Source: an uncultured Bacteroidota bacterium (lineage in GTDB: Bacteria; Bacteroidota; Bacteroidia; NS11-12g; UBA955). From it: a stretch of 43,475 nt of DNA. The DNA is taken from contig CALMKH010000215.1 of the NCBI GenBank assembly GCA_937867025.1, forward strand, positions 1-43,475. The letters are read 5' to 3'. A program made the position numbers and the translations under genes. Shown piece after piece: positions 1 through 43,475 of this stretch (position 1 is the stretch's first letter; each line of letters begins with the position of its first letter). The notes beneath the pieces were generated by a model. That model searched no databases, was not told the origin of the DNA, and saw only the letters and a program-made list of their open reading frames with translations.

Positions 1-1087
1 GCGTAATGTCGTCCCTGTCGGTCCACGAAAAATCGATGTCGAAATCCGGGGCATTCGTGCGGTTCTCATTGATGAACCTTTCAAAGTAAAGATCGAGCTC
101 TATGGGGTCCACATCCGTTATGCGCAGCAGGTAGGCTATAATGCTGTTGGCCCCGCTTCCCCTGCCTACATAATAATAATTTTTTTCCCTCGCATACCGG
201 ACAATATCCCAGTTGATCAGGAAATAAGAAGCAAACTGCATTTTTTCTATGACCGCCAGTTCTTTTTCAACTCTTGCCTTTACTTCGTCCGAAAGATCAG
301 GATAACGATATTGAAGGTTTTTTTCACATTCCTGCTTCAGGAATTCCATATCGTTTTCGCCTTCAGGCCTGAAATGTTTTTTGTTCTTGTTCGTCAGCTT
401 ACCGTATGTAAAATCAATGGAGCAGTTCTTCAACAGGCGCTCTGTGTTATCAATAATAAAAGGAAACGCGCGGTATGCCGCATACAATTCATCTTTCGGC
501 AGCATGATTTCAGATCCCAGGGCCTGCTGTTCGCGGCCAAGCTTGCTCAGCAGGGTGTTGGCATCAATGGCCCTCAACAAACGATGGGCATTATAATGCA
601 GCTGCCCGCCAAACGATACCGTATGCAGCGCTACTACTTTCCCTGGTTGATTCCTGGCACGCAGGAAGGGCCATTGCACAAGATCCTTTATATCAATTCC
701 TATGAATTCATGATCTCTCAGTGCCCATCCTTTATATGCAGACTGGGGATACACAATATAAGCGTGATTGAATTCGGGGGCGACAGGATCAAACGGTATT
801 CCCTCGTGAAGATGCCTGGACAAATGCTCGTTCAGCTCCCTGAAACCCTCATTATTCCTGGCAATGCCTACGTACTGCTGCTGAGCGTTGTTACGGAAGT
901 CTATCCCTGCCAGAGCCTTTAAAGATTTTTCTTTTGCAAGCCTTATTGTCTCCAGGCAGGCCGACGTATTATTGATATCGGTTAGCACAAATTCATTGTA
1001 CCCTTTAGACTGCACTTCGTTCAGCAGGCGCTCTACGGAAAATGTGCCGTAGCAAAAACTGTAATAGGTATGACAATTCAGCAGCAT
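1..1087 (-). CDS. dnaE: DNA polymerase III alpha subunit, short DnaE type (5' part only)
   Basis: The reverse strand is open from an ATG at 1087 to the left edge (about 362 codons). It is absent from the ORF track because it has no stop in the window. It begins MLLNCHTYYSFCYGT, a PHP-domain start. Further on it has a GRGSGANSIIAYLLRI segment and, near the edge, PDFDIDFSW, which carries the two-aspartate catalytic motif of C-family polymerases. These spacings suit the compact DnaE (about 1000 residues) that is often paired with dinB in Bacteroidota rather than the longer replicative enzyme. The ATG overlaps the dinB stop as TGATG, so the two genes are almost certainly translationally coupled. 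Inferred role: error-prone lesion bypass with DinB. Total length and the C-terminus cannot be seen. Confidence 0.93.
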   Translation of the reverse strand, partial: MLLNCHTYYSFCYGTFSVERLLNEVQSKGYNEFVLTDINNTSACLETIRLAKEKSLKALAGIDFRNNAQQQYVGIARNNEGFRELNEHLSRHLHEGIPFDPVAPEFNHAYIVYPQSAYKGWALRDHEFIGIDIKDLVQWPFLRARNQPGKVVALHTVSFGGQLHYNAHRLLRAIDANTLLSKLGREQQALGSEIMLPKDELYAAYRAFPFIIDNTERLLKNCSIDFTYGKLTNKNKKHFRPEGENDMEFLKQECEKNLQYRYPDLSDEVKARVEKELAVIEKMQFASYFLINWDIVRYAREKNYYYVGRGSGANSIIAYLLRITDVDPIELDLYFERFINENRTNAPDFDIDFSWTDRDDIT

Positions 1088-2352
1088 CAGTCTTCTGTTA
1101 ATTCAGGGGTTGTGGTTTCATTGTTGGCTGGGATAAGGCCGGTTTTAATGCCTTCCTTTGATCTTGCCGATCTGGTCAAACCGTTGAATGCATTAAAATC
1201 ATGCATTTCAAAATCTCTTCCTACCGCCCGGCTGATAGCATCCTGCCCATATCTTTTTCTTATCCTGTCCATCGCCTCGTACAACTGTATCTGCTCGGCA
1301 GTTTCTTCAAAGAGATTGTATTGATGTCCGCCCTGGACAAGATGGCTGAACTTAATGCCTACAAGACGTATAAGCATCCTTTTCTGGTAAAGCCTGTCGA
1401 ACAGGTGCTGCACTTTTTCGATCAGCACATGATCGAGCGAAGTATATGGGATGCGGGCCTGCATGGTATAGGTGTTAAAATCGGAATAGCGGATTTTCAC
1501 CGTAACGCATGATGTGAGTTTGTTTTCGCTCCGCATCTGGAACGCGAGCTTTTCGGTCATGCCCGTCAGAATGCCTTTCAGCCCTTTGACGTCTATGGTG
1601 TCTTTTTCAAATGTGCGTTCCGTGGACATGGACTTCCGTTCGGAATACGGAATGACGGGTGAATTATCAATCCCATTGGCTTTTCTCCAGATCAGGCTGC
1701 CGTTTTCTCCCAGCACCTGTTGCATCAGCTCACGGGGCATTTCCTGGAGGGTTTTTATCCATATGATACCCATGTCGCGCAGCAAGGTGTAAGTTTTATC
1801 GCCCACCATCGGAATTTTCCTGATGGATAAAGGCGCCAGGAATTCCTTTTCCGCTCCTGTCTCAATCTGTCTCTGACCGTTCGGTTTGGCCTCGCCCGTT
1901 CCTACTTTTGATACTGTTTTATTGGCAGACAGGGCAAATGATATAGGCAGGTTTGTTTCCTTAATGATCTTTTGCCTGAGATCGGTAGCCAGCTTATAAC
2001 AACCGAAAAAACGATCCATGCCTGTCAGGTCAATATAAAATTCATCAATAGAGGTTTTTTCATACAGCGGAACTTTTTCACTTATAATCTCCGTGACCAT
2101 GTCCGAATATTTGCTGTATTCCCCCGTATCGCCTCTGACAATAATCGCTTCGGGGCATAATTGCCTGGCCATTTTCATGGGCATGGCAGAATGGATGCCG
2201 AATTCACGGGCTTCATAGCTGCACGAGGCTACCACTCCCCTGTCGCTTGTGCCCCCTACAAGAACCGGCCTGCCTTTCAAATCAGGCCGCTTTAATCGTT
2301 CCACGGAAACAAAAAATGAATCCAAGTCAATATGTACAACCTGCCTGTCCAT
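1087..2352 (-). CDS. dinB: Y-family DNA polymerase IV
   Basis: 421 residues. The palm and fingers carry the Y-family signatures: HIDLDSFFVSVE near residues 8-18 with the first metal-binding aspartate, SYEAREFGI, and TSIDEFYIDLTG near residue 100 with the catalytic Asp-Glu pair. Helix-hairpin-helix and little-finger regions follow. The length is slightly above classic Pol IV (about 350-400) because of a tail after the little finger. The role is translesion synthesis in the cytoplasm. The start is supported by a strong AGGAGGT Shine-Dalgarno at 2364-2370, which is unusual in this phylum. It is transcribed away from the LexA-like gene and runs directly into dnaE, so regulation by that repressor is likely. 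No clear -7 element was found on this strand in the 168-bp divergent region. Confidence 0.95.
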   Translation of the reverse strand: MDRQVVHIDLDSFFVSVERLKRPDLKGRPVLVGGTSDRGVVASCSYEAREFGIHSAMPMKMARQLCPEAIIVRGDTGEYSKYSDMVTEIISEKVPLYEKTSIDEFYIDLTGMDRFFGCYKLATDLRQKIIKETNLPISFALSANKTVSKVGTGEAKPNGQRQIETGAEKEFLAPLSIRKIPMVGDKTYTLLRDMGIIWIKTLQEMPRELMQQVLGENGSLIWRKANGIDNSPVIPYSERKSMSTERTFEKDTIDVKGLKGILTGMTEKLAFQMRSENKLTSCVTVKIRYSDFNTYTMQARIPYTSLDHVLIEKVQHLFDRLYQKRMLIRLVGIKFSHLVQGGHQYNLFEETAEQIQLYEAMDRIRKRYGQDAISRAVGRDFEMHDFNAFNGLTRSARSKEGIKTGLIPANNETTTPELTED

Positions 2353-2363
2353 AAATATATAAG

Positions 2364-2370
2364 ACCTCCT
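2364..2370 (-). promoter_or_regulatory. Strong Shine-Dalgarno of dinB
   Basis: The reverse strand reads AGGAGGT eleven bases before the dinB ATG. Bacteroidota genes usually lack such motifs, so this site supports the chosen start and suggests unusually efficient initiation for this gene. Confidence 0.6.
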
Positions 2371-2473
2371 TCATAACTCTTCCGAATACATAAAACGGAT
2401 TATCCTTTTGCTGCATGCTCCAAATGCCGGCTTCCGGATAGAATTACGAAAGAGGTCTGTCAGAAAAAACCGC

Positions 2474-2504
2474 TTGCAATTTACTAAAATTTTTAGTAGT
2501 TTTG
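2474..2504 (+). promoter_or_regulatory. Bacteroidota-type promoter of the LexA-like gene
   Basis: A TTG at 2474-2476 is followed after 20 bases by TAGTTTTG (2497-2504), matching the -7 consensus TAnnTTTG. The predicted transcription start is near 2510, inside the second palindrome and only about 10 bases from the first ATG. The promoter overlaps the first palindrome, so a bound repressor would block it. Confidence 0.6.
2482..2498. promoter_or_regulatory. LexA-like operator 1 (17-bp palindrome)
   Basis: TACTAAAATTTTTAGTA is a perfect inverted repeat around one central base. It overlaps the spacer and the start of the -7 element. It shares the CTAAA/TTTAG half-sites with the next palindrome, with centres 23 bp apart, close to two helical turns. 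It is inferred to be bound by the adjacent HTH-S24 protein. Confidence 0.6.
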
Positions 2505-2521
2505 TGCTAAATTTTTTAGCA
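2505..2521. promoter_or_regulatory. LexA-like operator 2 (17-bp palindrome at the start codon)
   Basis: TGCTAAATTTTTTAGCA has perfect 7-bp arms around three bases. It has the same CTAAA/TTTAG half-sites as operator 1. Its last base is the A of the first possible ATG, so it covers the predicted transcription start. Confidence 0.6.
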
Positions 2522-3279
2522 TGAGTTTAATTTCAATGAATATCAAGCATTTGCGTCAACTTAGAGGTTGGTCGCAATTGCAATTGGCAGATGAATTGAA
2601 CATCAGCAGGGCAAGAATAGGCTCTTATGAAGAGGAACGGTGCGAGCCCTCCATCGATATCCTGGTGAAAATTTCCGCCCTGTTTCACATCGCTGTTGAT
2701 GCGCTTGTTAAATGCGATCTCAGGAAATTCAACCTGGAAAATATGATCAAAGTAGGCGAAAACCGTCTTTTATTTCCCATCATGGTGGACAAGGGAAATA
2801 ACGATCAGGTAGAAGTAGTGACGGTGAAAGCCTCTGCCGGCTACCTGAACGGTTATGCAGATCCGGAATATATACAGAGCCTTCCCCTTATGAATCTCCC
2901 CTTCAGGGTAACCGGCAAACACAGGGCCTTTCCCATTAAAGGGGATTCTATGCCTCCGCTCAGAAACGGTTGCTTTGTCATAGGAAAATATATTGAATCG
3001 ATACGCGACATCAGGGACGGAACTACCTATGTCCTGATCACCAGGGACGAAGGTGTGGTCTATAAACGTGTTTACCGGAAAGAAAATGCCCTGGAGCTGC
3101 ATTCGGATAACCGCGATTATCAGCCTTACACCGTGAAGAACTCCGATATACTTGAATTATGGGAATTTGTCTGTACCCTTAACATATCCGACACGAAAGA
3201 AGAAGAACTTAACCTTGGCAGTATTATGGATATGCTGCGAAGCATGAGGGTGGAAATAGAAAGCATCCGGAGCAGGTAG
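2521..3279 (+). CDS. LexA-like repressor: HTH_3 (XRE) plus S24 peptidase
   Basis: 252 residues. An XRE helix-turn-helix spans about residues 8-60 (RGWSQLQLADELNISRARIG). A linker with an Ala-Gly pair (KASAGYL) follows, which is a plausible self-cleavage site. The S24 peptidase fold has a Ser in IKGDSMPP and a Lys in VVYKRVYR as the likely dyad. This is the architecture of phage CI-like and XRE-type LexA analogues, not the winged-helix LexA of Escherichia coli. A second in-frame ATG at 2536 (MNIKHLRQLRG) fits the HTH family better and would leave operator 2 wholly upstream, so the start is uncertain. Divergence from dinB-dnaE and the twin operators point to an autorepressor that controls the mutagenesis cassette. 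Confidence 0.9.
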   Translation: MSLISMNIKHLRQLRGWSQLQLADELNISRARIGSYEEERCEPSIDILVKISALFHIAVDALVKCDLRKFNLENMIKVGENRLLFPIMVDKGNNDQVEVVTVKASAGYLNGYADPEYIQSLPLMNLPFRVTGKHRAFPIKGDSMPPLRNGCFVIGKYIESIRDIRDGTTYVLITRDEGVVYKRVYRKENALELHSDNRDYQPYTVKNSDILELWEFVCTLNISDTKEEELNLGSIMDMLRSMRVEIESIRSR

Positions 3280-3282
3280 CGC

Positions 3283-3663
3283 TCAGACGCGTTCCGGCTG
3301 TGTTTTAGGTATGGATACCATATAGCTATGCCAGTCACCCGTATGCATTACGATAGCGCAATCCCCGTCATTGGTCCAGATGTTACTATCCAGCCCCCAG
3401 TAAAAACAATGTTCGGTGTGATTGTCTTTTGTTCGGGAACACCGGGCGCCTTTCCTGGTATGAAGAATTATTGTATCTCCCTTCTTAACCTTCAGATCCG
3501 GGAACCAGAAAGGATGCCTCACTTTATTCGAAATCAGTCCCGGCGCTTTGTAGGTGCTGTCCAAAATCAGGTATTTACCTATATCGGTGTCCTGCATCAC
3601 ATCGATAATGATCCTCTCTGCCTTATGTCCATAATCCATAATGGACCTAATCCTTAGTTTCAT
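3283..3663 (-). CDS. Small protein with a lamin-tail-like fold, function unknown
   Basis: 126 residues, no signal peptide or membrane segment. The sequence runs through short beta-strand-like stretches: KYLILDSTYKAPG, then VKKGDTIILHTRKG, then FYWGLDSNIWTNDGDCAIV. This order of a 'GDTI.LHT.KG' strand, an aromatic-rich YWGL and a W.NDGD turn resembles bacterial lamin-tail domains, which are usually parts of larger exported proteins. Here the domain stands alone and appears cytoplasmic. It converges on the LexA-like gene with only three bases between the stops, which need not imply a shared function. The family call rests on visual similarity only. Confidence 0.6.
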   Translation of the reverse strand: MKLRIRSIMDYGHKAERIIIDVMQDTDIGKYLILDSTYKAPGLISNKVRHPFWFPDLKVKKGDTIILHTRKGARCSRTKDNHTEHCFYWGLDSNIWTNDGDCAIVMHTGDWHSYMVSIPKTQPERV

Positions 3664-3776
3664 AGCGTTTTGTTTTTAATGGTTGAAACCCCTAGCGAAT
3701 ATACTATTATTTTATAAAACAAGCAACATTTCGAAATACTTTTTCGGCGTATAAATGCAGGAATTTCAGGTTGGAA

Positions 3777-3809
3777 AAGGCAAATATTTCATAAACAATA
3801 CTATGCCTT
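3777..3809 (-). terminator. Possible weak terminator after the NarL-type regulator
   Basis: AAGGCA and TGCCTT form six pairs across a 21-base loop. On the reverse strand the stem is followed by TTTT. It lies just past the regulator's stop. The long loop and short stem make it weak. The rest of the 167-bp gap at 3664-3830 shows nothing else recognisable. Confidence 0.3.
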
Positions 3810-3830
3810 AAAATTAAAGTTTTTAAACGC

Positions 3831-4517
3831 TTATTTTATCCACTTGTTTCTATGCGCAAGCGATATGACCTGGGCTTTGGAATTCACGTGAAGTTTATTG
3901 TAGATATTGGCAATATGCTTGCGGACTGTGAGCGTACTTATGCATATGATCTCCGCTATTCTTTTGGCATCATACCCGTTTACCATATTCACAAGCACCT
4001 CTCTTTCCCTTTCGGTCAGAAGGGTTTCGATAATAGACGGATTAAGCTCTTCGGGTGAAGACTGGGGCTTGCTCAGGAGCTGCAGCGTTTTACGTGCAAT
4101 AGCAGGACTCAGGGGCGACCCGCCGTATTCCAGAACCTCGTTTATAGCCTCGTTCAGACTGTAATAATCTTCATGTTTCAGCAAATAGCCACTTGCGCCT
4201 GCCTTAATGGCCTCAAAAATATTATCCTCGTCTTCGAATACCGTCAACACGATGTAATGAATGGTCTGACTGTGGGCTTTTGCCAGTTTGATGGTTTCAA
4301 TACCGTTCAGGCCCGGCATCTGGATGTCCATAAACACTACAGATGGATAATTATTTCCCGGCAAGCCTTTCAGTTTTTCGAGGTATTCACGGCCTGAAGA
4401 AGCCACCAGGGATAAATCAAGATGCGGAAACTGGCTTACCTTCTGCACAAAACTTCCCTGGTTAACCCTGTTGTCTTCCACTAAGCCTATCCTGATATGT
4501 TCTCCCTTCGATTCCAC
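3831..4517 (-). CDS. NarL/FixJ-family response regulator
   Basis: 228 residues. An N-terminal receiver domain has the acidic pair near residue 14 (VEDN), the phosphoacceptor Asp near residue 64 in VVFMDIQMPGLNG, and the Thr/Lys switch positions (VLTVFED; LLKHED). A C-terminal LuxR-type HTH spans about residues 162-225 (LTEREREVLVNMVNGY). The start is a GTG; no better in-frame start precedes the receiver domain. It lies 38 bases downstream of the TPR sensor kinase on the same strand, so the two very likely form a phosphorelay in one transcript. The signal and targets cannot be read from the sequence. Confidence 0.92.
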   Translation of the reverse strand: MESKGEHIRIGLVEDNRVNQGSFVQKVSQFPHLDLSLVASSGREYLEKLKGLPGNNYPSVVFMDIQMPGLNGIETIKLAKAHSQTIHYIVLTVFEDEDNIFEAIKAGASGYLLKHEDYYSLNEAINEVLEYGGSPLSPAIARKTLQLLSKPQSSPEELNPSIIETLLTEREREVLVNMVNGYDAKRIAEIICISTLTVRKHIANIYNKLHVNSKAQVISLAHRNKWIK

Positions 4518-4555
4518 GGTTTAAAATAAGAATGCTTTCCGGTTTTAAAAAATAC

Positions 4556-6487
4556 CTAATTTATAGTAGCCTCATCCCTCAATATCACCTTTGTTCCATG
4601 CGGATCCGCTTTTTCCAGTGCGAGGCTCCATCCGCATTCCAAAGCTCGCTGTTTCATGTTCCGGAGACCGTCGCCGGCGTTAAAACTGTCATCATTAAAT
4701 CCCACACCATTGTCTTCCACTTCTATTCTCCATTCCTTTCCGGATATGAAGCGCACTGTAAGATCCTTACACCTGCTGTGCTTCAGCGCATTGTTAACAG
4801 ATTCCTTCAAAAGCAAAAACAAATGCAGTATTTTATTCGGCGACAATTCCACATCATTCTCTATATGTTCATACACATGATGGCGCACCCCCGGATAATT
4901 CACCAGTAATTTCTGCAGCCAGAGCTTGAAGCGGTCGCCAAGATTGGTAAGCCTCAGCCTGTCGTTCTTTAACACCCATATCGTATCGTTCAGGTGGTTG
5001 ACCATGCCGCTGGCATTACGGTCCAGATTCGAGATCAGTTCATCCCTGTTTAAAATCCCTTCTTTCAGGTATTTTACATTTGAGCTGATGGCGGCGGCAT
5101 GAGCTCCCAGGTTGTCATGAAGATCGGCGGCTATGCGTTTCCTTTCTTTTTCCCCTGCCGTGATGATGGCCTCTTCCGATAATTGCCTCTGCTCATTCAG
5201 CATGGTTTCCAGTTTGCGCCTCTGGAGATGCTGGTAATTTTTATAAATGACAACAAACAGTATAATGCTAAGAATTAACAACAGAATGGATCCGATAAGG
5301 ATGAACCTGCTTTTTGACAGTTCATACCGTTGCTGCATAATGGTGTTCTGGTGTTTTTGGTACTCGTATTTTCCTTCAAGTTCCGCTATGGCCCGTTCTG
5401 AATTGTTATGATTGATGGTGTCTTTGAGTCCCAGGATCCTTTCGAGTGTGCGCGCAAGTTTTCCATCCTGGCCACTTGCCCGATAATTCTCTGCGAGTGC
5501 GGAATATAAATACATCAGTTTCTGAAACTGTTTTCCTTTTGTGGCGATGTCTATGGCTCTTTGCGCTATCTGGACGCCCTTTGAATATTCTCCCACGGAT
5601 GCATAGAAATATGAGAGCTGACCCATATCCGAAAGTACATAGTACGGATCGGCCAGCGTTTCTCTTACTTTTAATGCCTCTTCAAGATCCTTTTCAGCGG
5701 CAGCTTTATTTTTCTTTTTAAGGTATATATCAGCGCGTATGTTCAGCGCGTTGGCCTGCAGTGTGAGGCTTTCTCCGCGCCTTGCGTATTCGAGCCCCTT
5801 GTTGACAGTGGCAAATGCAAGGTCGATCTTGTTAATATTGTTATAACATGAAGCCAGATTACTGAACAAGCTGGGATGCTTTATGAAATACTCCTCATTC
5901 CTTGTATATCCGACCCCCTTTTCCAACCATTTGATAGCCTCGTCAAATTTTTCAATTTCCATATTTGCCCAGCCAAGCAGCACATATGACTGAATAACCA
6001 TGTTGGTATCCTTTTCCTTCTCCGCCTCCTCCAGGAGCCTGAAGGAAATCTCTATCGCTTCGCCGCTTTTATTGCTGCGTATCAGCGACCTGCATTTCTG
6101 CACCTGTATCTGGTTGGTTATTGGTCCTTTTGGCTTGCCCCAGCTGTCGAACAAACTGTCCGCCAATATAATCGCTTCATCAAACCTGCCTATTCTGCCG
6201 AGATAATTGACATAAAGCGTTTTTAGTCTGAAAAAAAATTCACGGTCGCTTTTCCCCTTCAATATCTGGTCTCCAATCCGGAGATATCGCAGCTGGGTAT
6301 CGGTTGACAGGGAATAATTCCTTTCGCAAATAGCGAGTATCAGATCTTTCTTAGTCTCAATATCTTTTGTCTGTTCGAATTGTTTTTTCAACCGGTTCAA
6401 AACAGGGGTTTGCGCCTTTGCATATCCCGCAGTCCATAAGCAGAACAGGAAGACAGATAACGCCCTTATGTTTTTTTTGGATAACAT
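4556..6487 (-). CDS. TPR-containing sensor histidine kinase (HisKA_3 / HATPase)
   Basis: The ORF opens at 6526, but the ATG at 6487 (MLSKKNIRALSVFLFCLW) starts a typical signal peptide and is preferred. Numbering from the ORF start: an exported TPR-like helical region (about 40-400), one transmembrane helix (about 408-428), a coiled linker, a HisKA_3 dimerisation domain with the phosphoacceptor His near 470 (IAADLHDNLGAH), the N-box near 572-584 (LLKESVNNALKHS) and the DNGVGF ATP-lid motif near 605. This periplasmic-TPR, single-TM, NarL-partner layout is common in Bacteroidota. It probably phosphorylates the regulator that follows it. Ligand unknown. Confidence 0.92.
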   Translation of the reverse strand: MLSKKNIRALSVFLFCLWTAGYAKAQTPVLNRLKKQFEQTKDIETKKDLILAICERNYSLSTDTQLRYLRIGDQILKGKSDREFFFRLKTLYVNYLGRIGRFDEAIILADSLFDSWGKPKGPITNQIQVQKCRSLIRSNKSGEAIEISFRLLEEAEKEKDTNMVIQSYVLLGWANMEIEKFDEAIKWLEKGVGYTRNEEYFIKHPSLFSNLASCYNNINKIDLAFATVNKGLEYARRGESLTLQANALNIRADIYLKKKNKAAAEKDLEEALKVRETLADPYYVLSDMGQLSYFYASVGEYSKGVQIAQRAIDIATKGKQFQKLMYLYSALAENYRASGQDGKLARTLERILGLKDTINHNNSERAIAELEGKYEYQKHQNTIMQQRYELSKSRFILIGSILLLILSIILFVVIYKNYQHLQRRKLETMLNEQRQLSEEAIITAGEKERKRIAADLHDNLGAHAAAISSNVKYLKEGILNRDELISNLDRNASGMVNHLNDTIWVLKNDRLRLTNLGDRFKLWLQKLLVNYPGVRHHVYEHIENDVELSPNKILHLFLLLKESVNNALKHSRCKDLTVRFISGKEWRIEVEDNGVGFNDDSFNAGDGLRNMKQRALECGWSLALEKADPHGTKVILRDEATIN

Positions 6488-6495
6488 TCCAAAGG

Positions 6496-6526
6496 CAAAA
6501 TAAGTTGAAATCGCCCGATATGGCAA
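6496..6526 (-). promoter_or_regulatory. Candidate promoter of the TPR sensor kinase
   Basis: The reverse strand has TTG (6526-6524), a 20-base spacer and TTATTTTG (6503-6496), one mismatch from TAnnTTTG. The ATG at 6487 follows eight bases later, giving a very short leader and supporting that start over the upstream one. Confidence 0.35.
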
Positions 6527-6532
6527 GATTAT

Positions 6533-8410
6533 CTATACAATCAGGACCGGTATTTTTACAGAATGCCTTACAGAGTCAACCGTTGTACCATAGAGAAAAT
6601 CCTTGATGCCCTTGTGTCCGTGCGCCCCCATCACCAAGAGATCGGCCCCGAATTCTTCCACCAATTTGGGAATGGCCTTTTTAGGACTGCCATATCCTAC
6701 TTTTATGTCAACCTTGTAACCTAACCCGCTTAAGTATTCGGTATATTGTTTAAGCGTATTGTAATCGCTTTCCGTTTCAAAATCTGATATTTCCTTGCCG
6801 GCCACCAAGGCTCCGGCGCTTTCCACGACGTGGATCAGCAAATAGTGCGCGTCCGATTTTCCCTGGGACAATGCGTGTTTAATGGCATTGCTGTCCACTT
6901 CCGAAAAATCCAGTGAAATGGCTATTCGTTTGTATTCAGCCACCTGCAGGCTGGGGACCATTTCAAATTTGCCATGTGGGAGCCTGACTTCTTCCCTTGC
7001 CGTTTTTTTCTTTCTTATGGCCGGTAAAAACACAATGTAAACCAGCAGGAAAGCCGCAAACATCACAACTGCCAGCACCAGCCACTTCACTATTTCAGGA
7101 GCTCCGCTGTCGAATAGGTTCCCCACTTCTCCCATTACCAGCTTTATGTTAAGCCCCACAATAATTATGGCACATATCCACGCCAGTATTTTTATCGGTG
7201 TTCTGATACCGAAAACACCCATTTTCTCTTTATCGCTTACAAAATGAATAAGTGGGATAATGGCAAACCCCAACTGCATGCTCAGAATTACCTGGCTGAA
7301 GATCAATAGTTTTCCGGTCCCTTCCTCCCCCATAATCTGTATGGTGATCAATGCGGGAATAATGGCAATCAGCCTGGTGAGGATTCTTCTTATCCAGGGT
7401 TGTATCCTTAAGTTTAAATACCCTTCCATAACGATCTGGCCCGCCAAAGTGCCTGTTATGGTTGAACTTTGCCCGGCTGCTATCAGCGCTACCGCAAACA
7501 AGAGCGGCGCCATTGTCGACCCTAGCATGGGTGCCAGAAGCTTATGCGCATCCTGTATCTGCGCCACTTCGTAAATGCCGTTCTTGAAAAATACGGTTGC
7601 CGCAAGTATCAGTATGGCTGCATTGACAAAAAAAGCGAGATTAAGAGCTATTGCCGAATCGATAATATTAAATTTAATGGCCTTCTTTTTTGCTTCAGGC
7701 GTCCGTTCAAATTTCCTTGTCTGCACCAATGAGGAATGAAGGTACAGATTGTGGGGCATAACCGTTGCCCCGATAATGCCTATAGCAATATAAAGCGCCG
7801 AATCGCTTGGTATGGAAGGGATAAGCCCGGAAAGCATTTCGACCGGGTCGGGTTTTGCAATAAATATTTCTACGAGGAAAGAAACGCCGATGATAAACAC
7901 CAGGGAGATGATAAACGCTTCCATTTTACGGATTCCCTTATTCAGAAGAAAAAGAAGTAGAAATGTATCCAGAACGGTTATCAATACCCCCTGCGTCAGG
8001 GACATGCCGAAAAGCAGCTGAAGGCCTATGGCCATTCCCAGGACTTCGGCAAGATCACATGCAGCTATGGCTATTTCTGCAAGTATGTACAAGCTGATGT
8101 TTACAATCCTCGGATAATTTTCCCTTGAAGCCTGAGCAAGGTCGAGGCCCCTTACCAGGCCTAATCTTGCACTCAGGCTCTGGAGCAACAGAGCTATGAG
8201 GTTGGACATTAACAGCACCCACAACAGCGAATATCCGAACTGGCTTCCTCCTGCCAGGTCGGTGGCCCAGTTGCCGGGATCCATATAGCCCACGCTTACC
8301 AGGTAAGCAGGACCGAGATATGCCAGAAATTTCCTGCTCTTCCGCTTGGTGGTGTCGACGGAAGCGTTAACTTCCTGCAACGATGGTGTGTGTTTGCCCT
8401 GAAATGCCAT
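6533..8410 (-). CDS. NRAMP-family divalent metal transporter fused to a UspA domain
   Basis: 625 residues against about 410-450 for a plain NRAMP/MntH. The transporter part spans about residues 27-470 with eleven or so membrane helices. It has the metal-binding DPGNW of TM1 (44-48) and the MPH of TM6 (218-220), so it should import Mn2+ or Fe2+ with protons. A short basic linker leads to a universal-stress-protein domain (about 493-625). That domain ends with GAHGHKGIKDFLYGTT, which fits the G-2x-G-9x-G(S/T) ATP-binding motif. The fusion suggests nucleotide-dependent control of uptake from the cytoplasmic side. It lies 50 bases downstream of the BNR protein gene, with no obvious promoter between. 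No Fur or MntR site was recognised. Confidence 0.93.
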   Translation of the reverse strand: MAFQGKHTPSLQEVNASVDTTKRKSRKFLAYLGPAYLVSVGYMDPGNWATDLAGGSQFGYSLLWVLLMSNLIALLLQSLSARLGLVRGLDLAQASRENYPRIVNISLYILAEIAIAACDLAEVLGMAIGLQLLFGMSLTQGVLITVLDTFLLLFLLNKGIRKMEAFIISLVFIIGVSFLVEIFIAKPDPVEMLSGLIPSIPSDSALYIAIGIIGATVMPHNLYLHSSLVQTRKFERTPEAKKKAIKFNIIDSAIALNLAFFVNAAILILAATVFFKNGIYEVAQIQDAHKLLAPMLGSTMAPLLFAVALIAAGQSSTITGTLAGQIVMEGYLNLRIQPWIRRILTRLIAIIPALITIQIMGEEGTGKLLIFSQVILSMQLGFAIIPLIHFVSDKEKMGVFGIRTPIKILAWICAIIIVGLNIKLVMGEVGNLFDSGAPEIVKWLVLAVVMFAAFLLVYIVFLPAIRKKKTAREEVRLPHGKFEMVPSLQVAEYKRIAISLDFSEVDSNAIKHALSQGKSDAHYLLIHVVESAGALVAGKEISDFETESDYNTLKQYTEYLSGLGYKVDIKVGYGSPKKAIPKLVEEFGADLLVMGAHGHKGIKDFLYGTTVDSVRHSVKIPVLIV

Positions 8411-8460
8411 TCCTCTGTCTTATGCTCTTTTCTTTATGACGTTTTCGCCGGAGGGATCTT

Positions 8461-11400
8461 TTATTCTTTCCAGGAAGGAAGCCGCCCGGGTGTATAAGGA
8501 AACTTCAATTGTTCGAGTTTGTTTTCGAGCGATTCAAGCATGGCCTTGGCTTCAAGCACTTCCGCATAAGTCTTGCCGAAAGCGGTCTTGAGTGCTTTCA
8601 GTTTTTCGACGTATGTAACTGTAACCGTTTCGCTGGTTGACCATAATCCTCCCACAATGCCTTCTATAGACCCCGCTATTCCCGGGAGGGTTTCAAATTC
8701 CCGTTGTGCAAGGCTGGCATCTCCATTAAGGGCGAGGTTAACAGAATATATCTTTTCCTCTATAGCAGCGATATCTTTCATAATGGACGGGTCTGCACCC
8801 TGAATTGCGCCCTTCCTTATAAAATTGAGCCGGTTGCTCATCTCACCATTATAACTGTTGACGCCAAGCACCACACGCCGGAACTCAGAGAGCTCTTTAT
8901 TAAAGGCCAGATTTTGTTTTCTTTCTTCACCAAGGGCTTTTAACCTGAATTTTTCTGTTTTGCTTGTGAGTATCACCTCATTGTTCTTTATGATCCTGAA
9001 CGTCACATTATATTCCCCGGGAATTGCCATTGGACCCATGTCTTCCGATTCGTAGGGATTGTTAGGGTCCGGCTGGTGAAATGTAACAGGGCTGCTTTTT
9101 TCCAGTCTTCCATTCCATACCATTCTGGCCATGCCTTTTTTCGCTGGTTGTTTCAATTGCCTGATGATATTGTTTTCCATATCCGTTATGGTAGCCAGAA
9201 TATAGGTTTCAGGCTGCCTGTCCTCAAGCCTGATTGAGTCCGTTGAAGGGTAAAAATTATCTGTCTGCTTCTCTTCCCTTTCCTTCCTCAGTTCTTTGAT
9301 CGTTTTATAATCATCCCTGACATAATATGTAATTACAGCACCTACCGGCGGATTTTCGGCCACATAAAAACTTTCTCCCTGAAATGATTTTCCCTTATGC
9401 CCCAGGGGGGTTGACTGCATGAACACCAGCGCATCCTTGACAGGATATATGGTTACCGGCTGACTGCTTAATTCGCTTGCCTTGTTTTTATAGTGCTGAA
9501 GAGGACTGTAATCATCCAGGATAAAAAATCCGCGCCCGAACGTGGCAAGCACAAGATCGTTTTCCCGTTCCTGTATGACAATTTCCTTAATGTTGATCAC
9601 GGGAAGGCCTCCCCCGAATTTACTCCATGACCTACCCCCGTCTATGGTGGCAAAAAGTCCGAAATCCGTTCCTGCAAATAAAAGGTCAGGATTGATGTGA
9701 TCCTCTGCTATGCATTGGGCAGATCCCCTGGCCGGGAGGTTGGATTGTATGGCAGACCATGTTTTCCCTTTATCCGCCGACCTGAAAATATACGGTTTAA
9801 AATCGCCGTTGCGGTGATTGTTCAGTACCACGTAGGCTACATTTTCATTGTGCCTGGAAGCATATATGTTCTGAACCAGCACATGCGACGGCAAACCGGC
9901 AAATGACTCTGTTTTCGTCCAGGTCTTTCCCCCGTCGGTTGTGACTTGTATAAGTCCGTCATCCGTCCCGACATACAACAGCTGCGGATTTTTTGGCGAT
10001 TCGGAAAATGCAGTAATATTGCCATATATGCTGGTTGACTGGTTTTTTGCCACGGCATCTATTCCCCACACTTTCCCCATTACCGGAAATTTATTCCTGT
10101 CTGATCCCCTGGAAAGATCGGGACTTATAACCTGCCAGCTATTGCCCATATCTGTGCTTTTGAACAGTTTCTGAGCAGCAAAATACAAGGTGGTATTTGA
10201 ATGATGGCTCAGTTGCAAAGGGGCGTCCCAGTTGAACCTGTAAGCCGACTCTCCTTCTTTTTCTATAGGCCTGATGTCCAGGGCTTCCCCGGTTTTGCGG
10301 TTAAACCTGATCAAACCCCCGTATTGCCATTGTGAATATACTATATCCGGATTTTTACTGTCAACGACCGTTTTAAAACCGTCGCCTCCTACCGTGACAA
10401 ACCAGTCATAATTATGGATGCCGCTCGCGCTGATGGTTCGTGAAGGACCCCCAAGCGTATTGTTATCCTGGGTGCCTCCGTATATGTTATAGAACGGCAA
10501 GGCATTATCCACTGTTACACGGTAGAACTGGGTAATCGGCAAATTGGCCTTGAACTGCCATGTGGCCGCTTCATCCCAGGTTTCATAAAGGCCGCCGTCA
10601 CTACCCATGAGGTAATGTTTTGAATTATCCGGATCAATCCAGATGACGTGATTGTCGACATGTTTGTTCTTTTCGCCAAGACCTGAAAACGTCCTGCCCC
10701 CGTCCCGGCTGACCTGGGCCCATGTGTTCATGCCGTAAATCTTGTTGATATCGACCGGATCGGCGAATATTTCATTGTAGTAATTGCCGGCACTTGCATA
10801 GCTTGAACGTTTCTCCCAGCTGGCGCCCCTGTTGGTCGAAAGATATACTCCCTGGTTGTCGCTCCCGGCCTCGACAATAGCATAAATATAATCCGGGTTG
10901 ACGGGAGAAACAGCCAAGCCTATACGGCCCTTGTCGCCTTTAGGTAAGCCATTTTCGAGTTTGGTCCACGTAACGCCGTAATCCGTACTCTTATAGACAG
11001 CTGATTCAGGCCCCCCTCCGAGGTATGTCCATTCATGCCTGCGCCTCTGATGTGCCGCCGCATACAGAATATTCGGATGCCTGGGGTCAATATGCACCTC
11101 ATTGCAACCGGTATTCTCGCTTATGAACAGTGTCCTGTTCCAGGTCTGGCCCCCGTCGGTTGATTTATATATTCCCCTGTCGCCTCCCGCACTCCATAAA
11201 GGTCCGTATGCCGCTACGTAAACAACATTTGAATTCAATGGGTCTATGGCGATCATTCCTATATGTTCGCTGTTGACCAGGCCCATGTTCTTCCATGTTT
11301 TGCCGCCGTCTTCCGATTTATAGACCCCATCACCGTAGCCTACGCTGCGCTGGTTATTGTTTTCGCCTGTTCCCACCCAAATGGCATGTTCATTGTTGGG

Positions 11401-11718
11401 ATCCATTTTTACGCATCCAATGGAAAAAGAACCCTGGGCATCAAATACCGGGGTGAAACTTGTTCCCGCATTGTCTGTTTTCCATACGCCTCCGCTTGCT
11501 GCAGCAATGTACCACTGAGATTTGTTCTTGGGATTTACTACCAGATCCCCTATCCTTCCGGAAGTAACGGCCGGACCTATGCTCCTGAATTTAAACCCTT
11601 CCAGGAAGCGGCTGAAGGTGGTATTCCCGGAATTGTCTGCAGATGCTGCTTTGTTCTTGTTTTGAGCTGTCAAAAGCAAATTGGCGCATAAGCAAAGTGC
11701 AATAACTGTATATTTCAT
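8461..11718 (-). CDS. Secreted BNR-repeat / VPS10-sortilin-like propeller protein
   Basis: 1085 residues with an N-terminal signal peptide (MKYTVIALCLCANLLLTAQN). From about residue 30 to 730 it holds at least ten Asp-box (BNR) motifs of the form S.D.G.TW, such as SEDGGKTW, STDGGQTW, STDMGNSW and TTDGGKTW, implying one or two beta-propellers like those of VPS10/sortilin and sialidase-type proteins. A C-terminal region (about 770-1085) has a beta-sandwich-like part and a helical end. Such proteins are often annotated as glycosyl hydrolases, but no catalytic residues are evident, so binding or scaffolding is as likely. No T9SS tail is visible. Neighbours do not reveal a substrate. Confidence 0.85.
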   Translation of the reverse strand: MKYTVIALCLCANLLLTAQNKNKAASADNSGNTTFSRFLEGFKFRSIGPAVTSGRIGDLVVNPKNKSQWYIAAASGGVWKTDNAGTSFTPVFDAQGSFSIGCVKMDPNNEHAIWVGTGENNNQRSVGYGDGVYKSEDGGKTWKNMGLVNSEHIGMIAIDPLNSNVVYVAAYGPLWSAGGDRGIYKSTDGGQTWNRTLFISENTGCNEVHIDPRHPNILYAAAHQRRRHEWTYLGGGPESAVYKSTDYGVTWTKLENGLPKGDKGRIGLAVSPVNPDYIYAIVEAGSDNQGVYLSTNRGASWEKRSSYASAGNYYNEIFADPVDINKIYGMNTWAQVSRDGGRTFSGLGEKNKHVDNHVIWIDPDNSKHYLMGSDGGLYETWDEAATWQFKANLPITQFYRVTVDNALPFYNIYGGTQDNNTLGGPSRTISASGIHNYDWFVTVGGDGFKTVVDSKNPDIVYSQWQYGGLIRFNRKTGEALDIRPIEKEGESAYRFNWDAPLQLSHHSNTTLYFAAQKLFKSTDMGNSWQVISPDLSRGSDRNKFPVMGKVWGIDAVAKNQSTSIYGNITAFSESPKNPQLLYVGTDDGLIQVTTDGGKTWTKTESFAGLPSHVLVQNIYASRHNENVAYVVLNNHRNGDFKPYIFRSADKGKTWSAIQSNLPARGSAQCIAEDHINPDLLFAGTDFGLFATIDGGRSWSKFGGGLPVINIKEIVIQERENDLVLATFGRGFFILDDYSPLQHYKNKASELSSQPVTIYPVKDALVFMQSTPLGHKGKSFQGESFYVAENPPVGAVITYYVRDDYKTIKELRKEREEKQTDNFYPSTDSIRLEDRQPETYILATITDMENNIIRQLKQPAKKGMARMVWNGRLEKSSPVTFHQPDPNNPYESEDMGPMAIPGEYNVTFRIIKNNEVILTSKTEKFRLKALGEERKQNLAFNKELSEFRRVVLGVNSYNGEMSNRLNFIRKGAIQGADPSIMKDIAAIEEKIYSVNLALNGDASLAQREFETLPGIAGSIEGIVGGLWSTSETVTVTYVEKLKALKTAFGKTYAEVLEAKAMLESLENKLEQLKFPYTPGRLPSWKE

Positions 11719-11764
11719 TCGGAATGTTTTAAGGCTCGAAAATAAAATAAAAAAGTTAGATTAG

Positions 11765-11781
11765 TCAAACTTTTGGTTTGA
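11765..11781. repeat. Small hairpin between bshA and the BNR gene
   Basis: TCAAAC TTTTG GTTTGA forms a six-pair stem with a five-base loop. It sits in the 110-bp gap after bshA and before the BNR gene. It could be part of a terminator or an operator. An ACCAATTGGT palindrome lies just to its right. Function is not established. Confidence 0.3.
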
Positions 11782-11828
11782 ATTAGACCAATTGGTTTTG
11801 AAAATGGTTAAAAAACGAAGGCTGTTGC

Positions 11829-12971
11829 TTATTTCCTGGTTTTTTTTCTTCCGGTCACAACCTCATCATAAACCTTCTCATATTTCGGAAGAATCTTGTT
11901 GATATGGAATGCATGGGCCTGTTTAAGGGCATTGGCTTTAAACTTTTTCAGCACTTTTTCATCTTTTAGTATTTTAACCGCATTGGCTGCCATATCTTTA
12001 ACATCTCCTACATGGCTCAGGTAGCCTGTAACGCCATGAATATTCACTTCGGGAATACCTCCGGAATCCGTACTGATAACCGGAACTTCACAAGCCATGG
12101 CTTCAAGTGCAGCTAAACCGAAGCTCTCCGTTTCGGAAGTCAACAGGAACAAATCGCATACGGACAGAATTTCCTCTATCTGGTCCTGTTTTCCAAGGAA
12201 CGTTATTTTGTCGCATACGCCCGATTCCCTGCAAAGCAGTTCAATATGCGTTCTTTCCGGTCCATCCCCGATCAAAAGAAGTTTTGACGGTATTTTTTTG
12301 GCCACCAGAGCAAATACTTTTACCACATCTTCTATTCTTTTAACTTTCCTGAAATTGGACGTATGCACAAGTATCTTTTCATTCTGAGGGGCAATGGCTT
12401 TTTTGAAATGCTCTTTTTTTTGTTTTACGAACCTCGAGAAATCAATAAAATTGGGTATGACATGTATGTCTTTTTCAATATGGAAATTTGCATACGTGTC
12501 TTTCTTGAGACTTTCAGAAACAGCTGTCACAGCATCCGAGTGATTGATGGAATATGACACGACCGGCTCATAGGTGGGATCTTTGCCCACAAGGGTAATA
12601 TCAGTTCCATGTAGGGTTGTGACTATGGGGGTATGAATGCCTTGTTCAGACAGGATACTCCTGGCCATCAATGCCGCGCTGGCATGCGGGATGGCATAAT
12701 GCACGTGAAGGACATTAAGCTTGTATTGTTTTACGATATCGACAATTTTACTGGCGAGTATGGTCTCATACGGCACATATTCAAATAGTGGATACTTATA
12801 AATGGATACTTCGTGAAAAAAAATGTTTGGATTAAAAAAATCCAGCCTGGCCGGCTGACTGTAACTTATAAAATGCACCTGGTGCCCTTTTGCTGCAAGG
12901 GCTTTACCAAGCTCCGTCGCAACTACGCCGCTGCCTCCAAAGGTCGGGTAACAAACTATGCCTATATTCAT
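11829..12971 (-). CDS. bshA: N-acetyl-alpha-D-glucosaminyl L-malate synthase (bacillithiol biosynthesis)
   Basis: The preferred start is the ATG at 12971 (MNIGIVCYPTFGGSG); the track's upstream start adds eight residues foreign to the family. About 380 residues, the usual BshA length. It is a GT4-type GT-B fold. The N-terminus has the BshA-specific GGSGVVATELG. The middle has the GT4 donor-site stretch (FRKVKRIEDVVKVF, GDGPER). The ESFGLAALEAMACEVP segment carries the E-x7-E motif. It joins UDP-GlcNAc to L-malate in the first step of bacillithiol synthesis, in the cytoplasm. bshB and bshC are not in the window. The gene stands alone between the M4 protease and the BNR gene. Confidence 0.93.
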   Translation of the reverse strand: MNIGIVCYPTFGGSGVVATELGKALAAKGHQVHFISYSQPARLDFFNPNIFFHEVSIYKYPLFEYVPYETILASKIVDIVKQYKLNVLHVHYAIPHASAALMARSILSEQGIHTPIVTTLHGTDITLVGKDPTYEPVVSYSINHSDAVTAVSESLKKDTYANFHIEKDIHVIPNFIDFSRFVKQKKEHFKKAIAPQNEKILVHTSNFRKVKRIEDVVKVFALVAKKIPSKLLLIGDGPERTHIELLCRESGVCDKITFLGKQDQIEEILSVCDLFLLTSETESFGLAALEAMACEVPVISTDSGGIPEVNIHGVTGYLSHVGDVKDMAANAVKILKDEKVLKKFKANALKQAHAFHINKILPKYEKVYDEVVTGRKKTRK

Positions 12972-13020
12972 GCTAAAGCCATTGCAAAGAAACAAATAAA
13001 AACCGATAATCAGGGAAGGA

Positions 13021-16000
13021 TCATTGGAACTGTTTCACAAACCAATACGGAATGCGGCCTTCGGCTGTATAGATAAAACTGATATATGCCCCCGGCTCCA
13101 ATTGTCCTATATTCAGGCGGTGACTGTTCGATACGGGCGTTTCTTCCATAAGCAGCTGACCCGTGCTGCTGTATATTTCAATCCGCTGAACAGGCTCTTT
13201 ATGCTCAATATTTAAGATCCCGCCGGCCGGATTGGGATATACTTTCAGAAATTCTTTCTGCGGGATATTTACGGATACAGAGCTTTTAACGACCCTTACG
13301 GTATAATTTTTGGAAGTGCCGTCCTGGGCCACTACTGTATACGTTACAGGTGTTGTAAAATCATTGACGTTCACGCCACTGGTCTGTATGATACCGTTTA
13401 TTTTCACAACGCTGTAAGGCGAACTTGTAAAATTCGCAACAAGTTTGGTGAGATCAGTTGTGGACGGGACAGTTGCGGTAATAGTTGTCCCTGAAATGGT
13501 GGCTTGCACAGGAGGATCCAGGCCCAGAAATGCAAAGCTTGTTATATCCTTGTTGCCGAACAGCAATGGCCTTGTTCCGTTGGCATACCAGACACCCCAT
13601 TTCGCGAGGCTTACCACCACAGTCGGACTGCCTGTCCTGTTAATTTTGTCGGTTGCAAGAGGCGCCTGCGCCACTACTTCTTCATCAAAGGTGTTAAAAG
13701 CATTGAATAAAAGGATATTGTCGTTTTTACTGTAGCTGGGGAATCCCAGGTCCCTGCCGTTGAAAATGGTGCCGCTGGTATTGGTGTTCAGGTTATACCC
13801 CACGACACTGTATTGATTGGTGGCCGCATTCACGTAATCAAATGCAACAATGTAAGGAGAACGCTGACTGAACACCGCGTTGCCGATGCTTACGTTGTCG
13901 GGAAGGGATGAAAAAAGTTTTTCAATTTTACCGGTAGACCATGAATTGCTTTCAAGATCCCAAACATTCATGATGCCTACATCCCAGTAAACATAATCGG
14001 AGCCGGCATTGTTGTTGATGATGTTTTTCGCATCGTACATGATCCTTGTTCCCGTATGATCCCATTCCAGCGCGTCCGCGAACAGCACTCCGCCGCTCGT
14101 CACGCCGCTGTAAGTAGGATTATACAATTTGAACTGATGCCACTCCTGTTTTCCGAAATCCCAGACATAAATGGAGGTGTCCTGGTTCGATGTAATGGCT
14201 GCGAGACGTTTGCCATCCTTGCTCACCGCCACATTATCCCATATGGTCTGATCACTTACCAGCGTTTCGGTTTTGCTTCCGTCCAGCAAAAGCCTGTAAA
14301 TCCTGCTGTCACTTCCGACATAATAGCAATACGCACCATTATCAACAACGCTTGGCTTTTTTTTGATAAGCCTTGTGGTTTGTCCTGAGGCTGAACCGGA
14401 GCTTACAACAGCTATAGTAAGCGTAGACGATACGCTGGGATCCAGATCGTAGTACAAAATGAAATCCTGCCCGGGGTTGACAGGCAGATCGGCAACATTA
14501 TTCCCTATGGGGCTGCCGGGAGACGGCTCATAAATACCCACCGCATCAAACGCCTCTCCTGCCTCTGCGGCCACAGAAGTTCCATACAGGTCGGTGGCGG
14601 ATTGTATCACAGCTTTCCTTAAGTCTTTGAATTGCGAGGTTTTTGTGAGATAAACCGTCAGCGTCCTGTAATACACCTGTTCGGCTCTTTCTTTTCCGAC
14701 AGCGGTTGCAAACAGGTAGAACGCGTGATTCGGTATGCCGCTGTTAATGTGCACGCCGCCATTGTCCTGGGTGCCATTATAATATTCTGTCATGTGTTTG
14801 GGCTGATAGAAATTATCGGTCAGCGAACTTCCGCCGTTATGCGGATCCTGCATGTCTCTCAGCGCCCCCGTTGATGTAATACCGGGCTTCATAATATCCT
14901 CCCCCAGTTTCCAGTCATCCCTGTCCATCATGCACCCGAAAATATCCGCCATACTTTCATTAATGGCCCCTGACTGATTTTTATATTCGAGGTTTGCGGA
15001 TTTTTCTACCACGCCGTGTGTCATTTCATGTCCTGCCACATCCAGAGAACCTGCCAGTGGCTTGAATATATCACGGCCGTTTCCATATGCTATGAACGTG
15101 CCGTTCCAGTAAGCGTTATCCATCGTCTGGCCATTTTGGTCGGCAATATTGATGACGGATATAATGGTTCCCCCGGTTCCGTTAATGCTGTTTCTGTTAA
15201 AGGTGTTTTTATAATATTCGTACGCAACTCCGGCATTGTAGTGTGCTGAGACAGCCCTGGGATTGCTAAAGTTTGGCGATGCAGACGTTACCTGGTTAAA
15301 GCTGCTTCCGGACGTGGTCCCCGCATCAATGGTCCATATCGCACCGGCAGGATCGTCCGGCAGAATGGATGCCGACAGGCTGAACATGCTTTTGGTGGCA
15401 TCGATCAGATAATGTGTGCTTCCTATCAGATACGAATTGATGGTTCTGGTTACACCGTTGAGATCTGTTCCGGTGCCTGTTCTCGGACCATCCACATGGC
15501 ATGTATAATTATAGCTTTCTATCACAGCTCCGGTCAAAGCATTTACACGCACCTTCCAGCGCTCCATTATGTTGGGCCTGATAAAAATATCGTAACACAA
15601 CACAGGTCTTTCTTCCAGCATCAACACGATAAGCCGGGATTCCGGTCCTTCATATTTAAGCAGCTCCTTTTCTTCCTGTGTAAACGGTTTAAAGCCCCAT
15701 TCCGGCTGCAATGATCTAACGGCTGCATCCATAGACGCCTGGTAACTGATATTTGCCGCTGTGTTAAAGTTATCCGGTATATTCGCCCAATTGCCATGGG
15801 CATATGTCTCCCCATTCAGCAAATGCACAAATATCTCTGCCCCGAATACATCTATCCCGCGGAATACCTGCTGGAATTTTATGTGATAAATCCCTTGTCC
15901 GTCTATCGTGGATTCATACATCCTCAGATCATCGGGATTGAATTTCGTATCGATTGAAACGCCTTCCTGTTTCAGAAACATGAACGCAATATCCCTGGCA

Positions 16001-16245
16001 TGTGCAGGATTGCTCGCAGGCGAACGTTTGGCGGCATCCTTCCTTATGTCGAATTCCTTTAATGCCTTGTCCATCAATGAAGGCCTGTCCTGCATGGTGT
16101 TTAGAGCAGAGCCATCCGTCTTTTGGATGGTGTTGATAAAAGGCGTTGGCGGCAAGTTTGTCTTTTTCGACCGTTTATCAAAAGGTGTTTGCGCTCCTGA
16201 TGAAAGGGAAGCAAGCAGCAAGGCAAACAATAACATGTATTTCAT
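13021..16245 (-). CDS. Secreted M4 (thermolysin-family) metalloprotease with propeller, Ig-like and T9SS tail domains
   Basis: 1074 residues. Signal peptide (1-18); FTP/PepSY-type propeptide (about 60-245); M4 catalytic domain (about 255-570) with HEMTH at 406-410, the third zinc ligand in GAINESMADIFG (Glu 430) and a C-terminal-lobe His near 499 (GVHINSG). After the catalytic domain comes a long beta-rich region (about 600-930) with TolB/WD-like strands (VSKDGKRLAAITS). A short Ig-like repeat (about 935-1000, ending YTVVAQDGTSKNYTVRVV) follows. The last part is a Por-secretion-type tail (VYPNPAGG to the C-terminus). It should be exported through Sec and the type IX system, then activated by propeptide removal. 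The upstream lipoprotein gene ends one base before it, so they form an operon. Confidence 0.95.
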   Translation of the reverse strand: MKYMLLFALLLASLSSGAQTPFDKRSKKTNLPPTPFINTIQKTDGSALNTMQDRPSLMDKALKEFDIRKDAAKRSPASNPAHARDIAFMFLKQEGVSIDTKFNPDDLRMYESTIDGQGIYHIKFQQVFRGIDVFGAEIFVHLLNGETYAHGNWANIPDNFNTAANISYQASMDAAVRSLQPEWGFKPFTQEEKELLKYEGPESRLIVLMLEERPVLCYDIFIRPNIMERWKVRVNALTGAVIESYNYTCHVDGPRTGTGTDLNGVTRTINSYLIGSTHYLIDATKSMFSLSASILPDDPAGAIWTIDAGTTSGSSFNQVTSASPNFSNPRAVSAHYNAGVAYEYYKNTFNRNSINGTGGTIISVINIADQNGQTMDNAYWNGTFIAYGNGRDIFKPLAGSLDVAGHEMTHGVVEKSANLEYKNQSGAINESMADIFGCMMDRDDWKLGEDIMKPGITSTGALRDMQDPHNGGSSLTDNFYQPKHMTEYYNGTQDNGGVHINSGIPNHAFYLFATAVGKERAEQVYYRTLTVYLTKTSQFKDLRKAVIQSATDLYGTSVAAEAGEAFDAVGIYEPSPGSPIGNNVADLPVNPGQDFILYYDLDPSVSSTLTIAVVSSGSASGQTTRLIKKKPSVVDNGAYCYYVGSDSRIYRLLLDGSKTETLVSDQTIWDNVAVSKDGKRLAAITSNQDTSIYVWDFGKQEWHQFKLYNPTYSGVTSGGVLFADALEWDHTGTRIMYDAKNIINNNAGSDYVYWDVGIMNVWDLESNSWSTGKIEKLFSSLPDNVSIGNAVFSQRSPYIVAFDYVNAATNQYSVVGYNLNTNTSGTIFNGRDLGFPSYSKNDNILLFNAFNTFDEEVVAQAPLATDKINRTGSPTVVVSLAKWGVWYANGTRPLLFGNKDITSFAFLGLDPPVQATISGTTITATVPSTTDLTKLVANFTSSPYSVVKINGIIQTSGVNVNDFTTPVTYTVVAQDGTSKNYTVRVVKSSVSVNIPQKEFLKVYPNPAGGILNIEHKEPVQRIEIYSSTGQLLMEETPVSNSHRLNIGQLEPGAYISFIYTAEGRIPYWFVKQFQ

Positions 16246-16246
16246 A

Positions 16247-16663
16247 TTAATTAAGTTTATTCAGGCGGTTGTATAGTTCTCTCAGTTCCACGGGAATATC
16301 GCTGCCTTCCGACCATTGCCAGCTTTTAACAATCCGCTCGTCGCGGTAAAAATGTATGAAGCCGGTCATGTTTCCCGGTTTATTCCAATCTATCTTTTTC
16401 AGTTTTTTTGAATCGGCATACAGAAAGATTTCCTTTAAGGTTTTTTTATTTGCGGTCTTTACAAAAACCGTATCCGTACTGAACGCTTTGATGTGGTAAA
16501 GCGAGCCGCTACCCCTGATGATATGTGTTTCCGTGGCACCGGTGAAACCTCCGCCCCTGCCATAACTGATGTACATATCCTTTACATATTTCCTGAAAGC
16601 GATATGCCTGCAGGAATTCATGGAAAAAACAACGGTAAGACCAAGTAAAACAAGTGTTTTCAA
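16247..16663 (-). CDS. Small lipoprotein of unknown function upstream of the M4 protease
   Basis: 138 residues. The N-terminus is a lipoprotein signal peptide (MKTLVLLGLTVVFSMNSC) with Cys 18 as the probable lipidation site. The mature part is beta-rich and basic, with motifs such as THIIRGSGSLYHIK and GFIHFYRDERIVKSWQW. No family was recognised. The coding sequence is separated from the protease ORF by a single base, so both are probably made from one transcript. It may act on or beside the protease at the envelope, but that is inferred from position only. Confidence 0.75.
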   Translation of the reverse strand: MKTLVLLGLTVVFSMNSCRHIAFRKYVKDMYISYGRGGGFTGATETHIIRGSGSLYHIKAFSTDTVFVKTANKKTLKEIFLYADSKKLKKIDWNKPGNMTGFIHFYRDERIVKSWQWSEGSDIPVELRELYNRLNKLN

Positions 16664-16681
16664 TTGCCAGAAATCTTATTG

Positions 16682-16689
16682 CAAAACTA
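16682..16689 (-). promoter_or_regulatory. -7 element of the lipoprotein-protease operon
   Basis: The reverse strand reads TAGTTTTG, an exact match to TAnnTTTG, 18 bases before the lipoprotein ATG. No good -33 TTG is visible at the expected distance. Confidence 0.4.
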
Positions 16690-16777
16690 CCTTTTGTGTG
16701 TAAATAATGCTAAAGTTCTTTTACCTGCGTTTTTTGTGCGTTCACCTACCTTCCACAGGTGCTTGCCTACTTTTACT

Positions 16778-16807
16778 TGATTCTTAGCTGAATACACACT
16801 TAGTTTG
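16778..16807 (+). promoter_or_regulatory. Tentative promoter of the LiaF-like / LytS-LytTR operon
   Basis: A TTG near 16778 is followed about 20 bases later by TAGTTTG (16801-16807), one base shorter than the TAnnTTTG consensus. It lies 21 bases before the first ATG of the operon. The 165-bp divergent gap holds no other recognisable element in this direction. Confidence 0.3.
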
Positions 16808-16828
16808 CATCATTAAAAACATTAATAT

Positions 16829-17575
16829 ATGATGAATATCAATAAAGACGAAATGATCAGGAGGCACCGGAACGGCAAAAGGATGGCAGGACTGGTAGTG
16901 GTGATTGTCGGAGCGGTGCTGCTTGGCAAACAGCTCGGGCTGATCATTCCCGACTGGGTGTTCAGCTGGCCAATGTTCCTTATCGCCCTTGGGCTTTTTA
17001 TCGGAGCCAAGCATCAGTTCAGGCAGTCGGGATGGATCATTATTTGTCTCGTAGGAGGAGTGTTTCTGGCCGACAGGCTCATTGACGACTTTTCGATCGC
17101 GCAGTATTTCTGGCCGTCACTTATTATTGTTGTGGGCCTGTTAATGATCTTTGGAAGGAGAAACAAGCGATGGCATGACAAATACTGGGAAAAAGCCATG
17201 GAAATAAGAAACGAATATGAAACATATAACCGCGAGGATTATATTGATTCGGTCGGCATCTTCAGCGGAATAAAGAAAAACATTATTTCCAAAGACTTCA
17301 AGGGAGGGGATGTGGTGTGTGTGTTTGGCGGGGCCGAACTGAACCTTTCTCAGGCAGAGATCAAAGGACGCGTTGTCCTGGAAATAGTCAATGTCTTTGG
17401 TGGCACTAAGCTTATTGTGCCGGCGAACTGGGCAATCAAATCAGAAATTGTGGCCATATTGGGTGGCATAGAAGACAGGCGCCTGCAACAAACCGGCGAG
17501 GATCTGAGCCAAGAAAACGTGCTGGTTATAAGAGGCACATCCATATTCGGGGGAATAGAAATAAAAAACTACTGA
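16829..17575 (+). CDS. LiaF-like transmembrane protein
   Basis: 248 residues. Four hydrophobic segments lie in the first 110 residues (MAGLVVVIVGAVLLG; WPMFLIALGLFIGA; WIIICLVGGVFLA; WPSLIIVVGLLMIFG), matching the LiaF transmembrane domain. A basic loop follows. The C-terminal half (about 135-248) repeats a 'G.F.GI / VFGG / V..LGGIED' pattern, typical of the cell-wall-active-antibiotic-response (LiaF) right-handed beta domain. In Bacillota LiaF inhibits an envelope-stress kinase. Here it heads an operon with a LytS-type kinase and a LytTR regulator, so an analogous envelope-sensing role is plausible. Either of two adjacent ATGs (16829, 16832) could be the start. Confidence 0.85.
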   Translation: MMNINKDEMIRRHRNGKRMAGLVVVIVGAVLLGKQLGLIIPDWVFSWPMFLIALGLFIGAKHQFRQSGWIIICLVGGVFLADRLIDDFSIAQYFWPSLIIVVGLLMIFGRRNKRWHDKYWEKAMEIRNEYETYNREDYIDSVGIFSGIKKNIISKDFKGGDVVCVFGGAELNLSQAEIKGRVVLEIVNVFGGTKLIVPANWAIKSEIVAILGGIEDRRLQQTGEDLSQENVLVIRGTSIFGGIEIKNY

Positions 17576-17576
17576 C

Positions 17577-17924
17577 ATGACACGCTTTATAGCCCAGCTT
17601 GTGTTTAGCATATCTGTGGAGAACGAAGACAGGAAAAATCAGTACGAAGAAAAGCTAGTGTGGCTAAGAGCCGCGGATTATGCCTCAGCTTATGCAAAAG
17701 CGGTCGACATGGGCCGTGATTCGGAAATTAGGTTCACAAATGACAACAATCACCAAATGTGCTGGAGGTTCATCGGGATTACCTATTTATCCATGGCCGA
17801 TACGGCCACCGGGGACTTTGAATTATTCTCCGAAATAAGGGAACTCTGCGAGATAAAAGCATCTGTGATACTGCAGCGCGCCGATTCGATAAACAGACGA
17901 TACAAAAACATCATGATTAAATGA
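17577..17924 (+). CDS. DUF4288-type protein
   Basis: 115 residues, soluble, no signal peptide. It resembles the small DUF4288 family: it opens with a strand (FIAQLVFSISV), has a charged QYEEKLVWLRAADYASAYAKAV helix region, and a WRFIGITYL strand. The function of the family is unknown. It starts one base after the LiaF-like stop and overlaps the kinase start by four bases (ATGA), so it is co-translated with the sensing operon. It may be a cytoplasmic accessory of the kinase; this is inference from position. Confidence 0.7.
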   Translation: MTRFIAQLVFSISVENEDRKNQYEEKLVWLRAADYASAYAKAVDMGRDSEIRFTNDNNHQMCWRFIGITYLSMADTATGDFELFSEIRELCEIKASVILQRADSINRRYKNIMIK

Positions 17925-18964
17925 ACAAACCACAGCCATCGCTTCGGAATTACTTTATAGTTTACATCCTTTCGTGGCTGGTGTGGATGGGTTTACATAC
18001 ATTAATTTTATACAACAATGGAATTTCTATTCATTCAGCTCTTACAGATAGTTTTATCAGTAATATTCTACTATTTGTTTCCTGCCTTATCCTGAGCAAT
18101 ATTCTCCGCTATTACCAACCCGGAAAAAACAGCTCAAAATACCTCCTCGTGTGGTGTCTGTCCCTAGCCTCTGTCTGGATGCTTATCTGTAATAAGCTTA
18201 TCCCGTTTTTCCTGGATCATGACACGGATTTTATGGCTGTTTTCGAAGCCTCGTTCCTGTTGCGTTTTATACTCGCAAACTGGCTGATAGGCGGTAGCAT
18301 TCTGATGATGTGGGTGTGGCAAAACTACAAAAACCAGCATGAAGAAAACCGCATGCACATGCAGGCGCTTCAACTGGCCAAGGATGCCGAACTTGCAGGC
18401 CTCCGGCAGCAGTTGCAGCCGCATTTCCTGTTTAACAGCCTTAACTCCATAAGCGCACTGGCGGGGTCGCAGCCCGAAAAAGCCCGGCTTATGATCCAAC
18501 AACTGTCGGATTTTTTAAGAAGTACGTTAAGAAAAGACAACGGTTCATTCGTCAGCCTGGAAGAAGAGATTTCAAATGTGAAACTCTATCTCGAAATAGA
18601 AAAGGTGCGGTTCGGACACCGTTTAATGACCGATATTAAAATTGCCGGCAACTGCCTTCATCTCACAATTCCTTCCTTGATCCTGCAACCCCTTGTTGAA
18701 AATGCCATTAAATTCGGTCTGTATGATACCCTGGATGCTGTAATGATATCCATCGAAGCCGTATTGGAGAATGGCGACCTGGTGATAGAGATAAAAAATC
18801 CTTGCAGCGGCAACCGCAGTCCGGGCGTATCAAAAGGAACTGGCTTTGGTCTCAGCTCCATAAGAAGACGTTTATTCCTGCTGTATAACAGGTCCGACCT
18901 CATAAAAACCAGCCTGGATCAGGGAATCTTTACCTGTAAAATTACAATTCCTCAAAAACCATGA
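17921..18964 (+). CDS. LytS/YehU-type sensor histidine kinase
   Basis: 347 residues. Four membrane helices lie in the first 135 residues. A cytoplasmic His_kinase domain (PF06580 type) follows with the phosphoacceptor His near 168 in LRQQLQPHFLFNSLNSI. The ATPase part has the N-box LVENAIKFG and a GTGFGLSSIRRRL glycine region. There is no recognisable extracellular sensor domain, so sensing probably occurs in the membrane or through the LiaF-like protein encoded upstream. It overlaps the LytTR regulator by four bases (ATGA), marking them as a cognate pair. Confidence 0.93.
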   Translation: MNKPQPSLRNYFIVYILSWLVWMGLHTLILYNNGISIHSALTDSFISNILLFVSCLILSNILRYYQPGKNSSKYLLVWCLSLASVWMLICNKLIPFFLDHDTDFMAVFEASFLLRFILANWLIGGSILMMWVWQNYKNQHEENRMHMQALQLAKDAELAGLRQQLQPHFLFNSLNSISALAGSQPEKARLMIQQLSDFLRSTLRKDNGSFVSLEEEISNVKLYLEIEKVRFGHRLMTDIKIAGNCLHLTIPSLILQPLVENAIKFGLYDTLDAVMISIEAVLENGDLVIEIKNPCSGNRSPGVSKGTGFGLSSIRRRLFLLYNRSDLIKTSLDQGIFTCKITIPQKP

Positions 18965-19692
18965 TAACAGCGATAATCATAGACGATGAACTGCTTGCAA
19001 GAACACTTGTAAAGGAATATTTGCTCGATCATCCCGGGATTGAGGTTGTCGCGGAATGCAGCGACGGTTTTGAAGGTATTAAATCCATTCAGGCCCTGCA
19101 GCCCGACCTTGTATTCCTGGATATTCAGATGCCTAAATTAAATGGTTTTGAAATGCTGGAGCTCCTCGATCACCAGCCCATGATCATATTTACAACGGCT
19201 TTTGATGAATATGCCTTAAAGGCTTTTGAAGCTGATGCCACTGATTATTTATTAAAACCTTTCAGCAAGGAGCGATTTGACCGGGCCTTGAAAAAATGTA
19301 TTGAACACCAGAATGCAGGAGAAACAAAACCAGTCAATGAAGCCCTGGAAAATTACCCTGAATCATCCGACAGGATCGTACTGAAGGTTAACAATTCGAT
19401 AAAGATACTCAGTGTACAGGAGGTTATGTATATTGAGGCGTATGACGATTATGTAAAAATTTATGCCGGAGAATCATGTTTTGTCAAAAAGAAAACCATG
19501 GCATTCTATGAGAAACAGCTTGAAAAAAAGGGATTTGTTCGTATACATAGATCTTACCTTATGAACATCGCATTTCTTACCCGTATCGAGCAAACAGATA
19601 AAGATTCTTACATGTCGGTGCTTAAAAATGGCAAAAGACTGACACTCAGCCGAAACGGTTATAATATATTAAAAGAGAAACTCGATATTTAA
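18961..19692 (+). CDS. LytTR-family response regulator
   Basis: 243 residues. The receiver domain has the acidic IIDDE near residue 8, phosphoacceptor Asp 54 in VFLDIQMPKLNGFEML, and the TTAFDEYALKAFE and LLKPF switch elements. The LytTR DNA-binding domain spans about residues 140-240 (VMYIEAYDDYVKIY; FVRIHRSYLMNI; LTLSRNGYNIL). It is the partner of the overlapping LytS-type kinase. Its stop codon overlaps that of pheS on the other strand, so there is no room for a conventional terminator between them. Confidence 0.94.
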   Translation: MITAIIIDDELLARTLVKEYLLDHPGIEVVAECSDGFEGIKSIQALQPDLVFLDIQMPKLNGFEMLELLDHQPMIIFTTAFDEYALKAFEADATDYLLKPFSKERFDRALKKCIEHQNAGETKPVNEALENYPESSDRIVLKVNNSIKILSVQEVMYIEAYDDYVKIYAGESCFVKKKTMAFYEKQLEKKGFVRIHRSYLMNIAFLTRIEQTDKDSYMSVLKNGKRLTLSRNGYNILKEKLDI

Positions 19693-20702
19693 AATTGCTC
19701 AAGGAAACGGATGTCATTTTCAAAGAGCTGACGGATATCCTTTATGCCGTATTTCAGCATGGTAATCCTGTCTATACCCATGCCGAAAGCGAAGCCTGAA
19801 TATTTTTCAGGATCGATCTTGCAGTTTTTAAGCACATTAGGATCTACCATGCCGCAACCGAGTATTTCCAGCCATCCCGTCCCCTTGGTCAGCCTGTAAT
19901 CCTGTTCGGTGCTTGTTCCCAGATAAATATCCATTTCAGCGCTTGGTTCAGTAAACGGAAAATAGGAGGGACGGAAGCGTATATCCCTTTCCCCGAAAAA
20001 TTGAGAAACAAAATAATAAAGTGTCTGTTTCAAATCCGAAAAATTAACGTTTTCATCAATATACAGACCTTCTACCTGGTGAAAAAAACAGTTGGATCTT
20101 GAGGATACCGCCTCATTCCTGTACACACGTCCCGGCATAAGGGCCCTGATAGGAGGTTTCGATGTCTCCATCAACCGCACCTGAACACTGCTTGTATGCG
20201 TCCTCAATGCAAAATTACCCTTAGGTTCCTTTTCGACAAAAAAGGTATCCTGCATATCCCTTGCCGGATGGTTTTCAGGAAAATTCAGGGCCGAAAAATT
20301 ATGCCAGTCATCTTCTATTTCTGGTCCTGATTCTGTAACAAACCCTATGCTTTCAAAAATTGAAAGTATCTCGTTCCTGACTATTGAAATTGGGTGTAGT
20401 GAGCCAATTTTATTAGCATTGACGGGCAGGGACAGGTCAATTCCCGTTGTGGAATTTTTTGGTTCCGAACTGAATTTTTCTTTTGCTTCGTTATATATGC
20501 TTTCAATATTCTGCTTAAGTAAATTAAGTTGTCGGCCGATCTCTTTTTTTTCGGCGCCAGCCAACAATTTAAATGCATCGAAAAGCTCATTCAATTCACC
20601 TTTTTTTGATAAATATTTGAGCCGGAATTCTTCAATTTGTTCTTTGGAATTGATTGAAAAATTTTTAGCTTTACTCTTTATTTCTTCAATTCTGTCAAGC
20701 AT
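19689..20702 (-). CDS. pheS: Phenylalanyl-tRNA synthetase alpha subunit
   Basis: The ATG at 20702 (MLDRIEEIKSK) gives 337 residues, the normal PheS length. The track's start six codons upstream would place the promoter inside the gene. An N-terminal coiled-coil arm (about 1-90) precedes the class II catalytic core, with motif 2 around residues 180-215 (VYRNEAVSSRSNCFFHQVEGLYID) and motif 3 near the end (GFAFGMGIDRITMLKYG). It charges tRNA-Phe as an alpha2-beta2 enzyme with PheT, which is not in the window, as is common in this phylum. It converges on the LytTR gene with overlapping stops. Confidence 0.97.
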   Translation of the reverse strand: MLDRIEEIKSKAKNFSINSKEQIEEFRLKYLSKKGELNELFDAFKLLAGAEKKEIGRQLNLLKQNIESIYNEAKEKFSSEPKNSTTGIDLSLPVNANKIGSLHPISIVRNEILSIFESIGFVTESGPEIEDDWHNFSALNFPENHPARDMQDTFFVEKEPKGNFALRTHTSSVQVRLMETSKPPIRALMPGRVYRNEAVSSRSNCFFHQVEGLYIDENVNFSDLKQTLYYFVSQFFGERDIRFRPSYFPFTEPSAEMDIYLGTSTEQDYRLTKGTGWLEILGCGMVDPNVLKNCKIDPEKYSGFAFGMGIDRITMLKYGIKDIRQLFENDIRFLEQF

Positions 20703-20706
20703 GGTA

Positions 20707-20735
20707 CAAAAGTAATTCAAAGTTTCAGATTACAA
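20707..20735 (-). promoter_or_regulatory. pheS promoter, predicted to give a leaderless mRNA
   Basis: The reverse strand has TTG (20735-20733), an 18-base spacer and TACTTTTG (20714-20707), an exact TAnnTTTG -7 element. Only four bases separate it from the ATG at 20702, so transcription should begin at or next to the start codon. Confidence 0.6.
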
Positions 20736-21116
20736 TCCGGGTTTTCAACTCCTAAAGATAAAAAAAAGTATTTAAATAAAATATATAGTATTTAATACAG
20801 TGCTGTTGATATCGTGATAAGTTTAAAAATTCAGTGTTTTTTTATTGGATATAATAGATTTTTAACCGGATTGTCAACGGTGTATACATTCTAAGATGCC
20901 TTATTTTACTTGTGTTTTCAGTGATCTGTCAACATATGAACAATTGTGTTAAAGGTATTTTTTCTCTTGTTGTGAATTGGTGATAATTGGGATATTTATT
21001 GAGTATTTATACACTTTCAGTTTGGTATTTTGATGAGATCTATATCATATAAAGTAATCCGCGAATTATGTAACATATTTATCGTGGAATGTGGTTAATT
21101 ATGTTGACAAACAAGA
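20736..21116. other. AT-rich gap without a recognisable gene
   Basis: The only stretch over 300 bp without a gene (414 bp counted from the pheS ATG). It is strongly AT-rich with A and T runs and no ORF resembling a protein. Its left end is the pheS promoter. Two near-matches to the DnaA box TTATNCACA occur (TTATACACT at 21007-21015; TTAACCACA on the reverse strand at 21090-21098), each with one mismatch, which is not more than an AT-rich sequence of this size may give by chance. No clear terminator for the preceding operon was found. Confidence 0.5.
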
Positions 21117-22508
21117 TTATAAATTTATCGTAAGAACCTCGTCCCAGTTAGCTTTGAGCGTTATTTCCCTCTCATATAATTTTTGTGGGGCAGGTGACAT
21201 TTTAAACGGATCGAAAATATGTTTTTTGCTGTTTTCGTATATCCTGATTTTATATGTTCCGGGTTCAAGATATTTTTCAAACTGATCAGTTTCATTTATT
21301 CTTAAGTATTCTTTATTGTCTTTTAGTATGATGATATCGTATAATTCATGGTTCGAATTTTTAATACTTAAACTTAAGATTGCCAGCGATTTATAATCCT
21401 TCCATGAAATTTTTTGTAAACGGAAAGTATCAGGTGAGGATGAAATTTGCTTATTGGGTAACCAGATAAATGAATCGAGCGTCCTTGTCCTCATGCCGGT
21501 AATTTCCTTTTCACCGGCTGCATATTGATAATAGGGTGGCTTCAGAACAGAAATATGATAATCATTCTTGATTTTGATGATGTTGATGGATTGGATGACG
21601 AGTGACCTGACTTCCTTTTGTCCGTCTATATAAGGAATAGTATCAAGCGGAACTTGTATATGACGAAGAATATCTGCGGATGCCATCATTAAAGCGCTAT
21701 CGGTAGTTACATAGAGGTAGACAGGTTGTATAGTATTAAAATATTTATCGAGGTTGGCCTTATATTGTTGAGATGGATTGTATTTGAGTTTTATAAATTT
21801 GGTATCTGTTATCGCTTTGGTTATTTTAAACGGTGCTTGCCAGTGTCTGGGTTCAAGTGTATATATCGAATCGGTTTGGGGTGTTTTTATAAAGTTGATA
21901 GGCTGATAGAGGTCTGGTTTAAGATCATTGTTGTTGTCTGTAAACAGCCAGGCATTATACGGCGTTTCATTGAGTCCCCTGAATGTGATGATATCCCTGT
22001 TTGCATCCAAGAGGTAATGTGCATGAAAATTAACAAAACTATCGCTCCCGTCATTCAGGCTTAAAGCCAGTTTTAAATTCTTAAGCTCTTTATATTCTTT
22101 CAGGGAAATACTTATTGTTCCTGTATCAATGGAATTCCCGGTCGAGAAAGTAGTGGAGTAAGAGAAGGGATTATTGGCGTTATTGTCCATTACACCTTTA
22201 TCGATGATCAGGTTATATGTTGTATTGGGTTTAAGGCTTGAATCGAGTGAAATAACAAGTTTCTTTTTGATCACTGCAAATTTCAGTGTTGTATGTTTCG
22301 GTTGCAGTGTGATATTATTTTCAGGGTTATTTAATGTTATATATTCATTAAATTCCAGATGTATCTTTCTCTGGTTGAAGTTGGTTTGTGTTATGTTGCT
22401 GCCCACTACTTCCGGAGCTTTATCATCTTCTTTTCCGCCACCGAGTGTGCCAATATTGGCGCATGAAAAAAGACTTAGTGCAAGACATGAAAAAATCAGC
22501 GCTCTCAT
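21117..22508 (-). CDS. Lipoprotein with an N-terminal Ig-like (Big_5/SbsA) domain
   Basis: 463 residues. The signal peptide ends with SLFSCANIG, so Cys 16 is the likely lipidation site. A bacterial Ig-like domain follows at about residues 28-125. Its markers are DDKAPEVVGS, then KIHLEFNEYITL and LKPNTTYNLIIDKGVMDNNANN, the usual Big_5 pattern. The remaining 330 residues are beta-rich and of unknown family. It starts inside the mnmG stop (ATGA overlap) and is the last gene of the M16-ybeY-mnmG operon. Location is predicted to be the outer membrane or periplasm; function unknown. Confidence 0.8.
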   Translation of the reverse strand: MRALIFSCLALSLFSCANIGTLGGGKEDDKAPEVVGSNITQTNFNQRKIHLEFNEYITLNNPENNITLQPKHTTLKFAVIKKKLVISLDSSLKPNTTYNLIIDKGVMDNNANNPFSYSTTFSTGNSIDTGTISISLKEYKELKNLKLALSLNDGSDSFVNFHAHYLLDANRDIITFRGLNETPYNAWLFTDNNNDLKPDLYQPINFIKTPQTDSIYTLEPRHWQAPFKITKAITDTKFIKLKYNPSQQYKANLDKYFNTIQPVYLYVTTDSALMMASADILRHIQVPLDTIPYIDGQKEVRSLVIQSINIIKIKNDYHISVLKPPYYQYAAGEKEITGMRTRTLDSFIWLPNKQISSSPDTFRLQKISWKDYKSLAILSLSIKNSNHELYDIIILKDNKEYLRINETDQFEKYLEPGTYKIRIYENSKKHIFDPFKMSPAPQKLYEREITLKANWDEVLTINL

Positions 22509-24355
22509 CTTCCCAGGTGTATCAGTAATACAGAAATATCAGAAGGTGAAACTCCGCTTATTCTGGAAGCCTGCCCAATGCTTTCAGGCTTTATTTTGTT
22601 TAATTTTTCCCTGCTTTCTATACTTAAGGATTTGAGTTTGGAATAATCAAAATCAGTATTCAGCTTATAATTCTCGAGTCTTTTAACTTTATCAGCCATT
22701 TCCATTTCCTTTTTTATATAGGATTCGTATTTCACAAGTATTTCAACCTCTTCCCTGACATCCTTGTCAAACTCATCTAACCTGGGCACAATATTATTAA
22801 AATCTTCCAAATGAAGCTGTGGCCTCAGTATTAATTTGTCAAGTTTCATTTTTTGGCTGAGGGGAGCTGTTCCGGAAGATTCCAGGAGGGGGTTGACAGA
22901 TTCCGGTTCAATGGAGGCGGATTTGACAAATTCATTTAGTTCAGATATTCTGGCTTTCTTTTCGAAATACGTGTTAAGTCTTTCTCCAGAAGCCAAACCG
23001 ATCTTGTAACCGATTTCTGTCAACCGTTCGTCGGCATTATCCTGCCTCAAAAGAATTCTGAATTCAGCACGGGATGTAAACATGCGGTAAGGCTCTTCCG
23101 TCCCCTTATTGATAAGATCGTCTATCAGGACGCCTATATAGGCGTCAGAACGCTTTAAAATGAATTCTTCTTTATCATGTGTTTTCAGGTGTGCGTTTAT
23201 GCCCGCCATCAGCCCCTGGCATGCGGCCTCTTCATATCCTGTTGTACCGTTAATCTGTCCCGCAAAGTACAGATTATTAATAATTTTGGTTTCGAGAGTA
23301 GATTTGAGCTGGGTAGGGGGGAAGTAATCATACTCAATGGCATAACCTGGCCTGAATATTTTAGCATTTTCAAAACCGGGGATATTCTTAATTGCCTTAT
23401 ACTGAATCTCTTCCGGTAGGGATGTAGAGAAACCATTAATGTACATTTCTATGGTTTTCCATCCTTCCGGCTCGACAAAAATTTGATGCCTGTCGCGCTC
23501 AGCGAACCTGTTAATTTTATCTTCTATTGATGGGCAATATCTGGGCCCGAGTCCGGATATACTACCGTTAAACATCGGTGAGCGGTCAAACCCTTCTCTC
23601 AGGATATCGTGGACCGTATCATTGGTATAGGTAATGTAACACGACAATTGTTTTTCCAGTGGTTTGGTACTGTTCAGATAGGAGAACTTACCTGGATCCG
23701 GATCTCCTTCCTGTTCTTCCATTTTGGAATAATCAAGCGATCGTCCATCTACTCTTGGAGGGGTTCCGGTTTTCATTCTGCCGCTTTCGAACCCAAAGGA
23801 TATCAGGTCTGCAGTGATGCCTTTGCTGTTGCTTTCAGCCATTCTGCCGCCTCCGAAATTTTTTGTTCCTATATGTATTAGTCCGTTCAGAAATGTCCCG
23901 CTTGTAATGACGACAGCCTTGGCATAGATGGTGTATCCCATAGAGGTAACAACACCTTCTGCAGTTTCATTCTTTACAAGCACTCTCTCAACGTTGTCCT
24001 GAAGAAAATCAATATGATGGTTTTGTTCAAGCGCCAGTCTCCATTCTTCTGAGAACCTCATACGGTCGGATTGAGCGCGGGGGCTCCACATGGCCGCTCC
24101 TTTGGAACGGTTAAGCATTCGGAATTGTATCATGGTTTTGTCGGTTATAATGCCCGACATACCTCCCAGGGCGTCGATTTCTCTGACGATCTGACCTTTG
24201 GCAACTCCTCCCATCGCTGGATTACAGCTCATTTTGGCAATAGTCTCCATATTCATGGTAATAAGCATGACTTTGGAGCCCATCGTAGCGGCAGCATGGG
24301 CTGCTTCACAACCGGCGTGACCGGCGCCTACAACAATTATATCATACATTGGCAT
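22505..24355 (-). CDS. mnmG: tRNA U34 carboxymethylaminomethyl-modifying enzyme MnmG (GidA)
   Basis: About 616 residues from the ATG at 24355 (MPMYDIIVVGAGHAGCEAA). The ORF extends to 24379 (MFHVEQGD), but those extra codons are simply the translation of a parS palindrome. The FAD-binding GAGHAGCEAA motif is N-terminal. The family segment GGVAKGQIVREIDALGG and a conserved Cys region (QLSCYITYTND) follow. The C-terminal helical domain ends with a typical ISGVSPSDISVLLIHL. With MnmE it installs the cmnm5 group on wobble uridine of several tRNAs. It overlaps ybeY upstream and the lipoprotein gene downstream. In many bacteria gidA lies near the origin, which fits the parS sites here. Confidence 0.97.
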   Translation of the reverse strand: MPMYDIIVVGAGHAGCEAAHAAATMGSKVMLITMNMETIAKMSCNPAMGGVAKGQIVREIDALGGMSGIITDKTMIQFRMLNRSKGAAMWSPRAQSDRMRFSEEWRLALEQNHHIDFLQDNVERVLVKNETAEGVVTSMGYTIYAKAVVITSGTFLNGLIHIGTKNFGGGRMAESNSKGITADLISFGFESGRMKTGTPPRVDGRSLDYSKMEEQEGDPDPGKFSYLNSTKPLEKQLSCYITYTNDTVHDILREGFDRSPMFNGSISGLGPRYCPSIEDKINRFAERDRHQIFVEPEGWKTIEMYINGFSTSLPEEIQYKAIKNIPGFENAKIFRPGYAIEYDYFPPTQLKSTLETKIINNLYFAGQINGTTGYEEAACQGLMAGINAHLKTHDKEEFILKRSDAYIGVLIDDLINKGTEEPYRMFTSRAEFRILLRQDNADERLTEIGYKIGLASGERLNTYFEKKARISELNEFVKSASIEPESVNPLLESSGTAPLSQKMKLDKLILRPQLHLEDFNNIVPRLDEFDKDVREEVEILVKYESYIKKEMEMADKVKRLENYKLNTDFDYSKLKSLSIESREKLNKIKPESIGQASRISGVSPSDISVLLIHLGR

Positions 24356-24791
24356 ATCCCCTTGTTCCACGTGGAACATGTTTTAAGTGTTCCTTAATAT
24401 ATAAATCTTCCATTTTTCTCATTTTTTCTTTTTGGGATTTTGTTTTGTCTTGATACCCCACCAAGTGTAAAGCGCCATGAAATATAACCCTTAATAGTTC
24501 CACGTGGAACGTTTGTTTGAATTTTTCTGCGTTGTCCTTTACGCGATCCAAGCTAATATAGATTTCTCCTTCAATATGATTATCGCTTCCATAGTCGAAG
24601 GTGATGATGTCCGTATAATAGTCATGGTCTAAGGACTCAATATTAATCTTTCTTAGTTCTTCATCATCGACAAAGACATACCCAAGATCAATCAACTCTT
24701 TTTTGTGGTCAGATATAATCTTAAGTACTGTCTTTTTAATGTTGCGCTTAAGGGATCTTAAAACCTGAGATTTTCCGTTAAAATGTATCAT
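24342..24791 (-). CDS. ybeY: Endoribonuclease YbeY (rRNA maturation)
   Basis: 149 residues, the usual length. The zinc-binding H-box appears as FHGALHLVGYQDKT; the third His of the proteobacterial motif is replaced, as often seen in Bacteroidota. The IITFDYGSD and EGEIYISLDRVKDNA strands are typical of the family. It acts in 16S rRNA 3' maturation and ribosome quality control. Two parS-like palindromes lie in this gene: one is read as TFHVEL, the other as HVPRGT at the C-terminus. It starts next to the stop of the CHU_C gene and overlaps mnmG. Confidence 0.93.
   Translation of the reverse strand: MIHFNGKSQVLRSLKRNIKKTVLKIISDHKKELIDLGYVFVDDEELRKINIESLDHDYYTDIITFDYGSDNHIEGEIYISLDRVKDNAEKFKQTFHVELLRVIFHGALHLVGYQDKTKSQKEKMRKMEDLYIKEHLKHVPRGTRGYANV
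24363..24378. promoter_or_regulatory. parS-like ParB binding site 1
   Basis: TGTTCCACGTGGAACA is a perfect 16-bp palindrome. It matches the ParB centromere consensus (tGTTNCACGTGAAACa) in its symmetric GTTCCACGTGGAAC form. It lies in the ybeY 3' end, just before the mnmG start. Confidence 0.85.
24497..24510. promoter_or_regulatory. parS-like ParB binding site 2
   Basis: A perfect 14-bp palindrome GTTCCACGTGGAAC inside ybeY, 134 bp from site 1 and identical to its core. Confidence 0.85.
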
Positions 24792-26549
24792 TTACTTAAG
24801 CACAGTTATAGTCCCGTCAAAATATAATACTTTTCCATTTAAACCGACAATTGTCGCACGATATAGGTAAACATCGCTTTGCACAAACTCACCGTTCTCT
24901 TTTCCATCCCAGGCTTTTTCAATATTGTGTGTTTCAAAGACAATCTGGCCCCATCGATTATAAATAATAAAGGAACTGGCAGCAGTATCAATAAAGGTGC
25001 CTTTGGGAAAAAAAGTGTTGTTATATCCATTCAGTTGAATGGCATTAGGGAAAAATACAATTGGGTCAGCAGTTATACATTGTATATTGCTATAACTCGT
25101 ATCTCTCCGGGGATAGCTGGGGGTAGGGGCATTTTCTAGTGCCCTGACGGCGTAACATATTTTTTCCTGGTTTACTCCAAACACGGTATTGTCATTTGCA
25201 AATTTCGTGCTATTGTTTAGCGCGTTTAAAACGTTCCACGTGGAACTCTTGTCATAATTCTCATTATCGCTTAGTAAAAGCTCTTGACTTTGAGTAAATT
25301 TAATAAAATCACTATAAAGACTCCAGTTTATCTGCTGATTTCCCGGGCTTAGCATGCTAACTGATAAAAGAATAGTTTTAGCTGTTTGAGAGGTGTCAAA
25401 AATGAGGTTGCAGGGCCCCTCTGTGGTAAAATAGTAGCTATATGATTTGGTTTGGACGTTGACATTGTTATCAATCAATTCCAAGGTTCCACCGGTATGA
25501 TTTAGACTCTGCCACAATTGGAACGGATCATTGCCTTCCGCCTTGTATACATTTACCTTCTGAAGGGACGTCGAAGTTTCAGTAACAAGGGTTAATTCTA
25601 TTATACCTCTCTGAACGGAAGCTTTAGCAACATAGGAATTGGCTGCCGCTGTTATAGTGTTGGTGTTTACACAGACAATATTCGAGGATGAGGATATGTT
25701 TGCCCCCGATTTAAATGCCCGTACATAAAAACAGTATGTTTCCCCAAAAACAGGAAAGTTGTAGGTAAACTGAGAAATAGCAGGATTGACTGATCCCACC
25801 AGGAGCTTGTAGTTTCCCGTGCCAGACTTCATATAAATCTGGTATTCCTGTTCTGCCCAGCCTACATAACGGCTCCAGGTCAGACTTATTGATTTTTGAC
25901 ACTGATCGTATGCCGCCTGGAGATGAATAGTGCTATGTCGCAAACTGATAAGGGATAAGTTCCTGCAACTGTCATATGCAGCGATGCTGTAACTGACAGC
26001 ATTTACGGATGGGTCCCTGGGCCCGATATCCTGAAAGGACGTATTAACGATATCACCTATTGTATCATTGTTCCCCGTAACATGGTAAATATAATAACCT
26101 TTTATGTCTTTGCTTGGATTATTACTCCAGCCAAGGTTGGATTTCTGACTAGTGAGATCCACGCTCACAGAATCCAATTGGGAATCAAAGGGTGCGGTGT
26201 TGTCAATGGTTATTGTATCACTGAATACACTGTCAACGCCGTTACACGCTTTGTTATATACAAGATAAAACTCCCAGTCCTTCAGGTTTTTTAATTTGAT
26301 GGAAATATTGTCCAGGCTGAAGTTGTTGTAGGATCCCAAAAAGTTGAACGTGCTCAGAATATCATCGCGTCCATAGAGGCTGAAACTGGTAAAAGAGTTA
26401 CAATTGTCAGTTGGTTTAAACCAAAGTAAATCAAGGGTAGAGTCAAGCCTATTTAAACAAGCTCTTCGCATTTTTGGCCTCGTTTCTACCGCGGAAACCA
26501 AATGGGCCCAGAAGACAGAAAGGATCAATATAAAAAGCTTAGACTTCAC
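24792..26549 (-). CDS. Exported protein with fibronectin-like domains and a CHU_C (T9SS type B) C-terminal domain
   Basis: 585 residues, GTG start. A signal peptide (MKSKLFILILSVFWAHLVSAV) is followed by beta-sandwich, fibronectin-III-like repeats (for example GYYIYHVTGNNDT; YQIYMKSGTGNYK; NVYKAEGNDPFQLW). The last 85 residues form the gliding-motility-associated CHU_C domain: FFPNAIQLNGYNNTF, FIIYNRWGQIVFET, AWDGKENG and SDVYLYRATIVG. This domain targets proteins to the type IX secretion system, so the product should be surface-attached or released. It overlaps the second M16 gene by 11 bases and abuts ybeY. A parS palindrome is embedded in its codons (SSTWNV). Confidence 0.9.
   Translation of the reverse strand: MKSKLFILILSVFWAHLVSAVETRPKMRRACLNRLDSTLDLLWFKPTDNCNSFTSFSLYGRDDILSTFNFLGSYNNFSLDNISIKLKNLKDWEFYLVYNKACNGVDSVFSDTITIDNTAPFDSQLDSVSVDLTSQKSNLGWSNNPSKDIKGYYIYHVTGNNDTIGDIVNTSFQDIGPRDPSVNAVSYSIAAYDSCRNLSLISLRHSTIHLQAAYDQCQKSISLTWSRYVGWAEQEYQIYMKSGTGNYKLLVGSVNPAISQFTYNFPVFGETYCFYVRAFKSGANISSSSNIVCVNTNTITAAANSYVAKASVQRGIIELTLVTETSTSLQKVNVYKAEGNDPFQLWQSLNHTGGTLELIDNNVNVQTKSYSYYFTTEGPCNLIFDTSQTAKTILLSVSMLSPGNQQINWSLYSDFIKFTQSQELLLSDNENYDKSSTWNVLNALNNSTKFANDNTVFGVNQEKICYAVRALENAPTPSYPRRDTSYSNIQCITADPIVFFPNAIQLNGYNNTFFPKGTFIDTAASSFIIYNRWGQIVFETHNIEKAWDGKENGEFVQSDVYLYRATIVGLNGKVLYFDGTITVLK
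25233..25246. promoter_or_regulatory. parS-like ParB binding site 3
   Basis: A perfect GTTCCACGTGGAAC palindrome inside the CHU_C gene, 736 bp from site 2. All three sites fall in a span under 0.9 kb. Confidence 0.85.
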
Positions 26550-27786
26550 CTGAAACGCAGTATTTTAACGTATTAATGTCCAAATAATTGTTGGCACATT
26601 CCTGAATCTGTTGAGGTGTTATGGAGTTTATCGCTTTAAAGTAATGGTTGTAGTAGTCCTTATCCGTATCGAGATCAATAAAGGATTTTAGCCTTTCACT
26701 GATATTAAAAGCGCCGTCGAAGTTCCTCGACAAGGCGCCGAGCAGGTAATTCCTGGCCACTGTTAATTCTTCCTTTTCTACCGGCTGGACCTGCAGCTGA
26801 CGGATCTCCCTGATGATTTCTTCCTTTACCTGGGAGGTTAAAAGACTGTTGCATTCGCTGCTTATTTTAAAAAGGCTGAAACCCTTGAAGGGTGTAAGAC
26901 TCGAATGTATGCCGTAAGTGAGGCCTTTTTCTTCCCGGATGTTCTTCATAAGCCTGGATCCGAAATAACCCCCGAGCACCAGGTTTAAGATACTTAGCGT
27001 GAAGTAATCACTATCGGACCTCGAAGGCAGTATTTTACCGAATCTGATCGAGTTTTGTGTTGAACCGCTTTTGGATATTAATTCTTCATTTATAGATAAG
27101 GAGGGAGCACTTTCGTCAGAAGGCAGCGTCATAACAGTGTCCTGAACATTAAATCCTGTCAGTTTAAGCAGGTTCTCAATCTGGGTTTGTTCCGACCCGG
27201 TAAAGATAAAATAAGCATCTTTGAGATTCTCTTTAAAAGCTAAAAGATCATCCTGTTGAACGGCGTTAATTGATTCGGAGCTTGATGACATGCTGTAAGG
27301 ATGAGCCTCTCCCAAAATCAGTTTATGAATTGATCTGTTGGCAAGATAGCTGGTCTTATTCAAATTAATGTTTAATTCGCTGATCTTTCGGCTTTTATAA
27401 ATGTCCAGCTCTTTTCTGTCATACATACAGTTGCTATAGGCATCATGAACGATTTCAAGAAGTTTCTGTATATTCTCATTCATTCCGAATATCGTAATGC
27501 TGGAACTGTAATAATCACTGGCCTTAAAGACATATCCGCCCAGCTGGTCGATTTCGTCCGCAATATCCGCAGCCGTTTTGGATGCCGTTCCGCTCAAAAG
27601 GAGATCCATCCCGTAAAGGCTGTGAAATTTATTGTCAAGAAATGAGTAGCCCGCCTTGGGAAAAACTATCTCAAGCTTAAAAACACCTTCGTCTGAAAAG
27701 ATGCGGTACAGGTTTTTGTTTCGTTCCGGAAAACCGGTCTTAAGACTGTCTATGGGCTTTATTTCAGGCGCTGACTGGCGATTCAT
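26539..27786 (-). CDS. M16-family peptidase-like protein, probably non-catalytic subunit
   Basis: 415 residues. The two-lobed M16 fold is visible: an N-terminal lobe with GYVFKASDYYSSSITIFGM and a C-terminal lobe with the YFGSRLMKNIREEKGLTYGIHSS segment, which is the conserved R/Y region of the second domain. The zinc-binding HxxEH motif is absent: the equivalent position reads KFHSLYGMDLLLSGTASK. It should therefore pair with the active M16 protein encoded just upstream, as in other two-gene M16 pairs (processing-peptidase-like heterodimers). It overlaps that gene by 23 bases. No signal peptide is seen, so a cytoplasmic or non-Sec location is likely. Confidence 0.9.
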   Translation of the reverse strand: MNRQSAPEIKPIDSLKTGFPERNKNLYRIFSDEGVFKLEIVFPKAGYSFLDNKFHSLYGMDLLLSGTASKTAADIADEIDQLGGYVFKASDYYSSSITIFGMNENIQKLLEIVHDAYSNCMYDRKELDIYKSRKISELNINLNKTSYLANRSIHKLILGEAHPYSMSSSSESINAVQQDDLLAFKENLKDAYFIFTGSEQTQIENLLKLTGFNVQDTVMTLPSDESAPSLSINEELISKSGSTQNSIRFGKILPSRSDSDYFTLSILNLVLGGYFGSRLMKNIREEKGLTYGIHSSLTPFKGFSLFKISSECNSLLTSQVKEEIIREIRQLQVQPVEKEELTVARNYLLGALSRNFDGAFNISERLKSFIDLDTDKDYYNHYFKAINSITPQQIQECANNYLDINTLKYCVSGEV

Positions 27787-29020
27787 GCTGGTTTTTATAT
27801 TTAAGTACGACGTGATTATTCTTCAGTAGATATGATTCACAGACGCTGCGTATCATATCGCTTGTAATGGTTTTTAACTGGGATACTTCCGTGTTTATCA
27901 GATTGGGATCGCCCAGGCGATGGGCGTAACAAAGACCCATGGCCTTATTTAAGACTGAAGTTTTACTGAACAGGTTGCTTGTCACAGTCTTGTTTTTGAC
28001 CTTTTCAAGCTCATTTTCGGGGATACCGTTGGTTTTAATATCGTTGAGTATTTCGAGGACTGATTTTTCGGCGTCCTCAAAGCTTATTCCCGCAGCGAGT
28101 TTTCCTTCCACAACAAAGAGCCCTTCATCAATATCCCCTGTCAGATAGGCTTGCACGTGTGTGAAGAGGCCCGCTTCCTTAACCAGTTTTTTCGTAAAAC
28201 GCGAAGAATCGGAGCCGGACAGGATGTCCGACAACAGATCAAAGGCAAAATATGAGGGATGCATTCGCTCCACCATGTTAAAGGCCATGTATATGGCGTT
28301 TTGTGGAACATCTGCCGTTATGGTCAGTTCACGACGGTTTGGTTTGACGGTTTCCCTCGGATACGTATTTGGATTTACCGGACCTGCGGGTATGTCTCCA
28401 AACCATTTTTCCGTCAGGCGTTTCGCCTCGTCAAAACCGATGTTACCCGCTATACAGAGCACAGCATTTGAGGGGTTATAGTACGTTTCAAAAAATTGAA
28501 TGACATCGTCCAGGCACGCATTTTCAATATGACTGATCTCTTTTCCTATGGTGGCCCAGCGGTAGGGATGGTTTTCGTATGCCACCGGACGCAATTTCAG
28601 CCACGAATCGCCATATGGCTGATTGAGATAACGTTGCTTGAACTCTTCAATGACTACACCTTTCTGGACCGAGAGAGATTTTTCGGAAAAATCAAGCCGT
28701 AACATCCTGTCACTTTCCAGCCACAGTGCGGTCTCAATGTTTTCACATGGAAGCGTTATATAATAATTGGTAATGTCATTGCTGGTAAAGGCATTGTTTT
28801 CGCCGCTCGCTTTCTGCAGAGGTGTGTCGAAAGATGGAATATTGACGGAACCGCCGAACATAAGATGTTCAAACAAATGCGCAAAACCTGTTTTTTCAGG
28901 ATTTTCGTCCCGAGCCCCGACATTGTAAAGCAGGTTGGTGACACACAAACTGGTATTATTGTCCAGGTGATGAATAAGTGTCAGACCATTTTCAAGGCGG
29001 TGTATATTATAAGAAATCAC
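27764..29020 (-). CDS. M16-family zinc metallopeptidase (catalytic partner)
   Basis: 418 residues from a GTG start. The inverted zinc motif HLFEHLMFGG is at about residues 48-52, and the distal Glu ligand lies near 129 in VVIEEFKQRY. The second lobe has FTKKLVKEAGLFTHVQAYLTG. M16 enzymes of this kind degrade or process peptides; the substrate is unknown. Sequence features fit a heterodimer with the HxxEH-less protein encoded by the overlapping downstream gene. It is the first gene of the operon that continues through the CHU_C gene, ybeY, mnmG and the Ig-like lipoprotein. Confidence 0.94.
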   Translation of the reverse strand: MISYNIHRLENGLTLIHHLDNNTSLCVTNLLYNVGARDENPEKTGFAHLFEHLMFGGSVNIPSFDTPLQKASGENNAFTSNDITNYYITLPCENIETALWLESDRMLRLDFSEKSLSVQKGVVIEEFKQRYLNQPYGDSWLKLRPVAYENHPYRWATIGKEISHIENACLDDVIQFFETYYNPSNAVLCIAGNIGFDEAKRLTEKWFGDIPAGPVNPNTYPRETVKPNRRELTITADVPQNAIYMAFNMVERMHPSYFAFDLLSDILSGSDSSRFTKKLVKEAGLFTHVQAYLTGDIDEGLFVVEGKLAAGISFEDAEKSVLEILNDIKTNGIPENELEKVKNKTVTSNLFSKTSVLNKAMGLCYAHRLGDPNLINTEVSQLKTITSDMIRSVCESYLLKNNHVVLKYKNQHESPVSA

Positions 29021-29024
29021 CTTG

Positions 29025-29032
29025 CAAAGATA
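29025..29032 (-). promoter_or_regulatory. -7 element of the M16-ybeY-mnmG operon, leaderless geometry
   Basis: The reverse strand reads TATCTTTG, the classical Bacteroidota -7 sequence, with four bases between it and the GTG start at 29020. This is the same geometry as pheS. No clear -33 TTG is seen. The rest of the 110-bp gap to 29130 holds nothing else recognisable. Confidence 0.5.
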
Positions 29033-29130
29033 GCGAATATGCTGTAAACATCAGAATCTCAGCACACCGGATTTGCACAGCGGATCATGAGTTTGGACAG
29101 TTTGCAGGATTTTGAAAAATAAAGGCAGGC

Positions 29131-29709
29131 TTAATGCTCGTCTATAAGCAAAAAAGCATTTTTGAACCTATGGAAATACTTTATATTCAATTGGATACGA
29201 AACTCGCTTTTCAGCACTATATCACTGAAGAAACGGTTGTTCTCAGGGTTTTCAACCTGCGATGACCTTCCGAACAGGATCAGGTTTTCGGCTTTGCTGA
29301 AATATTTGACGGGATGGAGTTCGGATGTAAAACACAAACCGTTGGTAGTGCCCTCGAGCCTGGAAAAACTGCAAAGCAGGGTTTTTTCCATTCTGCTCAC
29401 CGGTAAAAAATTAATGCTGTTATCTGAAAACAATTCAACAAGGTTCCGCTCTTCAATCGCAAGCGGCCCGAGCTCATATGTCTCCTGCAGTTTCACCGCC
29501 TGGTGCATCAGGTCGTACATTCCCCGGTAGCTGTTGAAAAAGAAACCGTGGTCCACCCATGATTTTACAAAACTTTCATCCTGAAGCAAAACCGGTTTTT
29601 TAATGATATCCTTTTCAAAATTCAGGAGAGGGTATTTGTTCGGAAGAGGCTGTACCAGGCCTTTTCGTATGCTTTTCAGAAGCTGTTCTTTAGGGGTAAT
29701 TTCGAACAC
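29131..29709 (-). CDS. LUD (LutC/YkgG)-like domain protein
   Basis: The track starts at a TTG (29751), but the GTG at 29709 (VFEITPKEQLLKSIRKGL) gives the typical LUD opening and is preferred, making about 192 residues. Family-like elements: an N-terminal K..LL..IRK helix, a central acidic stretch, and LEGTTNGLCFTSE, which replaces the usual 'DTGS' strand-turn. A strand and loop (ENLILFGRSSQVEN) follow in place of the 'VFPPVHI' strand. LUD proteins act in lactate utilisation (LutABC), but lutA and lutB are not nearby and the motif is degenerate, so the function is open. It is divergent from the ABC exporter gene. Confidence 0.5.
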   Translation of the reverse strand: MFEITPKEQLLKSIRKGLVQPLPNKYPLLNFEKDIIKKPVLLQDESFVKSWVDHGFFFNSYRGMYDLMHQAVKLQETYELGPLAIEERNLVELFSDNSINFLPVSRMEKTLLCSFSRLEGTTNGLCFTSELHPVKYFSKAENLILFGRSSQVENPENNRFFSDIVLKSEFRIQLNIKYFHRFKNAFLLIDEH

Positions 29710-29730
29710 AGGAAATTTGATAATAAATTT

Positions 29731-29746
29731 TACCTTTGCAAAGAAA
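29731..29746. promoter_or_regulatory. Overlapping back-to-back -7 elements (ABC exporter / LUD-like gene)
   Basis: TACCTTTG (29731-29738, forward) matches TAnnTTTG exactly. The reverse strand of 29739-29746 reads TTTCTTTG, one mismatch. They share a CTTTGCAAAG palindrome, so RNA polymerase could face either way but hardly both at once. -33 elements are poor. Confidence 0.4.
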
Positions 29747-29775
29747 ATCAATATACCTTAAAAACTAAAATTAAG

Positions 29776-31506
29776 TTGTCTTCATCAAGAAATGCCATAA
29801 TAGAAACCATAAGAAGCATTAACTTGTTGCTGGATAAACCAAGCCTTAGAAAAGGGAAGCGTCTCCTGTTCATGACCGGCCTGGTTTCGATAGCGGATGT
29901 ATTGGCCCTTGCGGCAGTTGTTCCCGTTCTTATGCTGGCTATCGATGGAGATTTTCTGGCCAAAAGCAGAAAGCTCAGGTATATTTATAAACTCACCGGC
30001 ATTTCCAAGGAATCCTCATTCCTTATTTTTCTGATCCTGGGTGTAGTATTCTTTTTTATCCTGAAAAACCTGCTGGCAATACTGATCCAGAAACGCTTGA
30101 ACCGCTTGTGTACAACATTGGTTCAGAATTTTACGGAGAACACCTTCTACCATATAATTGGTCAGCCGTTTGAAAAGATCATCAGCAAGGGCACCACGGA
30201 TTTTCTGAATAAAATCCATTTCAATTCCATGTATTTCGCCACAGGGGTGCTGATTCCGTTTGTAAATGTAGTGGGGGAAAGTCTTGTCATTTTTCTCATA
30301 CTCGTCTTTATTATCTGGTTCAACCCGACAATATTTTTCCTGATTGTCATGGTAACCGCCCCGGCATTTTATTTCATCAACAGCAGCATCAAGCAGAAAA
30401 TATACAATCTCGGGGAAAAAACAAAAGGCAGGCGGGAAGAAACCATCGAAAGCCTTAACATAGGGATCAACGGATTGATAGACGTCAAGGTGAATCATTC
30501 GTCAGGGTTTTTTATAAAAGACTTTTTAAACAAGCAAAAATTTCTGATCGACAGTGACCTGAAGTCCATTTATTACCAGAACATACCATCAAGGGCTAAT
30601 GAAATTGTGGTCCTGATCGGGGTGATCATCCTGGTGATCTACGGGTATTTCTTTTCCAGCAATCCTGCCGGCTTGCGGGCTCTGGCCGCGGTCTTTGTCC
30701 TGTCTGTCTTCAGGCTGATCCCCGCCATCAACCGTTTACTGATAGGGGTTATGAAAATGAAACTCAACCAGCACACTATCGGGTTTCTGCACCACAGCAA
30801 CCGGAACAACAGGATAATGAAGGACGGGGTCATTCATTTCAGGGACGAGATAAGGCTCGAAAATATTTTTTACCGTTACCAGGATTCGCATGAACCCCTG
30901 CTCAAAAATGTGTCGTTTAATATCAGAAAAGGGGAAGTGTTCGGAATTACGGGGATAAGCGGGAGCGGCAAAAGCACCGTCATGAAGATCATATCCGGCC
31001 TGATAGAGCCTATGGGCGGGCGCATAATGATTGACAATGCCGAGTTGAATGAGGGCAATGTCCATTCATGGCAGAACCAGATAGGGTTTGTACACCAGTC
31101 GCCATTTATTTTTAATAAAACCATCTACGAGAATATCGCATTGAATTCAACATATGATACCGAAAAAATGAAAAATGCCATCCTGTTTTCGGGTTTGAAG
31201 CCTTTTGTGGATCAGTTGCCGAAAGGCATCAACACATCCCTGGGCGAGCAGGGGTCTAAAATCAGCGAGGGGCAGAAACAAAGGATGGCAATTGCCAGGG
31301 CGCTTTATAAGGACGCATCATTACTGCTGTTTGACGAAGCTACAAGTTCGCTGGATTCCAGTACTGAGGACATAATTATAGAAAGTTTACAAAATCTGAA
31401 AAAACAAAAAGTTACAATCATTATTATTGCACACCAGAACAGGATCATGAAAATCTGTGATACCTGTTACGATATTGAGAAAGGGAAACAGCTGAAAAAT
31501 GAATGA
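29776..31506 (+). CDS. ABC exporter (half-transporter, MsbA/PglK-like)
   Basis: 576 residues, probable TTG start; the nearest in-frame ATG lies inside the first membrane helix. Six transmembrane helices (about 33-325) are fused to an ATPase domain: Walker A GISGSGKST near 393, Q-loop IGFVHQSPF, Walker B LLLFDEATSSLD near 520, and switch His in IIIIAHQNR. The signature loop reads ISEGQKQR instead of LSGGQ. It resembles lipid-linked-glycan flippases such as PglK. As the first gene of the polysaccharide locus it may flip a lipid-linked glycan or export another surface lipid, a second route next to Wzm/Wzt. It overlaps the oxidoreductase gene by eight bases. Confidence 0.9.
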   Translation: MSSSRNAIIETIRSINLLLDKPSLRKGKRLLFMTGLVSIADVLALAAVVPVLMLAIDGDFLAKSRKLRYIYKLTGISKESSFLIFLILGVVFFFILKNLLAILIQKRLNRLCTTLVQNFTENTFYHIIGQPFEKIISKGTTDFLNKIHFNSMYFATGVLIPFVNVVGESLVIFLILVFIIWFNPTIFFLIVMVTAPAFYFINSSIKQKIYNLGEKTKGRREETIESLNIGINGLIDVKVNHSSGFFIKDFLNKQKFLIDSDLKSIYYQNIPSRANEIVVLIGVIILVIYGYFFSSNPAGLRALAAVFVLSVFRLIPAINRLLIGVMKMKLNQHTIGFLHHSNRNNRIMKDGVIHFRDEIRLENIFYRYQDSHEPLLKNVSFNIRKGEVFGITGISGSGKSTVMKIISGLIEPMGGRIMIDNAELNEGNVHSWQNQIGFVHQSPFIFNKTIYENIALNSTYDTEKMKNAILFSGLKPFVDQLPKGINTSLGEQGSKISEGQKQRMAIARALYKDASLLLFDEATSSLDSSTEDIIIESLQNLKKQKVTIIIIAHQNRIMKICDTCYDIEKGKQLKNE

Positions 31507-32542
31507 AAGGGTAATAAAGTTCGCTGTCGTAGGCAGCGGGCACATCGGGAAAAGGCATGCGGAAATGATCGTAAGACATCCCGAAGCGGAACTGGTTGCG
31601 TTATGTGATATAAAACCTCAAAACAGTCTGGAACTGGGCGTATACGATGTTCCTTTTTTCTCGACTATCAACGAGCTTCTGTCTTCTGATCTTGATTTTG
31701 ACGTGTTGTGTGTTGCGACGCCGAACGGCCTGCATGCGGAGCACGCGCTTCTGGGCCTTGAGAAGAAAAAGCATATCGTGATAGAGAAGCCGATGGCGCT
31801 GTCGAAAGCCGATTGTGAAAAAATAATATTCAAGGCTTTGCAGGTTTCCAGACAGGTGTTCTGTGTCATGCAGAACAGGTATTCCCCGCCTTCCCAATGG
31901 ATAAAAGACCTTGTTACAAGAGGGGTTTTAGGAAAAATATTCATGGTTCAGATCAACTGTTACTGGAACCGTGACGAAAGGTATTATAAACCCCACGGCT
32001 GGAAAGGCAAGCTCGACCTGGATGGCGGCACCCTGTTTACGCAGTTTTCGCATTTTATTGACATCATGTACTGGCTGTTCGGAGACATCGGGGACATACA
32101 GGCTAAGTTCAACGACTTCAATCACGCCGGCCTTACGGATTTTGAAGACAGCGGCTTTGTGAATTTCAATTTTCTCAACGGTGGAATGGGATGCATTAAT
32201 TATTCCACCTCCGTCTGGCAACAGAATATGGAGAGCAGCCTTACCATTGTGGCAGAGAACGGCAGCGTGAAAATAGGCGGGCAATATATGAATGAAGTGG
32301 AATACTGCCTGATAAAGGATTATGAGATGCCGCAGCTTCCCGCTTCCAATCCTGCGAATGATTACGGGCCCTACAAAGGTTCGGCGGCGAATCACAATTA
32401 TATTTATGAAAATGTAATTGACACGTTAAAGAACAGGAACACAATCACCACCAATGCACTGGAAGGCCTGAAGGTGGTTGAGATCATTGAAAGGATTTAT
32501 AAACTGAATCCATATATAAAAGCCAATCAGGATGTCCGCTAA
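31499..32542 (+). CDS. Gfo/Idh/MocA-family oxidoreductase (WlbA/WbpB-like)
   Basis: 347 residues. The N-terminal Rossmann fold has [13 protein letters not shown] for NAD(P) and the catalytic-lysine region [10 protein letters not shown]. The C-terminal substrate domain has the [22 protein letters not shown] and [13 protein letters not shown] segments typical of nucleotide-sugar 3-dehydrogenases such as WlbA/WbpB. These oxidise C3 of UDP-GlcNAc(A) before transamination. An aminotransferase and an acetyltransferase occur later in the locus, but their closest partners suggest a dTDP pathway, so the exact substrate is uncertain. The gene overlaps its neighbours on both sides. Confidence 0.85.
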
Positions 32543-33254
32543 AATATTATCGATCATTGTTCCTGCATATAATGAAGCCAACACCATTCACTTCATCCTG
32601 GACAAGATCAGAGATGTTGAACTGATCCAGGGAATATCTAAACAAATACTGATTGTAAATGACTGCTCAACAGATAATTCAGGCGATGTAATTAAACAAT
32701 ACATTCAGTCAAATAACGGTGTAGAGATCATCTATCTTGAGCATGAGGTAAACCAAGGGAAGGGGGCGGCTATACACACGGGCATAGCAAAGGCCACGGG
32801 TGATTATATTATTATCCAGGATGCTGACCTGGAATATAATCCGAATGAGTACAACCATATGCTGAGGCCAATCGTTGACGGTTTCGCCGATGTGGTTTAC
32901 GGAAGCCGTTTTATGGGTGGAAGACCTCACCGCATATTGTTTTTCTGGCACTCCATCGGCAACAAGTTCCTGACCTTCCTCTCGAATATGCTGACCAATC
33001 TTAACCTGACGGATATGGAAACCTGCTATAAGCTGTTCAGGTCGGAGATCATAAAGCCTGTCAAGTTCAAGGAAAAACGCTTCGGTTTTGAACCTGAAGT
33101 GACGGCCAGGATATCCAGGATTCCTGGAATCCGCATCTATGAAGTCGGCATCTCCTACTATGGCCGGACCTATGAAGAAGGGAAGAAAATCGGGTGGAAA
33201 GACGGTTTCAGGGCTATCTTCTGCATCATCAAGTATAATTTGTTTGTTAAATAA
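32532..33254 (+). CDS. Glycosyltransferase family 2, dolichyl/undecaprenyl-phosphate sugar synthase-like
   Basis: 240 residues, a compact GT2 of the DPM1/Ppm1 type. It has [18 protein letters not shown] at the N-terminus, [10 protein letters not shown], the QDADLEYNP metal site (DxD-like), YGSRFMGG, and the [18 protein letters not shown] motif typical of polyprenyl-phosphate mannosyl- or glucosyltransferases. There is no long C-terminal membrane region. It probably makes a lipid-phosphate sugar donor at the inner face of the membrane. Its 3' end contains the -33 element of the next promoter. Confidence 0.9.
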
Positions 33255-33273
33255 AAAAAATCGAGTAGTTTTG
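33243..33273 (+). promoter_or_regulatory. Promoter of the wHTH-UpxY-Wzm operon
   Basis: TTTG (33243-33246), a 19-base spacer and TAGTTTTG (33266-33273) match the Bacteroidota consensus exactly. The -33 box lies inside the end of the GT2 gene. The predicted start of transcription is near 33280, giving a leader of about eight bases. Confidence 0.75.
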
Positions 33274-33279
33274 CTACTC
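33263..33279. promoter_or_regulatory. Inverted-repeat operator overlapping the wHTH promoter
   Basis: GAGTAG TTTTG CTACTC: six-bp arms around five bases, covering the -7 element and reaching the predicted transcription start. Its right half is repeated as TTGCTACTCAA at 33327-33337. It is inferred to be a repressor site, probably for the adjacent winged-helix protein. Confidence 0.6.
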
Positions 33280-33337
33280 AAAATCGCATGATTCAAACCC
33301 TTATATCATCAAAAACCAGGGTAAAATTGCTACTCAA
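33271..33337 (+). repeat. 11-bp direct repeat TTGCTACTCAA
   Basis: Two identical copies, at 33271-33281 (promoter) and 33327-33337 (inside the coding region, read as LLLK), 56 bp apart on the same strand. A second repressor contact or looping site is possible. Confidence 0.5.
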
Positions 33338-33824
33338 GTTTTTTTTGAATAGTGATACCAAATCATATCTCAGGAACCTGGAAGCAGAGTTCGGCGAATC
33401 AACAAATGCGATAAGGCTGGAATTAAACAAGTTTGAAAAAGCCGGAATGCTTTTGTCTGAAATGGAGGGCAATAAGAAGTATTTCAAGGCCAATGTCAAG
33501 CATCCTCTTTTCAAGGATATCAACAATATTGTTTTTAAGTACATCGGCCTGGACTGGATTGTTGATTATGTGGTTCAGAAACTGGGTAATCTTGAAAAGG
33601 TCTATCTCACAGGATCTTTTGCCAACGGCCTGGACGGCAAATCAATCGACCTGATTTTTGTCGGTACCATAAATGAGGATTTCCTGGAGGAGTTGTGCCA
33701 GAAGGTCAAAAAGAAATTACGCAAGGAGATATCTTACAAGGTGATTGACAACGAAGAATTAATAATACTTTTGAAACCGGATACGCGCTCGAAATATCTC
33801 TTGCTTTGGGAGAGCGAAAAATGA
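33288..33824 (+). CDS. Winged-helix regulator with a nucleotidyltransferase-like C-terminal domain
   Basis: 178 residues. An N-terminal winged helix spans about 1-70 (SSKTRVKLLLKFFLNSD; EFGESTNAIRLELNKFEKAGML). A C-terminal domain from about residue 105 opens with VYLTGSFANGLDGKSIDLIFVG, the GS-x-(n)-G/D pattern of minimal nucleotidyltransferases. The usual second acidic residue pair is not obvious, so it may be inactive. Similar proteins, to my knowledge uncharacterised, sit at the head of Bacteroidota polysaccharide loci before UpxY. Position and the operator at its own promoter suggest an autoregulator of the locus. Confidence 0.8.
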   Translation: MIQTLISSKTRVKLLLKFFLNSDTKSYLRNLEAEFGESTNAIRLELNKFEKAGMLLSEMEGNKKYFKANVKHPLFKDINNIVFKYIGLDWIVDYVVQKLGNLEKVYLTGSFANGLDGKSIDLIFVGTINEDFLEELCQKVKKKLRKEISYKVIDNEELIILLKPDTRSKYLLLWESEK

Positions 33825-33851
33825 CGGAAAGTATTACAGGAACATATTAAT

Positions 33852-33866
33852 ATACTTTATTAGTAT
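33852..33866 (+). repeat. Small AT hairpin in the UpxY leader
   Basis: ATACT TTATT AGTAT is a perfect five-pair stem-loop about 100 bases before the UpxY-like gene. It is too weak to be a terminator by itself but belongs to the same leader as the larger stem. Confidence 0.3.
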
Positions 33867-33881
33867 GTAATAAAATATTAG

Positions 33882-33953
33882 CCGAAACCGTTGGTGCGGC
33901 TAGCTTACAAATTAAAACCGCTTAGTTTCGGATGGGACTGAGAGGGCTTTGCC
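33882..33953 (+). ncRNA. Structured 5' leader RNA element before the UpxY-like gene
   Basis: CCGAAAC (33882-33888) pairs with GTTTCGG (33925-33931), and GCGG (33896-33899) with CCGC (33918-33921) inside it, leaving an 18-base apical loop. A second small hairpin, AGGGC TTT GCCTT, lies just before the ATG at 33961. The sequence contains ACTGAGAGGG but lacks the rest of a TPP riboswitch. It is a candidate target for the NusG paralogue or a pausing/attenuation element. Confidence 0.45.
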
Positions 33954-33960
33954 TTGAGAA

Positions 33961-34467
33961 ATGGAAACGCGCACAACATGGTATGTGATTTACACCAGGT
34001 CAAGACAGGAAAAAGTTGTCGCCGAAAGATTGAGCACGGCGGGATATGAAGTGTACCTGCCGCTTATAAAAGTCATTTCACAGTGGAGCGACAGGAAGAA
34101 GCTGGTCGAAAAGCCCCTGTTCAATTCATATGTCTTCATAAGGGAAGTAAAAGAAACTGACAGAATCAAAGGGTTCACCGGGGTGGTAGGGTTTCTGAAA
34201 TATGACAACAAGCCTGCAAGGGTTCAGCAACGGGAAATAGAAACACTGAAATCCATCATCAGGCATGGTTATGATGTCAGCGAACTCGGCGATCCTTCAT
34301 TGCTGGTAAAGGGCTCGAAAGTGATGGTAATGGGCGGCCCGCTTAAGGGTAATGTCGGGGAATTGTATGAAAATTCCGAAAGTGAATGGTTCATCATTCA
34401 TTTTGAAAATATCGGGAACAGCATTAAGGTAAAGATCCCCGGAAAATTATTAAAAAAACTAGAATGA
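33961..34467 (+). CDS. UpxY/RfaH-like NusG paralogue (transcription antiterminator)
   Basis: 168 residues. The NGN domain spans about 1-105 (WYVIYTRSRQEKVVAERL; FNSYVFIRE; VVGFLKYDNKPARV). A KOW-type domain follows at about 115-168 (LVKGSKVMVMGGPLKGNVGEL). It is shorter than housekeeping NusG and lies at the head of a polysaccharide export operon, the usual place of UpxY proteins, which help RNA polymerase read through long capsule operons. A structured leader precedes it, and it overlaps the Wzm gene by four bases (ATGA). It probably acts in cis on the long downstream transcript. Confidence 0.93.
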   Translation: METRTTWYVIYTRSRQEKVVAERLSTAGYEVYLPLIKVISQWSDRKKLVEKPLFNSYVFIREVKETDRIKGFTGVVGFLKYDNKPARVQQREIETLKSIIRHGYDVSELGDPSLLVKGSKVMVMGGPLKGNVGELYENSESEWFIIHFENIGNSIKVKIPGKLLKKLE

Positions 34468-35312
34468 CAGAAGAGAAATACGATCTTGTGATCAAGCCGA
34501 AAAGCTCGCTGCTTGATATTAATTTTAAAGAGCTCTGGAAGTATAAAGACCTCCTGTTCCTTTTTGTAAAACGGGATTTTGTTTCTGTTTACAAACAGAC
34601 CATACTTGGCCCGGTCTGGTTTTTTATCCAGCCGATCCTTACCACCATTGTCTTTACCATCATATTCGGCAATGTGGCTAAGCTGGATACGGATGGTTTG
34701 CCGGCACCGCTTTTTTACCTCACCGGTATCACGTTCTGGAACTATTTTGCATCCTGCCTTACGGCCACCAGCAATACCTTCGTGTCCAATGCCAGCATAT
34801 TTGGCAAGGCTTATTTTCCAAGGCTGATAACCCCTTTGTCGGTGGTGATTTCCAACCTGATCAAGTTTGGCGTTCAATTCATACTGTTTCTCTGTGTTTT
34901 TTTGTATTACTATTTTACGGATGACAGGATACAGCCCAATGCTTACATGCTGTTATTGCCTGTATTTGTGATCATCATGGCGGGATTGGGCCTTGGATTC
35001 GGAATACTTATTTCATCCCTTACCACCAAGTACAGGGACTTCACGTTCCTTGTAGGTTTTGGTGTTCAGCTCCTGATGTACGCATCACCGATCATTTATC
35101 CCTTTAGCAAGCTCAGTGCTGAGTGGCGCTTCTGGCTTAATCTCCTGAACCCGATGAGCTCGATCATAGAAGCCATAAAATACGGCTTTTTGGGGAAAGG
35201 GGTTTTTGATCTCTTTTATTTATCAATCAGTTTTATTTACATGGTAGTCGTTCTTGTTACAGGTGTAATAGTCTTCAACAAGATAGAAAAAAACTTCATG
35301 GATACAGTCTAA
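34464..35312 (+). CDS. wzm: ABC-2 type polysaccharide exporter permease (Wzm)
   Basis: 282 residues with six membrane helices and the ABC-2 polysaccharide family opening SSLLDINFKELWKYKDLLFLFVKRDF...YKQTILGPVWF (segments quoted separately). Later stretches include FWNYFASCL, GLGFGILISSLTTKYRDF and an IIYPFSKLSAEWRFWL loop near the C-terminus, all typical of Wzm/KpsM/RfbA-type permeases. It forms the channel for undecaprenyl-linked O-polysaccharide. The Wzt gene follows after six bases. Confidence 0.94.
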   Translation: MTEEKYDLVIKPKSSLLDINFKELWKYKDLLFLFVKRDFVSVYKQTILGPVWFFIQPILTTIVFTIIFGNVAKLDTDGLPAPLFYLTGITFWNYFASCLTATSNTFVSNASIFGKAYFPRLITPLSVVISNLIKFGVQFILFLCVFLYYYFTDDRIQPNAYMLLLPVFVIIMAGLGLGFGILISSLTTKYRDFTFLVGFGVQLLMYASPIIYPFSKLSAEWRFWLNLLNPMSSIIEAIKYGFLGKGVFDLFYLSISFIYMVVVLVTGVIVFNKIEKNFMDTV

Positions 35313-35318
35313 TATATA

Positions 35319-36578
35319 ATGCAGGTCATTAAAGTAGAGAATATCTCAAAGCAATACAGGCTGGGTGAAGTGTCATCCAAAACCCTGTCACACGATTTCA
35401 AGCGCTGGATATACCGCCTGCGCGGGAAAGAAGATCCGTTCCTGAAAATAGGAGAAGCCAATGACAGGAGTGTCAGGGGTACATCCGAATACGTCTGGGC
35501 CTTAAAGGACATCAGTTTTAACGTCCAACAGGGAGAAGTCCTTGGCATTATCGGCAAGAACGGGGCCGGCAAAAGCACGCTGCTGAAAATACTTTCAAGG
35601 GTTACATCGCCGACTACGGGAAGCATTAGCGTAAGAGGAAGGATGGCGAGCCTGCTTGAAGTGGGAACAGGATTTCACCCGGATCTTACAGGTCGAGAAA
35701 ATGTTTTTCTTAACGGGGCCATCATGGGCATGAGCAAGACAGAGATCAAAAGCAAGTTTGATGAGATCGTTAATTTTTCCGGGGTCGAAAGATATATTGA
35801 CACACCCGTAAAACGCTATTCTTCCGGCATGTATGTGCGTCTTGCCTTTGCTGTGGCGGCACACCTGGAGCCGGAAATACTTATAATAGATGAAGTGCTT
35901 GCTGTCGGGGATGCGGAGTTCCAGAAGAAATGCCTTGGAAAAATGAAAGATGTGAGTCTTGAAGGAAGGACAGTGATATTTGTAAGCCATAACCTGGACA
36001 CCATTAAAACGATCTGCAGCCGGGGGATACTTTTAAAGCACGGCAACCTGATCCAGGACGGTTCTATCGACGATGTCATAGAAACATATATCAAAAGCCA
36101 GATCAATACAACGGAGAGTTTTTACGAATTCAAAGTGGATGAAAGCGAAAACCTGGATTGTTTTCCTGTGAGTTTTAAAATTGAAAACAAAAAAGGGCAG
36201 CTGGTCAATGAGGTGCCCGCATACGAAAAATTTACCATTAAGATCAAGGTGGTCCTCCGGAAAAAAATTGAGCATTTTGTTTGTGCCATTGGTTTCTGCA
36301 CGAACCTGAACCTGCCATTAAGGACCATATGGAGCACTCCGAAAGACCTGGAAAAAGGTGAGCATGACATATTGTTCCATATGGATAATGTGTTTTTCGA
36401 AACCGGGTCATACATTATCAACCTTGGGATTTCAACCTATGAAAGAACACTGTTCTCAAAGGAGAATTTCAATACGCTCACCATCTCGGACATATCTTCA
36501 GACGACAAGCCTGAAAGTGTATTGCGGATAAAAGGAGCCGGCATCATTCTAAACACTGAAAAAGTAGAGATCATATAA
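35319..36578 (+). CDS. wzt: ABC transporter ATP-binding protein with C-terminal O-antigen-binding domain (Wzt)
   Basis: 419 residues. The ATPase domain (about 1-250) has Walker A GIIGKNGAGKSTLL, signature YSSGMYVRLAFAVA, Walker B EILIIDEVLAVGD and switch His FVSHN. A C-terminal beta-sandwich (about 265-419; FPVSFKIENKKGQL, FTIKIKVVLRKKIEHFVCAIGF) matches the Wzt_C domain. In characterised systems that domain recognises the capped end of the glycan. So export here is probably coupled to a terminal modification; the following FkbM methyltransferase is a candidate for that cap. Confidence 0.94.
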   Translation: MQVIKVENISKQYRLGEVSSKTLSHDFKRWIYRLRGKEDPFLKIGEANDRSVRGTSEYVWALKDISFNVQQGEVLGIIGKNGAGKSTLLKILSRVTSPTTGSISVRGRMASLLEVGTGFHPDLTGRENVFLNGAIMGMSKTEIKSKFDEIVNFSGVERYIDTPVKRYSSGMYVRLAFAVAAHLEPEILIIDEVLAVGDAEFQKKCLGKMKDVSLEGRTVIFVSHNLDTIKTICSRGILLKHGNLIQDGSIDDVIETYIKSQINTTESFYEFKVDESENLDCFPVSFKIENKKGQLVNEVPAYEKFTIKIKVVLRKKIEHFVCAIGFCTNLNLPLRTIWSTPKDLEKGEHDILFHMDNVFFETGSYIINLGISTYERTLFSKENFNTLTISDISSDDKPESVLRIKGAGIILNTEKVEII

Positions 36579-37334
36579 ATGAATATAGCAGGATATTTAA
36601 AGAACCAGTTCAGGAACAGAACTAAAAAAATGCGGCAGTTGCGCAACAGAATCTTTAAGGACAGGAAAAATTACCATATTTCATTTTCTCAAAGCGGTGA
36701 AGATATTATTGTTGATTTTATCTTTAAGAACATTCTGAATCAACCGAAATTCACATATTGTGACGTAGGTGCCCACCATTCCACATATATAAGCAATACA
36801 GCGCTGTTCTATAAAAACGGATTGAAGGGAATCTGCATCGAACCTGATCCGACGCTTTTTGCAGAGATTAAGGCGAACAGGCCGAATGACATCTGCCTGA
36901 ATTGCGGGATTGGGTTTGGCGGCAAAGATGCCGTTGAAGAACTTGATTTCTATATCATGTCTGCCAAGTCCCTGAACACATTTTCAAAAGAGGAAGCGGA
37001 AAGGCTGGACCGGCAGGGTGAATACAAGATTGTGGAAACCAGGAAGATCAAGACCTACAATATTAACCGGATATTTGATGAATATTTTGTGCCGGATTTT
37101 CTTTCGGTCGATGTGGAAGGGATAGATTTTGAAATTATAAAATCCATAGACCTCACAAAGAACCGCCCTAAAGTGATCTGCGTTGAGACGGCCGAGTTTT
37201 CTCCGGTGCCTCCGGGAATGAAGGTGTATGAATCCGTAAACTATCTGAAAGAGCACGGTTATATATATTATGCCGACACTTATAACAACAGCATTATGCT
37301 TGACGGCGAGCACCTGAAGAACATAAGTAAATGA
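36579..37334 (+). CDS. FkbM-family methyltransferase
   Basis: 251 residues. After a basic N-terminal segment comes the SAM-binding fold: FSQSGEDIIVDFIF, YCDVGAHHSTYISNTALFY (motif I), GICIEPDPTLF and, near the C-terminus, PDFLSVDVEGIDFEIIKSID, the FkbM signature. It is expected to O-methylate a sugar. It starts immediately after the Wzt stop and overlaps the next gene by four bases. Capping methylation for Wzt recognition, or internal methylation, are both possible. Confidence 0.9.
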   Translation: MNIAGYLKNQFRNRTKKMRQLRNRIFKDRKNYHISFSQSGEDIIVDFIFKNILNQPKFTYCDVGAHHSTYISNTALFYKNGLKGICIEPDPTLFAEIKANRPNDICLNCGIGFGGKDAVEELDFYIMSAKSLNTFSKEEAERLDRQGEYKIVETRKIKTYNINRIFDEYFVPDFLSVDVEGIDFEIIKSIDLTKNRPKVICVETAEFSPVPPGMKVYESVNYLKEHGYIYYADTYNNSIMLDGEHLKNISK

Positions 37335-38197
37335 TAATCGTTAAGGTATATGGTGGTCTTGCCGGGCAGATGATGCAATATGCTTTTGCATGTTTCCTGG
37401 AGTTAAAGCGCCGCGAGGAGGTAAAAATCGATATTTCATTTTTTGGCGGACAGGCCCGGAATAATTCATTCAGGAAATTTGAGCTAATCAACTGGAATAC
37501 AAAATTTTGTATAGCTTCTGAAGAAGATTATAATTATATTTTTTCAAAAGTAAAACTAAAGGATAAGATCAATTACAGGTTGTTTAAAAAAGAAGTGGAA
37601 AACAGGAATTATTTCAGGGAAAAACTTCCTTTCCGCTTCGACCCGGATGTTTTAAACACTGACTATAGTATTTTTGACGGGTACTGGGTCAATCATGACT
37701 ATATAGATCAGGTAAAGGGGCGGCTGCTTAAAGACTTTACACCGCGATATCCTATATCCGATAAGAACAAGGAGGTTCTTCACATGATGGAATCTTCAAA
37801 TTCCGTTTCCATTCATTTCAGGCGCGGCGATTATGTGGATTCAATTCATGATGTCTTGAAAAAGGATTATTATACGGAGGCCATTGATCATATAAAACAA
37901 ACGGTTGAAAATCCCCGGTTTTTTGTTTTTTCCGATGATCTTGAATTTGTAAAGCATACTTACGAGTTTCCGGGAGAGGCTTTATTCATTGACCACAACA
38001 AACTTGATGAATCTTACTGGGATATTTTTCTCATGAGCAAATGCAGGCATAACGTAATCGCCAACAGCGGTTTCAGCTACTGGGGAGCCTGGCTCAATCA
38101 GCATAAAAACGCCATCGTGGTGGCTCCTTCCAACTGGATGGAAACAGAGAACAGCATAAGTGATAATCTTCTTCTGAAACACTGGCACATCATTTAG
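37331..38197 (+). CDS. Glycosyltransferase family 11 (alpha-1,2-fucosyltransferase-like)
   Basis: 288 residues. It opens with VKVYGGLAGQMMQYAFA, the GT11 GxGNQ-like strand-loop in a variant form. The GDP-fucose-binding HFRRGDYVD motif is at about residues 160-168. The C-terminal part has FVFSDDLEFVKHTY, a DIFLMSKCRHNVIANSGFSYWGAWLN segment (shortened here) and a final VVAPSNWM. GT11 enzymes transfer L-fucose from GDP-Fuc. GDP-fucose synthesis genes (gmd, fcl) are not in the window, so they must be elsewhere if the assignment holds. Confidence 0.9.
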   Translation: MIIVKVYGGLAGQMMQYAFACFLELKRREEVKIDISFFGGQARNNSFRKFELINWNTKFCIASEEDYNYIFSKVKLKDKINYRLFKKEVENRNYFREKLPFRFDPDVLNTDYSIFDGYWVNHDYIDQVKGRLLKDFTPRYPISDKNKEVLHMMESSNSVSIHFRRGDYVDSIHDVLKKDYYTEAIDHIKQTVENPRFFVFSDDLEFVKHTYEFPGEALFIDHNKLDESYWDIFLMSKCRHNVIANSGFSYWGAWLNQHKNAIVVAPSNWMETENSISDNLLLKHWHII

Positions 38198-38209
38198 AAA
38201 ACTCAATTA

Positions 38210-40057
38210 ATGGAATTATATATAGGAATTAACTTTGAAGGCCATGATTCGGCGATCTTTGTACTTGAACCTGAAAAAAATGAGGTGTTCGCCATTTCAA
38301 CGGAAAGGATAACGCGCTTTAAGCATGATACTGTTTTTCCCCTCCCGCCGATTGAAAAATATATACAGTACAGTGGGATAGACCCGAACTCCGTCACCAG
38401 GATTGTATGCGGCAATTCGAAGGTGATGCAGAAATCTTCCAGGGCAAGGCTCAATCAATACGAAAGGGAAATGTTCTACAGAGAACTTATGGGTGAAAAA
38501 TATCTCAAGGGATATAAGAAAAAGAAAGCTGAATTTGATGCGTTATCTCCTGTAAAAAAGACATTTTCACTGATATTCAAAGGCAAATACAGACAATATC
38601 TGAATGTTGAGCGTTCGGAAGAGACCATTTTCCAGAAAGATCTGGTGAACCAGGTATTGAAAACATATTTTCCGAAAGCGGAGATCAGGCTGGATTATTT
38701 TGATCACGAGGAATGCCATGCCGTATCGAGCTATGTCACATCACCGTTTTATGATGATGTGCTTTTGATAACGATGGACGGGCATGGAGATCACAATTGT
38801 TTTTCAAGGGCATATGTTGTAAAGAACGGTAGCATGAAGCTGGTAAGCGAATCCATATCTCCCGATAAATTCCTGCATTTTACAGGAAAGTATACAAGAT
38901 ACTGGGACGAATGTTCCATAGGGGGCATGTACACGTATTTTACCTGGAAACTGGGCTTTACACCCAATGCCGATGAAGGTAAAGTGGAAGCCCTTGCCGC
39001 ATTCGGAAATCATAAGAATGAGATCTACGACAAGCTCTGGAAATGTTTTTCCATCTTCGAAAACGAAATCAATATCGGCATCAGGGTTCACAAGGAGGAG
39101 GCAGAAATATTGTTCAGCCAGGATGAATTCAATACGTTCATGAACACCTATAAGAAGGAGGATATTGCCGCAGCCATACAGAAATTCCTCGAGGAGTTCA
39201 TGTTGATCTATATCAAAAAGCTGATGGACAGGACGGGTATAAAAAACCTTTGCTTCAGCGGCGGAGTATTTGCCAATGTGATTCTTAACCTTAGGGTATT
39301 TGAGGAATTAACCCCGAACATTTATATCATTCCAGCGATGGCGGATGACGGAAGCGGTGAAGGTGCCTGTTATGCCGCATGCCTGAACGACGGGAAATCA
39401 CTGGATGACCTTAAATGGCTCAAGGAAAAGAAATACATGCCTTATTTCGGTACCTCTTATTCAAGAGAGCAAATTCTTGAATCATTAAACCGGAATACCG
39501 GTATACAGGTTACCGACATGAAGGACAGCTGGCCTGAAAAGGCGGCGGATCTTGTCGCTCAGGGGAAAGTCGGGGCGATATTCCACGGCCGCATGGAATG
39601 GGGTCCACGGGCCTTGGGAAACCGCAGCATAATAGCTGATTGCCGTGATCCGGAAATTACAAAAAAGATCAACGGTTCGATTAAAAACCGACCATTGTTT
39701 CAGCCATTCTGCCCGTCCATACTTGAAGAAGAAAGAGAAAGGCTTTTTGAAAAATCATACTCTAACAAGCACATGACATGCGCGTTCCGGATGAAACAGG
39801 AATTCAGGGATAAAATACCGGCGTCTGTTCACGTGGACGGTACCGGCAGGGCGCAGTTCGTGGAAGAAAAAGATAATCCGATGTATTACCGTTACCTGAA
39901 GGAGCTCAAAAAACTCACGGGTTTCGGCGTAAGCATCAACACGTCTTTTAACAAGCATGGCAGGACCATTGTTGAAACCCCGGAAGATGCATTGCGTGAT
40001 TTCCTGGATACAAATATGGATTTTGTCATGCTGGAAGGTTATTTAATTACAAGATGA
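38210..40057 (+). CDS. Carbamoyltransferase (NodU/CmcH family)
   Basis: 615 residues. The N-terminal Kae1-like domain carries INFEGHDSAIFVL, a HxxxHA motif (DHEECHAVSSY) and ITMDGHGDH for metal binding. The C-terminal domain carries the YrdC-like carbamoyl-adenylate chemistry (GAIFHGRMEWGPRALGNRSI) and FGVSINTSFNKHGRTIVETP. The enzyme uses carbamoyl phosphate and ATP to carbamoylate a hydroxyl of a sugar. Within this operon it should decorate the exported glycan or its nucleotide-sugar precursor. It overlaps fdtA by four bases. Confidence 0.94.
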   Translation: MELYIGINFEGHDSAIFVLEPEKNEVFAISTERITRFKHDTVFPLPPIEKYIQYSGIDPNSVTRIVCGNSKVMQKSSRARLNQYEREMFYRELMGEKYLKGYKKKKAEFDALSPVKKTFSLIFKGKYRQYLNVERSEETIFQKDLVNQVLKTYFPKAEIRLDYFDHEECHAVSSYVTSPFYDDVLLITMDGHGDHNCFSRAYVVKNGSMKLVSESISPDKFLHFTGKYTRYWDECSIGGMYTYFTWKLGFTPNADEGKVEALAAFGNHKNEIYDKLWKCFSIFENEINIGIRVHKEEAEILFSQDEFNTFMNTYKKEDIAAAIQKFLEEFMLIYIKKLMDRTGIKNLCFSGGVFANVILNLRVFEELTPNIYIIPAMADDGSGEGACYAACLNDGKSLDDLKWLKEKKYMPYFGTSYSREQILESLNRNTGIQVTDMKDSWPEKAADLVAQGKVGAIFHGRMEWGPRALGNRSIIADCRDPEITKKINGSIKNRPLFQPFCPSILEEERERLFEKSYSNKHMTCAFRMKQEFRDKIPASVHVDGTGRAQFVEEKDNPMYYRYLKELKKLTGFGVSINTSFNKHGRTIVETPEDALRDFLDTNMDFVMLEGYLITR

Positions 40058-40458
40058 AACACCCACACCTGATCCACTTTAAAAAAATCGGAAAACCTTC
40101 TGAAGGCTATATATCCATTTTTCAGAATGGTGCTGAGGGCATGCCGTTTGATATCAAACGGACTTTCTGGACGTATTATACGCCTCAGGAAGTCATAAGG
40201 GGCCGCCATGCCCATTATGAAACGGAAATGATACTGATCGCTGCAGCAGGGAAGATCATCGTTTCTACGGAAATGCCCGGAAACAAGACAGACACATTCG
40301 TTCTGGAAAATCCTGACAGCGGTCTTTATATTCCGAAACTATGCTGGCACACCATGCAATACTCGCATAATGCCGTTCAGCTGGTACTGGCTTCCTCGGA
40401 ATACAGTGAAAGCGATTATATAAGGGCATACGAAGATTTCAAAAACATTCAGCCATGA
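40054..40458 (+). CDS. fdtA: FdtA-like sugar 3,4-ketoisomerase (WxcM C-terminal type)
   Basis: 134 residues, a single RmlC-like cupin. The active-site pair lies in [12 protein letters not shown] (the RGxHAH motif of FdtA/TylM3-type isomerases). Other family stretches are [15 protein letters not shown] and [14 protein letters not shown]. It should convert dTDP-4-keto-6-deoxyglucose to the 3-keto sugar (the galacto product for FdtA, the gluco product for QdtA; the sequence alone does not decide). It overlaps both neighbours. RmlA and RmlB, which make the substrate, are not in the window. Confidence 0.88.
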
Positions 40459-41006
40459 TACATCCGCTGGCAGACGTCAAATCCGTGAATATCGGTCCTG
40501 GCACCAGGGTATGGCAATTCGCCGTTATCCTGGAAAATGCCCGTATAGGAAAGGATTGCAATATCAATTGCCATACGTTCATCGAAAATGACGTGATAAT
40601 CGGCGACCGCGTCACCGTTAAAAGCGGTGTTTATCTCTGGGACGGGTTGAGGGCAGAGGATGATGTGTTCATTGGTCCCTCCGCCGCCTTTGTAAACGAT
40701 CCTTTTCCAAGGTCGAAACACTATCCTGCAGAATTCAGGAAAATCCATCTTAAAAGAGGATGCAGCATTGGGGCGAATGCCACTGTGCTCGGCGGAATTA
40801 CAATAGGAGAATATGCACTTGTAGGCGCGGGCAGTGTCATAACAAAGGATGTAAAACCTTTCGCATTAATGGTTGGCAATCCGGCCAGGCAGACCGGATG
40901 GGTGAATGAAGCGGGGGAAAAACTAACCACCACCGGCGACGGATGGAAAGATACGAAAGGCAACAGGTATAGGGAAACGGAAGGCCGCCTTGAAATAATA
41001 AAATGA
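40455..41006 (+). CDS. fdtC: FdtC/WlbB-like sugar N-acetyltransferase (left-handed beta helix)
   Basis: 183 residues. Hexapeptide repeats fill the first 150 residues ([46 protein letters not shown]). A loop reading [13 protein letters not shown] is the landmark of WxcM-N/FdtC/QdtC transferases. The catalytic His is probably in [10 protein letters not shown]. It transfers acetyl from acetyl-CoA to the 3-amino group made by the next gene product. In Xanthomonas WxcM, this domain and the FdtA domain are fused; here they are separate adjacent genes. Confidence 0.9.
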
Positions 41007-42109
41007 ATATACCATATTTAAACCTTAAGCAGATAAACCTGAATTATTCTGCAGAATTGATGGATGCCATGAAATCCGTACTTGACAGCGGCTGGTTTAT
41101 TCTCGGCAAGAGTCTTGAACAATTCGAAAAAGAATACGCTTCTTACAACCGGACAAAGCATTGTGCGGGACTGGCCAACGGCCTAGATGCGCTGATATTG
41201 TCATTAAAGGTCCTTGGTATAAAGGAGGGCGATGAAGTCATAGTGCCTTCCAATACCTATATAGCTTCCTGGCTGGCTGTATCTTATGTAGGGGCTAAAC
41301 CGGTCCCGGTAGAACCGCGATGGGAAACATGCAATATTAACCCGGAACTGATCGAGGAAAAAATAACGAATAAGACCAAAGTCATTATGCCGGTCAATCT
41401 TTACGGGCAGGCGGCGGAACTGGACAAGATCATGGCGATTGCACAAAAACACGGCCTGAATGTCCTTGAAGATAATGCACAGGCTCAGGGTGCGGTTTGC
41501 AATGGCAGGCTTGCCGGCAGCTGGGGGCACATCAACGCAACGAGTTTTTATCCGGGCAAAAACCTTGGTGCATTAGGCGATGCAGGGGCCATAACCACTG
41601 ACAGTGATGAACTTGCCGCTAAAATAAAAATTATCCGCAATTATGGTTCCGAGAAAAAATATTATAATGAAACAAAGGGAGTCAATTCCCGGCTGGATGA
41701 ACTCCAGGCAGCTTTCCTGAGCGTTAAACTCAGGAATCTGGACGACGTGAACAGGGAAAGGCAAAAGCTGGCCGGGCTTTACGATGCGGGACTAAACGCT
41801 ATAGAAGGTCTTACAATACCTTCGGTTGCAGACGGCTGCACATCCGTTCATCATATCTACCAGGTGAGAACAGAAAAGAGGGATGAGCTCCAAAAGTACC
41901 TGAATGAAAAAGGCATAGGAACGCTAATCCATTATCCGATCCCTTCACACCTGCAGCAAGCCTATTCCGATCTGGGATATAAAAAGGGCGATTTCCCAAT
42001 CGCGGAAAAAATATCGGAAACCACGCTCAGCATTCCCCTGTACCAAGGACTGAAGGAAGAAGAAGTGCTCTATATTGTGGATATGATCAAGTCATTTTTT
42101 AATGCCTGA
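41003..42109 (+). CDS. fdtB: FdtB-like sugar aminotransferase (DegT/DnrJ/EryC1 family)
   Basis: 368 residues. It is PLP-dependent; the Lys that forms the internal aldimine lies in [17 protein letters not shown]. The PLP pocket also shows [14 protein letters not shown] and EDNAQAQGA, and [15 protein letters not shown] is typical of the DegT family. It should aminate the C3 keto group to give dTDP-3-amino-3,6-dideoxyhexose. With FdtA and FdtC it predicts dTDP-Fuc3NAc or dTDP-Qui3NAc. It overlaps the next glycosyltransferase by eight bases. Confidence 0.92.
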
Positions 42110-43475
42110 AAACAAGCCGCTGGTGAGTATCATTGCTTTGAATTACAATCAAAGCGAATTCCTCGAAGAAGGCCTGAATTCCTTTGCGGATCAATCTTAC
42201 AGGAATTTTGAGCTGATCATAACCGACGATTGCTCAACAGATGATTCAAGAGAGAAGATAGACAAGTGGATTGCAGCTCACCCCGGTCTGCCCATACGGA
42301 AAATCTACAATTCTGCCAACAGGGGCCTGTGCGCCACCCTTAATATTGCCGTAAAAGCAAGCAATGGAGAGTTTATAAAACCTATCGCCTGCGATGATAC
42401 CATGCAGGTCAATTACCTTGAGGAAACCATAAATTTTTTTCAAAAACATCCTGATGTATCCTTGCTCTGTACGGACATGCAGCTGATGGATGAAAAATCG
42501 GATATCAAACATTCATCCAACTGGAAGTACGGGGGGGTGAACATCAGCGAAGAGAATATAAATGATTTTGAGGCTTATTTATTCGGACCGTTCCTGAATA
42601 CACCAAGCCTGATTTACAGGAGAGGGCTTTACGATAAAATTGGCGGTTATGACGAAGAACTGGCTTTTGAAGACTGGGATTTTCTGCTCAGGTCCAAAAA
42701 AGAAGCGAAATTTTCATTTATTGACTCATCCCTTGTGAATTACCGGGTGCATGCGTCCAATATGCATCATCACATCGGACGGAAGGTTAAGTATTCGCAG
42801 GATATCATCAAGCTTCTTCGCAAACACCTGAATACGTCGTTAAACGCAGATAAAAAAATCCGCAAAAAAATATGCGACGAGTTGTACGGCATGTTGATGC
42901 TGGACGAAAAAACAGCGATCGGTGACTGGTCAGAATTATATCGCGATATACAGGATAAGGAAAGTGTTAAAAAGCCTTTAGTGAGCGTACTGGCGAGCTC
43001 CGGTAATTCCGGAGAGTTCATTGCCCAGGCAATTGAATCGGTCTTGCTGCAAACCTATTCACACATCGAGTTGATTATTGTGGCCGATCCATGCACGGAT
43101 AAAACAGTCGATATCATTAAATCATTTGTTTCCCGGCACAATAACATAATCCTTCATCAAAACCAGGAAAGCAAAGGATTGTTCCCTTCGCTCAATATTG
43201 GCCTGGAACACTGCAAAGGCGCGTACATCGCCATAACAGACCTGGACGATCTCTGCCACCCCCAGCGACTGGAAAGAGAGATGGAACTGATGTTGAGCAA
43301 TGATAAAACCGGGGTGGTGACTTCATGGGTAAAAACCATGGACGAAAACCGTAAAACCGGTTCTGTGGAATACTCCCCGGATAAGGATGTCAACAAGGTA
43401 AGCATGTTGTTTGGATCCCCGTTTTCACATGGTGCTTCACTTTTTAAGACGTCCGTCCTGAAACAGGCAAAATAC
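42102..43475 (+). CDS. Tandem-domain glycosyltransferase family 2 (3' end outside window)
   Basis: Open from the ATG at 42102 to the edge (458 codons seen), so it is missing from the ORF track. Domain 1 (about 1-225): LVSIIALNYNQSEFLEEGL, ELIITDDCSTDDS, ACDDTMQ as the DxD-like site, and EDWDFLLRS. A linker of about 65 residues follows. Domain 2 begins near residue 290: LVSVLASSGNSGEFI, ELIIVADPCTDKT, DLDDLCHPQRLE. The second copy has ADP where the first has TDD. Two GT2 units in one chain suggest a polymerising or bifunctional transferase for the O-glycan repeat. The remainder and the stop are beyond the window. Confidence 0.9.
   Translation, partial: MPENKPLVSIIALNYNQSEFLEEGLNSFADQSYRNFELIITDDCSTDDSREKIDKWIAAHPGLPIRKIYNSANRGLCATLNIAVKASNGEFIKPIACDDTMQVNYLEETINFFQKHPDVSLLCTDMQLMDEKSDIKHSSNWKYGGVNISEENINDFEAYLFGPFLNTPSLIYRRGLYDKIGGYDEELAFEDWDFLLRSKKEAKFSFIDSSLVNYRVHASNMHHHIGRKVKYSQDIIKLLRKHLNTSLNADKKIRKKICDELYGMLMLDEKTAIGDWSELYRDIQDKESVKKPLVSVLASSGNSGEFIAQAIESVLLQTYSHIELIIVADPCTDKTVDIIKSFVSRHNNIILHQNQESKGLFPSLNIGLEHCKGAYIAITDLDDLCHPQRLEREMELMLSNDKTGVVTSWVKTMDENRKTGSVEYSPDKDVNKVSMLFGSPFSHGASLFKTSVLKQAKY

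Follow-up and report, generated by a model that had tools for sequence, protein, structure and literature searches.

Immediately upstream of a repressor gene in the genome of an uncultured Bacteroidota bacterium, two palindromes with matching half-sites lie side by side, raising the question of whether they constitute the SOS box of this lineage or an operator private to the gene cassette in which they are found, both of which had been put forward in a first-pass annotation of the DNA sequence. The contig (CALMKH010000215.1 of assembly GCA_937867025.1), analyzed over its whole length of 43,475 nucleotides and referred to here as the window, carries the repressor gene, denoted lexA, on the forward strand, and a dinB gene followed by a dnaE-like gene on the opposite strand. 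Here, we describe the geometry and conservation of the two palindromes, named O1 and O2, the protein that is predicted to bind them, and the genes that they might control. Taken together, the sequence comparisons indicate that O1 and O2 are very probably tandem SOS boxes through which the non-canonical Bacteroidota LexA encoded downstream would repress its own gene, with repression predicted to be relieved by cleavage of the protein at Ala106-Gly107.

Twin palindromes upstream of lexA

O1 (TACTAAAATTTTTAGTA; positions 2482-2498, core CTAA-N5-TTAG at 2484-2496), delineated by its symmetry, by strict matching in the genome and by comparison with relatives, is a perfect 17-bp palindrome centered at 2490. 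O2 (TGCTAAATTTTTTAGCA; 2505-2521, core at 2507-2519) is a 17-bp palindrome with a single central mismatch, centered at 2513; the two centers are 23 bp apart, and a gap of 6 bp (2499-2504) separates the boxes. Both share the half-sites CTAAA-N3-TTTAG, that is, CTAA-N5-TTAG. Direct reading of the sequence agrees with the first-pass description of two 17-bp palindromes with the same half-sites and centers 23 bp apart. The spacing of N5-7 that had been assigned to the five-base half-sites is wrong, the actual spacer being N3, and a search with CTAAA-N5-7-TTTAG would therefore miss both O1 and O2; the wider form CTAAA-N7-TTTAG has no exact match in the window.

Conservation among relatives

The lexA gene is present in 10 of the 17 genomes of the genus, counting the one that contributed the window, and the other nine copies are 73-79% identical. 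A scan of public genomes yielded 28 orthologue records at 64-79% identity, several of which probably represent the same genomes. Alignment of the orthologous upstream regions, proposed earlier as a check, showed that the palindromes are conserved: O2 is a strict match in 26 of the 28 records and has one mismatch in the remaining 2, and O1 is located exactly 23 bp 5' of O2, with no more than one mismatch in 26 records and two mismatches in the other 2. No O1-like site was detected in these records at any other tested distance from O2. The usual state among the relatives is one perfect box accompanied by one that is off by a single base, and the window is the sole case, among the records compared, in which both boxes are perfect matches to strict CTAA-N5-TTAG.

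The boxes are absent from L085, a more distant homologue (~51% identical), and CTAA-N5-TTAG is likewise absent from homologues of ~40% identity in other genera of the family, which may not be orthologous. Upstream of a set of homologues from other genera (L021-L034, ~41% identical), TTGACAA/TTGTCAA is repeated, with one copy ending at the ATG (TTGTCAATTTTTTTAACAATG), and these repeats are possibly a diverged operator.

Neighboring genes and the predicted regulon

The dinB gene (1087-2352, reverse strand) encodes a Y-family DNA polymerase IV (PF00817 and PF11799, with NCBIfam PRK02406.1 above the cut-off), and no second Y-family polymerase was detected in this genome. The dinB stop overlaps the start of the dnaE-like gene (1-1087, reverse strand), which encodes PHP and DNA polymerase III alpha domains and runs off the window. 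In most relatives, dinB is divergent from lexA and lies 77 to 631 bp away. No further box was found near the start of dinB, either in the window or in the relatives, and no dinB promoter was recognized in the window. It is plausible that O1 and O2 also control the divergent dinB-dnaE operon, most clearly in L062, L079 and L080, where the intergenic region spans just 77-91 bp.

Away from this locus, a strict box is located 48 bp 5' of a radical-SAM, splB-like gene in the same genome. The splB gene was found in 7 genomes of the genus, this one included, and the box occupies position -48 in all of them, as a strict match in 3 and with one mismatch in 4. In the splB promoter of one of these genomes (L090, from G019), one-mismatch boxes are found at both -48 and -25, again 23 bp apart. 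All 7 genomes with splB also carry lexA, and splB was found in none of the 7 genomes without lexA (Fisher p = 0.01, a value obtained from draft genomes of related species, uncorrected for kinship and with soft absences). Seven of the 17 genomes of the genus (G004 and G011-G016) lack both genes; the pattern looks as if lexA and splB had been gained or lost together as a module.

The recA gene, upstream of which the first-pass annotation had suggested looking, was found to have no box in this genome, and the regulon would therefore be smaller than in most published members of the group. The best explanation of these observations is a very small predicted regulon that comprises lexA, splB and, probably, the divergent dinB-dnaE. 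A more speculative proposal, which we consider possible but somewhat doubtful, is that the SOS response of this lineage has shrunk to lexA, splB and dinB-dnaE, and that the fixed 23-bp pair of lexA, with one box normally perfect and the other weakened by one base, serves as a lambda-like switch for cooperative autoregulation.

Another promoter with twin boxes, again spaced 23 bp apart, was detected in Bacteroidetes bacterium UKL13-3 (L098; CP012155.1, G070:C1:2093694-2093733). This promoter has the same -33 region as the lexA promoter, and it precedes not lexA but a gene for a membrane protein that, by eye, is possibly glycosyltransferase-like.

The context of the boxes bears directly on the strongest competing explanation, namely, that O1 and O2 are an operator private to the lexA-dinB-dnaE cassette. 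In this case, the repressor would act on nothing but its own divergent promoter region, in the manner of a phage-style or mobile self-regulating switch, and would play no broader part in SOS. Such an operator would account for the location of 2 of the 3 intergenic strict boxes of the genome at lexA, for the lack of a box at recA and for the divergent placement of dinB in most relatives. However, the twin boxes are kept in L068, L071, L072, L074, L078, L083 and L084, where no dinB was found beside lexA, and hence belong to lexA rather than to the cassette; the unlinked splB carries the same box wherever it occurs in the genus; and both the motif and the protein match a published SOS regulator. 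We accordingly regard the private operator as improbable. Of the two possibilities raised at the outset, that of a lineage SOS box is supported, given that the motif is the published CTAA-N5-TTAG, is kept upstream of lexA orthologues and recurs before splB; the private operator is not supported, as it conflicts with the persistence of the pair next to other neighbors and with the box at splB.

The repressor

The product of lexA (2521-3279, forward strand; 252 aa) is a non-canonical LexA, a repressor that combines HTH_3 and Peptidase_S24 domains. In a Pfam scan, HTH_3 (PF01381) spans residues 8-60 (E 3.9e-11) and Peptidase_S24 (PF00717) spans residues 102-208, over the cut-off, and the winged-helix LexA domain (PF01726) gave no match. 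The description of the downstream gene as LexA-like holds, with both domains, the Ala-Gly cleavage site and the Ser-Lys dyad all found; Ala106-Gly107, Ser143 and Lys182 are invariant across 27 sequences. A structure model of the repressor, which has low overall confidence (pLDDT 64, pTM 0.44) and was used for single domains only, contains five N-terminal helices, and its S24 part superposes on LexA C-domains at ~2.5-3 Å. Judging by its domains, catalytic residues and motif, the repressor appears to belong to the non-canonical Bacteroidetes LexA family.

That O1 and O2 are bound by some regulator other than the adjacent repressor is highly unlikely. The repressor is the only S24 protein found in this genome, with no other such protein, for example UmuD, detected; the box accompanies lexA while gene neighborhoods change; and the motif is tied to the family of this repressor phylum-wide and is bound in vitro by a family member (PMC8565304). 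The adjacent repressor is almost certainly the protein that would bind O1 and O2.

The lexA promoter

A -33 element of the repressor promoter, TTG (2474-2476, forward strand), was recognized by reading the sequence, and TTGCAA is kept in the close orthologues. The -7 element, TAGTTTTG (2497-2504, forward strand; consensus TAnnTTTG), is also kept in orthologues, with the consensus and placement taken from PMC9723704. In Flavobacterium sigma-A promoters, the -7 element is placed at -12 to -5 (PMC9723704); by analogy, the transcription start of lexA is predicted to lie within O2, at about 2509. Orthologues share the ATG at 2521 as their start codon, so that, given the predicted start, the lexA leader would be about 12 nt long. 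O1 occupies the interval between the -33 TTG and the -7 element, and the latter lies mostly inside the gap between O1 and O2. The earlier statement that the palindromes cover the -7 element, the transcription start and the first ATG holds for the predicted start and the A of the ATG, which O2 overlies, and in part for the -7 element. Just 5' of O1, the sequence AAAAAACCG(C/T)TTGCAA (2466-2476) shows almost no variation in the closest orthologues and might represent an upstream A-tract element of the lexA promoter.

Inverted repeats that are followed by an ATG, the second of them overlapping the start codon, could also be read as an RNA-level element, either a leader hairpin masking the start codon or a terminator. 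Against this stand the predicted start near 2509, with which the left arm of O2 would not be fully transcribed and neither would O1, the preservation of the DNA dyad CTAA/TTAG in both arms, and the arrangement in 4 relatives, where the leader has 10 extra bp and O1 and O2 keep their place with the promoter rather than with the ATG; the probability that we assign to an RNA element is minimal.

Rarity of the motif

Strict CTAA-N5-TTAG has 8 matches in the 3.69-Mb genome, namely, O1 and O2, 1 before splB and 5 within reading frames. With so few matches genome-wide, the expectation for the 168-bp dinB-lexA intergenic region is ~0.0004 strict sites, compared to 2 observed. No other pair of boxes at the 23-bp spacing with fewer than 3 mismatches was identified elsewhere in the genome. 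With a motif matrix built from the sites of the relatives only, O1 scored 24.9 and O2 24.4, and the highest score elsewhere in the 43-kb window, at a position within a coding frame, was 10.3. When up to 2 mismatches were allowed genome-wide, the number of matches was not above that for the reversed pattern, and no further boxes were therefore added.

Many imperfect palindromes arise in AT-rich intergenic sequence, but a chance origin of O1 and O2, the odds of which are vanishingly small given the excess of strict sites over expectation, the invariant 23-bp spacing, and the mean information content of 1.6 (O1) and 1.8 (O2) bits per base compared to 0.2 further upstream (24 non-redundant sequences), is refuted by the conservation of the boxes in relatives.

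Proposed mechanism

Under the preferred interpretation of O1 and O2 as tandem SOS boxes, one LexA dimer on O1 would cover the spacer between the -33 and -7 elements, and a second dimer on O2 would cover the start site and the start codon, so that RNA polymerase would be excluded by steric repression. The 23-bp distance between centers corresponds to ~2.2 helical turns, which would bring the two dimers onto almost the same face of the DNA and make contact between them possible, as in lambda CI. Upon DNA damage, RecA filaments would trigger self-cleavage of LexA at Ala106-Gly107, freeing the promoter.

Comparison with known systems

Canonical LexA shares with the repressor described here the S24 domain as well as RecA-triggered derepression and autoregulation, both predicted in our case, but differs in its boxes (CTGT-N8-ACAG in E. 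coli and CGAAC-N4-GTTCG in Bacillus) and in its winged-helix domain, which is unrelated to the HTH_3 domain found here. Lambda CI is closer in architecture, with an HTH_3-type DNA-binding domain joined to an S24 domain, and its operators are neighboring 17-bp sites about two turns apart. In contrast to lambda CI, the repressor in the window is chromosomal, its predicted regulon includes a conserved SOS gene, the operator sequence is different and a third operator was not seen.

The closest counterpart is found in a Bacteroidetes-exclusive family of CI-like repressors with HTH_3 and S24 domains, which includes a group that binds CTAA-N5-TTAG (Sanchez-Osuna 2021, PMC8565304). As reported there, binding by this group in EMSA requires both dyads and the spacer length, the regulator binds its own promoter, and expression is induced by mitomycin C; the published regulon takes in splB, a core gene, together with dinB, recA and umuDC, several promoters have at least 2 boxes, and regulon size shrinks in some Bacteroidetes clades. 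The Pontibacter actiniarum system (WP_025606010.1) shares with the one described here the motif and its spacer, the HTH_3-S24 architecture, the Ala-Gly site and the Ser-Lys dyad, as well as boxes in its own promoter, splB in the regulon and multiple boxes per promoter, whereas the regulon predicted here is smaller and recA lacks a box. PMC8565304 also covers a LexA paralogue of Elizabethkingia anophelis, which belongs to the same family and is encoded opposite an error-prone polymerase gene, with both genes induced by mitomycin C; its box, TTAC-AAATT-GTAA, has the half-sites TTAC/GTAA rather than CTAA/TTAG.

Because both the motif and the repressor family have already been published, O1 and O2 add a well-conserved case to a known class of SOS boxes and do not constitute a new kind of operator. 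The minor new details are the fixed 23-bp doublet at lexA, which is not described for the published group in the available part of PMC8565304, and the combination of one perfect box with one that is off by one, with both perfect in the window alone. The comparison extends a known SOS box, together with its repressor, to an uncultured Bacteroidota lineage and defines how the operators are arranged at the lexA promoter in many relatives; the small predicted regulon could serve to show how SOS control contracts when autoregulation and a pair of lambda-like operators are retained.
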